Shown here: positions 1-64,000 of the stretch, piece by piece | How positions within the stretch are numbered: the first letter of the stretch is position 1 | Layout: each line of letters starts with the position of its first letter | NCBI GenBank assembly: GCA_012729335.1 | Contig: JAAYDJ010000037.1 | Coordinates: 1 to 64,000, forward strand | Length of the DNA stretch: 64,000 bases | Reading direction: 5' to 3' | Source: Bacteroidales bacterium | GTDB taxonomy: Bacteria; Bacteroidota; Bacteroidia; Bacteroidales; Prolixibacteraceae | Translations under genes and position numbers: made by a program | The notes under the pieces: generated by a model | Databases searched by the model: none | What the model saw: only the letters and a program-made list of their open reading frames with translations | What the model was told of the DNA's origin: nothing

Positions 1-2
1 AC

Positions 3-302
3 AAGAACCGATGGCAGGTGGAGTTGTTCTACAAATGGATTAAACAGCATCTGCACATTAAATCCTTCTGGGGTGTAACTGAGAATGCTGTCAGAATCCA
101 GATCTATTCGGCGATCACGGCTTATTGCCTGGTCGCCATTGTCGAACATGATCTTCGACTTAATCGCAGCACATTTGACGTCCTCCGGATCCTGAGCCTG
201 TCGCTTTTTGACAAAACTCCGATCAGAGAACTCTTTGAACGAGCGGAACCAATGGATGATATTACAGAAAAAGGAAGCGTTCAATTGTGCTTTAATTTTT
301 AG
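3..302 (+). pseudogene. IS4-type transposase, C-terminal part (cut by window edge)
   Basis: The frame is open from the first bases of the window and reads KNRWQVELFYKWIKQHLHIKSF, the conserved block around the last catalytic Glu of IS4-family DDE transposases. A usual short tail follows, ending in a stop at 300-302. The enzyme would cut and rejoin the ends of its element. Only about the last 100 residues are inside the window, so whether the gene is intact cannot be judged. The sequence just after the stop (agtggacactagtg, about 302-315) could be the element's right end, but the left end is not available to compare. The surrounding DNA is AT-rich. Confidence 0.8.
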
Positions 303-390
303 TGGACACTAGTGTTTTAATTTATGAGCTAAGGGTTTCCATGTCGATTTGTGGTTTTTATTAAAAACGTGCCTTTATCCAGTTTTAAAA

Positions 391-2775
391 ATGCCCAAAC
401 TAAAATTAGTTTTTTCACTTTTGTTTATTAGCACCCTTGTTCAGGTTTCAGCGCAAAAGAGCATAACTATCTATGGGTACATTCGTGATTCCGTATCGTC
501 AGAAAACCTAAACCATGCAACTGTATATGAGCAAAACAATAAACTGGGGACGATAAGTAATGCCTACGGTTTTTATTCGTTAAGCCTACCGGCAGGTAAG
601 GTGCAGTTACGTATTTCGTTTGTTGGGTACAAAGAACAAATCTTGACTTTTTATGCCGCCAACGACACAACCATTAATTTTCAGTTAAGCACTAATAACG
701 ATTTACAAGAAGTAATTGTAACAGCACAATCGTTAAAACAAAAAACCACATTTTCCGGATATGAACAGATCGATATGCAGACGGTTAAAGCCCTGCCTGC
801 CTTTGCCGGAGAGCAAGATGTACTGAAAAGCATGACCGTTTTACCCGGAGTTCAACAAGGATATGAAGGAAGTGCCGGAGTATTTGTCCGCGGCGGCAGC
901 CCCGACCAAAACCTGATCCTGCTTGATGGTGTACCTGTTTACAATGCAACCCATTTGTTTGGTTTTGTTTCGGTGTTTACCCCCGAAGCGCTGCAAAGTG
1001 TCGATTTTTATAAAGGTGGTTTCCCTGCACGTTACGGTGGTCGACTGTCATCGGTTATTGATGTGCGCATGAAAGAAGGAAATAAAAACCATGATGAAAC
1101 CGATCTCACCATTGGCCCGATAACTTCAAAGTTTACACATCAAGGACCCATAAAAATAGGGAAATCGTCCTATTTATTTTCTGCCCGGAGAACATTGCTC
1201 GATTTGTTTGTAACCGGTATTGCTAAAATCTCTCAGATGTCAGACAATGAAGTCGTGGTGCCAAGCTTAAATTTATACGACCTCAATGCAAAATTCAATT
1301 TCGAACTTAATCCTAAAAATCAATTGTATTTAAGCTTTTATGGTGGTGGCGACCGGTTATCTTCTAACTTCAAAGATTCATATACCTATCAAGAGGGTGA
1401 AACCAAACAAAGCACCAAAGTAAAACTTAAATGGGGAAACAAAATCGGGGCACTGCGTTGGACAAGCCAGTTGGGAAACCGGCTCTATTTAAACACAACC
1501 CTTTCCAGTGGTTCGTTTCGCTATTACATACACAACAAGTACGAACAAACCCTCAAAAACCAGGATGGCAAAGAAGAAATCTGGTCTGAGGTCGTGTACA
1601 AAACCCAGATAAACAACAACAAACTGCAACTTCTCTTTGATTGGTATCTGCCCCAAAATAAAATCCAGATTGGTACAAGCGGAGAATTAAATAGCTACTT
1701 ACCCGGTGAACAGGAAATTGAACGTCACGACGGTGAAAATATAAAAAGGGGGAACGTCAAGGTAAATAATAAGGCACTTGCCTTTTTTATGGACGACCAG
1801 CTTAATATGGGCGACAAATTAACCTTGCAGGGAGGAGTGCGACTCGACTTGCTCGATTTAGGTGGTAAGTGGCACAGTTATATAATGCCACGGGCAAATG
1901 TAAAATTGGCGGTACATAAAAATCTAGACCTCTTTTTTTCCTACGACCAAATGGTGCAGCCTCTACATTTGTTAACCAACAGTAGTGTGGGCTTGCCATC
2001 GGATATTTGGGTGCCCGCTACCGAAAATGTGAAACCCGAAACATCGCAACAAATCACCTTTGGCGCGAATTTAAAAGTTAACGACAGGTTCTCTTATCAA
2101 TTCGACTCGTACTACAAGACCATGGACGGTGTAATAAATTACAAAGCTGGAAACAGCTTTATGGATATTTACGACAATTGGGAAGATCTGGTTAAAATCG
2201 GTACTGGAGAAGCCTGGGGTTTTGAAAACTCATGGAGCTATAAAACTTCAAGACTAAATGCATGGCTAAATTATACGCTTTCATGGAACAATCGGAAGTT
2301 TGAAAGCATTAATAACAACAAGGCGTTCCCCTTTAAATTCGACCGCCGCCACGATCTTAGTTTAGGCTTCATGTTTAATTTAACCGATAATTTGGAGTGT
2401 TCTGCAGTATGGACCTATCAAACCGGTATGGCTGCCACAATTCCTGTACAGGACTACCAGGCCGCAGGACCAATCTACTATACGATTACCGACTTTATCA
2501 CCAGCATTGACATTGAAGACACCCACCGTATTCAATATTTCGAAGAATACAACAGCTACCGGCTGCCTGCATTTCATCATTTAGACCTTGGGATTACATT
2601 TAAAAAGCAAAAAGGAAATCTTTACCGCGAGTGGAAATTTGGAGTTTATAATGCCTATGCCCGTCAGAATGCATACGTGTACTATCCGCAAACATCACCC
2701 ACCGGCGAAACAAAGTACAGGCAAGTGAGTATTTTCCCATTTATTCCATCAATTAGTTATCATCTGAAATTTTAA
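391..2775 (+). CDS. TonB-dependent outer-membrane receptor with CarboxypepD_reg-like domain
   Basis: This is a 794-residue outer-membrane active transporter. I start it at the ATG at 391 because that places a classic signal peptide (MPKLKLVFSLLF...VSAQ) at the N-terminus; a TTG at 349 would add a poor extension. After the signal come a CarboxypepD_reg-like beta-sandwich (about residues 20-105, with FVGYKEQ) and a plug domain (VLKSMTVLPGVQ, GVFVRGGSPDQNLILLDGVPVYN, FGFVSVFTPEAL). A long beta-barrel follows and ends in ...ISYHLKF with a terminal Phe. It lacks the SusC length and has a DUF4249 lipoprotein gene 13 nt downstream instead of susD, a common Bacteroidota pairing. The substrate is unknown; no iron or cobalamin genes lie nearby. 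Confidence 0.92.
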   Translation: MPKLKLVFSLLFISTLVQVSAQKSITIYGYIRDSVSSENLNHATVYEQNNKLGTISNAYGFYSLSLPAGKVQLRISFVGYKEQILTFYAANDTTINFQLSTNNDLQEVIVTAQSLKQKTTFSGYEQIDMQTVKALPAFAGEQDVLKSMTVLPGVQQGYEGSAGVFVRGGSPDQNLILLDGVPVYNATHLFGFVSVFTPEALQSVDFYKGGFPARYGGRLSSVIDVRMKEGNKNHDETDLTIGPITSKFTHQGPIKIGKSSYLFSARRTLLDLFVTGIAKISQMSDNEVVVPSLNLYDLNAKFNFELNPKNQLYLSFYGGGDRLSSNFKDSYTYQEGETKQSTKVKLKWGNKIGALRWTSQLGNRLYLNTTLSSGSFRYYIHNKYEQTLKNQDGKEEIWSEVVYKTQINNNKLQLLFDWYLPQNKIQIGTSGELNSYLPGEQEIERHDGENIKRGNVKVNNKALAFFMDDQLNMGDKLTLQGGVRLDLLDLGGKWHSYIMPRANVKLAVHKNLDLFFSYDQMVQPLHLLTNSSVGLPSDIWVPATENVKPETSQQITFGANLKVNDRFSYQFDSYYKTMDGVINYKAGNSFMDIYDNWEDLVKIGTGEAWGFENSWSYKTSRLNAWLNYTLSWNNRKFESINNNKAFPFKFDRRHDLSLGFMFNLTDNLECSAVWTYQTGMAATIPVQDYQAAGPIYYTITDFITSIDIEDTHRIQYFEEYNSYRLPAFHHLDLGITFKKQKGNLYREWKFGVYNAYARQNAYVYYPQTSPTGETKYRQVSIFPFIPSISYHLKF

Positions 2776-2788
2776 AAGCTGATTATTG

Positions 2789-3910
2789 ATGAAGCAAGTA
2801 ATAGTAAAATATTCCTTTATCTTGTTTACTGTGTTTTTAACATTGACGGCTTGTGTTAAAGACATGGAAATTGATATTCCCGACACTCACCGTGAAATTG
2901 TTGTTGCCTGTTTGTTTAATCCACAGGACAAATGGGAACTTACACTTTCAGAAACGAAATTGTTAGTAGAGGATGAAGACATTTTTATTGATGATGCAAG
3001 CGTTGAAATCACCTCGGAAACCGGAGAAAACATCACACTTACTTATTCGGGAGAAAATGGGCTTTATATTAGTGATGAGTATCCGGAGTCAGGTAGAAAT
3101 TATACATTGAAAGTAAATATTCCGGGGCATAAGGAAATTACTGCAAAAAGTAAGGTCCCCAATTTTGTTAAAGCCACAGTTCCCGATTTTGAAATAAAAT
3201 GGATAAAATACCTCTATCCCAACAACCTGATGGATTACGATGCATTTCCGCTGGAAGTAAACTTTGGTGAAACCATACAAGAAGCGCGGTTCCTGTTTCG
3301 TGCCCAAAATTTTGATCCTCGCTATGGATATAATAGGTATATGCTTACCTCAGAGTCTCTGGAAAAACTCGAACAGGAGGGTTTACCGGGAAACGCTTCC
3401 AAGGAATTGTTAAGGTTTGTCGACCAGTGGCAAATAAGTCAGCGCGAATTTGATAAAATCCTCTTTGACTTTGTTGGGGATTTTAATTTAAGGCAGAGGT
3501 TATTATCTCTTTTACATAAGGAAATAAAACAAAAAAGTGTACCCACACGTGAGAACGAAGCTTTTAGGTCAACGGTATGTTTCGGAAATGACTTCTGGCT
3601 AAATAATATTTCATACGATGTGACCACAGTAATTGGTGAGGGGGAAAACATTGGTTCGGCGAATTTATTATATGCCAATGCAAATCTTAAATACTCAATG
3701 GAGAATAGCCAAAAGCGTAATGTAGAATTTTGGTTAGAAATAACACAAGGTAGTAAAGATTATATCGATTATTACCGCTCCTATATTTTGCAAGTAAGCC
3801 AGCGTATAAATCCCTATTCTGAACCAGTTATAGTGCACACTAACTTAAAAAATGCAACAGGAATATTTGCCGGGTACAACCGTCAAATGGTACTCTTATT
3901 TACTTATTAA
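2789..3910 (+). CDS. DUF4249-family surface lipoprotein
   Basis: This 373-residue lipoprotein starts at the ATG at 2789 (the codon before it is TTG). The signal peptide ends in a lipobox (LTLTAC), followed by the family's opening pattern VKDMEIDIPDTHREIVVACLF and a beta-rich domain (residues about 25-125) with WELTLSET. DUF4249 proteins are regularly encoded directly after a TonB receptor of the type seen here and probably cooperate with it at the cell surface, but their ligand is not known. The 13-nt gap to the receptor indicates one transcription unit. It is AT-rich like its neighbour. Confidence 0.85.
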   Translation: MKQVIVKYSFILFTVFLTLTACVKDMEIDIPDTHREIVVACLFNPQDKWELTLSETKLLVEDEDIFIDDASVEITSETGENITLTYSGENGLYISDEYPESGRNYTLKVNIPGHKEITAKSKVPNFVKATVPDFEIKWIKYLYPNNLMDYDAFPLEVNFGETIQEARFLFRAQNFDPRYGYNRYMLTSESLEKLEQEGLPGNASKELLRFVDQWQISQREFDKILFDFVGDFNLRQRLLSLLHKEIKQKSVPTRENEAFRSTVCFGNDFWLNNISYDVTTVIGEGENIGSANLLYANANLKYSMENSQKRNVEFWLEITQGSKDYIDYYRSYILQVSQRINPYSEPVIVHTNLKNATGIFAGYNRQMVLLFTY

Positions 3911-3940
3911 ACAAAGTTCCTTCCGGGATATATAGCTTTT

Positions 3941-5647
3941 TTATTTGGCGTTTTCTGGTGTGGTAGAAGTTTGGGGCTTGTTTTCAACTTCCCGGATCAG
4001 AAAATCGCGGATATCTCCGTAGGATCTTATCCCAAGTTTTTTTCTTATGCTGCTTCTTTTGGTCTGAATGGTGTTAATGCTGTAGTTTAAAATGATGGCC
4101 ATCTCCGTATTGTCGAACTCATCGTACGTCAGACAACAAATGCGGAACTCGCTTTCATCAAGATCAGGGAATTTTCTCTTTAGTCGTTCAAAAAATCCAT
4201 TGTGCAGATTATCAAGGGTCTTGTGCAAAACGTCCCAATCCAGGTCCTTACGACCATATACAACTTCATTAAATTTCCGGAGCAAATTTTTCCCCTTTCC
4301 TTTTTCTCCCTCATTCAAATAACCTTCCAATAACGCCGTTTTTTTTAGGATATCGAAATGGCGTAGCAAAATACTCCTGAAGGAATCCTCTTTTTCATTG
4401 TATTTTCTTGCCAGCTCTTTCATGTGATAAATTTTCTTTTCTGCTTCCTCTAATTTCCTCTCATGTATATGCAATCGTCTTAAACCCAGAAGAACTGTCA
4501 GCATTAATACAATTAGCAGCCCAAGTGAATACATCAAGATTCTCTGTTTGTCGATGAGGAGTTGTTTGTTGTGGTTTTCAAGGCGTTGAAAATTGTACTT
4601 ACCTTCGATTTCCAGAACAGCGCTATTTTTATTATCATTCAAAATGGAGGCAAGATGCTTGTTGTAAAGTTTGTACATTTCCAGGGCACCTTCTAAATTC
4701 ATTTCGCTTTCTTCAATGGCGGACCAGGTTTTATAAATGTTCGCTGAAAGAAAATTCTCTTTGTCTGAGGGTAAATAACTTAACGCCTTTTTGAGATATA
4801 TGATGGCTGAATCGTTCTTCCCCTGAGATTCAAACAGATGTGCCAGATTTGTGGAAATACTGGCTTTTTTTAACGAATCGACAGAAAAATCCCAGGCCTC
4901 TTTGAAATAATTCTCTGCATTTATATAATCTTTATTCTCCAGGTAAGCTACGCCAATGCTTTCTCTAATACCGGCTTGTTCTCTGGGAAACTGGTGCCTG
5001 TCTGCCAAAGCCAATGCCCTGAAGTAATATAAAAAGGCACTATCGCTTTTCCCCTGTAACAAATAGCAGTTTCCAATATAGTTACATTCAATTATTTCAT
5101 TCCTGAAGTTTTCTGCCAGATGAAAGAACCTTTCTGCATGCTTAAAATGGGTGATGGCTTTATCTTTCAGAAGTTGCTGATAATATATCTCACCGATTGA
5201 ACCTTGGACCAGTCCTTTTAGATTGATATTGTTGCTTTTACTCAGATAAGGTTCTGCACTTAAGAGTGTTTCCAGTGCTTCCCCGAATCTTCCCTGTTCC
5301 CTCAAGACCCTGCTACTATAGAAGGTCGCCAGGAGGATTTTTTCTACATTCTTTTTATGGATATAGTATTCTTTAACCTTAAAAATAAGGGTATCCTGTG
5401 TGATGTCATTGAAGGTCTTGTCTTTTGCCCGTACTCTTAACAGAAAATAGTCATAATACTGCGGTTTGTTTAAGCGTTGAGGGTTTTGAATCTTATTGAG
5501 CAATACCAATGCGCTGTCGGGCAGAGTGTCAACCAGCATTTCTGCTTTGTTAAGGATATTTTCTGCTCTGTCTGACCTATTATGGCATGAAAATCCAATT
5601 GCGAGAAGACAATATAAAAGATAATATTTGATATTGTAATTAGCCAA
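3941..5647 (-). CDS. TPR-transmembrane-HTH regulator
   Basis: This 568-residue protein has a hydrophobic N-terminal signal with Cys21 as a possible lipid site, TPR-like helical repeats (about 100-340: e.g. ALETLLSAEPYL, AITHFKHAERFF, SAIIYLKKALSYL), one transmembrane segment (about 370-390), a charged coiled coil (393-418) and a C-terminal helix-turn-helix (about 496-550: DESEFRICCLTYDEF, NYSINTIQTKRSSIRKKLGI). This layout is common in Bacteroidota and suggests a membrane-bound one-component regulator with an outer TPR sensor and a cytoplasmic LuxR-like DNA-binding end. No in-frame ATG precedes the signal, so the start appears to be TTG at 5647. It converges with the DUF4249 gene. Targets are unknown; the adjacent pectin cluster or receptor pair are candidates. 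Confidence 0.8.
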   Translation of the reverse strand: MANYNIKYYLLYCLLAIGFSCHNRSDRAENILNKAEMLVDTLPDSALVLLNKIQNPQRLNKPQYYDYFLLRVRAKDKTFNDITQDTLIFKVKEYYIHKKNVEKILLATFYSSRVLREQGRFGEALETLLSAEPYLSKSNNINLKGLVQGSIGEIYYQQLLKDKAITHFKHAERFFHLAENFRNEIIECNYIGNCYLLQGKSDSAFLYYFRALALADRHQFPREQAGIRESIGVAYLENKDYINAENYFKEAWDFSVDSLKKASISTNLAHLFESQGKNDSAIIYLKKALSYLPSDKENFLSANIYKTWSAIEESEMNLEGALEMYKLYNKHLASILNDNKNSAVLEIEGKYNFQRLENHNKQLLIDKQRILMYSLGLLIVLMLTVLLGLRRLHIHERKLEEAEKKIYHMKELARKYNEKEDSFRSILLRHFDILKKTALLEGYLNEGEKGKGKNLLRKFNEVVYGRKDLDWDVLHKTLDNLHNGFFERLKRKFPDLDESEFRICCLTYDEFDNTEMAIILNYSINTIQTKRSSIRKKLGIRSYGDIRDFLIREVENKPQTSTTPENAK

Positions 5648-5769
5648 TGTGTGCTGAAATGAAGGTTTTTACAACCTGTAAAGATAACCATATTGTAGAT
5701 TACATTCCTTAAAAGATATGCTTTTTATGGAATGAGAAGTTGTATCCCTTCCGGGAGTCAATGTGATAA

Positions 5770-8376
5770 TTAGTTACCTGCGGGTCGGAGGGTGTTGTGT
5801 TTCATGCTCTGTGGCAGCCTTAATTGATCATAGGGCATTGGTTTTGCCGGGTCAAAGGATGGCAGTCCGGATTCAAGGTAAGCCGCCAGTTCCGGAATCT
5901 CCTCCCTGATGCCCATCACCACGCACTGCGCCAGCAGGTAGGCCCCGTAATTGCTGAAATGGGTGTCGTCGGCCAGGGGTTCCTTCTGCCCGGGAAAACT
6001 GTTGGCGGGGAAGTGGACGAAAGCCTTTTTTGATTCCTCAGTCCCCAGGGCTTCAAAGACAATTTTACTCATCGCATTCAGGTCGATGCAGGGGATCTGC
6101 TCCTGTTTGGCGGTCTGGCGCATTGCTTCGGGATAGTCTTCTAAGGAGTTGATGATATTACCCGTTTCGTTGAAACGGCGCCGGTGCATGGAGGTGACCA
6201 GTACCGGCCGGGCCCCCTTATTTCGGACCTCCCTGATGGTTGATTTCAACTCATCGCGGTAAGTGGTGAAGGGATCAAGGTGGTTGCCCCCGGGTTTCTG
6301 GTCATTGTGGGCAAATTCAATGAAGAGCCAGTCGCCGGGTTTGATCAGGCTCAGTATTTTCTCCAGCCTCTTTTCCCGTTTAAAGCTGAGCAGCGACTCC
6401 CCCGATTCGGCATAGTTGGCCACCACCACTTCCGGCTTCAGGAAACGGGGAAACATTTGTCCCCACGAAGCCCAGGGCTCCTCCTCCTGGTCGGTCACCG
6501 TGGAATTTCCGGCGAGGTAAATCACCGGAAGATCCCTGATTTCTTTGATTTCCATACCGGATACGGCAGGGCGGCTCCCGCTGAATTCCAGGGTGAGCTG
6601 GTCATCCCAGTTGAGGTAATTCAGCTCCCTGGCTTTGAGACGGATTTGTTCGGTCGGATTGATGCGGGGGGTGCGCACGTCAACGATGATTTTCCTCTGG
6701 ACCACTTCTCCTTTTGCGGTTCTGACATTTTCGAGCATCAGCCGGCGCGACTCAGCTTTCACCGTGGTTTCCGACGTTCCGGCAGGATCTCCGAGGGTCA
6801 GGGTAATTTCATACCGGCCCTCGGGCACGCGCAAAGCAAAGGCAAAAGGATGGTCGCTGGTCATAAATGTGGCCGCCGGTCTGTTTCTAACTTTCCGGGT
6901 GACTGCAACCGGAGGCTTCTCCGCAAGAATACCGTATCCTTTATCACCGGACCAGGATGTTCCCGGAGTGATAAGGATAAACCCGGGTTGATCAGGTCCC
7001 TCTCCAAAGGAAAACTTCCGTGATTCCGGAGGGGAAGTGACCTGCCCCTGGAGCATGAGGGCGCTGTCGTTGATGTCGGGGTTGTGGTTTTTCAGCAGAC
7101 TGATGATTTCAGCGCCGGCCAGAAGAACTGGACCGTAGCCATGTGCGGCGTAGGGACTCACGGGGCGGTAGTAGTAGAAGGCGGGGTCGAAAGCCATCCC
7201 GGTTCCCACGCAGGTGCCTTCCACCTGTCCCTGGCCGTTGACTTTGGTGGTGACGGCATTCCAGGCCAGGAAGGCCATTGGACCATACACCTTTGCGTCG
7301 ATCCACCCTTTGTTGATGGCCCGGGCGATGGAATAGGCATAGATGGCGGTGGCTGAGGTTTCAAGATAGGAGTCGTTGCGGTCGAGGAGCTGATGCCAGA
7401 ATCCCTCTCCCGACTGGCAGGCGGCGAGGCCCCTGATATGGCGGCGCAAAAGATCAAGGATTTGTGCCCTTCCCTCGTGGTCCTCAGGCAGCACACTCAG
7501 CAGTTCGGCTATGGTCATCAGGGCCCAGCCGTTGGCACGGGCCCAGTGAAAGGGGGGGTGCTCTTCCATTTCCTGTACCCAGCCATGCATGAATATTCCA
7601 TTGTCATAATCGAACATGCGGCGTGAAAACTGGAGCACCTGTTTGACGGCGTCGTCAAAATATCTCTTCTCCCCGGTTCGGGAGCCCATCTGTGCCAGGG
7701 CCGGAACGCTCATGAAGAGGTCGTCGAGCCAGATGGTATTGGGCAGGGGACGGTTCCGGGCCAGGGTGCCGTCTTTCAGCCGGAACTCCTTATGGCTGAT
7801 GTAATCAATAAAGTTGGTAATCACCGGTTCCAGTCCGGGCACCGGTTCCTCCCGTTGCTGCTTAATCATGGCGGCGCACAGGGCACCACAGTCGTCAAGG
7901 GCGTGCGGATGAAGGGTGTAATAGAGGGGATGGCGGAATCCGGGAGCTTTCGCTTCGAGTTGAGTGAATCCTGGTGCGATGTCAGCCAGAAACTGAAGCC
8001 TCTCCCTGGTGTAGCGGCCATATTTGGGATCGCCGGTGGCTTCCGAGGCCAACAGCATTCCGGCATAGGTGACGCCCCACTCATAGCTGATCAGTCGGAA
8101 ATCGCCGGGTTTGAAGATGGTGTTCTGATCGATTCCGGAGAAATCGTTGATATCCCGGCCGGTTTCCTTGTCGATCAGCGTGGCCGGGGTGCTTCCGTTG
8201 AGGTAGTTGTATACCCTGTCCAGAACGGCAGTCACCTCCCCGATATCAGGTTTTCCGTAAGGGGTTTTGTAATCAGGTTTCAGCAGGTGCAGCGGGGTGT
8301 TGGCGTCGGTCTGGTTCTGCGCCCAAAGGAAATACCCTGAGACCAGGAAAAGGATTAAGGTTACTAAACGCTTCAT
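5770..8376 (-). CDS. GH105 unsaturated rhamnogalacturonyl hydrolase fused to CE12 acetylesterase
   Basis: This 868-residue secreted enzyme has a signal peptide at residues 1-20. Residues about 40-410 match GH105/GH88 (alpha/alpha)6 hydrolases (WGVTYAGMLLASEATGD, IWLDDLFMSVPALAQMG, HWARANGWALMTIAELL, ending in a GPVLLAGAE segment). These hydrate and cleave the unsaturated uronic acid left by RG lyases. Residues about 430-610 are a beta-rich linker domain. Residues 618-860 are a CE12 rhamnogalacturonan acetylesterase of the SGNH fold: GNSTV (Ser625), NYAESGES, FAHND (Asn691) and DDTH (Asp804, His806), so its catalytic set looks complete. Fusion in one chain couples deacetylation to removal of the terminal sugar. 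It is the last gene of the minus-strand pectin cluster, after the PL11 lyase. Confidence 0.88.
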   Translation of the reverse strand: MKRLVTLILFLVSGYFLWAQNQTDANTPLHLLKPDYKTPYGKPDIGEVTAVLDRVYNYLNGSTPATLIDKETGRDINDFSGIDQNTIFKPGDFRLISYEWGVTYAGMLLASEATGDPKYGRYTRERLQFLADIAPGFTQLEAKAPGFRHPLYYTLHPHALDDCGALCAAMIKQQREEPVPGLEPVITNFIDYISHKEFRLKDGTLARNRPLPNTIWLDDLFMSVPALAQMGSRTGEKRYFDDAVKQVLQFSRRMFDYDNGIFMHGWVQEMEEHPPFHWARANGWALMTIAELLSVLPEDHEGRAQILDLLRRHIRGLAACQSGEGFWHQLLDRNDSYLETSATAIYAYSIARAINKGWIDAKVYGPMAFLAWNAVTTKVNGQGQVEGTCVGTGMAFDPAFYYYRPVSPYAAHGYGPVLLAGAEIISLLKNHNPDINDSALMLQGQVTSPPESRKFSFGEGPDQPGFILITPGTSWSGDKGYGILAEKPPVAVTRKVRNRPAATFMTSDHPFAFALRVPEGRYEITLTLGDPAGTSETTVKAESRRLMLENVRTAKGEVVQRKIIVDVRTPRINPTEQIRLKARELNYLNWDDQLTLEFSGSRPAVSGMEIKEIRDLPVIYLAGNSTVTDQEEEPWASWGQMFPRFLKPEVVVANYAESGESLLSFKREKRLEKILSLIKPGDWLFIEFAHNDQKPGGNHLDPFTTYRDELKSTIREVRNKGARPVLVTSMHRRRFNETGNIINSLEDYPEAMRQTAKQEQIPCIDLNAMSKIVFEALGTEESKKAFVHFPANSFPGQKEPLADDTHFSNYGAYLLAQCVVMGIREEIPELAAYLESGLPSFDPAKPMPYDQLRLPQSMKHNTLRPAGN

Positions 8377-8700
8377 AGTATATCATTTTGTCAATTTGCC
8401 AGTGAATTTACAAACTCTCCAAAGAGTAAAATCATGCTGCTTTTTGTTTTATTAAAAAGCAAGTGTTCAAAAATAGCAAAATAGCCTTGCCGTAACCTTT
8501 TGATATACCCTTTTTTAATCCAACGCGTCAGGTTGTTGCTATCAAAACCCGGTTGCCATGCATATATCTGATGGATATTTATGCAAGCCAGATTGAACAT
8601 TTGAGATCTGAATTCCCAAGATTTCATTTATATGTTTTGTTTCTGTTATGCTGCATTTATAGTGAATTATAGAAACAAAATATACTATTTATCGACAAGA
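8377..8700. other. Intergenic stretch between the PL11 and GH105-CE12 genes
   Basis: About 320 nt, more AT-rich than the flanking genes. A short open frame on the minus strand (8391-8627) has no recognisable features and I do not call it. No good TAnnTTTG box or terminator was found, although the length suggests a separate promoter for the GH105-CE12 gene. Confidence 0.4.
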
Positions 8701-10545
8701 CTACTCCTCACCCAGGTAAAAGGAGGGGAGGGGGGATTGTTCGTAGCCCATGGAGCGGTGGGTGACCTGGTTGCGGTAGAAAGGATCCTGGAGGAGGGTG
8801 ACCCTGCGGTCGGTGGCGGGGAGGGTAGTGCCATAAATGCGCATTTCCCCGGGAAGGATGGTAATCAATTCCTCGCGCCAATCCCCCTCGATGTCGGCCA
8901 TAAAGATGACGGAACCCTCGATATGGGTGGTCAGGGTATCCCCCTTGTATTGGGCTATCGACAGCTTCCGGGCCTCAAAGCGGTCCCACATGCTGTTTTG
9001 CCATCCGGGGGTGATGATGGTCTCTCTCACCTTATCGCCATCCCACCAGATCCAGTTGCGGCAGCCAGGGACCTCATCGCCTGTGGCCAGCAGTTCTCCT
9101 TTGGCCGAGAGGAGGTATTTTTCGCGGGAACCCCCTTTGGGATCTTCGGAAGCGAAACATTCGAGGCCGGGCACCTCCGGAAGGATATCGGCCACCATGC
9201 CATCGCCCACATGGAGGGTTTTGCGGCCCACTCCCCAGATGATCTCCCCCGTGCGGGCGTCGGCCAGACAGATGCCGTTCCCGTTGTCGTGCCAGTCCTC
9301 CATCACGTAGAAAATTTCCAGTCCGGGTCTTTCAGGGTCGATGTCGGTGACGAAGCATTTGTCGGGGTGGCCCAGTCCGGTCGACCAAAGGACGGTACCA
9401 TTGTCGTCGAGGACCACCGAGCCCAGGACGATTTCATCGCGGCCATCGCCGTCGACATCGGCGGCATGCATGTTATGGGCGCCCTGATGGCGGATGACGG
9501 GATTCTCTTCGTCGCCATCCCAGTGCCAGGTCCGTTCGAGGTTCCCGTTTTTCATCATCCAGGCGTCGACGACCATCAGTTTGTAGGTGCCGCGGGCTAC
9601 CAGCAAGAAAGGAGTTTTGCCGTCGAGGCAGGCGATGCCCATCTGGTTGCGGTTGTTGCGGTTGTAGTCGCCAAAGCGGGGATTGCGGGCCGGCCAGTCA
9701 CCACGGGCGATCTCTTCACCGGTCATGCCGTTCCAAATGGAAACCCATTCCGGGCCGCTGCGCACCCTGCCGTCGGCCTCCCGGGCATTGGCGGGGCCAG
9801 TCTTGACGGCGACCTCGGCCTTGCCGTCGCCATCGAGGTCATGGACGATAAAAGGAGCATACCAGATGCCCGGTTCAATGCCCAGCCCCAGATCTTTCTG
9901 CCATAAAAAGGTTCCGTCATGGAGATAGGCTTCTATCTTATAGGTAAGCCCCGTTCTGTCGGGCTGGCCTCCGGGGTCGATGCCCCGGTCGGGTTGGCGG
10001 ATGACAAAATCGAGCTCCCCGTCACCATTGAGGTCGGCCACTGCGATCCGTTGGGGCTTGTAATCTCCCCGGAAGCGGATGGCGCGGTAGTTTTTCGGTT
10101 CCGCAGATAAATCGAGAGAAACGGTTCCGCAGGGATCCCCCTCCCGGTCGTTGAGGAGAGGCCGCAGGATCCAGGAACATAGACCTTTGGGCAGAGGTCC
10201 CCCATCGGTAAAACAGGTGACGGTTTGCAGGGGCTGCCGCGTCAGGCGCACGGGCTTCCTGCCCGGAACCTCCCGGTAGAGATTGAATGCGATATCAGCC
10301 GGGTCCTCCTCCAGAAGACGCCAGGAGAAGAACACCTTCCCCTCCCCGGCCGGAAGGGCCACTAATCCGCGGCTCAGCTTTTCCCTGACCCGCTCCTTGG
10401 CCCACCCCTCCACTTTGGGCTTTTCCTCATGCGAAGGCTGCCACACCGGGTAAAGATAGGTCCGCTCCCGCGGATCCTGGGCCGATGACCAGGAGGCTGC
10501 GCATATCATCACGGCCAAAAAGGCCGCAAAATTCCATTTTTGCAT
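8701..10545 (-). CDS. Rhamnogalacturonan lyase, PL11 family
   Basis: This 614-residue protein has a signal peptide (MQKWNFAAFLAVMICAASWSSAQ). It has the PL11 layout: an N-terminal beta domain starting with REKLSRGLVALPAGEGKVFFSWRLL and containing FNLYREV, then an eight-bladed propeller rich in calcium-binding acidic repeats (DLNGDGELDFV, DLDGDGKAEVAVKTG, DVDGDGRDEIVLGS, DIEGDWREELI). The family cleaves alpha-1,4 bonds between rhamnose and galacturonic acid in rhamnogalacturonan I by beta-elimination. This yields the unsaturated ends that the neighbouring GH105 domain would remove. The length is typical and the sequence looks complete. Transcription runs the same way as the GH105-CE12 gene downstream. 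Confidence 0.92.
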   Translation of the reverse strand: MQKWNFAAFLAVMICAASWSSAQDPRERTYLYPVWQPSHEEKPKVEGWAKERVREKLSRGLVALPAGEGKVFFSWRLLEEDPADIAFNLYREVPGRKPVRLTRQPLQTVTCFTDGGPLPKGLCSWILRPLLNDREGDPCGTVSLDLSAEPKNYRAIRFRGDYKPQRIAVADLNGDGELDFVIRQPDRGIDPGGQPDRTGLTYKIEAYLHDGTFLWQKDLGLGIEPGIWYAPFIVHDLDGDGKAEVAVKTGPANAREADGRVRSGPEWVSIWNGMTGEEIARGDWPARNPRFGDYNRNNRNQMGIACLDGKTPFLLVARGTYKLMVVDAWMMKNGNLERTWHWDGDEENPVIRHQGAHNMHAADVDGDGRDEIVLGSVVLDDNGTVLWSTGLGHPDKCFVTDIDPERPGLEIFYVMEDWHDNGNGICLADARTGEIIWGVGRKTLHVGDGMVADILPEVPGLECFASEDPKGGSREKYLLSAKGELLATGDEVPGCRNWIWWDGDKVRETIITPGWQNSMWDRFEARKLSIAQYKGDTLTTHIEGSVIFMADIEGDWREELITILPGEMRIYGTTLPATDRRVTLLQDPFYRNQVTHRSMGYEQSPLPSFYLGEE

Positions 10546-10704
10546 GACGTACGGTGATTTTAAACGTTCATCTTCAATGGCCTGTCGAAACCATTTATAA
10601 AGATGGCGATTAATATTTGAATCTCACTCTATTTGTGTAAATTGTATTCTGGTTGAGAAGATGAGAACGAGGTGATGACCTTTATTACTAAACACAATAA
10701 GCAG

Positions 10705-11580
10705 ATGAGACGCTATTTAATCCTTTTATTGCTGATTTCGGTTACCTCCTGTGTGTCGACACGGGTGAACCAGTTTGCAGTATTTGCCAATGCAGGGCGG
10801 AATTATTCCAAGGCCATGGAAGCCCTTACTATGGAGGCGGGCAAACTGGCCATTGATGCCGACAATGAATTGTTGCTGAAAGAGAGGGAGCATTTAACGG
10901 CGGAGGAGAGGGGAGAAATCTACCTGGAGCGTTCTGAGGCACTAAAGGGATTGCTGGGGAGTCTTCAGGGGATCAGGCAGCATACCCGGCTGCTGGAGAG
11001 GTATTTTGCGGCCCTGGGGGCACTGGCCGCTTCCGGGTCCCCGGCAATCATCACCGCAGAACTGGGATCGGTCATGGGCTCCCTGTCGGCCCTGCGCCCC
11101 CAACTCGAGAAAGCCTCCATCGGCGATGCATCTGTCGCTGACCTCCTCGGATCGGCGACGCCCCTGGTGATTTCAGGCATCAAAGTACAGGCCCTGGAGC
11201 AGGAACTACGCCGCAACGGCCCCGTGATCGAGCGGGAACTGGAACTTCAATCGGCCCTCCTCAAAGCCCTTTCACAGCAAATGGCCGAAGATATGGAACT
11301 GCTCCTCGACCTGAAGGATTTTGATGCCGTTACCCGCCCTTTCGTGGAAGCGGCCACGCTGGGAGATCCCTGGAAGGCCAAACGGAAGGAACTCCTCACG
11401 GGCTTTCTTTCGCTCGATGCGGTGGACAAAGCCGCCACCGCCGCCGAAACCCTGAAAAAGGGATTTCTGGAGCTGGTGGAAAAAAGGATGGGTCCCGCGG
11501 GATGGACCCCTTTGTTCGAGGATATCCACGCTATGCTCGATTTGGCCGAAATGCTCCGCAAACAGTCAGAAACCAAATAA
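10705..11580 (+). CDS. Unknown helical lipoprotein
   Basis: I do not recognise this family. Starting at the ATG at 10705 gives MRRYLILLLLISVTSC, a short lipoprotein signal with Cys16; the earlier in-frame ATG at 10675 would add an 11-residue leader. The mature protein is Ala/Leu/Glu-rich and almost wholly alpha-helical in appearance, with several heptad-like stretches (e.g. ALEQELRRNGPVIERELELQ and MLDLAEMLRKQSETK) and no enzyme motif. It forms a two-gene plus-strand unit with the next gene (12-nt gap), set between minus-strand pectin genes. A periplasmic structural or scaffold role is possible but not shown. Confidence 0.7.
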   Translation: MRRYLILLLLISVTSCVSTRVNQFAVFANAGRNYSKAMEALTMEAGKLAIDADNELLLKEREHLTAEERGEIYLERSEALKGLLGSLQGIRQHTRLLERYFAALGALAASGSPAIITAELGSVMGSLSALRPQLEKASIGDASVADLLGSATPLVISGIKVQALEQELRRNGPVIERELELQSALLKALSQQMAEDMELLLDLKDFDAVTRPFVEAATLGDPWKAKRKELLTGFLSLDAVDKAATAAETLKKGFLELVEKRMGPAGWTPLFEDIHAMLDLAEMLRKQSETK

Positions 11581-11592
11581 ACACAGACCCTT

Positions 11593-11931
11593 ATGGCACC
11601 TTATGAATTGAGAAACCTCACCATCAGGCAGCTCGGAAAGATCAGGAATGGGATGGCCAAACCGGCCTATTTACTTTCGCTTGATAAGCTTCCTCCCGAA
11701 AAACAGCACGAAAGTGCACTCCTCCAGCACCAGGTGCAGATGGCCCTTCTGAAGATGAGAGCAGCAGAATTGGATGACCTCCGCGATCAATTGACCGTCC
11801 TGGAAGCGGAGCTGACCGCCGGCGCTACCCAGGTGGAAGGCGTTCTGGCCGATCTCCAAAAAACGGAGGAGATCCTCAGGGTGGTCAACGGTTTCCTGGG
11901 GGTCGTGGGCAGGATCATCACCCTGGTCTGA
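11593..11931 (+). CDS. Small unknown protein with C-terminal hydrophobic helix
   Basis: This 112-residue protein has no family I recognise. Its N-terminus (MAPYELRNLTIRQLGKIRNGM) is basic, the middle is a strong coiled coil (about residues 45-95: MRAAELDDLRDQLTVLEAEL), and the end (VVNGFLGVVGRIITLV) is hydrophobic and could insert in a membrane. There is no signal peptide. It follows the helical lipoprotein after 12 nt, so the two are probably co-transcribed and may act together. Coding character (balanced charged residues, no rare runs) supports a real gene. Confidence 0.65.
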   Translation: MAPYELRNLTIRQLGKIRNGMAKPAYLLSLDKLPPEKQHESALLQHQVQMALLKMRAAELDDLRDQLTVLEAELTAGATQVEGVLADLQKTEEILRVVNGFLGVVGRIITLV

Positions 11932-12040
11932 CCTGGATAACCGGCTGGTTTCAGGCGGCTTTTTATGGGACTTTGGACATCGGATGCAAAGTTCGGAAAG
12001 TTGTTCAATGGGGCGTCCTTTGAGGTAGGAAGTTTCAGGA

Positions 12041-12850
12041 TTAGTAGGGAAGTTTCCGGGTGGGGACCATCCATTTGGCGAGATGGCATTTCTTGCTCTT
12101 TTTCATCCCCCTGATCAACAGGGAGGCACTCATGACCGCTCCCTCTTCTGTAGTATGGGTATGGTCGGAGGAAAGGAAAAACCGGCCGGTCACCTGCTGT
12201 TCCCCGAAGGTGTCCATCTTTTCCGACATCAACCGGTTAAGGTCGATGCATTTCACCTTCTCATCGCGGGCGACTTCCATGGCCCACTGGGGATAGCTGA
12301 CCGGTGTCCGTTTGACTTTACCATCCTCCCAGTCGTTACGGGGAATGGGGGTAACCACCACCGGGATAGCCCCTTTGGCTTTGGCTTCCCTGATCATCCT
12401 CCGGAGGTACCAGCCATAGGAGTGCACACGCTCGTGCTTTTGGGTGAGCAGGTTATCGATTTCCACGGTTTCCTCGCCGGTTCCACGGATGGTACCCCTG
12501 GCCCGCAGGGTGTCGTTGATGGCCCCTCCATCGTTATGGCCGAACTGCATCAGCACAAAATCACCCGGCTTCAACTGCTCCAGTACCTGATCCCAAAGTC
12601 CGCGCGTGATGAAGGTGCGGCTGCTGGTGCCCCCCAGCGCATGGTTCCTGATGGTAAGACGGGTGGTGTCCAGAAACAGGTGAATCTTTTCCCCCCAGCC
12701 CCTGAGCCCGCCGGCCCCGTCACCCCTTCCGTTCTTGACCGTGGAATCACCGATGATAAACACAGTGGGCTTTTCCCCGGCTGCCTGAAGGATTATCGGC
12801 ACCGGAATCATCAGAATGATCAGAAACAAAACGGAAAGCGTGCGCTTCAT
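12041..12850 (-). CDS. Rhamnogalacturonan acetylesterase, CE12 family (SGNH)
   Basis: This 269-residue secreted esterase has an N-terminal signal (about 1-24). SGNH blocks are in order: IIGDSTVKNG with the nucleophile Ser, NHALGGTSSRTF with the Gly, MQFGHNDGG with the Asn, and SSDHTHTTEEG with the Asp-His pair. It should remove acetyl groups from galacturonic acid in rhamnogalacturonan and so open the backbone to PL11. It is a stand-alone version of the domain fused to GH105 at the end of the cluster. It is transcribed with the propeller hydrolase upstream (about 138 nt gap) and converges with the unknown plus-strand pair. Confidence 0.9.
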   Translation of the reverse strand: MKRTLSVLFLIILMIPVPIILQAAGEKPTVFIIGDSTVKNGRGDGAGGLRGWGEKIHLFLDTTRLTIRNHALGGTSSRTFITRGLWDQVLEQLKPGDFVLMQFGHNDGGAINDTLRARGTIRGTGEETVEIDNLLTQKHERVHSYGWYLRRMIREAKAKGAIPVVVTPIPRNDWEDGKVKRTPVSYPQWAMEVARDEKVKCIDLNRLMSEKMDTFGEQQVTGRFFLSSDHTHTTEEGAVMSASLLIRGMKKSKKCHLAKWMVPTRKLPY

Positions 12851-12987
12851 GGGTTGTAATTTATGAGGTTAATCGATTACCATGCATGTGCCCACCCTTT
12901 TCGGATGGAAAAACCAGTCGATGGAATTTACGAAAAACAGCGAAAAGATCCATCCAATTGGTCACAAAAGGCAGCCAATAATTACTT

Positions 12988-14082
12988 TCAGGCAGGAGAT
13001 ATTTCAAAGACGAAAGCGGAGGAGGTCATCACTTTCCCTCCCTGGGAGGCCAGGAAGAGGTGGGTGGGTTTTCCGTCGCGGATGAGCAGTTGGGGGCGTT
13101 CAAAGCGGCCGTACTTTTTCAGGTAAGGAGGCCCGGGGGGTTCCTGCACATAATGGCTGACCCCGAACCAGGCAATACGGGGTTCCGACCAATGGAGACC
13201 GTCGCCCGATTCCAGGAGGATCCCTTCCTGGTGTCCGAAGCGGCCCATGTCGCGGGCCAGCATATAAATGCGGCCATTTTCGCGGAAGAGATAGCCATCT
13301 TCGAGTTGCCTGTTCTGGCCCAGGGAAGCGTAGTCAATGATGGGATTGCCCGGGTATTTCACATAAGGCCCCGCCGGATCACTGGCCATGGCCACCCCGT
13401 ATTTACGGTTCCCGCGGATGGCCGGGTCGGTGTAGTGGTCGTACTCATAACTGTTCCATGACTTGTAGTAAAGGCGGTATTCCCCTCCGGGAAAAGCCAG
13501 GAAGGCCGGGTTGGAGGTGCAATGGTCGTCCCAGGCTCCTGCCTGACCGGCCTCCAGCAATGGTCGGTCGGGGCGTTCCCAGGGCCCATCGGGAGAAGGG
13601 GCGGTAGCCACGGCAATCCGTTTGGAGTTGGTTTTGCCGTTGGAACTGCCGATATAAAAAAGATAGTACGTTCCGTCGACGCACTGGATATGGGGGTTGT
13701 GGCAGGTAGTGGCATCGAACCACGCTCCGCCCCGGGGGGCCAGGATGGTCTGGATGTTGCGGTAGGGGCCTCCGGGGTGGTCGGCGACAGCATGGGCGAT
13801 CTCCGAGCCGTTGATCCAGCCACCCATCCCCTTGCGGGCCTCCCAGCGCGAAAAGTAGACGTGGATGCGCCTGTCGGGACCATAAATGGGGGAGGTCCCC
13901 CAAACATAGTAGCCTTCGAGTTCAAGTATCCTGTTCAGGGGCTTCAACCGGCGCGCAAAACCGGAAACATCCGACCGGCGGTAGTTCTTCCGGCCGGTTC
14001 CACTGGCCACAGAACACCGCAGCAGGGAAACCCCTGCTCCCATGATCAGCGAATTGCCTAAAAAAGAGCGCCTTGACCACAT
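12988..14082 (-). CDS. Tat-exported five-bladed beta-propeller glycosidase (GH43/GH117-like)
   Basis: This 364-residue protein is started at the ATG at 14082; the frame opens nine bases earlier with TTG. The N-terminus MWSRRSFLGNSLIMGAG is a clear twin-arginine (Tat) signal. The mature part shows repeated propeller blades with the typical acidic and aromatic patterns of clan F/J glycosidases: VWGTSPIYGPDRRIHVYFSRW, CHNPHIQCVDGTYYLFYIGSS, DDHCTSNPAFL, RQLEDGYLFRENGRIYMLARDM and FERPQLLIRDGKPTHLFLAS. The exact family cannot be fixed by eye. It begins 11 nt after the GH2 stop, so both are one operon, and it probably acts on a neutral sugar of a pectin side chain. Confidence 0.72.
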   Translation of the reverse strand: MWSRRSFLGNSLIMGAGVSLLRCSVASGTGRKNYRRSDVSGFARRLKPLNRILELEGYYVWGTSPIYGPDRRIHVYFSRWEARKGMGGWINGSEIAHAVADHPGGPYRNIQTILAPRGGAWFDATTCHNPHIQCVDGTYYLFYIGSSNGKTNSKRIAVATAPSPDGPWERPDRPLLEAGQAGAWDDHCTSNPAFLAFPGGEYRLYYKSWNSYEYDHYTDPAIRGNRKYGVAMASDPAGPYVKYPGNPIIDYASLGQNRQLEDGYLFRENGRIYMLARDMGRFGHQEGILLESGDGLHWSEPRIAWFGVSHYVQEPPGPPYLKKYGRFERPQLLIRDGKPTHLFLASQGGKVMTSSAFVFEISPA

Positions 14083-14093
14083 GTCACTCAAAG

Positions 14094-17003
14094 TTAAAAA
14101 ATTCCGAAGTAGAAAAAAAGAGTGCGTCTGACGGGTTCTTTCATGGTATTCATTTCTCCGGCGGGGCCCAGGTTCCAGGTGTCGTTGCTGATGCCCATGG
14201 CCAGCTTGGTGCCCACAGGGGGAATGGCATCGAGAAAGGAGAGGTTGCCGGAAGGGAGGGCCGGATAGTGGCGGGGGCCTGAGAGACCGTGGAAATCAAA
14301 GAGCCTGACGAACAGTTTCTCTTCGGCGGCCACGACAGTGAATTTCCCGTCGACAGTGTTGAATTCCATCCAGGAGACATCGTCGTAATACCCCTTGAAC
14401 TGTGGCGGTCCCCAGTGGTTGTCGCCGGGCAGGCGGTTGTTGTAAAACCGCTGCCACACATCCAGTACCCCGCCTGTCATGCGGTTTTTCCAGACGTGGG
14501 CGGGGCCGTTGCCCAGCCATTTCACCCCGATGATATCCGATTCCGGAAAGGTGAAGCTGATGCCGGCAAAGGGATTGGAATTCTCCAGAAAGTATTCGTA
14601 GTTCATTTCGAGCCACCCGCCGGGGTACATCTTCCAGGTCACCTGCTTCAGGTCGCCTGTGTAGTTCATGGTGAGTGCGGCATATTCCGGAGTGGAAAAC
14701 TGGAGGAAACCGTTGAACCGGGCTTTTCCGGAGACAGGCAGCGGGCCCTGGCCGAAGGGAATGGGCAACCCCAGATCATTGTTGATCCACCGGATGGTGC
14801 CGTCGGTTTTGCTGAAGGTGACCGCGATCCCCGAGGCTTTCAGGGTGATCAGGGTGTCGGTTTCCAGGATTTCAGGGGCCGCTGATTCGCGGCGCATATC
14901 GGCAGCCTGACGCTCGATGGGGAGGATGTTGTCCTCTTCGACACCCTGGGCCCGCAGGCGCTCGCGCAACTGCCGCTGCTGTTCGCTGGGTGTGGTGAAG
15001 ACCATTTGTTCCAACGCCTTTTTGTTGCCGTTGATTTTGCGGCTATAGCAGTAAATTTCATGGTCCGTGGGATCGAACACCTTCAGGTAAAGGGCGTCGT
15101 GTTTGTCATAGCCGGCAGGGAGGGCGATGGTCAGAAATCCCGTTTCCAGGGGAGGAATGGCGGGACTCACGGCGGTGCCGCTTTGTGCCACGGAATGGAA
15201 GGGTTGCCGGTCGGTCACGGTACTGAAATCAACGAGCTGCCATTCAAAACGGCATGCACTGAGGTCGGTGAAGTGGTAGCGGTTCTCTATGGGGATCGTG
15301 CCGTTGAAGGTTCCGGGCAACTCCGGAAGGGCTATTTTTACCGGGCAGAAGATCTCACGGATGGCATAGGCGCTGCCCTCCTTCTCACGGTGGGGTCCCA
15401 CCACCCCGTCGGGACCATTCACCCGGTTGGCATCGATGAAACCCCCCAGATCGGTGCGAACTACCCCCTCGTCAACCAATGCCCAGAGGAAACCACCCCC
15501 GGAATTCGGGGTGTTCCAGAAGAGTTCCCAGAAGTCCGCCAGTCCGGCCCCCCCGCCCCCGTCGTCCTGGGCATGGAGGAACTCCGTGGGCATGTAAATC
15601 TTCCCTTCGCCAAGGATCTTCCGGGAGCTGTAATAATTCTCATAGTGGTTGCAGTCGATGCCGTTGAAGTCGTTGCCGGGGCGGTGGTGGGCATGGATCA
15701 CCGGCCGGCCCGAGGGATCCCACCGGCCGAAATCATCGTCGAGCTCCTTGTTGGTGCCTCCCTCGTTGCCGTTGCTCCAGAAGATAATGGATGGGTGGTT
15801 CACATCGCGCAACACCATCTCCCTGACCAGCTTTTCTCCCACCGCCGTAGAGTAAGCATTCTGCCACCCGGCCAGCTCATCGAGGACATACAACCCCAGC
15901 GAGTCGCAGATGTGGAGGAACGCTTTGTCGGGAGGATAATGGGCGCAGCGGACGGCATTCATGTTCATCCATTTCATCAGTCGCACATCCTCCAGGTTGA
16001 TGCGGTCGTTGAGGCAGCGGCCCGTTTCGGGCCAGAAGGCGTGGCGGTTGATCCCCTTCATCTTGACCTTGATCCCGTTGATATAAATACCGTCGCCCTG
16101 CCTGATCTCAATGGTGCGGAATCCGAAGGACTCCGTGAGAGTGTAAAGATTTTTTCTGCCCCGTTTCAGGGTGATTCTGACCGTGTAAAGATGGGGCGTT
16201 TCGGCACTCCAGGTCAGGGGATTTTCCACCTTTCCGCGGAGGGTGACCAGGGTGTCGGCGGATTCCACAGGTGTCGTCAGGGTGGCGACCGGTTGCTGGT
16301 CCTGATCCAGAATGACCGCTTCGGCCTGGCAGGCCCCCTTGATCCCCTGGAGGACGAGGTCCGCTTCAAAGGTGCCGTCGGCCCCGGCGTTAATGGCTGC
16401 TCTCTCCACATGTTCCGCGGGGCAGGCTTCCAGGTAGACCGGCCGGAAGATCCCCCCGAACACCCAGTAGTCGGCGTACCGCTCCGCCCGGTTGACCGAA
16501 GCATCGGCCGACATCTTGCTGACGGTAACTTCCAGCAGGTTGACATCCCCGAATTTCAGCATGCCGGTGATGTCATAGCTGAAACGGTAAAAGGCCCCCT
16601 GGTGGATCTCCCCGGCCGGGTGGCCGTTGATCTTCACTTCGGTATCGGTCATGGACCCCTCAAAGACGATCTTTACCTTTTTCCCCTTCCAGGCGGGAGG
16701 AACCCGGAAGGTATGGCGGTAGAGCCCTTTCTCGTCGGCGAAGCGGAATTTCCGGCCGTAGGTACGGTAGTCGCGGCCGTAGTCGTACTCCCCGAATCCC
16801 TGCTGTTCCCAGTGGGAGGGTACTTCGATGGTGGTCCAGTGGCCGCTGTTGCGCCCCGTGGTGCAGTAAAACTCCCAGGTGCGCGTGTCGTCACTCCCGG
16901 TTCCCGAGAGATATTGGATCTCTTTTCCATCCGGTGTGGCCACAACCGGAAAACTCAGGAGCACTGCCAACGCCAGCGCCGTTAAGGATATAGGGTACTT
17001 CAT
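14094..17003 (-). CDS. GH2 beta-galactosidase-like glycosidase
   Basis: This 969-residue secreted enzyme has a signal peptide at 1-22. Domains are in order: jelly-roll sugar-binding (about 30-195, with WTTIEVPSHWEQQGFG), immunoglobulin-like (about 200-300), the TIM barrel (about 300-590) and C-terminal beta domains (about 600-969) with the GH2-type closing segment around WLGNGPAHVWKNRM. The catalytic pair is visible: WSNGNEGG with acid/base Glu414 and MPTEFLH with a likely nucleophile Glu474. In this cluster a beta-galactosidase acting on rhamnogalacturonan side chains is the natural reading, but GH2 also covers glucuronidases and others. Distance to the propeller hydrolase is 11 nt. Confidence 0.85.
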   Translation of the reverse strand: MKYPISLTALALAVLLSFPVVATPDGKEIQYLSGTGSDDTRTWEFYCTTGRNSGHWTTIEVPSHWEQQGFGEYDYGRDYRTYGRKFRFADEKGLYRHTFRVPPAWKGKKVKIVFEGSMTDTEVKINGHPAGEIHQGAFYRFSYDITGMLKFGDVNLLEVTVSKMSADASVNRAERYADYWVFGGIFRPVYLEACPAEHVERAAINAGADGTFEADLVLQGIKGACQAEAVILDQDQQPVATLTTPVESADTLVTLRGKVENPLTWSAETPHLYTVRITLKRGRKNLYTLTESFGFRTIEIRQGDGIYINGIKVKMKGINRHAFWPETGRCLNDRINLEDVRLMKWMNMNAVRCAHYPPDKAFLHICDSLGLYVLDELAGWQNAYSTAVGEKLVREMVLRDVNHPSIIFWSNGNEGGTNKELDDDFGRWDPSGRPVIHAHHRPGNDFNGIDCNHYENYYSSRKILGEGKIYMPTEFLHAQDDGGGGAGLADFWELFWNTPNSGGGFLWALVDEGVVRTDLGGFIDANRVNGPDGVVGPHREKEGSAYAIREIFCPVKIALPELPGTFNGTIPIENRYHFTDLSACRFEWQLVDFSTVTDRQPFHSVAQSGTAVSPAIPPLETGFLTIALPAGYDKHDALYLKVFDPTDHEIYCYSRKINGNKKALEQMVFTTPSEQQRQLRERLRAQGVEEDNILPIERQAADMRRESAAPEILETDTLITLKASGIAVTFSKTDGTIRWINNDLGLPIPFGQGPLPVSGKARFNGFLQFSTPEYAALTMNYTGDLKQVTWKMYPGGWLEMNYEYFLENSNPFAGISFTFPESDIIGVKWLGNGPAHVWKNRMTGGVLDVWQRFYNNRLPGDNHWGPPQFKGYYDDVSWMEFNTVDGKFTVVAAEEKLFVRLFDFHGLSGPRHYPALPSGNLSFLDAIPPVGTKLAMGISNDTWNLGPAGEMNTMKEPVRRTLFFYFGIF

Positions 17004-17134
17004 GATAAGGATGAGTTGCTCAGGCTGGAAATCAGGTATGGTTTTTTGTTAAAGATACAAATTAATGTCATTTTGGGCTGGATGGCTGAGGCATTTTGCC
17101 CCTCTCCAGGGGTGTTTCCCCGGTGAAATGTGGG

Positions 17135-20100
17135 TTACCGGAGGTCTCTGACACAGCGGAAGCCGACGGTAGCGTTGCGTTCGAATCCCGGGGAGATGCG
17201 CAGCAGCATCTGCCGGTAGTGGAGTTCGCGGGGGCCACCCTGGACGTACCACCACGACGCAGAGGGTTTGAAATAGCTGCCCCCTTTCATGATGACATAC
17301 CGGTAGCTTCCGTTAAGATATTCGTCGTTGGTGAGCTGCCAGACACACCCCACCAGGTCCTGCAGTCCGAAGGGATTGGCCCCTTTGCGGTACTTACCCA
17401 CGGGATAGGGGAGGCCGTTGCCTGGGTTGCACATCCCCGGTTCGAGGCCTTCGAGGGAGGAGACGGTGAGGGTGGCGGTGATGGCCTGTTCCACCCGTTT
17501 CACCGGCTGGCGCTGTTTCCACGGCCATTCGTTTCCCGCGGGGGTTTGGGCGGCATACTGCCACTCCACCTCCGTGGGGAGGCGCTTTCCTGCCCAGCGG
17601 GCATAAGCCCGGGCATCTTCCAGCGCAACGTAAACCACCGGAAAATCCCCCTCCCCGGGGAGAAAAGTGCCATTCTTCCAATGCTTAAGGAAGTTAGCGG
17701 TGTCGGCAGGCTGGTACCCGGTGGCCTCCAGGAAGGATGTGTACTCCCGGTTGGTGACAGGGTGGCGGTCCATCAGGAAGGAGGGCATCGCGAATTCCCT
17801 GCCCAGGTTATCCTTTGGATAGGGAATGAAATCATCGCCGGCGGTGGCCTGGAAAACATATGTTCCGGCCTGAACCAGCACCATTTCTCCGGGGATCTTC
17901 CGGGGGATGGCTCTCTTCTTCTCCTCTCTGATCTTTGGCCGGACAGACGCTGAGGGGCCATTTAGTTCTGAGGCGCCGGTGAGTTCCGGGGCTCCGGTGA
18001 GTTCCGGGGCTCTGGTCAGGTCCCGGGCACCGGTCAGATCCCGGTCACCTGACGGAAAGGCGGCAGGGCGCTCCTGATTGCTGACCAGCCTGGGGGTGCC
18101 GGGAAGGATGGTCACGATACCCTCATCGATCAGAAAACCCTTCTGAAACAATTGAACGACAAATTTCCCTTCATACCTTCCGAAGTGGTCTGACAGGAAC
18201 AGGGAGGTGTCTGATGCCGGAAGGCAAAGGGGGTTTTTCCCGTATTCCGGGTTTCCGGTCCATACCAGCAGGGAGTCGTCTTTTTCTGAAAGATGGCCGG
18301 GAGATTCTCCCGGTCCCCGATGGGTATTCTGATTTTCTGCCCTGGCGGGGGTGTTCTGGTATGGTGGGATTCCGGTGTGGGAAGATGCGGTATCTATGCC
18401 GTTGTGAGCGGTGCCCGGGGCAATTGTCTTTTTCAGGGTGATGTTCAGGGCATCCCCGTGCAGGGAGAGGTCCAGCAACCGGGGCAGGCGGGCCACGCAC
18501 CCCACGGCTCCTTCGTTGTTGGTGCCCAGCCAGCGGCCGCTGAATCCCTCCACGACGGGGGCCATCCACCATTTTCCGTCTGCCTTTATGGGGAGGGCTT
18601 CTGTGTGGTTCCAGAGGTCAATGAAGTGAAAGGCCGAATCGGGCTTTACTTCGAAGAGGGGGTCAGCCGACCCTTCCGGAAGGATGCTGTAAATGGTATA
18701 AAGTGTTTTCTCAGGCGTTTTTCCTGATAGCGGCCATTCGTTGACCCAGATGCTGTCGCGCAGGGTGGGGATCAGCGGCCGGTAATCGCGGGAGGTGAAG
18801 TGGGGACTGTTCTCCCGCAGGATGCGGGAGGTGCGCCCCAGGTACCGGTATTGTTCTTCCGCCCATACCGGCTTCCCGGGCGCGAAGATGTTGAGTTCGG
18901 TGCCGTAGCCGTTGAAAAAGGAGAGGTTGTATTCCCTCAGGATGGGCTCTTTATACAATTCTGCGACGCGGAAGATGGCGAATTCCGGTTTGATGAACTT
19001 GTTGAGGTTGAGAAGCGGCGGGTAATAGAGGGCATTGTGTACCCTTCCGGCGACGATGCCCTGCATGTCGCGGGGTACGGCCATCCCTTCGCTGTACATG
19101 ATGATGCCGGGGGCTACGCTGTCGGCGGCCTCCTGAAACTCCCGGCTTGAGGCGCCGCGGGTATCCAGGACGACCCCACTGGCGCCGGTGGCTTCCAGGA
19201 TGGCGGCCATCCCTTCGGTGTGGTTTTCGCTGCGGGTACTCTCATCCCAGGGATTGTAACAGATGAAAAGGGCCGACCCGGCCTCGCGGCACTGCTCTGC
19301 CAGGAGTTTTATACGGGGCAATCCCCCCGGGAGATCACGGAAAAGGTCCCACTGGTTGCGCTGGTCGATCCCCAGGGAGGGCCAGGTGGGCCAGATGCCC
19401 GTGAAGTCATCACCGCCGTATAGACGCCGTCCCCGGTCAAGGAACTCCTTCAACCGGTACCCCCCCTGCGTGGCATCGAAGAAATCGCGGTCCCAGGCCT
19501 GCAGGAGGTGGGCCACATAGGCCTGCCGCACCCACACCAGATCGGGTCGCTCATACAGTGTATGGTCGAAAGTACCGGGTTCCACGTCGTATAACATCCT
19601 CTCCCTGAACATCACCTCCAGTCCCTTCTGCCAGTCGCCCTGGTAGGTGTCGGCCCAAAGGGTGTAAGAGACCTTCCCGCCCGGAAAAAGCTCCGTCTCA
19701 AAGCGGCGGCGCCGGCCCTTCTCCACCGACTCCCGGTCGCGGCGAACCAGCGCACATACCCCCATACCCGCGGAACCTCCCAAAAGCCCAGTCCCTTCAA
19801 TCTCTTCGGTCCTTTTTGTCCCGCCCTTTAGCGCAGTGATTTCCACGGCTGAAAAGCCAAGTTCCCAGGCGTTGTCAGGAAGAATGACGTTGACTGGTTC
19901 CCTTCCGGGGAGGAACAGATGGCTTCTTGAGAGGGGGTGGTCGCCCTTTCCAGTCAGGTACACATGGCCCGACGACTCCCCGAAGGGCACGACGTTGTGC
20001 AGCAGGAGCGTGTCGCCTGAAAGGTTGGTGAAGGTAAGGGTGGCTTTGTATCCGTGGGGGGCCTTCACAGGCTTAAATTCCAGCTCAAGGAGGTCGTAGA

Positions 20101-20332
20101 GACGGAGCCTGCCCTCTGTGATCGTGCACTCCTCAGAAGTGTAGAGGGTCTTTCCAATCCGGAAGGACACCAGGGGCAGAGGATGGTCTGAAGCGTGTGA
20201 TCCGTTAATGGAAGTGACAACCAGCCTTTCAGGCGTTGCAATCCCGAGGGTATTCAGTCCCTGGCCTGACGACCGGACCAGACTGCCCGCCACGCCCATC
20301 AACAGAAGGAGCGCTTGACAAATAGTCTTCAT
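17135..20332 (-). CDS. Large secreted hydrolase-like protein fused to a formylglycine-enzyme-like domain
   Basis: This 1065-residue protein has a signal peptide (about 1-24). Residues about 25-250 are beta-rich. Residues about 260-600 look like a TIM-barrel glycosidase (GGDDFTGIWPTWPSLG, ALFICYNPWDE, GVVLDTRGASS with a candidate nucleophile Asp, IIMYSEGMA with a candidate acid/base Glu). Then come a beta domain, a low-complexity linker of five six-residue repeats (DLTGAR/ELTGAP type) and a C-terminal SUMF1/FGE-sulfatase domain (MVLVQAGTYVF, MDRHPVTNREYTSFL, RLPTEVEWQYAA, GLQDLVGCVWQLTNDEY, VGFRCVRD). The copper-binding Cys pair of true FGE enzymes is replaced (GGSYFKPSASWW), and no sulfatase is present nearby. 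The domain is therefore probably binding or structural. The glycosidase family was not identified. Confidence 0.7.
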   Translation of the reverse strand: MKTICQALLLLMGVAGSLVRSSGQGLNTLGIATPERLVVTSINGSHASDHPLPLVSFRIGKTLYTSEECTITEGRLRLYDLLELEFKPVKAPHGYKATLTFTNLSGDTLLLHNVVPFGESSGHVYLTGKGDHPLSRSHLFLPGREPVNVILPDNAWELGFSAVEITALKGGTKRTEEIEGTGLLGGSAGMGVCALVRRDRESVEKGRRRRFETELFPGGKVSYTLWADTYQGDWQKGLEVMFRERMLYDVEPGTFDHTLYERPDLVWVRQAYVAHLLQAWDRDFFDATQGGYRLKEFLDRGRRLYGGDDFTGIWPTWPSLGIDQRNQWDLFRDLPGGLPRIKLLAEQCREAGSALFICYNPWDESTRSENHTEGMAAILEATGASGVVLDTRGASSREFQEAADSVAPGIIMYSEGMAVPRDMQGIVAGRVHNALYYPPLLNLNKFIKPEFAIFRVAELYKEPILREYNLSFFNGYGTELNIFAPGKPVWAEEQYRYLGRTSRILRENSPHFTSRDYRPLIPTLRDSIWVNEWPLSGKTPEKTLYTIYSILPEGSADPLFEVKPDSAFHFIDLWNHTEALPIKADGKWWMAPVVEGFSGRWLGTNNEGAVGCVARLPRLLDLSLHGDALNITLKKTIAPGTAHNGIDTASSHTGIPPYQNTPARAENQNTHRGPGESPGHLSEKDDSLLVWTGNPEYGKNPLCLPASDTSLFLSDHFGRYEGKFVVQLFQKGFLIDEGIVTILPGTPRLVSNQERPAAFPSGDRDLTGARDLTRAPELTGAPELTGASELNGPSASVRPKIREEKKRAIPRKIPGEMVLVQAGTYVFQATAGDDFIPYPKDNLGREFAMPSFLMDRHPVTNREYTSFLEATGYQPADTANFLKHWKNGTFLPGEGDFPVVYVALEDARAYARWAGKRLPTEVEWQYAAQTPAGNEWPWKQRQPVKRVEQAITATLTVSSLEGLEPGMCNPGNGLPYPVGKYRKGANPFGLQDLVGCVWQLTNDEYLNGSYRYVIMKGGSYFKPSASWWYVQGGPRELHYRQMLLRISPGFERNATVGFRCVRDLR
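17963..18052. repeat. 18-bp minisatellite, five in-frame units
   Basis: Five head-to-tail 18-bp units lie at 17963-17980, 17981-17998, 17999-18016, 18017-18034 and 18035-18052. The second and third differ at one base; the outer ones are more diverged. Each encodes six residues of the linker (D/E-L-T-G-A-x pattern) in the large hydrolase, so unit gain or loss keeps the frame. It separates the hydrolase part from the FGE-like domain. Confidence 0.85.
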
Positions 20333-20474
20333 ATATTTAAACGACTGTATTATAATGATATAAAACGATAGGGCCAGCTGTTTGCCTTGATTGGCGAACC
20401 ATTACTTCGTTCCGGAAGTTCCCTGACAGGAACGGGGTGGATGCTCACCCGAGCCTGAGGGTGAACGGCATGCA

Positions 20475-22556
20475 TTATTCTCCCAATTTCAGGTAGTCGA
20501 TTCCGAAGAAGGCTTTCCCCTCGTTCCCTGAAGTGCCGGTGATGATGGCTCTGAGCTGGTTTCTTCCCTTGCGGAGGGGGAGGGTCCCCAGGGGAACCTC
20601 CCGGGTGGTCACCGTCTCATGGAAGAGGTTGAAGACGCCGGGGAGGGGTTTCCCATTGAGTTCTACCCTGAAGGTTCCATAATCGGGGGCATGTGTGAAA
20701 GCGGCGGTGACCTGGGTTATCACGGAATCGGCGGAATAGAACAGGAGGTCGAGGTGGTCGCCTGTTTTCCCACCCTGCCAGAAAACCTGCATATCTTCGC
20801 TCCAGTGAAAGCGGGGAATGTTCTGAAATTCAATATTTCCCCGTGAAGCTCCTCCGAAGACCATGTTTTCTCCTTCCAATCTGCCGTTACGGATCCAGGG
20901 GGAGATGATGTCGCTGCGTCGCAGGGCTACAGGTTCGCGCACTCCTGCGGTATCGGGAAGGATGTGGCTTTTCCCGCCTGGCATCAGGTAGTACCAGGTG
21001 ACGGGAGCATGGTGAATGGTGGCCTTGTTCCAGTGCCACATCTCCATGTCAAAGCGGAGGGAGGATCCGAAGGGGATGGCGTCGAGGCTCCGCTGCCGCA
21101 GGTTGACGGTATATCCCGGCCAGAAATTGCCGCTGCCGTCGGGCTGGGCAATAAAGGCGTGGTTGGCGAATTTCTCGGGCCGGCACCAGGCGTAGCCATA
21201 GTAGTCTTCGGTACCGGTGCCGATGTGGGAGGGGAAGGTTTCTCCGTCAACAAACACCTTTTCGTCGCCTTCACCCCACCAGCCATACATGGTGTTAAAG
21301 AGGGCGACGCCGTCGCCGGCGTAAACCCCTTTCCCTGAAAAGGAGGCGTAGTTGATGTCAAAGGCGCCGCCCCGGCCGTCGTTCTCCTTGGCATTGCCGG
21401 TTTGCAAACGGGTGAACTGGTGCCATGAAGATCCGAAGTGCATGGAACGTCGGTCCCATTTCCAGGGTGTGGTATAAAGGGTCACCTCCCCGATCTCTAC
21501 CGGTTCTTTCCCGAAATTCTCAAGGGTGATTACCGCCCTTTCCCTGAAAGGCATCACCCACCAGGCGGTCAGGATACCCCGGCCAGGATCTGTGGAAGTG
21601 TACCAGGTGTTGCTGTGTCGGAGTTGATAGCCGGTTCCGAAGAAATCACCCAGGGGGCACCAGACGGTAGTCTCACCGTCGAAGGCGATTTTCAGCACTG
21701 TAGAACGCAACGCCTGGGGGTCGATGGCCGGATCTACCTCCACCCTGATCATGCGGATGGCCTTTCTGCCTTCCAGGGTGTCGGAACGAAGCGTCCCGGG
21801 GGCCAGTATCGCATCAAATTTCAGGGAGTCGGGTTTCAGATCTGTCACTCCCCGCCCCCGGGTGGCCAGAAAGTCCTGCACCTGGTCGAGGGTGGTTCTG
21901 CATCTATACATTTCCCCGGGCGACCAGGTGGTCACCTTGGTTCCCGATGGATAGGTGCGGTAGTTGATGTTGTAGTAGGCGGCTTCCCCACCGGTTTTAG
22001 CCCCCGGATCTTTGATGTTTTGGCTCTGGTAGGTGACGAGGCAGCGGCGTGCATAGGGGAGGGGAAGGTAGAGGTTGTGGCCACGGTGCTCATATTCCGT
22101 GGAGTCGGAAACCGAGGTGGCCAGGGGTGCCCCTGTGAGCAGGGTGCCGCTCAGCACGTCAAAAGCGGTCCCTTCGATGGCAGGCACCATGTCTCCGTCA
22201 AAATAGATCCTCAGAATTCCCCTTCCGGAATTTTCACCGGCAAAGGTCATCCAGAAGCGCACAATGGCCCCCGGACCTTCAGCATCCATCATCACGTACT
22301 CCTTACGGCCGCTGATGGTATCGGTACGGATAAACATGGAACGGTCCCAGTTGGCAAACCAGGTGTGATCGCCGGGAGCTATGGTAGCCCGGTCGTAGCT
22401 GCTGAACTGCTTCAGCCTGTACTCCGGGGCGGGATAGCGCGCGATGGCGTCCCGGTCGGTCATCTCTTTCAGCAGTGACTCCAGGGTGACCGTCCTGTGG
22501 GTACACGACGATAAGGCCACCAGGGCCAGCATCAACCAAAAAATCGTTTTTTGCAT
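20475..22556 (-). CDS. DUF2961 / GH172-family protein
   Basis: This 693-residue lipoprotein has the signal MQKTIFWLMLALVALSSC with Cys18. Residues about 40-400 match DUF2961, the core of GH172, a double jelly-roll family whose studied members act on fructofuranosides and arabinofuranosides. Markers include SSYDRATIAPGDHTWFANWD, EGPGAIVRFWMTFAGENSGRG, RIYFDGD, LPLPYARRCLVTY and GTGTEDYYGYAWCRPE with its acidic residues. A C-terminal beta-sandwich (about 560-693) ends in FFGIDYLKLGE. In this cluster an arabinofuranosidase acting on a pectin side chain is plausible, but the specificity is inferred. It shares direction with the hydrolase downstream (about 140 nt gap). Confidence 0.85.
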   Translation of the reverse strand: MQKTIFWLMLALVALSSCTHRTVTLESLLKEMTDRDAIARYPAPEYRLKQFSSYDRATIAPGDHTWFANWDRSMFIRTDTISGRKEYVMMDAEGPGAIVRFWMTFAGENSGRGILRIYFDGDMVPAIEGTAFDVLSGTLLTGAPLATSVSDSTEYEHRGHNLYLPLPYARRCLVTYQSQNIKDPGAKTGGEAAYYNINYRTYPSGTKVTTWSPGEMYRCRTTLDQVQDFLATRGRGVTDLKPDSLKFDAILAPGTLRSDTLEGRKAIRMIRVEVDPAIDPQALRSTVLKIAFDGETTVWCPLGDFFGTGYQLRHSNTWYTSTDPGRGILTAWWVMPFRERAVITLENFGKEPVEIGEVTLYTTPWKWDRRSMHFGSSWHQFTRLQTGNAKENDGRGGAFDINYASFSGKGVYAGDGVALFNTMYGWWGEGDEKVFVDGETFPSHIGTGTEDYYGYAWCRPEKFANHAFIAQPDGSGNFWPGYTVNLRQRSLDAIPFGSSLRFDMEMWHWNKATIHHAPVTWYYLMPGGKSHILPDTAGVREPVALRRSDIISPWIRNGRLEGENMVFGGASRGNIEFQNIPRFHWSEDMQVFWQGGKTGDHLDLLFYSADSVITQVTAAFTHAPDYGTFRVELNGKPLPGVFNLFHETVTTREVPLGTLPLRKGRNQLRAIITGTSGNEGKAFFGIDYLKLGE

Positions 22557-22599
22557 AAGTCAGGTTTTATATGGTTATTTTTTTTAATAGGTCAGTATC

Positions 22600-22836
22600 T
22601 CATTGAGCCCATTTATAATTACCCGTAACTGGTTCCCGGTAATCTCTCCCAAGCGGGTTCTGAATCTCTCTCTTGGTACGGTCCTGACCTTCATCCAGAA
22701 TTTTGAGATATTCCTCCAATCCCTCCTCTGCCAGCAGAAGTTGTTCCTCATCGCCTGCTGCCGCCTTGAAGGAACGGATATATTCCGCCTTTTTGATTTT
22801 TTCGAAATAGGCTGACAAAGCCAGTTCAAAAAAAGT
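22600..22836 (-). pseudogene. Probable remnant: C-terminal tail of an unidentified protein
   Basis: Between the esterase stop and the GH172 start, one minus-strand frame reads like the natural C-terminal tail of a protein: amphipathic helices (FFELALSAYFEKIKK, EEGLEEYLKILDEGQ) then REIQNPLGRDYREPVTG and a stop. Its only start codon is a TTG at 22887, inside the esterase gene, and the first residues from there look like out-of-frame shadow. This fits a decayed gene, or a frameshift that split the esterase from its tail. I do not recognise the family. Confidence 0.4.
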
Positions 22837-24545
22837 TAGGGTAAACAGATGCTCAATTTCTGTCGGGCTTCGGCCGGAAGTTGCCAATCGTGATCGAAGT
22901 ATCCTTCGGAGATTACTTCGCCCTCTTCAGTAAAGAGGAGGAAGTCCATTCTGCCGGCCAGGGATTTGGCGCCTGGGCCGGTTCCGAAGCTGATGCGTGT
23001 GCGGGCCCTGGCGGATACCGGGTCGGCGGGTGTGGGGGAAGGGGTGGCTTTGGCCTTCCAGAAGGGGACCCCTGAGGCGACCACCACCATTTTCCCGTTT
23101 ACAGGATAGGTGTAGACCAGTCCGTGCACGGTATCACCTTCCTTCAGATGGAGGGGCAGCCGGTCGGCCATCCGGGCGATCACCTGGTTGGTTTCGCGGG
23201 TTCCGAAGAGAAAGAGGTGGGAGCTGCGCAGATCTTCGGCGGTCACTTCCCTGTCGGCCACGATGCGGGGATTGACCAGGGAGGGCTGCTCATAGCTGCC
23301 GAAAGCCACCGAGAAGTCGGCGGCCTCGCGGGCCAGCTGCCGCCGCGCAGCCAGGGCGTTACCATCGGGAGTTCCGGCGGTTCCGTATACAAAAATCACC
23401 CTCCCGGTAAGGGCGGAGTACAACGCTCCTTCCATCCCCTTTTTTTTAGCCACCACGGGAGAGTGGTATTTGCCGGAGATCCACCTGCCCTCCTTCAGCT
23501 GAAAGGAGTGGTTCATTTTCGGCGCACTCTGAACGGGAATCCCGTTGATTTTCACCATCAGTGCCTCAGAATCGCTGAAAGAGGGATGCCCCTTGAGGGC
23601 CAGGGTGAAAGCCTCCAGATCATTGGTTTTGATATCCAGGGTGTTGGGCGCCGTAAACCGGGCGTCGATGGTGGCCGGCGTGCCGGGTGTGATCTTGTCA
23701 AAGAGCACCCAGTAGGCCGTATTGTATTTGTACCACCTGGTGGTATATTTCACCCGCGGTGGAAAGGCATTGCGCTTCAGCCCATCGAACCAGCGGAAGA
23801 TGTTGCCGTTTTCGTAAGCCTGGACCCACACGTCGTGGCCGACACCCGGAAATTCATGGTATTCCACGGAGGCTCCCTCCCTGAGGAGGTCCCCGGCAAT
23901 CAGCCTGACTCCTTCAGGTCTGACTACAGGGTCGGCGCCTCCCTGGTAGATGGCCACGGGGAGGTTCAGGGCGTTGCCCATCAGGCCGTAAGCCTCTTCA
24001 GGGGGTGCCGGACATACGGGAGCGATCGCCGCAAAAAGCCCGGGCCGGCTCAACCCGATGTAAAGGGTACCCCCGCCTCCCATCGACAAACCCGTCAGGA
24101 AGAGCCGCTCCTCATCGATGTGGAGATGGGCTTTGCATGATTCTATCACTGCCATGACATCCTCCTCCGGAATTCCCGTATATCCCATGGTGCCCCGGGC
24201 CCAGGGGGTGGCCACAATATACTCCTCCTCCTTCCACCGGGGAAAATAACGCGACGCCAGGGCATCGTTTTCACCCGGAAGATTTGATTTCCCGAAAACC
24301 CGCTTCAGGGCCAGCCGGTGATTCGACATTGCCCCGTGGAGCATCACCACCAGAGGATACTTCTTCTGCGGATCATAATTTTGAGGGATGTAAAGCCCAA
24401 AGGGCTGCTCCGAATCGTCGATTTCCGAGTAAAAGGTGGCCACCTGCGGTCCCGGCCTGAAAACCTGTGCCGTTGAAAAACGGGGCGTGGCCAGCACTAC
24501 TGCACCCAGAAAAATGGCCAGAAGATAAATTTTGCTTTTTTGCAT
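22836..24545 (-). CDS. Secreted alpha/beta-hydrolase esterase
   Basis: Starting at the ATG at 24545 (a TTG lies 15 nt upstream), this 569-residue protein has a signal peptide MQKSKIYLLAIFLGAVVLA. Residues about 35-260 form an alpha/beta-hydrolase of the PHB-depolymerase/feruloyl-esterase kind: PLVVMLHGAMSNH (oxyanion), GLSMGGGG with nucleophile Ser154, GGADPVV with Asp205 and VGHDVW with His237. The remaining 300 residues are beta-rich and resemble the C-terminal part of prolyl-oligopeptidase-like esterases. It is the first gene of the minus-strand pectin cluster, so release of acyl or feruloyl groups from polysaccharide is a reasonable guess; the true ester is unknown. Its 3' end overlaps the odd remnant frame. 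Confidence 0.75.
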   Translation of the reverse strand: MQKSKIYLLAIFLGAVVLATPRFSTAQVFRPGPQVATFYSEIDDSEQPFGLYIPQNYDPQKKYPLVVMLHGAMSNHRLALKRVFGKSNLPGENDALASRYFPRWKEEEYIVATPWARGTMGYTGIPEEDVMAVIESCKAHLHIDEERLFLTGLSMGGGGTLYIGLSRPGLFAAIAPVCPAPPEEAYGLMGNALNLPVAIYQGGADPVVRPEGVRLIAGDLLREGASVEYHEFPGVGHDVWVQAYENGNIFRWFDGLKRNAFPPRVKYTTRWYKYNTAYWVLFDKITPGTPATIDARFTAPNTLDIKTNDLEAFTLALKGHPSFSDSEALMVKINGIPVQSAPKMNHSFQLKEGRWISGKYHSPVVAKKKGMEGALYSALTGRVIFVYGTAGTPDGNALAARRQLAREAADFSVAFGSYEQPSLVNPRIVADREVTAEDLRSSHLFLFGTRETNQVIARMADRLPLHLKEGDTVHGLVYTYPVNGKMVVVASGVPFWKAKATPSPTPADPVSARARTRISFGTGPGAKSLAGRMDFLLFTEEGEVISEGYFDHDWQLPAEARQKLSICLP

Positions 24546-24725
24546 GACGTTATTTTTCAAAATAATTATTACTCTTCAGATTTATAAGTCCTTAAGAGAG
24601 CCTTAAAAGACCTGCCGGAAGGATGATGATCCTGCTGCATCAACCGGAACCGGAATACTGCCTAAATTTAAGTCCATTTTCATAATTTTACCACAAAAAC
24701 CTGAGTAGTTCTTAAAACCAAAACC

Positions 24726-26627
24726 ATGAAGAAACTTATTGTTGTTTTAGTGCTGATATGTCTCTCGGTGACAGGGATAGGGCAGCAGGTCCTTCCGCCC
24801 CGGCTGATAGTTCGCGCCGACGACATGGGCTCATTCCAGGCCAGCAATGGGGCATCCCTGCGCAGCGCCACCCACGGAATCGTCACCTCTGTGGAGGTGA
24901 TGGCGGTAGCTCCCTGGTTCCCGGAGGCTGCGCGGATGCTACGCGAAAACCCGGGTATTGACGTGGGACTTCACCTGGTCCTCACCAGCGAATGGGATCT
25001 TGTCAAATGGAGGCCCCTGACCCACTGCCCCGGACTCACCGACGGCAACGGCTATTTCCAGCCCCGGCTCTTCCCCGACAATAACTATCCGGGAGGAGCC
25101 ATCATGGAACAAAAATGGACCACTGAGGAGATAGAGCGGGAGTTCAGGGCGCAGATTGAACTGGCCCTGAAGAATATCCCCCACATCACCCACCTCTCAG
25201 GCCATATGGGATCCACGGCTTTTGACCCCCGGGTGGCGGAAATCACCGCCCGCCTGGCCGAAGAGTTTCATCTGCCCTGTGTGGACCGCAATCTGATGGC
25301 TTATGTTAATCAGGAGGGCGGGGACCAATCCGGTTCCGGAGAGAAGAAAAGTTCCGGGGCTTCTGCCTTTGAGGGGCCTGAGATCCATTTTGCCGGTTTT
25401 GCCGGGCCCCATGCCACTCAGCGGGAGAAAACCGAAAGTTTCATCGCCATGCTCAACACCCTGGAAAAGGGAAAAACATATGTATTTGTGGAGCATCCGG
25501 CTTACAATACCCCCGAGATGCAGGCGGTTCACCACATCGGGTATGAGGATGTGGCCGTCGACCGGCAGGGGGTTGCCGACCTTTTCACCAGTGAGCGGGT
25601 TAAACAGGTCATTGGTGAGAGGGGCATATCCCTGGTCAGCTATAATGCGGTGACCAAGGCGCTCCCCCGGAGTACTCCGGAAGCCGAGAAGGTGGATCCC
25701 CGGGGCATCAGTGACTATTTTGGGGCCGTGAAGCAAAGCGGCCAGGAATTGCATAGTGTGATGGTGTTGCGTCATGGCAGGGTGGTCGCTGAAAGGTGGT
25801 TTCACGGGCATGGCCCGGCCATTCCCCATGTCATGCATTCGGTGAGTAAAACCTGGACTTCCACGGCGGTGGGTTTTGCCGTGCAGGAGGGACTCCTGAA
25901 GGTAAGCGACAAGGTCATCAGGTTTTTCCCTGAGGAATTGCCCAAAGAGGTGACTCCCTGGCTGGCTGATCTGGAGATCCGGGACTTGCTCACCATGTCG
26001 GTGGGGCATGCCACGGAGCCTTCGGTCGACAGGACGCGGCCTGACATGAGCTGGGAAGAGATCTTTCTGGCCCATCCCATCACCTATGAACCAGGCACGA
26101 AATACCTTTACAACAGCATGGCCACCTATATGGTGGCGGCGATCCTGCAGAAGGTGACGGGTCAGACGGTACTCGACTATCTCTACCCGCGGTTGCTGCG
26201 CCCCCTGGGGGTCACCGGTGCCGTCTGGGAAACCAGTCCGTCGGGGGTGAACTGCGGCGGCTGGGGACTCCATATCAAAACCGAGGATATGGCCAAACTG
26301 GGGCAGTTCTATTTACAGAAAGGCAAGTGGAACGGCCGGCAGCTGCTGAACGAAGCCTGGTTTGAAGAAGCTACGAAAGCACATATTACGCAACCCCCGC
26401 AGTGGTTCCCTGAAGACGGCAACCCCCGGGAGAGTGACTGGGTTCAGGGTTATGGTTACCAGATTTGGCGCTGCCGGCACAATGCCTTCAGGGCTGACGG
26501 CGCCGTGGGACAATTCATCATCGTCATCCCCGACAAGGATGCCGTCGTGGTTACCACCGCCAATATCCAGGATATGCAGGGGGAGATCAACCTGATCTGG
26601 GAACATCTCCTTCCGGCCATGAACTAG
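24726..26627 (+). CDS. ChbG/YdjC-type deacetylase fused to a beta-lactamase-fold serine hydrolase
   Basis: This 633-residue secreted protein has a signal at 1-20. Residues about 25-300 match ChbG/HpnK/YdjC carbohydrate deacetylases: VRADDMGSF (31-35, metal Asp), GLHLVLTSEW (81-90), HLSGHMG (His156/160) and FVEHPAY (257-258). Residues about 325-633 are a class-C beta-lactamase/esterase-fold domain with SVSK (372-375, SxxK), YNS (462-464, YxN) and GAVGQ (592-596) where a KTG-like motif is expected. All motifs look intact in both halves. Family knowledge suggests de-N- or de-O-acetylation of sugars plus an ester or amide hydrolase; the substrate is unknown. It is transcribed away from the pectin cluster and converges with the FAD enzyme. 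Confidence 0.85.
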   Translation: MKKLIVVLVLICLSVTGIGQQVLPPRLIVRADDMGSFQASNGASLRSATHGIVTSVEVMAVAPWFPEAARMLRENPGIDVGLHLVLTSEWDLVKWRPLTHCPGLTDGNGYFQPRLFPDNNYPGGAIMEQKWTTEEIEREFRAQIELALKNIPHITHLSGHMGSTAFDPRVAEITARLAEEFHLPCVDRNLMAYVNQEGGDQSGSGEKKSSGASAFEGPEIHFAGFAGPHATQREKTESFIAMLNTLEKGKTYVFVEHPAYNTPEMQAVHHIGYEDVAVDRQGVADLFTSERVKQVIGERGISLVSYNAVTKALPRSTPEAEKVDPRGISDYFGAVKQSGQELHSVMVLRHGRVVAERWFHGHGPAIPHVMHSVSKTWTSTAVGFAVQEGLLKVSDKVIRFFPEELPKEVTPWLADLEIRDLLTMSVGHATEPSVDRTRPDMSWEEIFLAHPITYEPGTKYLYNSMATYMVAAILQKVTGQTVLDYLYPRLLRPLGVTGAVWETSPSGVNCGGWGLHIKTEDMAKLGQFYLQKGKWNGRQLLNEAWFEEATKAHITQPPQWFPEDGNPRESDWVQGYGYQIWRCRHNAFRADGAVGQFIIVIPDKDAVVVTTANIQDMQGEINLIWEHLLPAMN

Positions 26628-26709
26628 AGGCTGTCGCCGGGCTCCGGAAGGTCAGGGCAGATTCCCTCCAGACAGCCCGTTACCAGAGGCCTTTCCGCCG
26701 GGAGAAGCC

Positions 26710-28434
26710 TTATTCATTCAGAATCTGGCCCTTGGAAAGCAGCGCTTCTCTCAGTGCAGGGTAGGGGATCTCCTGCACCGCAATGTTACGGTCGATGGCC
26801 ATACAAGCCGCCACGGCGGCCGATTGTCCCAGGATCATAAATACCGGCTCCATCCGGATGGAGCCGTAAGCGATATGGGTTGCCGACACACAAACGGGGA
26901 CCAGCAGGTTGGTGCAATCCTCCCTCCTGGGGACGACTGATCCATAGGCGATGGCATAGGGCCCAGGCAGTTCCAGGCCCACATCCCCCTCATTCTGAAC
27001 GTTTCCGTTTTCGTCGATATAACGCTGGACGTTGTGGGAGTCTATGGTATAGGAACCCATGCCAATCGATTCTGGAGTAGGGCAGCGACGTGTCAGTTCG
27101 TTTTCGGTCATCACATATCCACCCCGCATCCGGCGCGACTCCCTGATGTACAACTGATGGGGCCATCCGCCATGGTCTGTAAACTCATCGGCCGCCAGTC
27201 CCCACGCTCCCATTTTGTCTCGAATGGTTTCCGGAACTCGCCTGTCGTGGCTCATAAACCACAGCAACCCCTTCTGGTACTCCTCATGGGCTTTGATGAT
27301 TTCCCTGCGCTGTGCATAGGAAGCCCCGGGATAGTCGTAATTCATGCCGAGGTAGTCGCTGCTGACGGGGCCGTGGTTGTTGGTGTCGGTTTTCCGGTTG
27401 GGAAGGGCATCGAATTTGTCGAAGACTTCGCTCCATCCCCGTTCGAAAACCCTGGCCAGCAGTTCATATTGGGTGGAGTCATAGTTCGCGGGGCGGGGGA
27501 AGGGAATCCTGTTGGCGGGGTGGTCGGTCATGCACAACCGGAAGCAGTAAGCCTGGATGCGGTGATCGGCCGATCCGTTTTCACCCGGTGGATCAGGACT
27601 TACCAGGGGCAGGAGTCCGCTTCCGGGGTCCCCCGGAATCTTGTAAGCGCTTACAGGCTCCTTCAACACCAGGAAGTTGTGGCGATGGTGCCAGGCCCCT
27701 TTCTGGACCCCATTCCATTGTTCGCCGAATTCTGCGTTGCTTTCGCGGCCGGTGACAAAACCTACGCCTGCCGCAGCCATCAGGTCCCCCTCATAGGTGG
27801 CATCCATAAACATTTGGCCTTTGAAGATCATGCCCGAAAGGGTGGTGATCGAAACGATCCTCCCCTTTTTCAGAATCACCCCCTTCTCCCGGTCAAGCCA
27901 TTCATTCCGGAATACAGGGATAGCGTATTCGCGGATATAATCCTCGAATATCTGTTCGGCTACATGGGGCTCAAAGAGCCACATGGTGCGGTTTTGGCCA
28001 TCGATGGCGGGTGTGCCCTGCCCTTTGTTTCCGAATTCTGCGGATTTCTGCCATCTCCAGGCCGAATCGCTCTGGTAGTGAAGCCATACCCGGTGATAAA
28101 AGTCACGTGACAATCCGCCGATGGTCTCCTTCCTTCCCGTATCGGTGTATCCCAGTCCGCCCGAGGTGAGCCCACCGGGATGGAGGTCGGGGGAGACCAC
28201 CGCCACGCTTTTCCCGGAGCGGATGACTTCTACCGCGGCGATGATGGCCGCCGATGTTCCACCGTAGATGACGACATCGGCTTGGACCACCCTCCTCCCG
28301 TTTACTGGGGATGAAGGCATTCGACTGGCTTCAGCCAGACCAGGTAAAAGGATCAGAAATGCCAGACCCAGGATCAGTAGTATGGCAGAAATAAAAAGGT
28401 CTCTTTTGGGACGAAGATAAGGGATGTGGATCAT
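26710..28434 (-). CDS. FAD-dependent oxidoreductase (FAD_oxidored family), exported
   Basis: I start this 574-residue protein at the ATG at 28434, which overlaps the stop of the CstA-like gene as ATGA. The frame runs further upstream, but that part is only antisense-like filler inside cstA. The N-terminus has a hydrophobic signal or anchor (FISAILLILGLAFLILLPGLA). Next is a dinucleotide-binding beta-alpha-beta (ADVVIYGGTSAAIIAAVEVIRSG), GGLTSGGLGYTD, FMDATYEGDLMAAAGV and a C-terminal FAD block (MEPVFMILGQSAAVAACMA). Such proteins are frequent in Bacteroidota polysaccharide regions and probably oxidise a sugar or sugar acid outside the cytoplasm. The substrate is not known. Confidence 0.85.
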   Translation of the reverse strand: MIHIPYLRPKRDLFISAILLILGLAFLILLPGLAEASRMPSSPVNGRRVVQADVVIYGGTSAAIIAAVEVIRSGKSVAVVSPDLHPGGLTSGGLGYTDTGRKETIGGLSRDFYHRVWLHYQSDSAWRWQKSAEFGNKGQGTPAIDGQNRTMWLFEPHVAEQIFEDYIREYAIPVFRNEWLDREKGVILKKGRIVSITTLSGMIFKGQMFMDATYEGDLMAAAGVGFVTGRESNAEFGEQWNGVQKGAWHHRHNFLVLKEPVSAYKIPGDPGSGLLPLVSPDPPGENGSADHRIQAYCFRLCMTDHPANRIPFPRPANYDSTQYELLARVFERGWSEVFDKFDALPNRKTDTNNHGPVSSDYLGMNYDYPGASYAQRREIIKAHEEYQKGLLWFMSHDRRVPETIRDKMGAWGLAADEFTDHGGWPHQLYIRESRRMRGGYVMTENELTRRCPTPESIGMGSYTIDSHNVQRYIDENGNVQNEGDVGLELPGPYAIAYGSVVPRREDCTNLLVPVCVSATHIAYGSIRMEPVFMILGQSAAVAACMAIDRNIAVQEIPYPALREALLSKGQILNE

Positions 28435-29864
28435 GGCTTTGTGATCAGATGGTTTTTCCTGTGGAGGAGGAATGCGGTTCCGGCCACAAGTGAGGCCAGA
28501 ATGCCGGCAGGCGCAGCGATATTCAGGGAGAGGGCGAATCCTTCCGGAGCGAAAAGGAGGTAAGCGGTAATCACGGCCGTCATGAAGAGGGCCGGCAAAA
28601 ACGTGACCAGGTAAGCCCACCGTCGTCGGGCCAGGTAAAGGGTGATCGTCCAGAGCACGAGCGTTGCCAGGGTTTGGTTGGCCCAGGCAAAATAGCGCCA
28701 GATGATGTCAAAATCGGTTTGGGTCAGCACAAATCCTGCGGCAAAGAGGGGGAGGGAGATCAGCAGCCGGTTTTTCACGGGGCCCTGCCTTAGTTTCAGG
28801 AAGTCGGCCACGATCAGGCGTGCGCTCCGGAAGGCGGTATCGCCCGAGGTAATGGGAGCGGCCACCACGCCGAGCAGGGCCAGGGCTCCTCCCACTTTTC
28901 CCAGAAGGGAGTTGGAGATGAGATTGACTACCCAGGCGGCGTTTCCCTGGTGTTCAGCCATGATCTGGTTGAGCTGTCCGATGCCTCCGAAAAAACTCAT
29001 GCTGATTGTGGCCCAGATCATGGCCACCACCGACTCGGTGATCATCGCCCCATAAAAGACGCGTCGCCCCAGTCTCTCCCCGGTTATGCAGCGTGCCATC
29101 AGGGGCGATTGCGTGGCATGAAAACCGGAGATGGCCCCGCAGGCTATGGTGATGAACAGCATCGGAAAGACCGGGAATTTTTCGGGTTGCGCATGGAAGT
29201 TCCGGAGGGTGTCAAAGGTGAGCTCCGGGATGTGATACCCTTTGACCAGCAGCGCCCCGATCAATCCTACAGCCATGAACACCAGGGCGAAGCCGAAGAC
29301 CGGATAAATGCGGCCGATGATCTTGTCAATGGGCAGCATGGTGGCCAGAATATAGTAGATGAACACGACCCATACCCAGAAGGTCATCGTCAGCACATCA
29401 GGGGTGAGGCTTTCCAGGATTTTTGCGGGGCCGGTGATGAAGACTGCGCCCACGATGACCATCAGGAGCACCGTGAATCCGCGTGCCGCCTGTTTGGTGG
29501 CCTTCCCCAGGTAAATGCCGATGATTTCGGTGATGCTCATCCCGCGGTGACGGATGGAGAGCATGCCGCTGAAATAGTCATGGACGGCGCCGGCAAAGAC
29601 CCCTCCCAGGACGATCCAGAGGTAGGCCACAGGCCCCCACATGGCCCCGGCTACAGCCCCAAAGATGGGACCCAGTCCGGCTATGTTCAGAAACTGGATC
29701 AGAAAAACCCGCCACCATGGCATCGGTACATAGTCTACACCGTCGGCCATGGTCAATGCCGGCGTGGGATGTGATCCATCGGCCCCTTCGATGCGTTCCA
29801 GAAGCCGGGAGTAGAGGAAATACCCCATCAGCAGGATGATCAGGGCTACAGTAAAGGTTATCAT
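28431..29864 (-). CDS. CstA-family carbon-starvation transporter
   Basis: This 477-residue membrane protein is started at the ATG at 29864 (a TTG lies 12 nt upstream). It is strongly hydrophobic, with about a dozen transmembrane helices, and has the CstA blocks QFLNIAGLGPIFGAVAGAMWGP, AGAVHDYFSGMLSIRHRG, CGAISGFHATQSPLMARC and PITSGDTAFRSARL. CstA proteins take up peptides or pyruvate. This version is shorter than the roughly 700-residue E. coli protein, as is common in Bacteroidota. Its stop overlaps the start of the FAD-oxidoreductase gene by four bases, so the two products are made together. Confidence 0.9.
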   Translation of the reverse strand: MITFTVALIILLMGYFLYSRLLERIEGADGSHPTPALTMADGVDYVPMPWWRVFLIQFLNIAGLGPIFGAVAGAMWGPVAYLWIVLGGVFAGAVHDYFSGMLSIRHRGMSITEIIGIYLGKATKQAARGFTVLLMVIVGAVFITGPAKILESLTPDVLTMTFWVWVVFIYYILATMLPIDKIIGRIYPVFGFALVFMAVGLIGALLVKGYHIPELTFDTLRNFHAQPEKFPVFPMLFITIACGAISGFHATQSPLMARCITGERLGRRVFYGAMITESVVAMIWATISMSFFGGIGQLNQIMAEHQGNAAWVVNLISNSLLGKVGGALALLGVVAAPITSGDTAFRSARLIVADFLKLRQGPVKNRLLISLPLFAAGFVLTQTDFDIIWRYFAWANQTLATLVLWTITLYLARRRWAYLVTFLPALFMTAVITAYLLFAPEGFALSLNIAAPAGILASLVAGTAFLLHRKNHLITKP

Positions 29865-29934
29865 ATTTTTCCGCAAAGGGAAAACCCGGGCGGCTGCCCC
29901 TTGGGTCTTCCAAAGGTTTATGTTCTGTAAGGTC

Positions 29935-29942
29935 CAAAATTA
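29935..29942 (-). promoter_or_regulatory. Possible -7 box of the cstA promoter
   Basis: The minus strand reads TAATTTTG, matching the Bacteroidota -7 consensus TAnnTTTG, about 70 nt upstream of the cstA ATG. No clear TTG lies at the right distance further upstream, so only the -7 element supports it. Confidence 0.35.
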
Positions 29943-30024
29943 ACAAACTTCGCTTCGAATATGTACGTGCTGTTACAGGTTGCCGGATTAATTCTATTTT
30001 TATGAGCGAAAACAAATCCTTCAG

Positions 30025-31170
30025 ATGTTAAAGAAAGTGGTGACCATGATCGTGGGGGCGCTTTGGGTGCTGCTTCCTTTGGCCAGTTATGGTTTAAAGC
30101 CCGCAGGGGCTGATCCGGGGGCCCATCCTCCGCGGATTATACGCACCTGCTGTATGTTTGGCACCAGGGTAGGGGTTTTTGGGATCCCCTTTCTTAAACT
30201 GTCGGCGGTGACCAGTCTGGACAAGATGGGGAGTCACCGTTTTCTGGGTGGAAGTTCTGAGAACAACGGGGTGGTGTATACCCGGAAGGGGGGATTTATC
30301 GACATGGGTCACCTGCGTGACAATGCCGACTGGGCGGCATGGCTTTATGCACTCTTGCTGGTTCACCGCGATGATTCTCTCATGGAGGTGGAACTGGGGT
30401 ACGAGGGGGGCGAAAAGCGGCTGGAGGTGGTTCTTCCGCGGGAAGCCGGAGATGAGGACCTGCTCCTTCTGGCCGGTCGCATGGCTTATGACCTGGCCGT
30501 ATGGCATGAAATCGCCACCTGGTATGGGGTCTCCTCCGTACCCCTGGTCTCTGAGCAATATTCCAGTTTCTCGGTGGAGGATACCTACTCCAATCTTCTG
30601 GGCATTCTTCTGGGCATGGAAGCCATTCGCAGTGAGCTTCCCTATGAGGAGGCCATGACGGCCCTGGTGGCCGCAAAATTACAGGACCTCGGGGGCGTGC
30701 TCACCACGGAAGAGACGGTCGCCGCCATGGAAAGCGTCCGCGACATCTGGTGGACCCGTGTCAAACGATACCCCAGTGCCAAGGTGGTGATGCTCCGGAA
30801 TGTCCAGCCCTATCGTCCCGTGTTCCCCATTCTGACGGGCTATGATCAGCCAGCTCCGGAATCCCTGCCCCCGCTTCTGCTTCCCACCCTGACCACCCAG
30901 GGCGATACCCTCACCGGTTACTATACCTTATCTGTAAGTGTCAACCGGAAATTTCCCGTCAGGAGGCTTTTCCCCGGACGCACAATAACGCAGGTCACCC
31001 AAAAAGATTTTCCCCTTTTCATCGCCGATATCAATGCGGAATACGCTACCGGTTTCCTCGTACCCCGCAGGTTGAGGCAGCTCGGGGTGGAAAATGCCAC
31101 CGCCGGCCACCGGGAAAAGAAACACCAGCGACAACCTAAAATCCCACACCATGAAAATCCTAAGGGCTGA
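30025..31170 (+). CDS. DUF4056-family protein
   Basis: This 381-residue protein has a signal peptide (MLKKVVTMIVGALWVLLPLASYG). It carries the DUF4056 signature: PPRIIRTCCMFGTRVGV, GGSSENNGVVYTRKGGFIDMGHLRDNADW and YDLAVWHEIATWYG. The DMGHLRD and WHEIATW blocks have His/Asp/Glu residues that could bind a metal, but no activity is known to me. It overlaps the following DoxX fusion gene by 20 nt, suggesting translational coupling. It is divergent from cstA. Confidence 0.8.
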   Translation: MLKKVVTMIVGALWVLLPLASYGLKPAGADPGAHPPRIIRTCCMFGTRVGVFGIPFLKLSAVTSLDKMGSHRFLGGSSENNGVVYTRKGGFIDMGHLRDNADWAAWLYALLLVHRDDSLMEVELGYEGGEKRLEVVLPREAGDEDLLLLAGRMAYDLAVWHEIATWYGVSSVPLVSEQYSSFSVEDTYSNLLGILLGMEAIRSELPYEEAMTALVAAKLQDLGGVLTTEETVAAMESVRDIWWTRVKRYPSAKVVMLRNVQPYRPVFPILTGYDQPAPESLPPLLLPTLTTQGDTLTGYYTLSVSVNRKFPVRRLFPGRTITQVTQKDFPLFIADINAEYATGFLVPRRLRQLGVENATAGHREKKHQRQPKIPHHENPKG

Positions 31171-32815
31171 AATGGGCAAATGGGCCATCACCTTATTACG
31201 CATGGCCATCGGCTGGCATTTCCTGTATGAAGGATTTGTAAAGCTCGTGGCCGGAAACTGGAGTTCTTTCAGTTACCTGGCCAACACCTCCGGACCGCTT
31301 TCCGGTTTCTTTCACTGGCTGGCCTCGGATCCGTCATTGCTCAGGGCGGTCGATTTTCTCAATATATGGGGATTGCTGCTTATTGGGGCGGCCCTTTTCC
31401 TGGGGGTGTGGGTGCGAGGCGCCATGGCGGGCGGCATCCTGCTTTTATTGCTCTATTTTGCAGCCTATCCTCCTTTTGGAAGCAGTCTGCTCCACAATAC
31501 CGGGGGGCAGTTTTTTCTGGTTGACCGGAATCTGCTGGAATCCCTGACCTTGCTGCTTCTCCTTGTCATTCCTGAAAAAGGATATGGATTGTTTGCCCTG
31601 GCAGGTCACCTGCGGGGCAGGGCCCCGTCGCATTCCGGGGGACTTCCTGTTGCTGCGACGGACGATAGGATCTCCGGAGATTCCGGAACCCGGGAACAGG
31701 AGGGTACTCCGGCGGGAGAGGAAGCCTCCTTCGGAGAGGAAGCCTCCGCCGGCGGGAATGGCCAGGCAGGCGCAGATGAGCCGGCCGGCGAAGTATCGCC
31801 GACGCGGCGGGAGGTGGTCAGGAACCTGGTCTCCCTGCCTCTTTTGGGAGTCATGGGTTGGGGGGCCCACCGGGTAAGCCAGGAGATGGGCGTAGACACC
31901 CTCTCTGGAGCCACCATACAGCTCAAAACGGCTGACCTGCGCAAACTGGAGGGGAAACTGCCCTTCGGAAAAATCGGCGGCCACCAGATCAGCCGGCTGG
32001 TGATGGGCGGAAACCTTATCGGCGGCTGGGCCCACTCACGCGACCTGCTTTACGTACCCTCCCTCTTCCGGGCTTACAACACCGAAAAGAAGATCTTTGA
32101 TACCCTCATCCTGTGTGAAAAGGCCGGTATCAACACCATTAATATAGGGTATCCCTCAAACGGACTCCTTGCCAAATACAAGAAAATCACGGGGAGTACA
32201 CTGCAGGTGATTTCACAGGTGGCCCCCGACATGGACAAGGGGGACTATTTTGGGCAGATCAATGGCGCTATTGATGCAGGAGCCGATATTCTGCAGGTCC
32301 AGGGAAACTGGTGCGACTGGCTGGTGCGCGACGGGAAGAGTGAAGTGATCGCCGCCATGCTTGAGCGCATCCGAAGCCAGGGATACCTGGCCGGACTGGG
32401 GGCTCATACGGTAGATTCCCTGATCGCCTGTGAAGAAAAGGGCATTCTTCCCGACTACTATATGCAGACCATGCACCATGACCAATACTGGTCGGCGCAC
32501 CCGCGCGAAAAACGGGTTCCCTTTGAGGTCGATGGCATGAAATATCCCGATCACGACCGGTTCCATGACAACTGTTTCTGCCTGTTTCCCGAGCGGACTG
32601 TTGAATTTGTGAACAGGACCACGCTGCCTGTCATGGGGTTTAAAGTACTGGCCGCTGGGGCCATCGCCCCCGAGGATGGTTTCAGATGGGCCTTTGAAAA
32701 CGGCGCCGATTTTATCTGCGTGGGCATGTTCGATTTTCAGGTGGTCGACGATGTGAATATCGTCCTCCACACCCTGGGGAACCTCCCCGAAAGAAAACGC
32801 CGGTGGTTCGCCTGA
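31151..32815 (+). CDS. DoxX-like membrane domain fused via a Tat-like segment to an aldo/keto-reductase-like barrel
   Basis: This 554-residue protein is started at the ATG at 31151. Residues about 1-155 are a DoxX/MauE-type four-helix membrane domain (LLRMAIGWHFLYEGFVKL, IWGLLLIGAALFLGVWVRG, GGILLLLLYFAAYPP). Residues about 156-215 are a low-complexity Gly/Glu/Ala hinge with a repeated GEEAS. Then comes TRREVVRNLVSLPLLGVMG (Arg219-Arg220), which looks just like a Tat signal of an originally separate protein. Residues about 270-554 form a TIM-barrel related to aldo/keto reductases (ISRLVMGGNLIGGWAHSRDL, AGINTINIGYPSNG, GFKVLAAGAIAPEDGF). The result would be a membrane-anchored, periplasmic barrel. 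Substrate and cofactor are unknown; the usual AKR Asp-Tyr-Lys-His set was not clearly found. Confidence 0.75.
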   Translation: MKILRAEMGKWAITLLRMAIGWHFLYEGFVKLVAGNWSSFSYLANTSGPLSGFFHWLASDPSLLRAVDFLNIWGLLLIGAALFLGVWVRGAMAGGILLLLLYFAAYPPFGSSLLHNTGGQFFLVDRNLLESLTLLLLLVIPEKGYGLFALAGHLRGRAPSHSGGLPVAATDDRISGDSGTREQEGTPAGEEASFGEEASAGGNGQAGADEPAGEVSPTRREVVRNLVSLPLLGVMGWGAHRVSQEMGVDTLSGATIQLKTADLRKLEGKLPFGKIGGHQISRLVMGGNLIGGWAHSRDLLYVPSLFRAYNTEKKIFDTLILCEKAGINTINIGYPSNGLLAKYKKITGSTLQVISQVAPDMDKGDYFGQINGAIDAGADILQVQGNWCDWLVRDGKSEVIAAMLERIRSQGYLAGLGAHTVDSLIACEEKGILPDYYMQTMHHDQYWSAHPREKRVPFEVDGMKYPDHDRFHDNCFCLFPERTVEFVNRTTLPVMGFKVLAAGAIAPEDGFRWAFENGADFICVGMFDFQVVDDVNIVLHTLGNLPERKRRWFA

Positions 32816-32910
32816 CGGGCCCTGGGGTTTCCCCTTAACACCAGCCGGATAGCCATATCTTCCCGCATGCCAGGTCAATTGAAGAGTGAGGTTAAGGTCA
32901 AGGGCCTGCA

Positions 32911-32984
32911 GTCTCTTTGTCTCTCCGCTCTCCGCTCTCAGTCTCTTCGCTCTCCGTCTCTCCGTCTCTCCCCCTCTAAGTCTC
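32911..32984. repeat. Pyrimidine-rich TCTCCG-type simple repeat
   Basis: A 74-nt stretch with almost only C and T on the plus strand, broken by single G or A bases. It is built from irregular TCTCCG, TCTCTC and GTCTCT units. It lies between two convergent genes and runs a few bases into the 3' end of the YgjP-like gene, whose stop is at 32976-32978. Confidence 0.8.
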
Positions 32985-33707
32985 CTGATTCAGGTGAGGC
33001 AGCAGGTGATGGGGGGAGTATTTTCTGATTTCAGCTTTTAACCGGGCAGCCTGATGGCCGGTGAGTTCGTCGAGGAGGCGATGGAATTCAGGACCATGGT
33101 TTTTTACTCTGGTATGGGCCAGTTCATGGAGTATGACATAATCGATGAGGTGGCCGGGGAGTTTCATCAGGTGCAGGTTGAGGCTGATGTGGTTGCGGTG
33201 TGAACAGCTGCCCCAGTTGCTTTTATTGTTGCGGATGGTTATTTTTCCGAAGGAAAGGCCGGTTTGGCCCGCCAGTTCCATTACTCTGCCGGGGAGGTAT
33301 TTCCGGGCTTCCCAGCGGTAGATCTCCGTCATGATGGCGGTCACCTTTTCCATTCCTTCATGTCCGGTGCGTTCACCAGCCTCCGGGAGGGTGATCACCA
33401 TTTCAAAACCTTTCTGCCTGACCGTAGTTTTCAGTCCGCCCCTGACAATCAATACCGTATGATAACGGGTTTTAAACGGGATGTTTTCGGGGTAGGGGGA
33501 AACCTGCCGCTGCCGTTCCAGTTGGCCGAGGATCCATTCGGTGTGCTGCCCTACGAACCGCTCCGCCTCCCTGAAGGGGACATGAACCGGATAGGAAACC
33601 AGAATCTTTCTTCCCGGTCTGACACTGAGTTTGATGGTTCTGGAGGCGGCATGCCGGCGAAAAATCACCTCACCCACGGGATTGATATGAACCACTTTTA
33701 CCGACAT
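32976..33707 (-). CDS. YgjP-type (DUF45) zinc metallopeptidase-like protein
   Basis: This 243-residue cytoplasmic protein shows the YgjP/M48-like layout: an N-terminal beta region with SRTIKLSVRPGRKILVSYP, ITIRNNKSNWGSCSHRNHISLNLHLMKLP, and the zinc motif VILHELAH (HExxH), followed by KNHGPEFHRLLDEL with the third ligand His. I start it at the ATG at 33707 rather than at an upstream codon at 33743, because a TATCTTTG promoter box at 33741-33748 would sit on the longer version. Its function in the cell is not established. It is divergent from the unknown gene at 33755. Confidence 0.87.
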   Translation of the reverse strand: MSVKVVHINPVGEVIFRRHAASRTIKLSVRPGRKILVSYPVHVPFREAERFVGQHTEWILGQLERQRQVSPYPENIPFKTRYHTVLIVRGGLKTTVRQKGFEMVITLPEAGERTGHEGMEKVTAIMTEIYRWEARKYLPGRVMELAGQTGLSFGKITIRNNKSNWGSCSHRNHISLNLHLMKLPGHLIDYVILHELAHTRVKNHGPEFHRLLDELTGHQAARLKAEIRKYSPHHLLPHLNQET

Positions 33708-33740
33708 GCGTATATATAAAAAAAAGAGTATATTTAGAAC

Positions 33741-33768
33741 CAAAGATAACCAATATGGAATACAACAA
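33741..33768 (-). promoter_or_regulatory. Promoter of the YgjP-like gene
   Basis: On the minus strand, TTG (33768-33766), a 17-nt spacer and TATCTTTG (33748-33741) match the Bacteroidota sigma-factor consensus, with transcription expected to start near 33735. The upstream element lies inside the beginning of the divergent gene at 33755. Confidence 0.5.
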
Positions 33769-34468
33769 GAAGCTGGAGGTCTTCGGCAACCTGCTTAAGC
33801 AGGAGAAGCTTTTTCCCGTGGAGGGTAAAATTGTCGCCGGAAGTCTGGTATTCGAATCGCTGGATCCCTTTCCGGGGTATTACAGCGACACCCCCGACAG
33901 TGCTCCGCCGGTATACCTCTATCTGGCGCTTGACAAAATGTACCGGTTAGAGGAGATACTGAGGGCATCCCAGCTCATCGAACCCCGGTTTGAGGAATAT
34001 TTCGACGCCGGAAAGGGGATTGTGTACATGGGCGCCGAAGAGATTCCGGTGATCAGGTTGCGTCATTTCGGCAATTACGATATGGTGGCCCCCCTCCAGG
34101 AAGCCTTCAGCGAAGCCGGTATCGGTTATTTGCGGAAAAGCCGGAAACAGGGCGAATACCCCGCGCTGGTGCGTATCGTCAAAATGATGTGGATCAAGCA
34201 GGTGGAACCCGGCGTGTATATCGACATGAAGGAGGATTTCCATGGTTATATTGAAATTCCCCGTTTCCTGGAATGGGAACTGTTCGAAAAAGTCACCCGC
34301 CAGGTGAAATACAACTGGTTTGGGAGCAAGTTTGACGCTGCTGTAGGTTCCTTTGTGGCTGAGGGGAAACTCAGGGAGTTCGTGCGCGTTTACTCCAGCA
34401 AGCTCGATATCGGATACCTGCAGGACATCAGAGCCCTCTATCTCGAAAAGATGAGCCATCCCCTTTAA
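33755..34468 (+). CDS. Unknown cytoplasmic protein, 237 residues
   Basis: I do not recognise a family. The protein has no signal peptide or transmembrane segment, a mixed alpha/beta composition and a normal spread of charged residues. Notable segments are VYLYLALDKMYRLEEIL, GIVYMGAEEIPVIRLRHFGNY and YIEIPRFLEWELFEKVTRQVKYNW. It is clearly coding: it fills the space between two minus-strand genes and its start is close behind a divergent promoter. No link to the sialic-acid locus that follows can be shown. Confidence 0.7.
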   Translation: MEYNKKLEVFGNLLKQEKLFPVEGKIVAGSLVFESLDPFPGYYSDTPDSAPPVYLYLALDKMYRLEEILRASQLIEPRFEEYFDAGKGIVYMGAEEIPVIRLRHFGNYDMVAPLQEAFSEAGIGYLRKSRKQGEYPALVRIVKMMWIKQVEPGVYIDMKEDFHGYIEIPRFLEWELFEKVTRQVKYNWFGSKFDAAVGSFVAEGKLREFVRVYSSKLDIGYLQDIRALYLEKMSHPL

Positions 34469-34522
34469 CGGGCTGTGGCCGGCGAAAGTCCCGGAGGGTG
34501 CAGGCTGCCGGTGGTCCGCTTC

Positions 34523-35230
34523 TTAGTTGAAAATCCGGTTAAAATGGTTTTCCAGGTGCTGGCGCATCCCCTTCCGGAAACGGGAAGCATCACGCTCTGC
34601 CAGAATCTCCACCAACCCCCGGTGGGAGACGTATTTCTTATGCACCCCCGTTTTATGGATCAATCCGCTGGAATAGACATAGTTGAAAACAGGAAGGAGT
34701 AATTGCTGGAATCCCCTGAGGGTTTCATTTCCTGTGATGTCATAGAGTTTGCCGTGGAACCTCACCTCGTAATCGACATCGAACAAGGTATCCGCGGAGG
34801 GGGAGTCTTCATTGCTGACAATCTGCCTCAGTTCCTCCAGGTCCTGGTCGGTAATTCTGCGGACGACCAGATCGGCCATGCCGACTTCCAGGACCAGCCT
34901 GAGTTCAAAGGCATCCCTGAGGGAGCGCTGGTTCAGGATATTGGGAATCATCGACTTCTGCAGGATCTGTGGCAGGTCGGGACTCTTGATCAGGGTGCCC
35001 TTATGCTTGATGGATTCGATCAAACCCATCGTCTTGAGCCGGTTCAGGGATTCCCTGATTACCGTGCGGCTCACCCCCATCACCTGGGCCAGTTCCAACT
35101 CCTTGGGAATCACATCACCCGGGCTCAGTTCCTGCTTGATGAAGAAATCGATCAGATTCATCTCCACCTTGTCCACAAGGCTCCTTGTATCCACGGCCCC
35201 TATCCCTGCTATCATATCCTGCGTCATCAT
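34523..35230 (-). CDS. GntR/FadR-type regulator of the sialic-acid locus
   Basis: This 235-residue regulator has a winged helix-turn-helix (about 25-90: LSPGDVIPKELELAQVMGVSRTVIRESLNRLKTMGLI, IKHKGTLIK) and an all-helical FCD effector domain (about 100-225), with Asp/His residues (FDVDYEVRFHGKLYDITGN, HRGLVEILAERD, HLENHF) that bind metal in this subfamily. NanR of E. coli belongs to the same FadR subfamily. It is transcribed away from susC, with two TATGT-N3-ACATA dyads in between, and probably controls both directions. The ligand is likely Neu5Ac or ManNAc, by context only. Confidence 0.87.
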   Translation of the reverse strand: MMTQDMIAGIGAVDTRSLVDKVEMNLIDFFIKQELSPGDVIPKELELAQVMGVSRTVIRESLNRLKTMGLIESIKHKGTLIKSPDLPQILQKSMIPNILNQRSLRDAFELRLVLEVGMADLVVRRITDQDLEELRQIVSNEDSPSADTLFDVDYEVRFHGKLYDITGNETLRGFQQLLLPVFNYVYSSGLIHKTGVHKKYVSHRGLVEILAERDASRFRKGMRQHLENHFNRIFN

Positions 35231-35261
35231 ATCCTTATTCTATTTTAGGAGAAAACAAATC

Positions 35262-35269
35262 CAAAGTTA
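35262..35269 (-). promoter_or_regulatory. -7 box of the regulator gene
   Basis: The minus strand reads TAACTTTG, a full match to TAnnTTTG, 32 nt upstream of the regulator ATG. The -33 region has no good TTG and instead falls at the TATGT-N3-ACATA dyad at 35289-35301, compatible with autoregulation. Confidence 0.5.
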
Positions 35270-35288
35270 TGAAAAATTACAATACGAA

Positions 35289-35301
35289 TATGTCCTACAT
35301 A
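35289..35301. promoter_or_regulatory. Candidate operator, copy 1 (TATGT-CCT-ACATA)
   Basis: A perfect inverted repeat with 5-bp arms and a 3-nt centre. It lies about 20 nt upstream of the regulator's -7 box. The arms are identical to those of the dyad at the susC start, and the GT-N3-AC core fits the general GntR operator pattern. Confidence 0.6.
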
Positions 35302-35394
35302 ATCCTTTTTACGTTTTTTTAACCTCCTTCCATGAAGGGGAATAAAGGGTGACAAAAATCATAAAAAAAAGAGAATAAAAAAAAGCAGAAAAAA

Positions 35395-35425
35395 TTTGTC
35401 ATTCTCATAAATGCATCTACCTTTG
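35395..35425 (+). promoter_or_regulatory. susC promoter
   Basis: TTTG at 35395-35398, a 19-nt spacer and TACCTTTG at 35418-35425 form a textbook Bacteroidota promoter. Transcription should start close to 35431, giving a leader of about 50 nt before the susC ATG. Confidence 0.8.
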
Positions 35426-35430
35426 TTGCG

Positions 35431-35445
35431 TTATGTATTACATAA
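35431..35445. promoter_or_regulatory. Candidate operator, copy 2 (TTATGT-ATT-ACATAA)
   Basis: A perfect 15-bp dyad with 6-bp arms placed exactly at the expected transcription start of susC, an ideal repressor position. It shares TATGT-N3-ACATA with the copy at 35289-35301. A second, unrelated dyad (AGACA-TTG-TGTCT, 35445-35457) directly follows in the leader. Confidence 0.7.
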
Positions 35446-35483
35446 GACATTGTGTCTAGTTTAAAACCATTAATTCGAATGCT

Positions 35484-38400
35484 ATGAACAAATTTTCTGT
35501 ACTGAAGCCGGTTTTACTGGCATTGGCAGTTCTGCTGTCGTTCGGACAGGTTCTGGCCCAGATGACGGTTTCCGGGACTGTTACGGATGCGCGCGACGGA
35601 TCCACACTTCCCGGAGTCAACATCGTGGTTGTGGGAACAACCGCAGGGACCATTACCGACATCGACGGTAATTTCACCCTGGCACTACCGGCCAGCGCCA
35701 AAGAGCTCATGGTTTCCATGGTGGGATACTCATCGCTGACGCTGCCTATCGGGGAGACGCAGGTATTCAACATTGCGCTGAAGGAAGCCACCAAGGCGCT
35801 TGACGAGGTGGTGATCGTAGGGTATGGTACCCAAAAGCGAAGCACCATCACCGGATCGGTGACCAAACTGGATGCCAAGCTTCTCGAGACGGGGGTTCGC
35901 TCCAATCCTGCCCAGGCGCTGGCTGGGACCATTCCTGGTTTAAGGGTGGCCACCACCTCAGGCCGCCCCGGATCGCTTCCCACCATTGTCCTCAGGGGGG
36001 GTACCAACTTCGACGGGTCGGGCAGCCCGCTTATCATTATGGACGGCCAGATCCGAGGTTCCATGAGTGATATCAATCCGGAGGAGATCGCCAGTATCGA
36101 GGTGCTCAAAGACGCTTCTGCCACAGCCATTTACGGAGCCCGTGCCAGCAACGGGGTGATCCTGATCACCTCCAAGAGGGGAAAAAGCGGGGCCGCCCAG
36201 GTGAATGTCAAAGTGAGAAGGGGAGTCAGCTATCTGAATGTCCCCTATGATTTTGAAGATGCCGCCGGCTATATCAAGTGGGCCCGTCTCGGTGCTGAAC
36301 AGGCCATCCTGAATGGTACCCTTCCGGTCACCAATGTGGCTGGGGTAGGTCCCCGGGGTACCGGCAACCAGTACAAGGACGCCAACGGTAACATCCTTGA
36401 CGGAAACTACAACTCCACCGCCATCTGGAGCGTAATGCGCCTGAATGACGTCACCAAGGAGCTGTTGAATAAACCGGGCTGGAAATCCATGAAGGATGTG
36501 ATCCCAACCAATCCCGCCGGGAACTATGATCCCAATGGAACCTATTATGACCTGATCTACAAGGATTTCAACTACGGCGATTACGGGCTCAACGAGACCG
36601 CGATCACCCAGGATTACAACGTCGGGTTCAGTGGTGGTAACGACAAGGGCAAGTACTTTGCCAATTTAGGTTACTATGACGAAGGGGGACTTTCACTGGC
36701 TACCTATTATAACAGGCTCAACTTTGCCTTTAACGGGGATTATAAAATCAACAACTGGCTGACTTCGGAAAGCGGGGTTCAGTACGCCCGTGCCAAATGG
36801 CGTGACCAGTCCCTGCAGAATGGGGAGACCAATTACTGGGCCCGCATGCTTTCGGCGCCTCCCACCCTCCGGGGTACCAATGAAAATGGAGAGTGGATTC
36901 TGGGCCGCGATGCCAGCGACGGAAATCCCGCCTTTAATATTGACCAGTACAAACGCGACAACCAGTCCGACAAGTTCACCCTGAACCAGGCTTTGAGGGC
37001 CGACATCATGAAGGGATTGTATGTCAGGGCCAGTGCCATCTGGATGTATGACGAATATTTCCAGGAATCCTTCAATAAAGATTTCCGCACGGGCATCATG
37101 AGTTACACCAATCCCAATACCGGATGGAACAGAAACAGGAATTCCGCGGCAGAGTTCGGGCGGACGACCCGGCAGACCTATAACGCCATTGCCAATTATG
37201 AGACCAAATTCCTCGGGAAAAACAACCTTAATGCCATGGTCGGGTTTGAGTTTTATGATGCCTACTCCACGGGGGTGTATGCCGCCGGATCGTTGGCGCC
37301 TACCGACGATTTCCAGGATCTTGGTCTGACGCTGAACAACAAGGATCAGCAGACCCGCAGTACCGACTCGTGGCACAGCAATGAACGGATCATGTCGGGA
37401 TTTGGCCGGGTCAACTACAACTATGATGAGAAATACCTGCTGACCATGACTATCCGCAGGGATGGGTACTCCCGCCTCCTGGGAGACAACCGTTACGGAA
37501 CATTCCCCGCTTTCTCGGCTGGTTGGCTCCTTCACAAGGAATCATTCATGAAACCCACAGAAAACTGGCTTTCTTACCTGAAGCTGCGTGCCAGCTGGGG
37601 TAAAAACGGGAACGTCGGCGGAATCGGCACTTATGAACTTCAGGGTTCCTACGGATCCCAGACCGCCTACAACGGAGCCATCGGATTCTTACAGACCGGA
37701 CTGGCCAATCCTGCCCTGAGGTGGGAGAAATCCAATACCGTTGAAGTGGGTGCCGACATGGGATTCTTCGACAACCGGGTGTATACCTCTCTCTCCTATT
37801 ACAACAGGGTTACCGACGATAAGATCGCCAGCGTACTCCTTCCCACATCTTCGGGGATCAGCAGTATCCGCACCAACAACGGAAGTATGCGCAACCGGGG
37901 GGTGGAACTGGAATCGACCATCAAGGTGATCCAGAAGAAGGACCTGAAATGGGAAATTGGTTTGAATGGCGCATGGGTCAAGAACACCGTGCTTAAACTC
38001 CCCTTCAACGGCAATGAAAACAACCGTCAGGGCGGACAGCAGATCTACGATCCCAAAACCGGGAAGCTGATTTGGGTTGGCGGCTATCAGGAAGGTCAGG
38101 AGTGGGGTGAGGTCTTCGGTTTTGTAAGCGAAGGGCTTATCCGTACCGATGAAGATCTGGCCAAGTACAATAAGATTGACCTGGCTGCAGGGCAGGCCTG
38201 GTACGGTGCTTCCGCAGGGAAGCGGGTGGCCAGCCAGAAACTGATGACCGAGCGCGGACTTACCGTGGCCGGAGGCTGGATTTCCGCCAAAAAGGGCGAT
38301 GTGATGTGGAAGGATATTGATCAGAACGACACCATCGATACCCGTGATATGGTTTCCCTGGGCCGCCAACTTCCCAGAATCACCGGCGGTATCAACACTT

Positions 38401-38858
38401 CTCTGACTTACAAGGGAATCGGACTGGCCGCAAGAATGGACTTTGCACTGGGTCATGTCCAGCAGGACCAGATGCAGATGTGGGCTCTGGGGTGCTTCCA
38501 GGGAGAATTCAACATGACCAAGGATGTCAGGAATACCTGGACCCCCGACAATCCGGAGGCTGAACTGCCCCGATACGTGTGGGCCGACCAGCTCAATACC
38601 AAAAACTTCGACCGCCCGAGCAGCATGTTCTGGAGAAAGTCAGATTACCTCGCTTTCCGCGAAGTGACCCTGAGCTACAGCCTGCCTGCCTCCCTGCTTT
38701 CCAGGGTGAAAATTCCCAAGGCTGTCTTTTCGGTCACGGGTCAAAACCTGGGATATCTTACCGACCGGCTGCTGAACCTTCCCGAACGTACCGGTAATAC
38801 CAACGGGGCCTATATCATTCCGACACAGCTGATTTTTGGCCTGGATATTACGTTATAA
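35484..38858 (+). CDS. SusC-like TonB-dependent receptor
   Basis: This 1124-residue outer-membrane transporter has a signal peptide (about 1-26), a CarboxypepD_reg-like domain (29-110: VSGTVTDARDGSTLPGVNIVV, VSMVGYSSL), the SusC TonB-box region (DEVVIVGYGTQKRSTITGSV), a plug with IEVLKDASATAIYGARASNGVILITSK, and a long barrel ending in IIPTQLIFGLDITL. The length is typical for SusC. It imports oligosaccharides captured by the SusD-like lipoprotein encoded 33 nt downstream. Context points to sialylated glycans or free sialic acid. It is driven by the promoter at 35395-35425 and probably repressed at 35431-35445. Confidence 0.95.
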   Translation: MNKFSVLKPVLLALAVLLSFGQVLAQMTVSGTVTDARDGSTLPGVNIVVVGTTAGTITDIDGNFTLALPASAKELMVSMVGYSSLTLPIGETQVFNIALKEATKALDEVVIVGYGTQKRSTITGSVTKLDAKLLETGVRSNPAQALAGTIPGLRVATTSGRPGSLPTIVLRGGTNFDGSGSPLIIMDGQIRGSMSDINPEEIASIEVLKDASATAIYGARASNGVILITSKRGKSGAAQVNVKVRRGVSYLNVPYDFEDAAGYIKWARLGAEQAILNGTLPVTNVAGVGPRGTGNQYKDANGNILDGNYNSTAIWSVMRLNDVTKELLNKPGWKSMKDVIPTNPAGNYDPNGTYYDLIYKDFNYGDYGLNETAITQDYNVGFSGGNDKGKYFANLGYYDEGGLSLATYYNRLNFAFNGDYKINNWLTSESGVQYARAKWRDQSLQNGETNYWARMLSAPPTLRGTNENGEWILGRDASDGNPAFNIDQYKRDNQSDKFTLNQALRADIMKGLYVRASAIWMYDEYFQESFNKDFRTGIMSYTNPNTGWNRNRNSAAEFGRTTRQTYNAIANYETKFLGKNNLNAMVGFEFYDAYSTGVYAAGSLAPTDDFQDLGLTLNNKDQQTRSTDSWHSNERIMSGFGRVNYNYDEKYLLTMTIRRDGYSRLLGDNRYGTFPAFSAGWLLHKESFMKPTENWLSYLKLRASWGKNGNVGGIGTYELQGSYGSQTAYNGAIGFLQTGLANPALRWEKSNTVEVGADMGFFDNRVYTSLSYYNRVTDDKIASVLLPTSSGISSIRTNNGSMRNRGVELESTIKVIQKKDLKWEIGLNGAWVKNTVLKLPFNGNENNRQGGQQIYDPKTGKLIWVGGYQEGQEWGEVFGFVSEGLIRTDEDLAKYNKIDLAAGQAWYGASAGKRVASQKLMTERGLTVAGGWISAKKGDVMWKDIDQNDTIDTRDMVSLGRQLPRITGGINTSLTYKGIGLAARMDFALGHVQQDQMQMWALGCFQGEFNMTKDVRNTWTPDNPEAELPRYVWADQLNTKNFDRPSSMFWRKSDYLAFREVTLSYSLPASLLSRVKIPKAVFSVTGQNLGYLTDRLLNLPERTGNTNGAYIIPTQLIFGLDITL

Positions 38859-38891
38859 GCAGGAGTTGTCAACTTTAAATGAGTATATAAA

Positions 38892-40463
38892 ATGAAAAAG
38901 TTAAGATATTTAATAGGAGCAACAGTAATTTTCCTGTTGACGGCGGTCTCCTGTCAGGAGGCGCTTGACCTGGCTCCCATCGATTATTTCGGTGACGGCA
39001 ATTACTGGCAGAATGAGTCACAGGTGGCCAATTTCATGGTCGGTATGCACAAGCAGTTGCGCGATCAGCAGTTTATGTTTGTCAGGCTGGGTGAAATGAG
39101 AAGCGGCAATTACAGCAACATCGACCGCCAGAACACCTCCCTGAACGAACTGCCCATCATCGAGCAGCGTATTGATGAGAACTCCACGGGGGTGACCAAC
39201 TGGGCGGGTTTTTACAATCCCATTCTTCAGACCAACCTCTTCATCCAGAAAGTGGAAGCCAGTACCTTTCTGAGTGAAACCCAAAAAGGGTACTTTCTGG
39301 GGCAGGCTTACGGAATCAGGGCATTCTACTATTTCCACCTGTTGCGCACCTATGGTGGTGTTCCTCTTTGGCTGGAGCCTGAAGTGCTGAACGGCAATAC
39401 CGATCCGGTAAAACTGCGCAAAGCCCGTTCTTCTGAAGCCGATGTCCTTGCCGCCATCAAAAGCGACCTGGCCAAGTCCATCTCCAATTTCGGAAATGCC
39501 GCCAGTCCGGCCGACAAAAGCCAGTGGAGTCCCCGTGCTACCCTGATGCTCAAGGGAGAAGTCTTCCTATGGTCGGCCAAGGTGTATGGAACCACTGCCG
39601 ATCTGGCCGAGGCTAAAAGTGCTTTGAATGCCATCTCGGGTACCAGTCTGGTCCAGAACTTCGCCGACGTGTTTGCCTATAACAAGAAAAACAACAGTGA
39701 AGTCATTTTTGCCCTGCGCTACCAGGTGGGAGAAGCCGAAATGTCGACCTATTCCTATTTCCTCTATTCGACCTATAATTTCGATAATCTTCACTACAAG
39801 GACTCTCTGGCCAGCGGGCCGCTGCTGGTGGATCCCCTGGTGATTGTGGCCTCCAATTCCACCCAGATCATTCAGCGATACGGATACACCTTTGAGCTGT
39901 TCCAGTCTTATGACCTCAAGGATAAGAGAAGGGATGCCACCTTCTACGATTATTACAAGGTGACCAAGACGGGGAATCCTCCCTATCAGGTGAATATCCG
40001 GAATACGGCCCTGGTCAAATTCCTGGGGACCATCAGTGCCAACAAGCGCTATTTCTCAGACGACTGGACGGTTTACCGGGAGGCTGACCGGCTGCTGATG
40101 CTTGCTGAGATTGTCAATGCCGAAGGCGGGGATCCCTCCTCATACATCAAACAGATCCGCGACCGTGCATTCTACCCTGATGCCGATCCGGCTCCTTTCG
40201 TGAATTCCTCAAAGGATAACAACGAGCTGGCCATTTTTGCCGAACGCAACAAGGAGTTTGTGCACGAAGGAAAAGCATGGTATGACTTGAGGCGTATGAA
40301 ATACGGCTCCGACTTCCTGGTTTTCAAGAGCCCGAACCACGGATATGGCGTGCTGGACAAAGCCACAAAGGCCCATATGGTCCTCTGGCCCATCGAAAAG
40401 GCCATCTGGACCAACGATCCCCTGGTGGACCAAACTCCGGGCTATCCTTCGGTAAAACCGTAA
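38892..40463 (+). CDS. SusD/RagB-like glycan-binding lipoprotein
   Basis: This 523-residue protein has a lipoprotein signal (MKKLRYLIGATVIFLLTAVSC, Cys21). It has the SusD N-terminal part (YFGDGNYWQNESQVANFMVGM, GQAYGIRAFYYFHLLRTYGGVPLW), TPR-like helices and the C-terminal RagB segment (ADRLLMLAEIVNAEGG, IFAERNKEFVHEGKAWYDLRRMKYG, VLWPIEKAIWTNDPLVDQTPGY). It would lie over the SusC barrel and bind the glycan at the cell surface. A strong hairpin terminator lies about 100 nt after its stop, so susCD may be expressed more than the enzymes behind it. Confidence 0.95.
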   Translation: MKKLRYLIGATVIFLLTAVSCQEALDLAPIDYFGDGNYWQNESQVANFMVGMHKQLRDQQFMFVRLGEMRSGNYSNIDRQNTSLNELPIIEQRIDENSTGVTNWAGFYNPILQTNLFIQKVEASTFLSETQKGYFLGQAYGIRAFYYFHLLRTYGGVPLWLEPEVLNGNTDPVKLRKARSSEADVLAAIKSDLAKSISNFGNAASPADKSQWSPRATLMLKGEVFLWSAKVYGTTADLAEAKSALNAISGTSLVQNFADVFAYNKKNNSEVIFALRYQVGEAEMSTYSYFLYSTYNFDNLHYKDSLASGPLLVDPLVIVASNSTQIIQRYGYTFELFQSYDLKDKRRDATFYDYYKVTKTGNPPYQVNIRNTALVKFLGTISANKRYFSDDWTVYREADRLLMLAEIVNAEGGDPSSYIKQIRDRAFYPDADPAPFVNSSKDNNELAIFAERNKEFVHEGKAWYDLRRMKYGSDFLVFKSPNHGYGVLDKATKAHMVLWPIEKAIWTNDPLVDQTPGYPSVKP

Positions 40464-40787
40464 TAAGGGAACCACATGGCCACATTCATCAGGTTAATCG
40501 TTCTTAAAAGCAGTTGGGAAGGTTCTTTACTGACCCTGTTTTCATAGATTTGATTTAAGGAAAGAACCCGGTCCGCCGGGTTCTTTTTCCTGATGAATCC
40601 TCCATGATGCCGTTCTTTTCTGATTTAGCAGGATATACCCTGTAAAAAGTATGTTAAATTGCAGGTTAAACTGAATGCGGGGGCTTGTCCGGAATGTAAT
40701 AGGCTTCTCCCCCCAAAGACCATCCTCTAACAGGATATTTTCTCCGCTTGTGATAAATGACACTATGAACTACTAAAACGATTAGAG
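40464..40787 (+). other. Intergenic stretch between susD and the sialidase gene
   Basis: About 320 nt containing the hairpin terminator at 40561-40588. A TAGATTTG box at 40545-40552 lies just before the hairpin but lacks a partner TTG. I see no other promoter or small gene. Confidence 0.5.
40561..40588 (+). terminator. Intrinsic terminator or attenuator after susD
   Basis: An 11-bp perfect stem (AAAGAACCCGG at 40561-40571 with CCGGGTTCTTT at 40576-40586) closed by a TCCG loop, which in RNA is a stable UNCG-type tetraloop. The stem's last bases run into a T-tract ending at 40588. It probably stops most, but perhaps not all, transcripts from susCD. Confidence 0.8.
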
Positions 40788-42446
40788 ATGAAGATGCATC
40801 CCAGACCTCACATTCTCCCGGTTTTTCTCAGTCTGATCATGATTTCCGGGCTTTCATGGCAGTGTAAAACGATGATTAAGCCTGATATCGTCGAAATCAT
40901 TCCGGAGATAGAAGTTATTCAGCCCCGTATTCCCATGTTTGCCGGCACCTGGAATGAAGGGATGGTCACCGTGCAACTGGAGGTTCCTGAAAACGGAGCG
41001 CTTCCGGTTCTGAAGAGGGTATCCCTTGATTTTTCGCAGAAGAGTGACCTGTCAGGCATTGACTCGGTCAGGGTCAGGTGGACTGACGGTGATCAGGTGG
41101 GGCATCTGGGGCTTGTCTCAGCGGTATCGACGCATCTGGAGGTTCCAGCTGAAGTCGTATTGGAACCCGGAGCCCTGCGGTTGAGTGTTGATTTTTTCCT
41201 GAAGCCGGAGGCCGGTTTGATGACCCGTTTCGGTTTGGAAGGCCTGGAACTCTCCTTCCGGAATTATAAAACATGGAAGTTTACCCCGGAAGAGCGTTAT
41301 GTGACGCGGACGGCCCTTCGGTTGCGGGCAGCCGGCCAGGACAACTGTGATACCTACCGTATACCGGGATTGGTCACCACCGGTAAGGGAACCCTTATAG
41401 CGGTGTACGACAACCGTTACAACAACAGCAAGGATTTGCAGGAAGATATTGACGTGGGCATGAGCCGGAGTACCGATGGTGGCCAGAGCTGGGAGCCCAT
41501 GCGGGTGATCATGGACCTGGGTGAGTGGGGTGGCCGTCCGCAACGCCTTAACGGCGTGGGCGATCCCGCGGTTTTGTACGACCACACCACCGGGACCATC
41601 TGGGTTGCCGCACTCTGGATCAGCGGATTCAATGAAAAGGATATGCTGTGGTGGGCCTCGAAACCGGGTATGAAGCCCAATGAAACCGGGCAGTTTCTTC
41701 TGGTGAAAAGTACCGACGACGGCCTGACCTGGTCCGACCCCATCAATATTACCGAACAGATTAAAGATCCCGCGTGGCAGTTGCTCTTTCAGGGTCCCGG
41801 GGCGGGCATTACCCTTGCCGACGGAACGCTTGTATTTGCGGCGCAGTTTAAAATGGATACGGGTAGCAAATCCCTTGATGGCGGCCAATATACCTGTCAT
41901 TCGACCATTGTGTACAGCAAAGACGGCGGCCAAAGCTGGCATATTGGTACCGGGGCCAAACCCAACACCACCGAAGCACAGGTGGTGCAGCTTTCCGACG
42001 GGAGCCTTATGCTCAACATGCGCGACGACCTCAACCGCCGCGTGAAGGACGACACCAACGGCCGGGCTGTTTCTGTCACCAACGACCTGGGGCAGACCTG
42101 GACGATGCATCCCACATCGAACGCAGCATTGCCGGAACCCAATTGCATGGCCAGTATCATTGGTGCCGACCTTACCGTCAACGGGAACAAACAACGGGTG
42201 CTCTTTTTCAGCAACCCCAACAACAAAAACCAGCGCACCAATATGACCATTAAGGCCAGTCTCGACGATGGAAACAGCTGGCCCCAGGCACTGCAGGTGG
42301 AACTGTTTGCATCTGCCGGCTATGGTTACTCCTGCCTTACCATGGTCGATGAAAACCACGTGGGGATCGTTTATGAAGGCGTGAAGGAACTCTTTTTCCA
42401 GAAAGTTCCGGTCGCCGAGATTATAAACCAGGGAGAAGACCGGTGA
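40788..42446 (+). CDS. nanH: Exo-sialidase, GH33 family
   Basis: This 552-residue lipoprotein (Cys26 in LSWQC) releases terminal sialic acids from glycans. Residues about 40-165 form the N-terminal beta-sandwich found in Bacteroidota sialidases, and residues 170-545 the six-bladed propeller. The YRIPGL motif (190-195) gives Arg191 of the Arg triad; the other two are probably Arg412 (NMRDD) and Arg483 (NQRTNMT). Glu396 (TEAQ) fits the general catalytic Glu. Five Asp boxes are seen: STDGGQSW (228-235), STDDGLTW (308-315), SKDGGQSW (377-384), NDLGQTW (432-438) and SLDDGNSW (491-498). The stop overlaps the GTG of the next gene by three bases. Confidence 0.93.
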   Translation: MKMHPRPHILPVFLSLIMISGLSWQCKTMIKPDIVEIIPEIEVIQPRIPMFAGTWNEGMVTVQLEVPENGALPVLKRVSLDFSQKSDLSGIDSVRVRWTDGDQVGHLGLVSAVSTHLEVPAEVVLEPGALRLSVDFFLKPEAGLMTRFGLEGLELSFRNYKTWKFTPEERYVTRTALRLRAAGQDNCDTYRIPGLVTTGKGTLIAVYDNRYNNSKDLQEDIDVGMSRSTDGGQSWEPMRVIMDLGEWGGRPQRLNGVGDPAVLYDHTTGTIWVAALWISGFNEKDMLWWASKPGMKPNETGQFLLVKSTDDGLTWSDPINITEQIKDPAWQLLFQGPGAGITLADGTLVFAAQFKMDTGSKSLDGGQYTCHSTIVYSKDGGQSWHIGTGAKPNTTEAQVVQLSDGSLMLNMRDDLNRRVKDDTNGRAVSVTNDLGQTWTMHPTSNAALPEPNCMASIIGADLTVNGNKQRVLFFSNPNNKNQRTNMTIKASLDDGNSWPQALQVELFASAGYGYSCLTMVDENHVGIVYEGVKELFFQKVPVAEIINQGEDR

Positions 42447-44413
42447 AAAGGGCCACATTTTTACCCATTGCCATCTTGTTGCTGGCTGAGCTGGTTGCCG
42501 GCTGCCAGACCGGCGTCCCTGTGGCGGATCATGGGGCCCCGGCATTAATTCCCATGCCCCGGCAGATGGTTTGGAACCAACAGCAGTTTAACCTTGCCGA
42601 CAGCAGTACGCGTTTTATTCAGCGGTTGGTCCCGCACCTGGAAGGGGTCGCCATGAACCACCACGAAGCCTATTCGCTGGTGGTGACCCACGACTCCCTG
42701 ATTCTGACAGCCATAACCCCCACGGGGTTGTACCGCGGCATGCAAACCGTGCGGCAACTCACCACGGTTGAAAAGGGCCAGCGGCTGGTGGCCGGGTGTA
42801 CCATCACCGATTGGCCGGCTTTCCGCATCCGCGGATTTATGCAGGATGTGGGCCGTAATTATCAGCCAATGGAGATGCTGAAAGAGCAGATTGACGTACT
42901 GGCCGCCTATAAAATGAATGTTTTTCATTTTCATATGACCGAAGATCCGGGTTGGCGCCTGGAGAGCAAGATTTACCCTCAGTTGGGCCATCCCGCAACG
43001 ATGAGCCGGTGGCCGGGAAGGTTGTATACGCAGAACGAATTCAGGGAGCTGGTAGCCTATTGCCAGGAGCGGCACATCACGCTGATTCCCGAGTTTGATG
43101 TCCCGGGTCACAGTACCGCCTTCCGCAAGGCGATGGGTTTTGAAACCATGAGCGACCCGGGGGTACAGCCGGTTCTGATCGCTCTGGTAGATGAGTTGTG
43201 CAGTCTGGCCCCTGCCGATATTATGCCTTACATTCATATCGGTACCGATGAGGTTTGGCACAATTACGAGAAGCCCTCGCCGACCCTGTTGCCGGCGTTG
43301 GTTGACCGCATCACCACCCATCATGGCCGCGAAGTGGTAGTTTGGCGGCCCGGACAGGCCATTGCCACCGATTCGGTTTCCATTACCCACCTCTGGTCGT
43401 CCAATGGCCATCCCAAGCCGGGGCACCGTTACCTCGACGCACGGCTCAACTACCTGAATCACCTCGATCCGCTGGCAGGTATAGCCCAGCTCTACTTCGA
43501 ACGGATCAGCGGGGCACCCCACGGCGATTCACTGCGCTTGGGAGGCATACTGTGCAACTGGAACGACAACCTGGTGGCCGACCCCTATGATGTCATCCTC
43601 CACAATCCGGTCTACCCCGGTATTGTCACTTACAGCGAAACCTCCTGGACTGGCCAGTCCCTCGACTTTGGGGAGCAATATCTGGCCAAATTCCCACCTG
43701 TAAACGATGAGGCTTTTATTCGTTTCGCCCATTTTGAAGAGCGTCTTATCGCCCACCGTGACCGCTATTTTACCCGTCTGCCTTTCCCCTACGTGAGGCA
43801 AACCAATATGGAATGGCGCATTGCAGGGCCCTTTGACCACGGCGGCGATGTGAATCGCTCTTTTCAGCCTGAAGAATCGATTGTGGCCGGATATGTGGAT
43901 GGTATGGACACCATTGGCTGGTCTGAACCTGTGACCGGCGGCACCGTACACCTCACCCATTTTTTCGGATACCCTTCCTACTTTGCCAGTCAGGAGGGGA
44001 CTTACTATGCCTGGACACGGATATGGTCGCCCCAAAAGCAGACCGTGGATGCCTGGATCAGCTTTCATGACTGGTCACGGTCAGGAGGGCGAAGGGGCGG
44101 GCCTTTTCCCGAACAGGGCCAATGGCACAACACCCACCCCAAAGTCTGGGTAAACGGCATGCCGGTGGAACCACCGGTTTGGAAGCAACCGGGTGTGGAG
44201 GTGAAATCCGATGAGGTGCCCTTTGCCGACGAAAACTACTACTTCCGTCCACCCTCGCAGGTTGGGTTGAGGAAAGGATGGAATACGGTGCTGCTGAAAA
44301 TTCCGGTCCAGGCCAGTACCTGGAAGCGCATGTTCACTTTTGTTCCGGTGGACCAATCCCGGGGTCAGGCACGTGAGGTGGAAGGCCTGAGGTATTCGGC
44401 ACAATTTGAATGA
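42443..44413 (+). CDS. GH20 beta-N-acetylhexosaminidase
   Basis: This 656-residue lipoprotein (LVAGC, Cys21) starts with GTG at 42443 inside the sialidase stop (GTGA), a translational coupling arrangement. It has the GH20b N-terminal domain (about 35-120) and the catalytic TIM barrel (about 125-440) with NVFHFHMTEDPGWR, LIPEFDVPGHS and IHIGTDEVW, which contains the Asp269-Glu270 pair. The C-terminal 190 residues form an extra beta-sandwich likely to bind sugar. GH20 enzymes use substrate-assisted cleavage of terminal GlcNAc or GalNAc, which fits trimming of glycans after sialic acid is removed. Confidence 0.93.
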   Translation: MKRATFLPIAILLLAELVAGCQTGVPVADHGAPALIPMPRQMVWNQQQFNLADSSTRFIQRLVPHLEGVAMNHHEAYSLVVTHDSLILTAITPTGLYRGMQTVRQLTTVEKGQRLVAGCTITDWPAFRIRGFMQDVGRNYQPMEMLKEQIDVLAAYKMNVFHFHMTEDPGWRLESKIYPQLGHPATMSRWPGRLYTQNEFRELVAYCQERHITLIPEFDVPGHSTAFRKAMGFETMSDPGVQPVLIALVDELCSLAPADIMPYIHIGTDEVWHNYEKPSPTLLPALVDRITTHHGREVVVWRPGQAIATDSVSITHLWSSNGHPKPGHRYLDARLNYLNHLDPLAGIAQLYFERISGAPHGDSLRLGGILCNWNDNLVADPYDVILHNPVYPGIVTYSETSWTGQSLDFGEQYLAKFPPVNDEAFIRFAHFEERLIAHRDRYFTRLPFPYVRQTNMEWRIAGPFDHGGDVNRSFQPEESIVAGYVDGMDTIGWSEPVTGGTVHLTHFFGYPSYFASQEGTYYAWTRIWSPQKQTVDAWISFHDWSRSGGRRGGPFPEQGQWHNTHPKVWVNGMPVEPPVWKQPGVEVKSDEVPFADENYYFRPPSQVGLRKGWNTVLLKIPVQASTWKRMFTFVPVDQSRGQAREVEGLRYSAQFE

Positions 44414-44428
44414 TCATATAGCAGAAAA

Positions 44429-47140
44429 ATGATAACCAGGTTTTTGTACTTGTTAATGGGATGGTGGTGTATGGCCGGGATGGCACCTGCAGGGGGGACT
44501 GTGCAGGAGTCTTCGGCGGCTGAACCCACCAGAGTGGCATGCGTGGGCAATTCGGTGACCCGTGGTTATGGTCTGGCTGATCCTGCTGATGAGGCCTACC
44601 CGTCACAACTGCAGAAACTGCTGGGTGAAGAGTATGTGGTGGGGAACTTCGGTCACAGTGGGGCCACGCTTCTCTCCAAGGGACACCGTCCTTATGTGCT
44701 GACTCCCGAATATGCCGGGGCGCTCGATTTCAACGCCGATGTGGTGGTGATCCATTTGGGACTGAACGATACCGACCCGCGCAACTGGCCCAACCACCGT
44801 GACGCGTTTATTGCCGATTACCTGCGGCTCATTGAATCCTTTAAGCAGAACCGTCATCCGGCTCCGAAGGTGTTCATTTGCCGGATGTCTCCCATTTTCA
44901 ATGCCCATCCCCGGTTTAAGTCGGGTACGCGCGACTGGTTTTGGGAGATTCAGGAGGCCATTGAACAGGTGGCCACCAGTACAGGTACCCCGTTGATTGA
45001 TTTGCACACGCCGTTAGCCCAACGCCCCGATTTATTTGAGGATGCGCTTCACCCCAATGCGGAAGGCGCAGGGATCATTGCCCAAACCGTGTATGAGATG
45101 CTGACCGGTGATTTTGGCGGATTGGAGCTGGCTCCGGTTTTCATGTCTGACATGGTTTTGCAGCAAAACAGGCCCATCCCGGTCTGGGGAAAAGCCAATG
45201 CCGGTCAGACCATAGAAGTCGCTTTCGGGAATCAGCGGCTCACCGCCGTGGCTGGTCAAAACGGCCAGTGGAAGGTTGTTTTTCAGCCTGTTCCCGCCGG
45301 GGGGCCCTTCTCCCTTACCGTGAGCGCCGGCGACACTTCTGAGGTTACCCTGCACAATATTTTGGTGGGCGAAGTGTGGGTTTGTGCCGGGCAGTCCAAT
45401 ATGGAGTTCAGGTTAAAGCAGGCCCGGAACGCACAACAGATGATATCGGCGGCCGGTAACGACCAGCTGCGGCTCCTGAACAAAACCGGCATCGTGCGGC
45501 CCGATGATGTGGTTTGGGACAGTCTGTCCCTGGCCCGCATTAACAGGCTGCACTATTTTGAAGGCCTCTGGAAACCTTCGACACCGGAAGAAGCCGCAGA
45601 ATTTTCGGCCATCGGGTACAGCTTTGGCAAGATGGTTGCTGACGCGCTGCGGGTTCCTGTGGGGCTGATCCACATCAGCGTGGGCGGTGCGCCCGTCGAA
45701 GCCTTTATCGACCGTGGAACCCTTGAGTTTGATCCCACCCTGGTGGATGTGCTCACCAACTGGAAACAGAACGACTTTTACATGGATTGGGTACGTTCGC
45801 GTGCAGCCCGCAATCTGGCCAGCAACTCCGCCAAATTGCAGCGCCACCCCTTTGAACCGGCCTATATTTATGAGGCAGCAGTGGACGAATGGAAGGGATT
45901 ACCCATAGCCGGGGTAATTTGGTACCAGGGAGAGTCCAATGCCCACAACGCCTTGCATTACCAAAATGCGTTCAGGGCGCTGGTGAAGTCGTGGCGTACC
46001 ACCTTTAACCAGTCCGATCTGCCCTTTTATTTTGCCCAGCTGTCGGGGATTGACCGGCCGTCATGGCCCTATTTCAGAGATGTGCAGCGCAGGCTGGCCC
46101 TTAGTGTTCCGCACACGGCCATGGTGGTCACTGCCGACCTGGGTGATTCCCTTGATGTGCATCCGGTCAGGAAAATAGAAATTGGCCGGCGGTTTGCAGC
46201 CACGGCCCTGGCCCATACCTACCGGGTGGCGGGCGTAGCCTCAGGGGGCCCCGAAGTCGAATCGGTAAAAATGGAAAACGGGAAACTGATCCTTTCCTTC
46301 TCCAATGCGGAAAGTCTGCACACTTCCGACAACCTGCCTGTCAGGGAACTGGAAACAGCCGGGCCGGATGGCCTCTTTACGCTGAGAGAGGCACAAATTG
46401 TGGGGAACAGGCTTATCGTGGAGACCGGGGAAGCTTCCATCAGCCGTGTCCGTTATGGATGGCGTCCTTACACCCGGGGAAACCTGGTCAATCCATCGGG
46501 ATGGCCCGCCTCCACCTTTGAAGCCGGATGCCCTTCCGGACAGGAGGTGGCTCCCTCCACCTACTATGCGCAGCGGCGTACTTTGTTTGAAATGCTTCCC
46601 AACACCAAAAGGGAAATCATTTTTCTGGGCAACAGCATAACCGACGGGGCCGAATGGTCGGAACTGTTTCAGAACAAGCGGGTTAAAAACAGGGGGATCA
46701 GCGGAGACCATACCGGAGGTGTCCTCGCCCGGCTCGCGGAGGTGACCGCCTCAAAACCGGAAAAAGTGTTCCTCCTCATTGGCATCAATGATCTTGCACG
46801 CGGGATTTCAAGGGATACCGTGCTGGCACGCATATGCCACATTGCCGCCACCATGGGGAAACATTCACCCAGTACCAAAATCTTTGTGCAAAGTATTTTA
46901 CCGGTTAACCCGGAAATAGGCAGGTTCCCGGGACACTGTTCCAAAACAGAGGAGATCATCTGGATCAATGAAAGACTCAAGGCCTGGTGCAGGCAACCGA
47001 ATGTGGTTTATGTCGATCTGTTCACCCATTTCATCAGCGGTGATCATCACTATATGGATTCCAGGTATACCAATGACGGATTACATTTGAATGGTGAGGG
47101 ATACCTGCAATGGGTCAGGGTGATCAGGCCCCTGATATAA
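44429..47140 (+). CDS. Three-domain esterase: SGNH - sialate O-acetylesterase (SASA) - SGNH
   Basis: This 903-residue secreted protein has a signal at about 1-22. Domain 1 (about 33-225) is an SGNH hydrolase: CVGNSVTRG (Ser42), GNFGHSGAT, LGLNDTD (Asn113) and DALHPN (Asp205, His208). Domain 2 (about 230-700) is a sialate 9-O-acetylesterase of the SASA type with an inserted beta domain: GEVWVCAGQSNME (Ser323), VIWYQGESNA and DVHP (Asp576, His578). Domain 3 (about 725-903) is a second SGNH hydrolase: FLGNSITDG (Ser736), GISGDHTGG, LIGINDLARG (Asn787) and NDGLHLN (Asp883, His886). All three active sites look complete. It should strip O-acetyl groups that block sialidase. It follows GH20 after 15 nt. 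Confidence 0.9.
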   Translation: MITRFLYLLMGWWCMAGMAPAGGTVQESSAAEPTRVACVGNSVTRGYGLADPADEAYPSQLQKLLGEEYVVGNFGHSGATLLSKGHRPYVLTPEYAGALDFNADVVVIHLGLNDTDPRNWPNHRDAFIADYLRLIESFKQNRHPAPKVFICRMSPIFNAHPRFKSGTRDWFWEIQEAIEQVATSTGTPLIDLHTPLAQRPDLFEDALHPNAEGAGIIAQTVYEMLTGDFGGLELAPVFMSDMVLQQNRPIPVWGKANAGQTIEVAFGNQRLTAVAGQNGQWKVVFQPVPAGGPFSLTVSAGDTSEVTLHNILVGEVWVCAGQSNMEFRLKQARNAQQMISAAGNDQLRLLNKTGIVRPDDVVWDSLSLARINRLHYFEGLWKPSTPEEAAEFSAIGYSFGKMVADALRVPVGLIHISVGGAPVEAFIDRGTLEFDPTLVDVLTNWKQNDFYMDWVRSRAARNLASNSAKLQRHPFEPAYIYEAAVDEWKGLPIAGVIWYQGESNAHNALHYQNAFRALVKSWRTTFNQSDLPFYFAQLSGIDRPSWPYFRDVQRRLALSVPHTAMVVTADLGDSLDVHPVRKIEIGRRFAATALAHTYRVAGVASGGPEVESVKMENGKLILSFSNAESLHTSDNLPVRELETAGPDGLFTLREAQIVGNRLIVETGEASISRVRYGWRPYTRGNLVNPSGWPASTFEAGCPSGQEVAPSTYYAQRRTLFEMLPNTKREIIFLGNSITDGAEWSELFQNKRVKNRGISGDHTGGVLARLAEVTASKPEKVFLLIGINDLARGISRDTVLARICHIAATMGKHSPSTKIFVQSILPVNPEIGRFPGHCSKTEEIIWINERLKAWCRQPNVVYVDLFTHFISGDHHYMDSRYTNDGLHLNGEGYLQWVRVIRPLI

Positions 47141-47212
47141 GCGATATTCAGAAGTTAAAGAGAAGTGAGCAAGAGTATAAAAAATATTAACTCAGGTAAA
47201 AAACAGACCATT

Positions 47213-48127
47213 ATGCAAAAGTTTGAAGGTTTGATCGCAGCTCCGTTTGCTCCTTTTAACGGAGCCGGAGAGATCATGACGGAAGCGATTCCGGGGTATT
47301 GTGAGTTTCTGGAAAAGAACAAGGTGGTAGGAGCCTTTATCAACGGTTCCACAGGGGAAGGGGTTTCCCTTTCCATGAAGGAAAAGATGGTGGTTACGGA
47401 AGCGTGGACGGCTGCCGCGAGGCATAAAAGCATCAAAATCATCAATTTGGTGGGGGGTACTTCGTACAGGGAGTCGGCGGAGGCGGCGATTCACTCGGCG
47501 GAAGCCGGCGTGGATGCCATTGCCATCCTGGCTCCGTACTATTTCAAGCCTGCCGGAGCCCCGCAACTGGCCGAATTCTGCGCGCGCATTGCCGAAACCG
47601 TTCCCCAATTGCCGGTATATTTTTACCATATTCCGGTGTTGACAGGATGTTATGTCAGCATGTACGATTTCCTGAAGGAAGCTTCGGCGATGATTCCCAA
47701 CCTGGCCGGAATCAAATACACCCATGAGGATTTCATGGATTTCCTGAGTTGTATCCATTTCCAGGAGGGGGAGTACGACATGATGTGGGGCCGCGACGAG
47801 AACATGCTGTCGGCCCTGGTGCTGGGTTGCCGCAGTGGTGTGGGCAGCACGTTTAATTATGCCGCACCCCTCTATTATGCACTTATTGACGCCTTTGACA
47901 AGGGTGACCTGGTCACTGCGCGCAGGCTGCAGCAGCAATCGATCGATATGATCCGCCTGCTGGGTAAATATGGCGGTATTGCCACCGGAAAGGCCTACAT
48001 GAAATATCTCGGATTCGATTTTGGCGGATTCAGGCTTCCTGTGAAGAATATGACTGCCGGCATGTACGATAAATTCAAGGGTGATGTGCAAGCGCTTCAG
48101 ATGGAACACCTCTTCTCGAAAAGGTAG
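47213..48127 (+). CDS. nanA: N-acetylneuraminate lyase
   Basis: This cytoplasmic aldolase of 304 residues, started at the ATG at 47213 (a GTG 48 nt upstream is less likely), splits Neu5Ac into ManNAc and pyruvate. It belongs to the DapA/NAL superfamily: GSTGEG (45-50) binds the pyruvate carboxylate, Tyr138 (FYHIP) is the catalytic Tyr, and Lys168 (GIKYTHED) forms the Schiff base. The GIKYTHED context is typical for NAL rather than dihydrodipicolinate synthase. It corresponds to the lyase called nanL in Bacteroides. It lies about 70 nt behind the esterase gene and its end overlaps the longer version of nanM. Confidence 0.93.
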   Translation: MQKFEGLIAAPFAPFNGAGEIMTEAIPGYCEFLEKNKVVGAFINGSTGEGVSLSMKEKMVVTEAWTAAARHKSIKIINLVGGTSYRESAEAAIHSAEAGVDAIAILAPYYFKPAGAPQLAEFCARIAETVPQLPVYFYHIPVLTGCYVSMYDFLKEASAMIPNLAGIKYTHEDFMDFLSCIHFQEGEYDMMWGRDENMLSALVLGCRSGVGSTFNYAAPLYYALIDAFDKGDLVTARRLQQQSIDMIRLLGKYGGIATGKAYMKYLGFDFGGFRLPVKNMTAGMYDKFKGDVQALQMEHLFSKR

Positions 48128-49283
48128 TTTCCGGTTTTTAATAATGGTGACCATGACGGCAGTTTTGACAGTATCGTGTGATAACCGGGAAAAGGAGGTT
48201 ACCGCACTTCAGTGGGAGGAGTTACCTCAGATGCCCCCTGTCGAAGGGAAGGCGGTGCAGCCCGGAGTGGCGGGACCTGTGGCCGGTGTTTCGGGGGGAA
48301 CCCTTTTGGTGGCCGGTGGGGCCAACTTCGAAGGGGAGATGCCCTGGCGGGGTGGTGCCAAGAGTTACCATGATGAGATTTTCCTGCTTGAGAATGGCAA
48401 CGGGGAGGGATTTGCCTGGAGAATGGCCGCCGAAAGGCTTCCCCACGCCATGGCCTATCCGGCCTGCCTCTCTCTGGAGGAGGGCATCCTGTGCATGGGA
48501 GGTGAAACCGAAAGCGGCCCGCTGGCTGAGGTCTTCCTGCTGACGGTTGACCACGGGAAGGTGTTGATCCGTGATTTTCCACCTCTTCCGGTGCCGCTCT
48601 CCTCACCTGGTGCTGCACAGTACGGTGAAAAAATATATCTTGCAGGTGGTTTGGATGCAGCAGGAGCGACCGATGTCTTTATGGTATTGGACCTGGGGGA
48701 TCCGGGGAAAGGGTGGCAAATGCTTCCTCCGCTGCCGGTACCCCTTTCGCATGGTGTTGTGGCGGCCCAGTCCGACGGGAAGGAGTGGTGTATTTACCTC
48801 TTTGGGGGGCGGAACAAAACCACCGCGGTGCACACCTTTTTCAGCGACATATGGAAATTCACACCCTCCACGGCTGTATGGACCAGGGAGGGTAGGATCA
48901 TGAAGGAAGGCCAGCCTCTTCCGTTAGCGGCAGGCACAGGCCTGGCGGCAGGCGGCTGTCAGGTACTTCTTTTCGGCGGCGATCCCGGGATCTATTTCAA
49001 CCGCACGGAAACGCTGAACAACGCGTTGGCGGTGGCCGGGGATTCCCTGAAGAAGGAGCTTCTGGCCGAGAAAGAGGCCTTGTTGAGCGGCCATCCGGGA
49101 TTTCTCCGTGAGATCCTGGCCTATCACACCTTGCGTAAAGAGTGGTCTGTGATCGGGGAGGCCCCGGAGGGACTTCCCGCTACGACGGTGGCCTTTTTCT
49201 GGGGGGAAATGGTTGTCATTCCCGGCGGGGAGATCCGTCCGGGAGTCAGGACGCCCGGGGTCACCGCTTTTAAAATGAAATAA
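48081..49283 (+). CDS. nanM: N-acetylneuraminate mutarotase-like Kelch protein (NanM type)
   Basis: This 400-residue Kelch propeller matches the cyclically permuted mutarotase (NanM) family: [71 protein letters not shown] and [17 protein letters not shown]. NanM speeds conversion of alpha-Neu5Ac, released by sialidase, to the beta form. The N-terminus is a lipoprotein signal (TAVLTVSC). Starting at 48081 gives it a basic n-region (KRFRW...SRK) and overlaps nanA by 47 nt. The ATG at 48144 avoids the overlap but leaves a signal with no positive charge, so I prefer the longer form. Confidence 0.88.
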
Positions 49284-49356
49284 ACCAGGTTTGCAGAACC
49301 CGCCTGCGAAAGCAGGTTGGTCAGCCGGCCAGGAAAAACCTGAAATTCCGGAAAAA

Positions 49357-50517
49357 ATGGAAAAGGAAAAACTCATACATCAGTACAAATCGGCCCTGCT
49401 TGACGATGTCGTCCCTTTCTGGGAGAATAACTCGAAGGATGAGCGGTATGGGGGCTACTTTACCTGCCTTGACCGGCAGGGGAGGGTGTACGACACCGAC
49501 AAGTTCATTTGGCTGCAGGGGAGGGAGGTCTGGATGTTCTCTTCGCTGTACAACCGGGTGGAGAAAAAGGAGGCCTGGCTGGAGATGGCCCTTCACGGGG
49601 CGCGATTTCTGCAGAAATACGGCCACGACGGAGAGCTGAACTGGTATTTTTCGCTGACAAGGGAGGGGAAACCCCTGGTGGAGCCCTATAATATTTTCAG
49701 TGACTGTTTTGCCACCATGGCTTTTGGTCAGCTTTTCAGGGCCACGGGTGACGAACAGTATGGGGAGATTGCCCTGAAGACTTTCGGGAATATTCTGGGC
49801 CGCGCCGGAAATCCCAAGGGCCGCTGGAGCAAGGCTGTGGCTGGCACGCGCCCCCTGAAAGGGTTCAGCCTCCCCATGATCCTGTGCAACCTCTCGCTCG
49901 AAATCGAGCACCTGCTCACACGTGAAAGGGTGGAGGCGACTATCGATCAGGTGCTGCACGAGGTGATGGAGGTCTTTTACCAGCCTGAATCGGGGCTGAT
50001 CCTGGAGAATGTACAGCCCGACGGGAGCTTCAGTGATTCCTATGAGGGGAGGCTCCTCAATCCGGGGCATGCCATCGAGGCGATGTGGTTTATCATGGAT
50101 CTATCGACCCGGCTCAACAGGCCAGCTCTGGCTGAAAAGGCGGTGGACATCGCCCTGCGCACCCTGGAATATGGCTGGGATGAGGAGTTCGGAGGCATCT
50201 TTTATTTCATGGATCTCCTTGGTCATCCGGTGCAGCAGCTTGAGTGGGACCAGAAACTCTGGTGGGTGCACATGGAAACACTGATCACCCTGGCCAAGGG
50301 GTATCAGCTTACCGGTAATCCTCAATGCCTGACCTGGTTTGAAAAGGTGCACGATTACACCTGGTCACACTTCCCCGATCCGCAGTACGGCGAGTGGTTC
50401 GGATACCTCAACCGCCGCGGAGAGGTGCTCCTGCCCCTCAAGGGAGGCAAGTGGAAAGGCTTCTTCCATGTGCCACGTGGTTTGTACCAGGTCTACACCA
50501 CCCTTGAAAAAATCTGA
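49357..50517 (+). CDS. N-acylglucosamine 2-epimerase
   Basis: This cytoplasmic enzyme of 386 residues (start at the ATG at 49357; an upstream TTG at 49291 is unlikely) is related to renin-binding protein/AGE. It interconverts ManNAc and GlcNAc without phosphorylation. The (alpha/alpha)6 barrel is complete, with both catalytic His residues in their usual context: [13 protein letters not shown] (His238) and [11 protein letters not shown] (His371). Further blocks are [27 protein letters not shown] and [13 protein letters not shown]. In this locus it replaces the NanK/NanE route: ManNAc from the lyase becomes GlcNAc, to be phosphorylated by a kinase encoded elsewhere. It sits between nanM and the MFS gene. 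Confidence 0.93.
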
Positions 50518-50542
50518 CAATGAAATATTTCCATAAATAGTC

Positions 50543-51823
50543 ATGATGAAGATAGAGCATAAAACATGGTATCCCTGGGCAGTGGTTGCGCTGCTGTGGG
50601 TGGTGGCCCTGCTTAATTACATGGACCGGCAGATGCTTTCGACGATGAAAGTGGCCATGATGGGCGACATCAGGGAACTGGAAACCGCAGAGAATTTCGG
50701 GCGGCTGATGGCCGTTTTCCTCTGGATTTACGGACTGATGAGTCCCATGGCGGGGCTCATTGCCGACCGTATCAACCGCAAGTGGCTCATTGTGGGCAGT
50801 TTGGGTGTATGGTCGTTTGTCACCCTGATGATGGGATATGCCACATCGTTCAGCCAGCTGTATGTGTTGCGGGCCATTATGGGAGTAAGTGAGGCGTTGT
50901 ACATTCCGGCGGGACTGGCGTTGATTGCCGATTATCACCGGGGCAATACGCGTTCCCTGGCGGTGGGCATTCACATGACCGGGTTGTATGTGGGGCAGGC
51001 CCTGGGTGGCTTTGGGGCGACCGTCGCCCACACCTGGTCGTGGCAAACCGCCTTTCACAGCTTCGGACTGATCGGGGTGGCATACAGCCTGGTGCTGGTT
51101 TTCCTGTTGCGCGAAAAACGGTCGAACGGTCAGGTAAGTAATGAAAGGAAGGCGGTGGCACCCTCCGGTGCTGTGAAGTCAGGGTTTGCGGCCGGATGGG
51201 ATTCGGTGCGTCACAGCCTGGGGATGCTCCTGGGGACCGTCAGTTTCTGGGTTATCCTGTTTTATTTTGCGGCGCCCAGTTTCCCGGGGTGGGCCACCAA
51301 AAACTGGCTGCCGACGCTTTTCTCTGACAGTCTGGGAATTGACATGGCGAAGGCGGGACCGCTGAGCACCATCACCATTGCCTTCTCCTCTTTTGTGGGG
51401 GTGATTTCCGGGGGAATCCTGGCCGACAGGTGGATCACGCGTAACCTCCGGGGCCGTATTTTTACGGGGGCCATCGGTTTGTCCCTGACCATTCCCGCCT
51501 TGTTTCTGCTGGGATTCGGCCACTCACTGGTGCCCATCGTAGGGGGAGGGATTCTCTTTGGTGTGGGCTATGGGATGTTTGATGCCAACAACATGCCGAT
51601 TCTCTGTCAGTTTGTATCTCCGCGTCACAGGGCAGCCGGTTACGGGCTGATGAACATGACGGGGGTATTTGCGGGGGCTTTCATTACCAGCTGGCTGGGC
51701 AAGTCGACCGATGCGGGCAACCTGGGTCAGGATCTGGCGATGCTGGCCATTCCCGTGGCGTTGGCCGTGGTTCTTCAGCTGGCAACGCTCAAGCCCGTGG
51801 TGGCCGATAAAACCCAGGACTGA
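50543..51823 (+). CDS. MFS transporter, probable sialic-acid permease
   Basis: This 426-residue inner-membrane protein has about 12 transmembrane helices and the anion:cation-symporter signature of the MFS: LLNYMDRQMLSTM in helix 1, the GLIADRINRKWLIVG loop 2-3 motif and its repeat GGILADRWITRNLRGR in the second half. Its place at the end of the sialic-acid locus, 25 nt after the epimerase gene, indicates uptake of Neu5Ac (NanT role as in Bacteroides nanLET). Uptake of another monosaccharide of the pathway cannot be excluded. Confidence 0.87.
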   Translation: MMKIEHKTWYPWAVVALLWVVALLNYMDRQMLSTMKVAMMGDIRELETAENFGRLMAVFLWIYGLMSPMAGLIADRINRKWLIVGSLGVWSFVTLMMGYATSFSQLYVLRAIMGVSEALYIPAGLALIADYHRGNTRSLAVGIHMTGLYVGQALGGFGATVAHTWSWQTAFHSFGLIGVAYSLVLVFLLREKRSNGQVSNERKAVAPSGAVKSGFAAGWDSVRHSLGMLLGTVSFWVILFYFAAPSFPGWATKNWLPTLFSDSLGIDMAKAGPLSTITIAFSSFVGVISGGILADRWITRNLRGRIFTGAIGLSLTIPALFLLGFGHSLVPIVGGGILFGVGYGMFDANNMPILCQFVSPRHRAAGYGLMNMTGVFAGAFITSWLGKSTDAGNLGQDLAMLAIPVALAVVLQLATLKPVVADKTQD

Positions 51824-51890
51824 TCAGAGGAAGCAGAGCCGGAGGCCGGAGTCTCCGGGGATTCCCGGGATGTGTTGCTTTTCAGGGTAA

Positions 51891-52469
51891 TCAGAATCCC
51901 AGGCCGATGTGCAGCCCAACGGAGAAGTGGCTTTCCACACGGTCGAAGCCGAAGCCGGCCATGGGCCCGATGTGAATGCCTCTCAGGTTGAATTCCAGCT
52001 GGGCTTCGGTATGGAGGGCGGGGAGAAGTTCCCGGTTGCCTTCATGGCGGGAGATGGCCACTCCCGGGCCGGCGGTCAACGTCAGGAAGTGAAAAATACG
52101 GGAGGATAGCAGCAGGTTGAGGCCGTGATGGGCGTGGTCGCCGGGAATCATCTCCCAGCCGAGGCCGGCGCCCCACCGGTGCTGTTGCCCCAGTTGCCTG
52201 ATCAGGTGAAGATGGTATCCGGGGGTCAGGCCTGCCTCCCCGCTGATGCGGACCGCTGCCAACCCCACTCCCAGATGCCAGGCGTGTGGATCCTCGTGGG
52301 TGAAATGGCCGTGATCGTGTGGGTGTTCCTCTGTGTCAGGGCGCTTCTGTTCCTGCCCTTCAGGGGAAGGCCGGCGGCTCTGCTGCCCGGGATTTTGCTC
52401 TCCTGCGGCCGTAAAAACCAAAGTAATCATTATGCCGGTGAAAACCGGCAGCCATCGTGGTACCCGCAT
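51891..52469 (-). CDS. His-rich outer-membrane-like protein
   Basis: This 192-residue protein has an N-terminal signal (about 1-23), a polar stretch with a dense His cluster (HPHDHGHFTHEDPHAWH, about residues 53-69) and a C-terminal region of alternating hydrophobic strands rich in Gly (e.g. HLGVGLAAVRISGEAG, HSVGLHIGLGF-type ending FSVGLHIGLGF). This resembles a small outer-membrane beta-barrel with a metal-binding leader. I do not recognise the family. It converges with the sialic-acid operon and precedes lpxA in the other orientation; no neighbour is metal-related. Confidence 0.6.
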   Translation of the reverse strand: MRVPRWLPVFTGIMITLVFTAAGEQNPGQQSRRPSPEGQEQKRPDTEEHPHDHGHFTHEDPHAWHLGVGLAAVRISGEAGLTPGYHLHLIRQLGQQHRWGAGLGWEMIPGDHAHHGLNLLLSSRIFHFLTLTAGPGVAISRHEGNRELLPALHTEAQLEFNLRGIHIGPMAGFGFDRVESHFSVGLHIGLGF

Positions 52470-52497
52470 TGGTATTTGTAAGATTTTAATCCCTGGG

Positions 52498-53280
52498 TTA
52501 ATCGGGGAAGTACCCTCTGATGATGCCCCGTTTGGAATCCTTGACGAAGAGGAGGATCTCGTCTCTCTCGGGTGAGGCGGGCATTTCGGCTTCGATCACT
52601 TCCAGGGCCTGCGAGGTGTTGAGCCCGCGCTGGTAGATATGACGGTAGATGTCCTGGATTTCCCTGATTTTCTCATTGGAGTAGTTCCGGCGGCGCAAGC
52701 CGATGGAGTTGATGCCCACGTAGGAAAGGGGTTCCCTGCCGGCCTTGATGAAGGGGGGGACATCTTTTCTCACCAGGGAACCTCCGGCCACCATGACATG
52801 CGAGCCCACATGTACAAACTGGTGCACGGCCACCATGCCGGCCAGGATGGCCCAGTCGTCAATGATCACCTCCCCGGCAAGCTGCGTATTGTTGACCAGG
52901 ATCACATTGTTGCCCACGATACAGTCATGGGCCACATGCACGTATGCCATCAGAAGACAGTTGTTCCCCACGATGGTTTTCCCCTTGGCGGAGGTGCCAC
53001 GGTGTACGGTCACAAACTCCCTGATGGTGGTGTTATCGCCAATCTCCACGGTGCTGTATTCCCCTCTGAACTTGAGATCCTGGGGTGCGGCCCCCAGAAC
53101 CGCTCCGGGGAAGATCTTGCAGTTTTTCCCGATTCTTGTCCCGGGCAGTATGGTCACATTGGATCCTATCCGGGTCCCTTCTCCGATAACCACATCCTTG
53201 TCAATGGTCACAAAAGGCTCGATGACCACGTTTTCTGCGACATTCGATTCGGGGTGAACGTAAGCTAAAGGCTGTTTCAT
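52498..53280 (-). CDS. lpxA: UDP-N-acetylglucosamine O-acyltransferase
   Basis: This 260-residue cytoplasmic enzyme performs the first step of lipid A synthesis, transfer of a 3-hydroxyacyl chain from ACP to UDP-GlcNAc. The left-handed beta-helix hexapeptide repeats are plain (VIEPFVTIDKDVVIGEGTRIGSN, IGKNCKIFPGAVLGAAPQDLKF), with the active-site region LMAYVHVAHDCIVGNN containing the catalytic His, and the helical C-terminus YVGINSIGLRRRNYS. It is the last gene of lpxD-lpxC/fabZ-lpxA, 59 nt behind lpxC/fabZ. Confidence 0.95.
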   Translation of the reverse strand: MKQPLAYVHPESNVAENVVIEPFVTIDKDVVIGEGTRIGSNVTILPGTRIGKNCKIFPGAVLGAAPQDLKFRGEYSTVEIGDNTTIREFVTVHRGTSAKGKTIVGNNCLLMAYVHVAHDCIVGNNVILVNNTQLAGEVIIDDWAILAGMVAVHQFVHVGSHVMVAGGSLVRKDVPPFIKAGREPLSYVGINSIGLRRRNYSNEKIREIQDIYRHIYQRGLNTSQALEVIEAEMPASPERDEILLFVKDSKRGIIRGYFPD

Positions 53281-53339
53281 TTAATCTGGCTATTTCTTTG
53301 TAATGGTATTTCTTTTCTATTTGTATATCACATGACCGG

Positions 53340-54725
53340 TCAGTTGCTTCTGACGATCTGGGCCATAAATTCTCCTTCGGCGGCGATTTTGTCGCCCACG
53401 AAGCAAACTCCGCGCATCATGGCGATACCGCGGCGGATGGGGGTGGTCAGCTCCAGCCTGAAGAGGAGGGTGTCGCCCGGAACCACTTTTTTGCGGAATT
53501 TGACGTTATCGATACGGATGAAATAGGTATTGTATTTTCCTTCCAGCTGGCTAAGTACGAGCAGACCTCCGGTTTGGGCCATGGCTTCCACCAGCAGGAC
53601 TCCCGGCATGACGGGTTCGTCGGGGAAATGGCCCTGGAAGAAAGGCTCGCTGATGGTGACGTTCTTGACGCCCACGATCTGGTTTTCCCTGATGTCGATG
53701 ATTTTATCGACGAGAAGGAAAGGGTAGCGGTGGGGGAGGTATTCGGTGATTTTTTTGACGTCCATAAGCGATTCCGCATTGGGGTTGTAGGTGGGGGCGC
53801 CGGTTTCCATTTTAAGGAAGTTTTTCTTGAGAGCCCTGGCCATGGCCGTGTTGGCTCCGTGCCCGGGTTTGGTGGCGATGATGCGCCCCCTGATATGGCG
53901 GCCGGTCAGCGCCAGGTCGCCGATGACGTCGAGCAGCTTGTGGCGGGCACATTCGTTGTCGAAGTGCAGGTCGACATTGTTGAGGATTCCCTCTTTTTTC
54001 ACGGCGACCCGCTCGTGGTTGAAGAGGTCGGCCAGCCGGTCGAGTTCCTCCTGGCTCATATCCTTGTCAATGATCACGATGGCGCTGCTCAGGTCTCCCC
54101 CCTTGATCAGGTTGTTGTGTTTGAGGAGGAATTCCAGTTCATGCAGGAATACGAAAGTCCGGCACATGGAGATCTCCTTGCGGAACCCGGCAATGGAATT
54201 GAGGACGGCAAACTGGTTGTTGAGAACCCTGCTGTTGAAGGCAATATTGACGTTGAGGGCGTAGTCTTCGTCGGGGAGGGCGATCAGTTCGGAGCCTGTT
54301 TTTTCATCCCTGAAGACGATTTTCTCTTTGATTTCGAGGTAGCGTCTCTCCTCTTTTTGGGAGACAATTCCGGCCTGTTCGATCCCTTCCACGAAGACGC
54401 GGGCGCTGCCGTCGATGATGGGGGCTTCCTCGTTGTTGACGTCGATCAGGACGTTGTCGAGGCCCATGCCCACCAGGGCAGCCAGGGAGTGCTCGATGGT
54501 TCCGATGCGGGCGCCGTTTTTCTCGAGGAGGGTGCCCCGGGAGGTGTCGACCACCAGGTCTGCGTCGGCTTCTATGATAGGTTGGCCGGGCAGGTCGGTC
54601 CTGCGGAATTTGAAACCATGGTTTTCGGGTGCCGGGAGGAAGGTCATTGTCACGTCCACACCCGTATGAAGGCCCCGCCCGTGGATGGAAAACGGCCGGG
54701 CCAGGGTCCGCTGCATGTGTGCCAT
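53340..54725 (-). CDS. lpxC/fabZ: Bifunctional UDP-3-O-acyl-GlcNAc deacetylase / hydroxyacyl-ACP dehydratase
   Basis: This 461-residue fusion is typical of Bacteroidota. Residues about 1-305 are LpxC: GLHTGVDVTMTFLPA, IEHSLAALVGMGLDNV with the first zinc His, SECARHKLLDVIGDLAL-like HKLLDVIGDLAL with the second His and Asp, and a GHGANTAMA region. Residues about 315-461 are FabZ: LPHRYPFLLVDKI, the GHFPDEPVMPGVLLVEAMAQTGG active-site segment (His and Glu) and DTLLFRLEL. LpxC commits the cell to lipid A synthesis; FabZ dehydrates 3-hydroxyacyl-ACP, so the fusion ties both users of the hydroxyacyl-ACP pool. There is a 16-nt gap to lpxD. Confidence 0.95.
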   Translation of the reverse strand: MAHMQRTLARPFSIHGRGLHTGVDVTMTFLPAPENHGFKFRRTDLPGQPIIEADADLVVDTSRGTLLEKNGARIGTIEHSLAALVGMGLDNVLIDVNNEEAPIIDGSARVFVEGIEQAGIVSQKEERRYLEIKEKIVFRDEKTGSELIALPDEDYALNVNIAFNSRVLNNQFAVLNSIAGFRKEISMCRTFVFLHELEFLLKHNNLIKGGDLSSAIVIIDKDMSQEELDRLADLFNHERVAVKKEGILNNVDLHFDNECARHKLLDVIGDLALTGRHIRGRIIATKPGHGANTAMARALKKNFLKMETGAPTYNPNAESLMDVKKITEYLPHRYPFLLVDKIIDIRENQIVGVKNVTISEPFFQGHFPDEPVMPGVLLVEAMAQTGGLLVLSQLEGKYNTYFIRIDNVKFRKKVVPGDTLLFRLELTTPIRRGIAMMRGVCFVGDKIAAEGEFMAQIVRSN

Positions 54726-54741
54726 AATGTGTCTGTTCTGT

Positions 54742-55788
54742 TTACTTGGATATGCGTTCTTCCAGAGTCTTGATTTCCTTGCGCAGGTCGATGACCTCCT
54801 GCCTGAGCTGGGGCAGGTTTCGCATCACCGTATACATGCGAATAGCCTGCTTATATTCGATGGCCGGAGAGGCCAGAACCGTCTGATTGGAGGGGATGTC
54901 CTTGACCACGCCACTCTGTGCGCCGATCTGGACGTTGTCGCCGATGGTCAGGTGGCCTGCAAGCCCTACCTGCCCTCCGAAGCGGCAGTGCCGCCCAACC
55001 CTGGAGCTCCCGGCAAGGCCTGTCAGTGCCGCCATGACGGTATGATCCCCTACTTCGCAGTTGTGGGCGATCTGGATCAGATTGTCGAGTTTGACCCCCC
55101 TGCGGATGATGGTCGGCCCCATGGTGCCACAGTCAACGGTGGTATTGGCCCCGATCTCCACATCATCTTCCACGATGACATTCCCCAGCTGGGGTATTTT
55201 CTGATAACTTCCGTCACTCTGGGGGGCAAAACCGAAACCGTCGGATCCGACCACCGCACCCGAATGGATGATGCAGCGCTCCCCGATCATGGTGTCCTGG
55301 TAAATCCTTGCCCCGGCATAGATCACCGTGTCGTCGCCAATGGTCACCTGATCGCCGATATACACCTGCGGATAAATCTTGACCCGCTTGCCGATCTTCA
55401 CATTCCGGCCGGCATAGGCAAATGCCCCGAAATAGAGTTCTTCGCCCGCTTCCGCCGTCTCATGAAGAAATGAGGGCTGCTCTATGCCTTTCTTTTCGCT
55501 CCTCCTGGCCTCTGCAACCAACTGCAGCAAGGCCGTAAATGCCTGATAGGAGTCTTCCACCCTGATCAGCGTGGCCTTAAATCCGCTCCGTGGCGTGAAA
55601 TCCTTGCTCACAAGAATCACCGACGCCTCCGACTCATAGAGATAATGCTCATACTTCGGATTGGAAAGAAAAGCCAGGCTTCCTGCCTTGGCCTCCTCTA
55701 TTTTAGACAGGGTGGAGACCGTCACCTCCTGGTCGCCGATGACCTCCCCATGCAGATAGTGTGCAATTTCCCCGGCTTTGAACTTCAT
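54742..55788 (-). CDS. lpxD: UDP-3-O-(3-hydroxyacyl)glucosamine N-acyltransferase
   Basis: This 348-residue enzyme performs the third lipid A step. The N-terminal uridine-binding domain (about 1-100: ISKIEEAKAGSLAFLSNPKYEHYLY) is followed by hexapeptide repeats (KIGKRVKIYPQVYIGDQVTIGDDTVIY, SGAVVGSDGFGFA) with the catalytic LIQIAHNCEVGDHTVMAALTG and a C-terminal helix (residues about 320-348: LPQLRQEVIDLRKEIKTLEERI). It is the first gene of the lpx group, with its own promoter at 55809-55838. Confidence 0.95.
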   Translation of the reverse strand: MKFKAGEIAHYLHGEVIGDQEVTVSTLSKIEEAKAGSLAFLSNPKYEHYLYESEASVILVSKDFTPRSGFKATLIRVEDSYQAFTALLQLVAEARRSEKKGIEQPSFLHETAEAGEELYFGAFAYAGRNVKIGKRVKIYPQVYIGDQVTIGDDTVIYAGARIYQDTMIGERCIIHSGAVVGSDGFGFAPQSDGSYQKIPQLGNVIVEDDVEIGANTTVDCGTMGPTIIRRGVKLDNLIQIAHNCEVGDHTVMAALTGLAGSSRVGRHCRFGGQVGLAGHLTIGDNVQIGAQSGVVKDIPSNQTVLASPAIEYKQAIRMYTVMRNLPQLRQEVIDLRKEIKTLEERISK

Positions 55789-55808
55789 GGACGATATATT
55801 TAGCGATG

Positions 55809-55838
55809 CAAAAATAGAGTAAATTAATTAACAACCAA
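55809..55838 (-). promoter_or_regulatory. lpxD promoter
   Basis: On the minus strand, TTG (55838-55836), a 19-nt spacer and TATTTTTG (55816-55809) match the Bacteroidota consensus. Transcription would start near 55802, about 14 nt before the lpxD start codon. Confidence 0.65.
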
Positions 55839-55868
55839 TTCTTTCGTTTCCCACTATTTATTTTGCCG

Positions 55869-55898
55869 TTGATTATATGCAGATATTTATTAACTTTG
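55869..55898 (+). promoter_or_regulatory. rimP-nusA-infB promoter
   Basis: TTG at 55869-55871, a 19-nt spacer and TAACTTTG at 55891-55898 match the consensus fully. The start near 55904 gives a leader of about 56 nt to the rimP ATG at 55960, containing GGGG (55927-55930) and CCCC (55940-55943) that can pair around the upstream ATG. Confidence 0.75.
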
Positions 55899-55959
55899 CG
55901 GCGTATTTTCAGACAGGCTGAGGGTAGGGGGCAAAATGTCCCCTATTTTATTACTGATC

Positions 55960-56424
55960 ATGATTACCAGAGAGAAAATAGAAGAATTGGTCAACGGAAA
56001 ACTGAGTGAGAACCAGTTTCTGGTGGATGTCCAGGTGACGCCTTCGAAGGTGATTCACGTGGAAATAGAGAGCATGGATGGGGTGACCATCGACGATTGC
56101 GTGGCCATCAGCCGCCATGTGGAGAGTCATCTTGACCGGGAGGAGGAAGATTTTGAACTGCAGGTCTCTTCACCCGGCATTGACCAGTATTTCAAGGTAA
56201 ACCGCCAGTACCTGCGTCATGTGGGCCGGGAACTGGATGTGGTGACGGCGGCGGGGCCGGAGTATCGCGGTAAACTGGCCGAGGCCGGTGATACGGGTAT
56301 TGTGCTGGAAGTCACCTCCAGGGAGAAAAAGGAGGGTGAACACAAGAAACAGCTGGTGATCCGCAGGGTATCGCTGGCCTTTGAGGATATTAAAAGAGCT
56401 AAAGTTGTTATTTCATTTAAATAA
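55960..56424 (+). CDS. rimP: Ribosome maturation factor RimP
   Basis: This protein of 154 residues, started at ATG 55960 (MITREKIEELV); an in-frame ATG at 55936 would add eight hydrophobic residues. It is needed for 30S subunit assembly. Family blocks are DDCVAISRHVESHLDREEEDFELQVSSPGIDQYF (ending in the conserved SSPG) and the C-terminal SH3-like part (ELDVVTAAGPEYRGKLAEAG). The order rimP-nusA-infB is conserved across bacteria; the nusA start is 11 nt away. Confidence 0.93.
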   Translation: MITREKIEELVNGKLSENQFLVDVQVTPSKVIHVEIESMDGVTIDDCVAISRHVESHLDREEEDFELQVSSPGIDQYFKVNRQYLRHVGRELDVVTAAGPEYRGKLAEAGDTGIVLEVTSREKKEGEHKKQLVIRRVSLAFEDIKRAKVVISFK

Positions 56425-56435
56425 TACCGGGAACC

Positions 56436-57674
56436 ATGGAGAACATGAATCTTATTGATACTTTTTCCGAATTCAAGGATTTGAAGAATATCGACCGGGC
56501 CACTATGATGAGTGTTCTGGAAGATGCCTTCAGAAGTGTCCTGATCCGGCAATTTGGAACGGATGAAAATTTCGACGTGATCATCAACATCGACAAGGGT
56601 GACTTTGAGATTTGGCGCAACCGCGTGGTGGTGGAAGATGACATGCTGGAAGATCCTGCCAAGGAGATTACCCTGACCGAAGCCAAAAAGATCGATGAGG
56701 ATTATGAAGTGGGAGAAGACGTGACCGATGAGGTGAAGTTTGCCGATTTTGGCCGGAGGGCCATTCTCAACCTGCGCCAGAACCTGGCCAGCAAGATCAT
56801 GGAGTTGGAGAAGGACCATATCTTCGGCAAATACAAGAAGCGGATAGGGGATATCATCACCGGTGAGGTTTACCAGGTGTGGAAAAAGGAGATGCTGGTG
56901 CTGGACGATGAGGGGAATGAGCTGATACTTCCCAAGAGTGAGCAGATTCCCTCCGACTATTTCCGGAAGGGGGATTCCCTGCGGGCGGTGGTCATCAAGG
57001 TGGAATTGCGTAACAACACGCCCCTGATCATTTTGTCGCGGACGTCGCCGGTGTTTCTGGAGAGGCTTTTTGAGCTGGAGATCCCCGAGATTTTCGACGG
57101 GCTGATCACCATCCGCAAGATTGTCAGGATTCCCGGGGAGCGTGCCAAGGTGGCCGTGGAGTCGTACGATGAGCGGATCGACCCGGTAGGGGCCTGCGTG
57201 GGCATGAAGGGATCGCGTATTCACGGGATCGTCAGGGAACTCCGCAATGAGAACATCGACGTGATCAATTTCAGCAACAACCTGCAGTTATACATCAAGC
57301 GGGCGCTGAGTCCCGCCAAGATCAGCTCGATCAGGATTCTCGAGCAGGCCAAGCGGGCCGAGGTGTACCTCAAGCCTGACCAGGTTTCCCTGGCCATCGG
57401 CAAGGGCGGCCTTAACATCAAGCTGGCCAGCCAGCTCACAGGATACGAAATCGATGTCTTCCGTGAAATCGAAGAGGATGACGAGGATGTGAACCTCGAG
57501 GAATTCGCCGATGAAATCGAAGGCTGGGTCATCGACGAACTCAAGGCCATCGGTTGTGATACGGCCAAGAACGTGCTGGCCCTCTCCCGGGAGGATCTGA
57601 TCACCCGGACCGACCTGGAGGAGGAAACCATCGATGAGGTCAGGCGGATCCTCAGGGCCGAATTTGAACAGTAA
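56436..57674 (+). CDS. nusA: Transcription termination/antitermination factor NusA
   Basis: This 412-residue RNA-polymerase-binding factor has an N-terminal domain (about 1-125), an S1 RNA-binding domain (about 130-200: GDIITGEVYQVWKKEMLVL) and two KH domains (about 225-345) with the NusA signatures RIPGERAKVAVESYDERIDPVGACVGMKGSRI and LAIGKGGLNIKLASQLTGYEIDV. An acidic C-terminal tail follows, with one helix-hairpin part (DELKAIGCDTAKNVLALSREDL). It is encoded between rimP and infB. Confidence 0.96.
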   Translation: MENMNLIDTFSEFKDLKNIDRATMMSVLEDAFRSVLIRQFGTDENFDVIINIDKGDFEIWRNRVVVEDDMLEDPAKEITLTEAKKIDEDYEVGEDVTDEVKFADFGRRAILNLRQNLASKIMELEKDHIFGKYKKRIGDIITGEVYQVWKKEMLVLDDEGNELILPKSEQIPSDYFRKGDSLRAVVIKVELRNNTPLIILSRTSPVFLERLFELEIPEIFDGLITIRKIVRIPGERAKVAVESYDERIDPVGACVGMKGSRIHGIVRELRNENIDVINFSNNLQLYIKRALSPAKISSIRILEQAKRAEVYLKPDQVSLAIGKGGLNIKLASQLTGYEIDVFREIEEDDEDVNLEEFADEIEGWVIDELKAIGCDTAKNVLALSREDLITRTDLEEETIDEVRRILRAEFEQ

Positions 57675-57759
57675 GGAATACCGCAGGAAGCCCCCCGGGG
57701 CATGACCTGAAGAGGAGGGCTGACGGGACAGCCCGCATAAAAATTTATAAAAGAGAAGT

Positions 57760-60700
57760 ATGGTTTTAGGCAACGCACAGCGTTTAAGCAAATTGGCAAA
57801 AGAGTTCAATGTGGGGATACAGACGATCGTCGAGTTTCTTCACAAGAAGGGGATTTCTGTGGATGCCAATCCCAATACCAAGGTCCCCGAGGATGTTTGC
57901 CAGCTCCTGGAAAAGGAGTATAAGGGCGATGTCAAGGTCAAGCGGGATGCAGAGCAGATTACATTGCGCCAGCAGCGTCCCAGGAAGGAGGTGATCACCC
58001 TGGATGACATTTCCAGGAAGGATGAATCCGATGAGGATTTTCCGGAAGATATTCTGGAAGTCAGGGACCTGAAGAAGACGGCGGCTGCCGCCTCGGCCAC
58101 GAAGCCGAAGGAAAAAGCCAAACCTGCGGAGCAGCCCGAGGAGATACCCCGTGAGGCATTCATCAAGCCATACAAGGTCGTGGATCAGATTGCGCTCGAT
58201 GATCTTCCGGGAGCCAGGAAGAAGGGGGCCGACAAGCCGGCGGAGAAACCGGTGGCCAAAACCGGGAGCAAGGTGTTGCCGAAGAAGGAGGAGGAAGTAT
58301 CAGCGGGGCCTGTGTCACCTGAAGTGACTGCACCCGTGGAAGGGGGCAGTGTGGTGCCGCCTGTGGAAAAGGAAGGGGCAGCAGCGATGCCTGCTGCTGC
58401 GGAGGCAGTCAGTGAAGCTGGTGCCGGAGCAGGTTCCGGAACGGAAGCCCCTGTGGCGGAAACGCCTGTGGTACAGGAGGAGCCTTCATCGGCAGGCGCC
58501 GCGGAGGCGCATATATCCACCGATGTGCCGCGGGTCGACGAGCCGCGTGTGGTGGGAAAAATTAACCTTGACGCGCTGAATACCCGCACCCGGCCTGATA
58601 AGAAAACCCGTGAGGAACGCGACCAGGAGCGGCGGGAGAAGATCCGCCAGGAAAGGGAGAGCCGCCAGAAAGCCGCAGCCCCTGCGGAGGTGAAGCCCGA
58701 GGTGGCTGCCCCTGCGGAACCCGAACTCATCAAAGCCCGAGCGGAGAAGCTCGCGGGGCCCACCATCGTGGGCAAGATCGAACTGCCTGTGGAAAAAGAC
58801 AAAAAGGGCGCCGACAGCGACAAGGACCGGAAAAAGAAACGGCGTAAACGGATACAAAAGGATACCGAAAAAGTCAACCTGCAGTCCAAGCCCCACGAGG
58901 ATAAAAAGGGCGACGAGGCTAAAAAGCCGGGTCGCAAGAAAAAGTTGCTCAAGAAGGAGGTCAATGAGGAGGATGTGCAGAAGCAGATCAAGGATACCCT
59001 GGCCCGGCTCACTTCCAAAGGGACCAAGTCGAAGGGGGCCAAGTACCGCCGTGAGAAAAGAGCTGTTTTCAGTGAGCGGGCGGCTGCGGAGGCGGAACTC
59101 AAGGACCAGCAGAAGAACATATTGAAGATCACCGAGTTTGTGACGGTCAACGAGCTGGCCACCATGATGAATGTGCCGGTGACCAAGATCATTGCCACCT
59201 GCATGAGTCTGGGATTGTTTGTTTCCATCAACCAGCGGCTCGATGCAGAGACTTTGTCGGTGGTATCCGATGAGTTTGGGTACAAGGTGGAGTTTGTGAG
59301 TGTCGACATCCAGGAGGCCATCGAGGAGAAGGCCGACAAGCCTGAGGAACTGAAACCCAGGCCGCCCATTATCACGGTGATGGGGCATGTTGACCACGGG
59401 AAGACCTCTCTGCTTGACTACATCCGGAACACCAATGTGATTGCCGGGGAAGCGGGAGGAATCACCCAGCATATCGGGGCTTACAATGTGCAGCTTCCCG
59501 ACGGGCGGAAGATCACTTTCCTGGACACACCCGGTCACGAGGCCTTTACGGCCATGAGGGCACGTGGTGCCCAGATCACCGATATCGTGATCATCATCGT
59601 GGCGGCCGACGACAGCGTGATGCCGCAGACCATAGAGGCCATCAATCACGCTTCGGCGGCAGGGGTGCCCATTGTGTTTGCCATCAATAAAATCGACAAG
59701 CCGGGAGCCAATCCTGAGAAGATCAAGGAAGCCCTGGCCAATATGAACTACCTGGTAGAGGAGTGGGGTGGCAAGTACCAGTCGCATGACATCTCTGCCA
59801 AGAAAGGGACAGGCGTCCACGAACTTCTGGAAAAGGTGTTGTTGGAGGCGGAACTCCTTGATCTGAAGGCCAATCCCGACAAGCATGCCAGCGGGGCCAT
59901 CATTGAATCGTCGCTTGACAAGGGCAGGGGCTATGTGGCCACGATGCTGGTACAGTCGGGAACCCTCCGGGGAGGCGATGTCGTGCTGGCGGGACAGCAT
60001 TACGGCCATGTGAAGGCGATGTTCAACGAGCGGAATCTGCGTATAGAGAGTGCCGGGCCTTCGGAACCGGTGATTATCCTGGGTCTTGACGGGGCTCCCC
60101 AGGCGGGTGATAAATTCCATGTCATGGAAAATGAGAGGGATGCCCGCCAGATCGCCAACAAGCGGGAGCAGCTGGCCCGCGAACAGGGCCTCCGTACCCA
60201 GAAACACATCACCCTCGACGAAATCGGCCGTCGCATCGCCATCGGTAACTTCCAGGAGCTCAACCTGATCGTCAAGGGGGACGTCGATGGTTCCATCGAA
60301 GCACTCTCCGACTCGCTCATCAAGCTCTCGACCGAGAAGATCCAGGTCAATGTGATCCACAAGGCAGTGGGGCAGATTTCCGAATCGGACATCATGCTGG
60401 CGTCGGCTTCCGAGGCCATCGTGGTCGGCTTCCAGGTGCGCCCCTCGCTGAGCGCCCGCAAACTTGCCGAAAAGGAACAGATCGATATCCGTTTGTACTC
60501 CATCATTTACGATGCCATCAACGAGATTAAGGCGGCCATGCAGGGGATGCTTTCACCTGAAATCAAGGAGGAAATCACCGGAACCCTGGAGATTCTGGAG
60601 ATATTCAAGGTCACCAAGGTGGGCACCGTGGCCGGATGCATCGTCCGTGACGGGAAAATCACCCGCAACAACAAGATCAGGGTGATTCGTGACGGTATCG

Positions 60701-60864
60701 TCATCTATACGGGCAACCTGGGCTCCCTGAAACGTTTCAAGGAGGACGTCAAGGAGGTGAAGAACGGTTATGAGTGCGGTCTGAATATCGATAATTTCAA
60801 TGATCTGAAGGTGGGCGACAATATCGAGTCGTTTGTCGAAGTTGAAGTGGCCCAGGTACTCTGA
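57760..60864 (+). CDS. infB: Translation initiation factor IF-2
   Basis: This 1034-residue GTPase places initiator tRNA on the ribosome. The N-terminal IF2 helix domain ([24 protein letters not shown]) is followed by a long low-complexity region (about 80-430) rich in Ala/Glu/Pro then Lys. Next are a second IF2_N domain, the G domain ([40 protein letters not shown]) and domains II-IV ending in [17 protein letters not shown]. The N-terminal extension is long, as usual in Bacteroidota. It is 85 nt from nusA. Confidence 0.96.
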
Positions 60865-60915
60865 TTCCGGAAAGGGAAGGCGCCGGCCGGCCAAGTGCCT
60901 GCGCCTGCAGAGACG

Positions 60916-60945
60916 CCGGGGTTTAATCAGTGGGGGAAACCCCGG
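60916..60945. repeat. Hairpin between infB and tatA
   Basis: Perfect 9-bp arms CCGGGGTTT (60916-60924) and AAACCCCGG (60937-60945) with a 12-nt loop. No T-tract follows, so it is not a plain intrinsic terminator; a processing or stability element is possible. Confidence 0.5.
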
Positions 60946-60978
60946 GAATGGAGTGAGAATCCTTAAGGATATGGAAAT

Positions 60979-61227
60979 ATGAGCGGAGGAGAAATCATAG
61001 TGGTAGTGCTGGTGATTTTGCTTCTATTCGGGGCAAAGTCGATTCCCGATATCGCCCGTATGATGGGCAAAGGAATGCGGGAGTTCAAGAAAGCCACCAA
61101 CGAAATTCAGCGTGAGATCAGCGACAGCACGGGCGACCTCAGGAAGGATTTCAACAAGATCTCTGAGGAGGTCAAAAAGGAAGCCGATACGATCAAAAAG
61201 CAGGTTGAAGACGAACCCGCCGGATAA
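60979..61227 (+). CDS. tatA: Sec-independent translocase TatA/TatE-like protein
   Basis: This 82-residue protein has the TatA/B layout: one N-terminal transmembrane helix ([14 protein letters not shown]), the hinge Gly, an amphipathic helix ([23 protein letters not shown]) and a charged tail with repeated Lys/Glu. The [16 protein letters not shown] motif fits TatA/E. It forms the pore part of the twin-arginine export system. No tatC lies inside the window. Two genes nearby encode Tat-like substrates (the propeller hydrolase and the DoxX fusion). Confidence 0.87.
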
Positions 61228-61265
61228 CCGGTGCCCGGAAGGGCTTCCCTCAAAACGGTAAGGTC

Positions 61266-61919
61266 ATGATCAAAGCTCAGAACATCAGGAAGTCATTCGG
61301 GAATCTCCAGGTCCTTCGGGGCATTGATCTGGAAGTGCCTGCCGGGAAAATTTACTCCATAGTGGGCGCCAGCGGAGCCGGAAAGACAACCCTTCTGCAG
61401 ATTCTGGGGACGCTGAGTCTTCCCGATGAGGGAAAGGTGTGGATCGACGGTCATGAAGTGTCGGGGATGGGGGAGAAGGAGCTTTCCCGGTTCCGGAACC
61501 GTAAACTGGGTTTTGTATTTCAGTTTCACCATTTGCTGCCTGAGTTCACAGCGCTCGAAAATGTGGCCATTCCCGCCTACATTGCCGGTTTTTCCAAGGC
61601 GAAAGCCGATGCCCGGAGCAGGGAGCTCCTCCGTTTTCTCGGTTTGGAAGCGCGGTGTGACCATAAGCCATCACAGCTCTCAGGAGGTGAGAAACAGCGG
61701 GTGGCCGTGGCCCGTGCCCTGGTCAACAAACCGGCGGTGGTCATGGCCGACGAACCCTCCGGAAACCTCGATTCCCGTAACCGCGACGAACTGCACGATC
61801 TCCTTTTTTCCCTACGTAACGAATTGGGCCAGACTTTCGTGATCGTCACCCATGACGACTCCTTTGCGGAACGCTCCGACCGCATCATCCATATCAAAGA
61901 CGGCGTGATCCTTCCATGA
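61266..61919 (+). CDS. LolD-like ABC transporter ATP-binding protein
   Basis: This 217-residue ATPase has Walker [10 protein letters not shown], the Q-loop [16 protein letters not shown], signature [15 protein letters not shown], Walker [13 protein letters not shown] and the switch His in VTHDD. The [19 protein letters not shown] segment is characteristic of the LolD/MacB subgroup, which drives lipoprotein release from the inner membrane or related export. No permease gene lies next to it in the window, so the partner is encoded elsewhere. Its stop overlaps the next gene's start (ATGA). Confidence 0.88.
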
Positions 61920-62683
61920 CACTGGCGGAAATCAGGGAATTCCTGGAGGAAAAGAGCAGCCTGTACAACCGTCCCGCATTCATCGCCCAGGATCCGGTGT
62001 CTGTTCCCCGCAGTTTTGACAGAAAGGAGAACGCTGAAATCGGTGGTTTTCTGGCGGCGACCCTGGCCTGGGGCAAACGGGAGCAGATCCTGGTGAGTGC
62101 CCGCCGCCTCATGGGGATCATGGACCATGACCCCTACGGATTTCTAACCGGGGCCTCCCCTGAAGAACTCGCCGTGGCTACGCGCTTCTGCCACCGCACT
62201 TTCAACGGTGCGGATGCCCATTTCTTTTTCCTGGCCCTGCGGAACCTTTACCTGCGGCACGGGGGACTGGAGGCGGTTTTCACCCGGGGGTACCGCGAGG
62301 GGGGGAGTGTGGCGGCGGCGCTGAGTCATTTCCGGGAGGTGTTTCTGGAGCCGGGAGCCCCCGCACGGAGCCTCCGTCATGTCGCCGACGTGCGCGCCGG
62401 CTCGGCCGCCAAACGGCTTAACATGTTCCTGCGCTGGATGGTCCGCGATGACCACCGGGGGGTCGACCTGGGCCTCTGGAAAGGAATTCCCCCCTCGGCT
62501 CTGATGCTCCCCCTTGATGTGCATACCGGAAATGTGAGCCGTAAACTGGGGATCCTCACCCGTACCCAAAACGACTGGAAAGCCGTGGAAGAGGTCACGG
62601 CTGCACTCCGCCTCTTCGACCCCCGCGATCCCGTAAAGTACGACTTCGCCCTCTTCGGCTTGGGCCGCTTTGAAGGATTCTGA
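61916..62683 (+). CDS. TIGR02757/DUF2400-family protein
   Basis: This 255-residue cytoplasmic protein matches the TIGR02757 family, found in Bacteroidota and some other bacteria: [62 protein letters not shown] and [31 protein letters not shown]. The C-terminal pattern with the [13 protein letters not shown] ending has a distant likeness to helix-hairpin-helix DNA glycosylases, but no activity is known to me. It is translationally coupled to the LolD-like gene. Confidence 0.85.
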
Positions 62684-62805
62684 GGTCAGGTCAGTGCCCC
62701 GTTCGTCAAACCTGCCCTGGGTAGGCACTCTTTACGTTTTCCGCAAGGGGCTTGTTGAAACCCTTACCCCAGCAGGCAGTTATAAATGAAATCCCGGACT
62801 CTGTT

Positions 62806-63468
62806 TTATTTGGAATCGATTTTGGCGCCATAGGCCAGGTCCCCCGCATCTCCCAGTCCGGGTACGATATATGATTTGGCATTGAGCCCCTCGTCGATCG
62901 CCCCCAGCCAGAGGGTAACCCGCTCATCGTGGATCTTGTCCCTGAGGTAATCGACGCCCTGGCGGCTGGCAATCAGCGACACCAGATGGATATGCCCGGG
63001 TGTTCCCTTGCTCAGCAGGGCATGATAGCTGATCTCCATCGAAAGGCCCGAGGCCAGCATCGGATCTGAAAGAATGACCACCTTACCATCGAGGGAAGGT
63101 GATGACATGTATTCAAATTCGATTTGAAAGCTGTGGTCTTCGGTGTATTTCCGGTAGGCCGAGATAAAACAGTTTTCGGCGTGGTCAAAGATGCGGAGCA
63201 TGCCCTGGTGCATGGGAAGCCCTGCCCGGAGAATAGTGGCCAGCACAGGTTGGACCGCCAGTTGCGGTACCGCTGCCACCCCCAGGGGGGTGATCACCTC
63301 CCTGGTTTCGTAGGGCAGGGTCTTGCTGATCTCATAGGCGAAAATCTCCCCCAGCCGCTGCAGGTTCTCTCTGAAACGCAGCGGATCAGCCTGGATACGG
63401 TGGTCTCTGATTTCGGCGAGATACTGGTCGAGGATGGAATGGCGGTTGCCGGTTACGATGATTTCCAT
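62806..63468 (-). CDS. upp: Uracil phosphoribosyltransferase
   Basis: This 220-residue enzyme makes UMP from uracil and PRPP in pyrimidine salvage. The PRPP-binding loop is seen in GKVVILSDPMLASGLSM, the flexible region in TILRAGLPMHQGMLRIF, and the uracil-binding C-terminus in SYIVPGLGDAGDLAYGAK. The canonical PRPP motif (DPMLATGGS) is modified to DPMLASGLS, as in other Bacteroidota enzymes. It converges with the TIGR02757 gene; the 120-nt gap holds no clear terminator. Confidence 0.92.
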   Translation of the reverse strand: MEIIVTGNRHSILDQYLAEIRDHRIQADPLRFRENLQRLGEIFAYEISKTLPYETREVITPLGVAAVPQLAVQPVLATILRAGLPMHQGMLRIFDHAENCFISAYRKYTEDHSFQIEFEYMSSPSLDGKVVILSDPMLASGLSMEISYHALLSKGTPGHIHLVSLIASRQGVDYLRDKIHDERVTLWLGAIDEGLNAKSYIVPGLGDAGDLAYGAKIDSK

Positions 63469-63606
63469 TGGGTTATAGTTTAGTACGGGCTCCCGGGAAG
63501 GAGATTCCCCCTCCCGGGTGAACCCAGGCGAAGTTAAGTAAAAAATAGCCTTCAGTGGGTGGTTCTCCCGGTGAAACGCCTAATTTTGCCTGAATCCGGA
63601 ATCCTG

Positions 63607-64000
63607 ATGAATCCATCCTCAGAAAGAATCTGCAGGCCAGTGAGGCCCTTTGGGGAAATGCTCCCCTGGTTGCTGGTTGCTGCCGTGGTCCTGGCCACGG
63701 GGGGACTTCCATTTTTCTGGGATACCCTACAGCTGGCATCCCGCCATGCCCATTTTTTTTATGAGAACCGTTTCGAAAGTCTCTTCTTGCCCAATGACAT
63801 GGACAGCGGCCATATTCCTGCCTTCGGGATGTATGTGGCCATGGCATGGCAGCTCCTGGGCCGGAGCTTGTGGGTGAGCCACCTGGCGATGTTTCCTTTT
63901 GTGGCAGGGACCCTCTGGTTTACACGCCGGATAGCCGGCCGGCTATTCCCCCGGGAACAAGCCTGGCTGGTCACCCTTCTCATGGTGGCCGACGCCACCC
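63607..64000 (+). CDS. Membrane glycosyltransferase-like protein, N-terminal part (cut by window edge)
   Basis: This frame stays open from the ATG at 63607 (or GTG at 63571) to the window end, at least 131 residues. It starts with a cytoplasmic leader, a transmembrane helix (MLPWLLVAAVVLATGGLPFFW), a periplasmic loop with FYENRFESLFLPNDMDSGHIP and further hydrophobic segments (AFGMYVAMAWQLLGRSLW, LAMFPFVAGTLWFTRRI). This topology, with acidic residues in the first outer loop, is that of GT-C fold enzymes (ArnT/PMT kind), which transfer sugars from polyprenyl-phosphate donors. A TAATTTTG box lies at 63581-63588. Most of the protein is outside the window. Confidence 0.6.
   Translation, partial: MNPSSERICRPVRPFGEMLPWLLVAAVVLATGGLPFFWDTLQLASRHAHFFYENRFESLFLPNDMDSGHIPAFGMYVAMAWQLLGRSLWVSHLAMFPFVAGTLWFTRRIAGRLFPREQAWLVTLLMVADAT

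Follow-up and report, generated by a model that had tools for sequence, protein, structure and literature searches.

A probable three-site sialate O-acetylesterase, apparently formed by in-frame fusion of two sialic acid operon genes in a Prolixibacteraceae bacterium

A single gene of a Prolixibacteraceae bacterium quite probably encodes a three-site sialate O-acetylesterase that arose when two adjacent sialic acid operon genes fused in frame. The gene lies in a stretch of 64,000 nucleotides (GenBank assembly GCA_012729335.1, contig JAAYDJ010000037.1, positions 1 to 64,000, forward strand) that we analysed as a whole and refer to as the window. A preliminary description made from the sequence had proposed a single 903-residue chain with consecutive SGNH, SASA, and SGNH domains; its frame, length, and coordinates proved exact. 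The gene, its three domains (D1 to D3), and the fusion junction are as follows.

44429..47140, + strand: three-domain esterase gene; one open reading frame (ORF), 903 codons plus stop
44513..45118, + strand: D1, SGNH (Lipase_GDSL_2), residues ~29-230; from Pfam, conservation, and fold
45119..46537, + strand: D2, SASA/CE20-type, residues ~231-703; from Pfam, structure-chain sequence match, conservation, and fold
46520..46555, + strand: fusion junction, residues 698-709; 36 nt from the D2 end (ASTF) to the D3 start (STYY)
46538..47137, + strand: D3, EstA/PvSAE-type SGNH esterase, residues ~704-903; from sequence match, conservation, and fold

All Pfam matches exceeded their cut-offs. Two stretches of the 903-residue chain matched Lipase_GDSL_2, with a whole-protein score of 181.8 bits (cut-off, 32.9), and one stretch matched SASA, with 73.1 bits (cut-off, 24.8). 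Each domain shows homology to a family along its length, so chance is not an issue. The protein is predicted to be secreted, solely from its hydrophobic N terminus.

The nucleophile positions are Ser42 in D1, Ser323 in D2, and Ser736 in D3. We determined conservation in 70 aligned rows for D1-D2 (the window and 69 relatives) and in 28 aligned rows for D3 (the window and 27 relatives). Residues S42, G75, N113, D205, and H208 of D1 were kept in 70/70 rows, as were Q322, S323, and G420 of D2; H578 of D2 was kept in 69/70. Position D576 of D2 was Asp in 50 of the 70 rows and Asn in 20, an alternation that has been described for CE20 at this type of position (PMC12313940). In D3, S736, N787, D883, and H886 were kept in 28/28 rows and G759 was kept in 27/28. 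These five residues of D3 correspond one to one, by spacing, to the catalytic residues S52, G75, N103, D199, and H202 of PvSAE, and D3 Q715 has the same spacing as Gln31, which is reported to lie in the PvSAE dimer contact (PMC9063846). Hence, all three serines named as nucleophiles in the preliminary description are conserved in the aligned relatives. The Ser, Asn/Gly, and Asp-His set that it had assigned to each domain was correct for D1 and D3, but "Asn/Gly" was too loose for D2, whose catalytic set is of the CE20 kind, with a Gln and Gly oxyanion hole, a GQSNM nucleophile motif, and a DxH block V. As a separate observation, the D2 catalytic His is replaced by Arg (DVRP for DVHP) in two contigs of one Marinilabiliaceae metagenome-assembled genome (MAG) (L124:1402-3651 and L132:1522-3651), where D2 may be dead.

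We built AlphaFold2 models separately for the D1-D2 half (pLDDT, 93.4) and the D3 half (pLDDT, 86.9). The top matches of D1 were SGNH hydrolases (Z, ~21; rmsd, 2.1 to 2.7 over 169 to 189 residues). D2 matched CE20 enzymes (Z, 41.5 to 43.4) and mammalian SIAE (Z, 36.4 to 37.3); structures of these enzymes (PDB 7kmm, 9h4u, 9ega, and 8f9o) share the D2 fold and its GQSNM and DxH motifs. D3 matched the sialate O-acetylesterase PvSAE of Phocaeicola vulgatus (6xpg/7pzg; TM, 0.92; rmsd, 1.3; 51% identity over 193 columns); the two share their catalytic residues and an SGNH type I fold. The earlier assignment of D1 and D3 to the SGNH fold was thus borne out by structural matches in both cases. D2 lacks the beta-sandwich ancillary insert, having ~24 residues where CE20 9h4u has ~175 (the alignment skips ~230-405). 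Its layout is like that of SIAE, which is also without an ancillary domain according to the CE20 paper (PMC12313940), and unlike that of the bacterial CE20 enzymes Fl8 and PpCE20, which carry an inserted ancillary domain. D2 therefore does not have the ancillary domain that characterizes the water-mediated-triad CE20 group.

We also considered whether D3 is a tandem duplicate of D1. Over 99 columns, the two domains are 23% identical (E, 0.004), in agreement with the earlier statement that the two SGNH parts differ. Since D1 and D3 are barely alike, there has been no recent duplication, and duplication of D1 into D3 is also contradicted by the separate relatives of each domain.

The esterase gene is part of a plus-strand run of genes with a divergent GntR regulator, which we conclude is a sialic acid scavenging operon. 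The gene order includes GH33, GH20, and the esterase.

34523..35230, - strand: GntR/FCD-type regulator, divergent from the operon; Pfam
35484..38858, + strand: ORF that we take to be a SusC-like outer-membrane transporter; a similar ORF adjoins SusD in locus L163
38892..40463, + strand: SusD-like protein; Pfam
40788..42446, + strand: sialidase with BNR repeats, GH33-like; Pfam and NCBIfam
42443..44413, + strand: GH20 beta-hexosaminidase, immediately 5′ of the esterase; Pfam
47165..48127, + strand: N-acetylneuraminate lyase-like protein, DHDPS family; Pfam, below NCBIfam cut-offs
48081..49283, + strand: N-acetylneuraminate epimerase (NanM)-like kelch protein, start provisional; Pfam and NCBIfam
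49291..50517, + strand: N-acylglucosamine 2-epimerase; Pfam, over the NCBIfam cut-off
50543..51823, + strand: MFS transporter, from the operon a probable sialic acid importer; Pfam

Domains, residues, and neighboring genes bear out the proposal that one chain encoded within a sialidase operon has three complete catalytic sites. Elsewhere in the same genome (contig 31, L037:4140-6914, - strand), Pfam identified a 924-residue protein with an SASA/CE20 domain and a polysaccharide deacetylase domain, by its sequence another two-site deacetylating enzyme.

To place the fusion, we searched a collection of named genomes for D1-D2 relatives with two peptide patterns, both within D1; 540 of the 589 matched stretches encoded a relative, and the best 80 of the 540 were analysed as loci. 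D1 and D2 occurred in one ORF in all 80, across many Bacteroidota genera, as a Bacteroidota protein of ~700 residues. The flanks of 57 of these 80 loci contained a gene resembling those for sialidase, lyase, or NanM, and those of the other 23 showed none; sialic acid may therefore not be the target of D1-D2 in every case. D3 was present in 21 of the 80, within flanks of at most 4 kb, many of them cut, such that any more distant D3 falls outside. In 13 loci, D3 was a separate gene directly downstream of D1-D2 (L094, L095, L096, L097, L100, L101, L105, L117, L124, L132, L135, L143, and L155; L124 and L132 are near-identical contigs of the one MAG). In two loci (L160 and L170), D3 was directly upstream; in five (L144, L150, L161, L162, and L169), it formed one chain with a GH20 hexosaminidase; and in one (L142), it was at a cut edge. 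The GH20-D3 fusions were in Pontibacter, Mucilaginibacter, and Paraflavisolibacter loci (L161 by Pfam, the others by BLAST only). None of the 80 loci (best 80 of 540) had D1, D2, and D3 in one ORF. Since D1-D2 and D3 stay separate neighboring genes in relatives, we conclude that the three-site enzyme unites two proteins that already existed side by side, a union found in one genome only. This origin had not been recognized in the preliminary description. A different join was seen in a Proteiniphilum MAG (L163:3911-7942), where a 1,343-residue ORF comprises D1, D2, and a GH20 hexosaminidase by Pfam.

We compared the junction with 13 unfused pairs, comprising 12 of the 13 downstream loci (L124 was omitted as a copy) and L086. 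The distance from the conserved D1-D2 end to the D3 start was 124 to 143 nt in 12 of the pairs and 240 nt in L086. In unfused pairs, this spacer carries the D1-D2 tail, its stop codon, and the signal peptide of D3. The window, with 36 nt at this place, has neither that stop nor that signal peptide, and one reading frame runs through both genes. The closest relative, Prolixibacteraceae bacterium UBA1413 (L008/L092, G006), belongs to the same genus as the source of the window and is 68 to 69% identical over D1-D2. In this relative (L008:3600-3735), the D1-D2 stop overlaps the ATG of a 27-codon signal-peptide-like frame, which is followed by the lyase gene. The D3 body is absent at the UBA1413 locus, and none was matched elsewhere in that genome. 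Judging from the sequence, the 27-codon frame is probably what is left of a D3 gene. Comparison with the window junction places both changes at the same spot: one lineage would have lost the enzyme, and the other would have lost the signal peptide and joined the genes.

We infer that the direction of change was fusion rather than a split. The first ancestral gene would have been a two-module SGNH-SASA esterase (D1-D2) and the second a single-domain 9-O-acetylesterase of the EstA/PvSAE type (D3). An in-frame loss of ~90 to 110 bases would have removed the D1-D2 tail and stop together with the D3 signal peptide, leaving all three sites to be carried by one export signal. An AGGAGGT sequence at 46542-46548, just 5′ of the D3 body, resembles a ribosome-binding site and is perhaps a leftover of the fusion, or due to chance; no well-placed in-frame ATG that follows it and preserves the first D3 helix was seen at the junction.

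The window's D1-D2 groups with Prolixibacteraceae (starred in the tree), and its D3 also falls among Prolixibacteraceae, with weak support in a poorly supported D3 tree. A distant horizontal gain of D3 is unsupported given this position. D1-D2 has a GC content of 0.57; that of D3, 0.51, is at the low end of the range of five neighboring operon genes (0.512 to 0.581).

The NanS protein of Tannerella forsythia presumably matches D1-D2 in length and domain arrangement and is probably its counterpart. NanS is described as a two-module sialyl-O-acetylesterase for O7 and O9 (Albers 2021, cited in PMC8319020 and PMC13043746). Like D1-D2 of the window, it has two catalytic modules in one chain and belongs to a sialic acid operon; unlike the window esterase, it is described with no note of a third, EstA-type module. 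The T. forsythia genes for a hexosaminidase (TF0036) and for the NanS esterase (TF0037) have consecutive locus numbers (PMC3352272), and in the window, too, a hexosaminidase gene adjoins the esterase in a sialidase operon. D3 has its own characterized relatives, EstA of Bacteroides fragilis and PvSAE (PDB 6njc, 6xpg, and 7pzg). PvSAE is reported to be 81% identical to EstA and, unlike the window esterase, is described as a single-domain protein of ~220 residues that forms a dimer (PMC9063846). EstA is reported to cleave 9-O- but not 7-O-acetyl groups, the latter having to migrate first (PMC5512079).

O-acetyl groups are reported to block sialidases (PMC9472817, PMC10017367). In the mechanism that we propose, the Ser nucleophile of each site would be activated by His and form an acetyl-enzyme intermediate. 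D3 most likely takes off 9-O-acetyl groups, and D1-D2 most likely deacetylates other side-chain positions, e.g., O7, as well as O9. The three sites would strip poly-O-acetylated sialic acid, the neighboring sialidase would release it, and uptake and catabolism would follow. We infer the activity of each site, its positional specificity, and any benefit of the fusion, with labor among the sites most likely divided by position. The restriction of EstA to 9-O groups, together with the O7 and O9 modules of NanS, suggests that the window protein would cover O9 twice and O7 once, or divide more positions, in one exported chain. The earlier idea that acetyl groups are removed from several positions is plausible because T. 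forsythia NanS has been published as a two-module enzyme with an O7/O9 division. We advance only tentatively a stronger form of this idea, in which three non-redundant sites, each with its own acetyl position (e.g., 7, 9, and 4 or 8), strip poly-O-acetylated sialic acid in one encounter and catch acetyl groups migrating from O7 to O9, an arrangement recently fixed by fusion in one lineage.

Comparable multidomain enzymes have been described. Fll4 of Flavimarina sp. Hel_I_48 was termed in 2025 the first enzyme with three carbohydrate esterase (CE) domains (PMC12247016). It is like the window esterase in having three such domains per chain; unlike it, Fll4 consists of CE6 and two CE1-like domains and acts on xylan (PMC12247016). 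Pfam gave only GDSL, SASA, and GDSL for the window protein, with no CE6- or CE1-type domain. BbSiaBb1 of Bifidobacterium bifidum is likewise a fusion that couples sialate deacetylation to the sialidase step, but with an esterase joined to a sialidase rather than three esterases, as described (PMC10017367). A fused CE6-CE1 protein of B. ovatus is reported to outperform its separate domains with a xylanase, and an F. johnsoniae enzyme is reported to show no such gain from fusion on beechwood (PMC7110780). No report of a three-site sialate esterase was found in the open-licence literature searched. The component domains are known and their combination seems to be new; the protein is an unusual fusion of familiar parts and does not represent a novel type of enzyme. 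By joining them, the fusion singles out two esterase families that are likely to cooperate on the same substrate. The fused chain is also a natural system for testing whether sialidases reach O-acetylated mucin-type glycans faster when 7-O and 9-O deacetylases are linked, and the protein could serve as a convenient single reagent for O-acetyl removal in glycan analysis.

The same fusion could have a different division of substrates, with D1 acting on O-acetyl groups of neighboring sugars (galactose, hexosamine) and D2 and/or D3 acting on sialic acid. From its sequence, a non-sialate substrate for D1 is possible: the best NCBIfam match of D1 was an acetylxylan esterase model (145.6 bits, far below the cut-off of 700), D1 is similar to the C-terminal region of the model for the acetylxylan esterase AxeA1, and its fold matches general carbohydrate acetylesterases. 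The adjoining GH20 hexosaminidase gene is also consistent with such a role. However, D1 shares an ORF with D2 in every one of the best 80 of 540 loci, 57 of these 80 have sialidase-, lyase-, or NanM-like genes in their flanks, and the modules of T. forsythia NanS are reported to act on O7 and O9 of sialic acid. We consider a neighboring-sugar role of D1 unlikely and favor a sialate O-acetylesterase in all three sites.

The state of D3 bears on whether all three sites are active. We found no close D3 in six other genomes of the same genus, two of which are 85% and 66% complete, indicating that D3 is dispensable in the group. This, and the ascription of Fll4 activity to two of its three domains (PMC12247016), would fit a protein in which one domain serves as a scaffold or binds the substrate, which may be the case for the CE1b domain of Fll4. 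However, the catalytic positions are intact in every domain, and the window departs at none of the 73 D3 columns whose conservation in the other 27 rows is 90% or more. We regard an inactive site as quite unlikely. D3 as a decaying passenger is unsupported in the same way: all 73 conserved columns and the catalytic residues are kept, so D3 is not decaying, although its branch is long. In the weakly supported D3 tree, the terminal branch of the window's D3 is 1.05 (tree median, 0.3), and that of its D1-D2 is 0.24. The long branch indicates faster change at variable sites, and the specificity of D3 may have shifted.

We searched for the same three-domain order in three overlapping sets of genomes. 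In the family set, a 150-residue junction query matched 102 of 140 genomes, and only the window's own genome spanned the junction among the matches listed, where any spanning match would be expected near the top; two odd rows were left aside (G159, covering 32-149 in a 246-residue frame, and G114, covering 57-133 with two stops). Full-length searches, with at most two candidates scored per genome, matched 57 of 393 genomes in the order set and 40 of 395 in the phylum set at an E value of 1e-60, and in each only the window's own genome (G000) spanned residues 1-903. The order search also gave three long open frames: that of G375 is two ORFs split by a stop when the DNA is read, and those of G198 and G417 probably correspond to D3 frames of 229 and 238 residues from the D3 search. 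The three-domain order was thus not found elsewhere (1/140, 1/393, and 1/395 genomes, each the window's own). This rarity, and a source genome in 40 contigs with no second assembly of the species seen, might point to an assembly or sequencing artefact joining genes that are separate in the organism, but such an artefact is most improbable given the clean in-frame loss of stop and signal peptide together with 36 coding bases remaining, the fact that a base error would substitute or frameshift and hardly drop ~100 bases at one place, and the different rearrangement at the same spot in the nearest relative.

D3-type esterases also occur in other fusions. The order search gave D3 matches in ten frames of >400 residues besides that of the window, five of which were scanned with Pfam: the partner was GH92 in G043 and G179, GH20 in G399, BNR in G396, and beta-lactamase in G417. 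Four others (G241, G268, G332, and G449) were examined as ORF lists only, and the match in G247 is a 221-residue stand-alone D3. In the family search, the D3-bearing frame of G022 had BNR by Pfam. Since D3 is fused elsewhere to sialidase-type BNR, GH20, GH92, and beta-lactamase-like domains, it is, as judged from these sequences, a mobile esterase module, often joined to glycan-degrading enzymes. Two loci encode a GH92 enzyme with a D3-type esterase at its end (L036:2862-5858 and L079:3880-6876, the latter on the - strand), and GH92 is an unexpected partner for a sialate esterase. In a further locus (L083:1963-3720), one chain carries a beta-lactamase-family domain with a D3-like SGNH domain after it.
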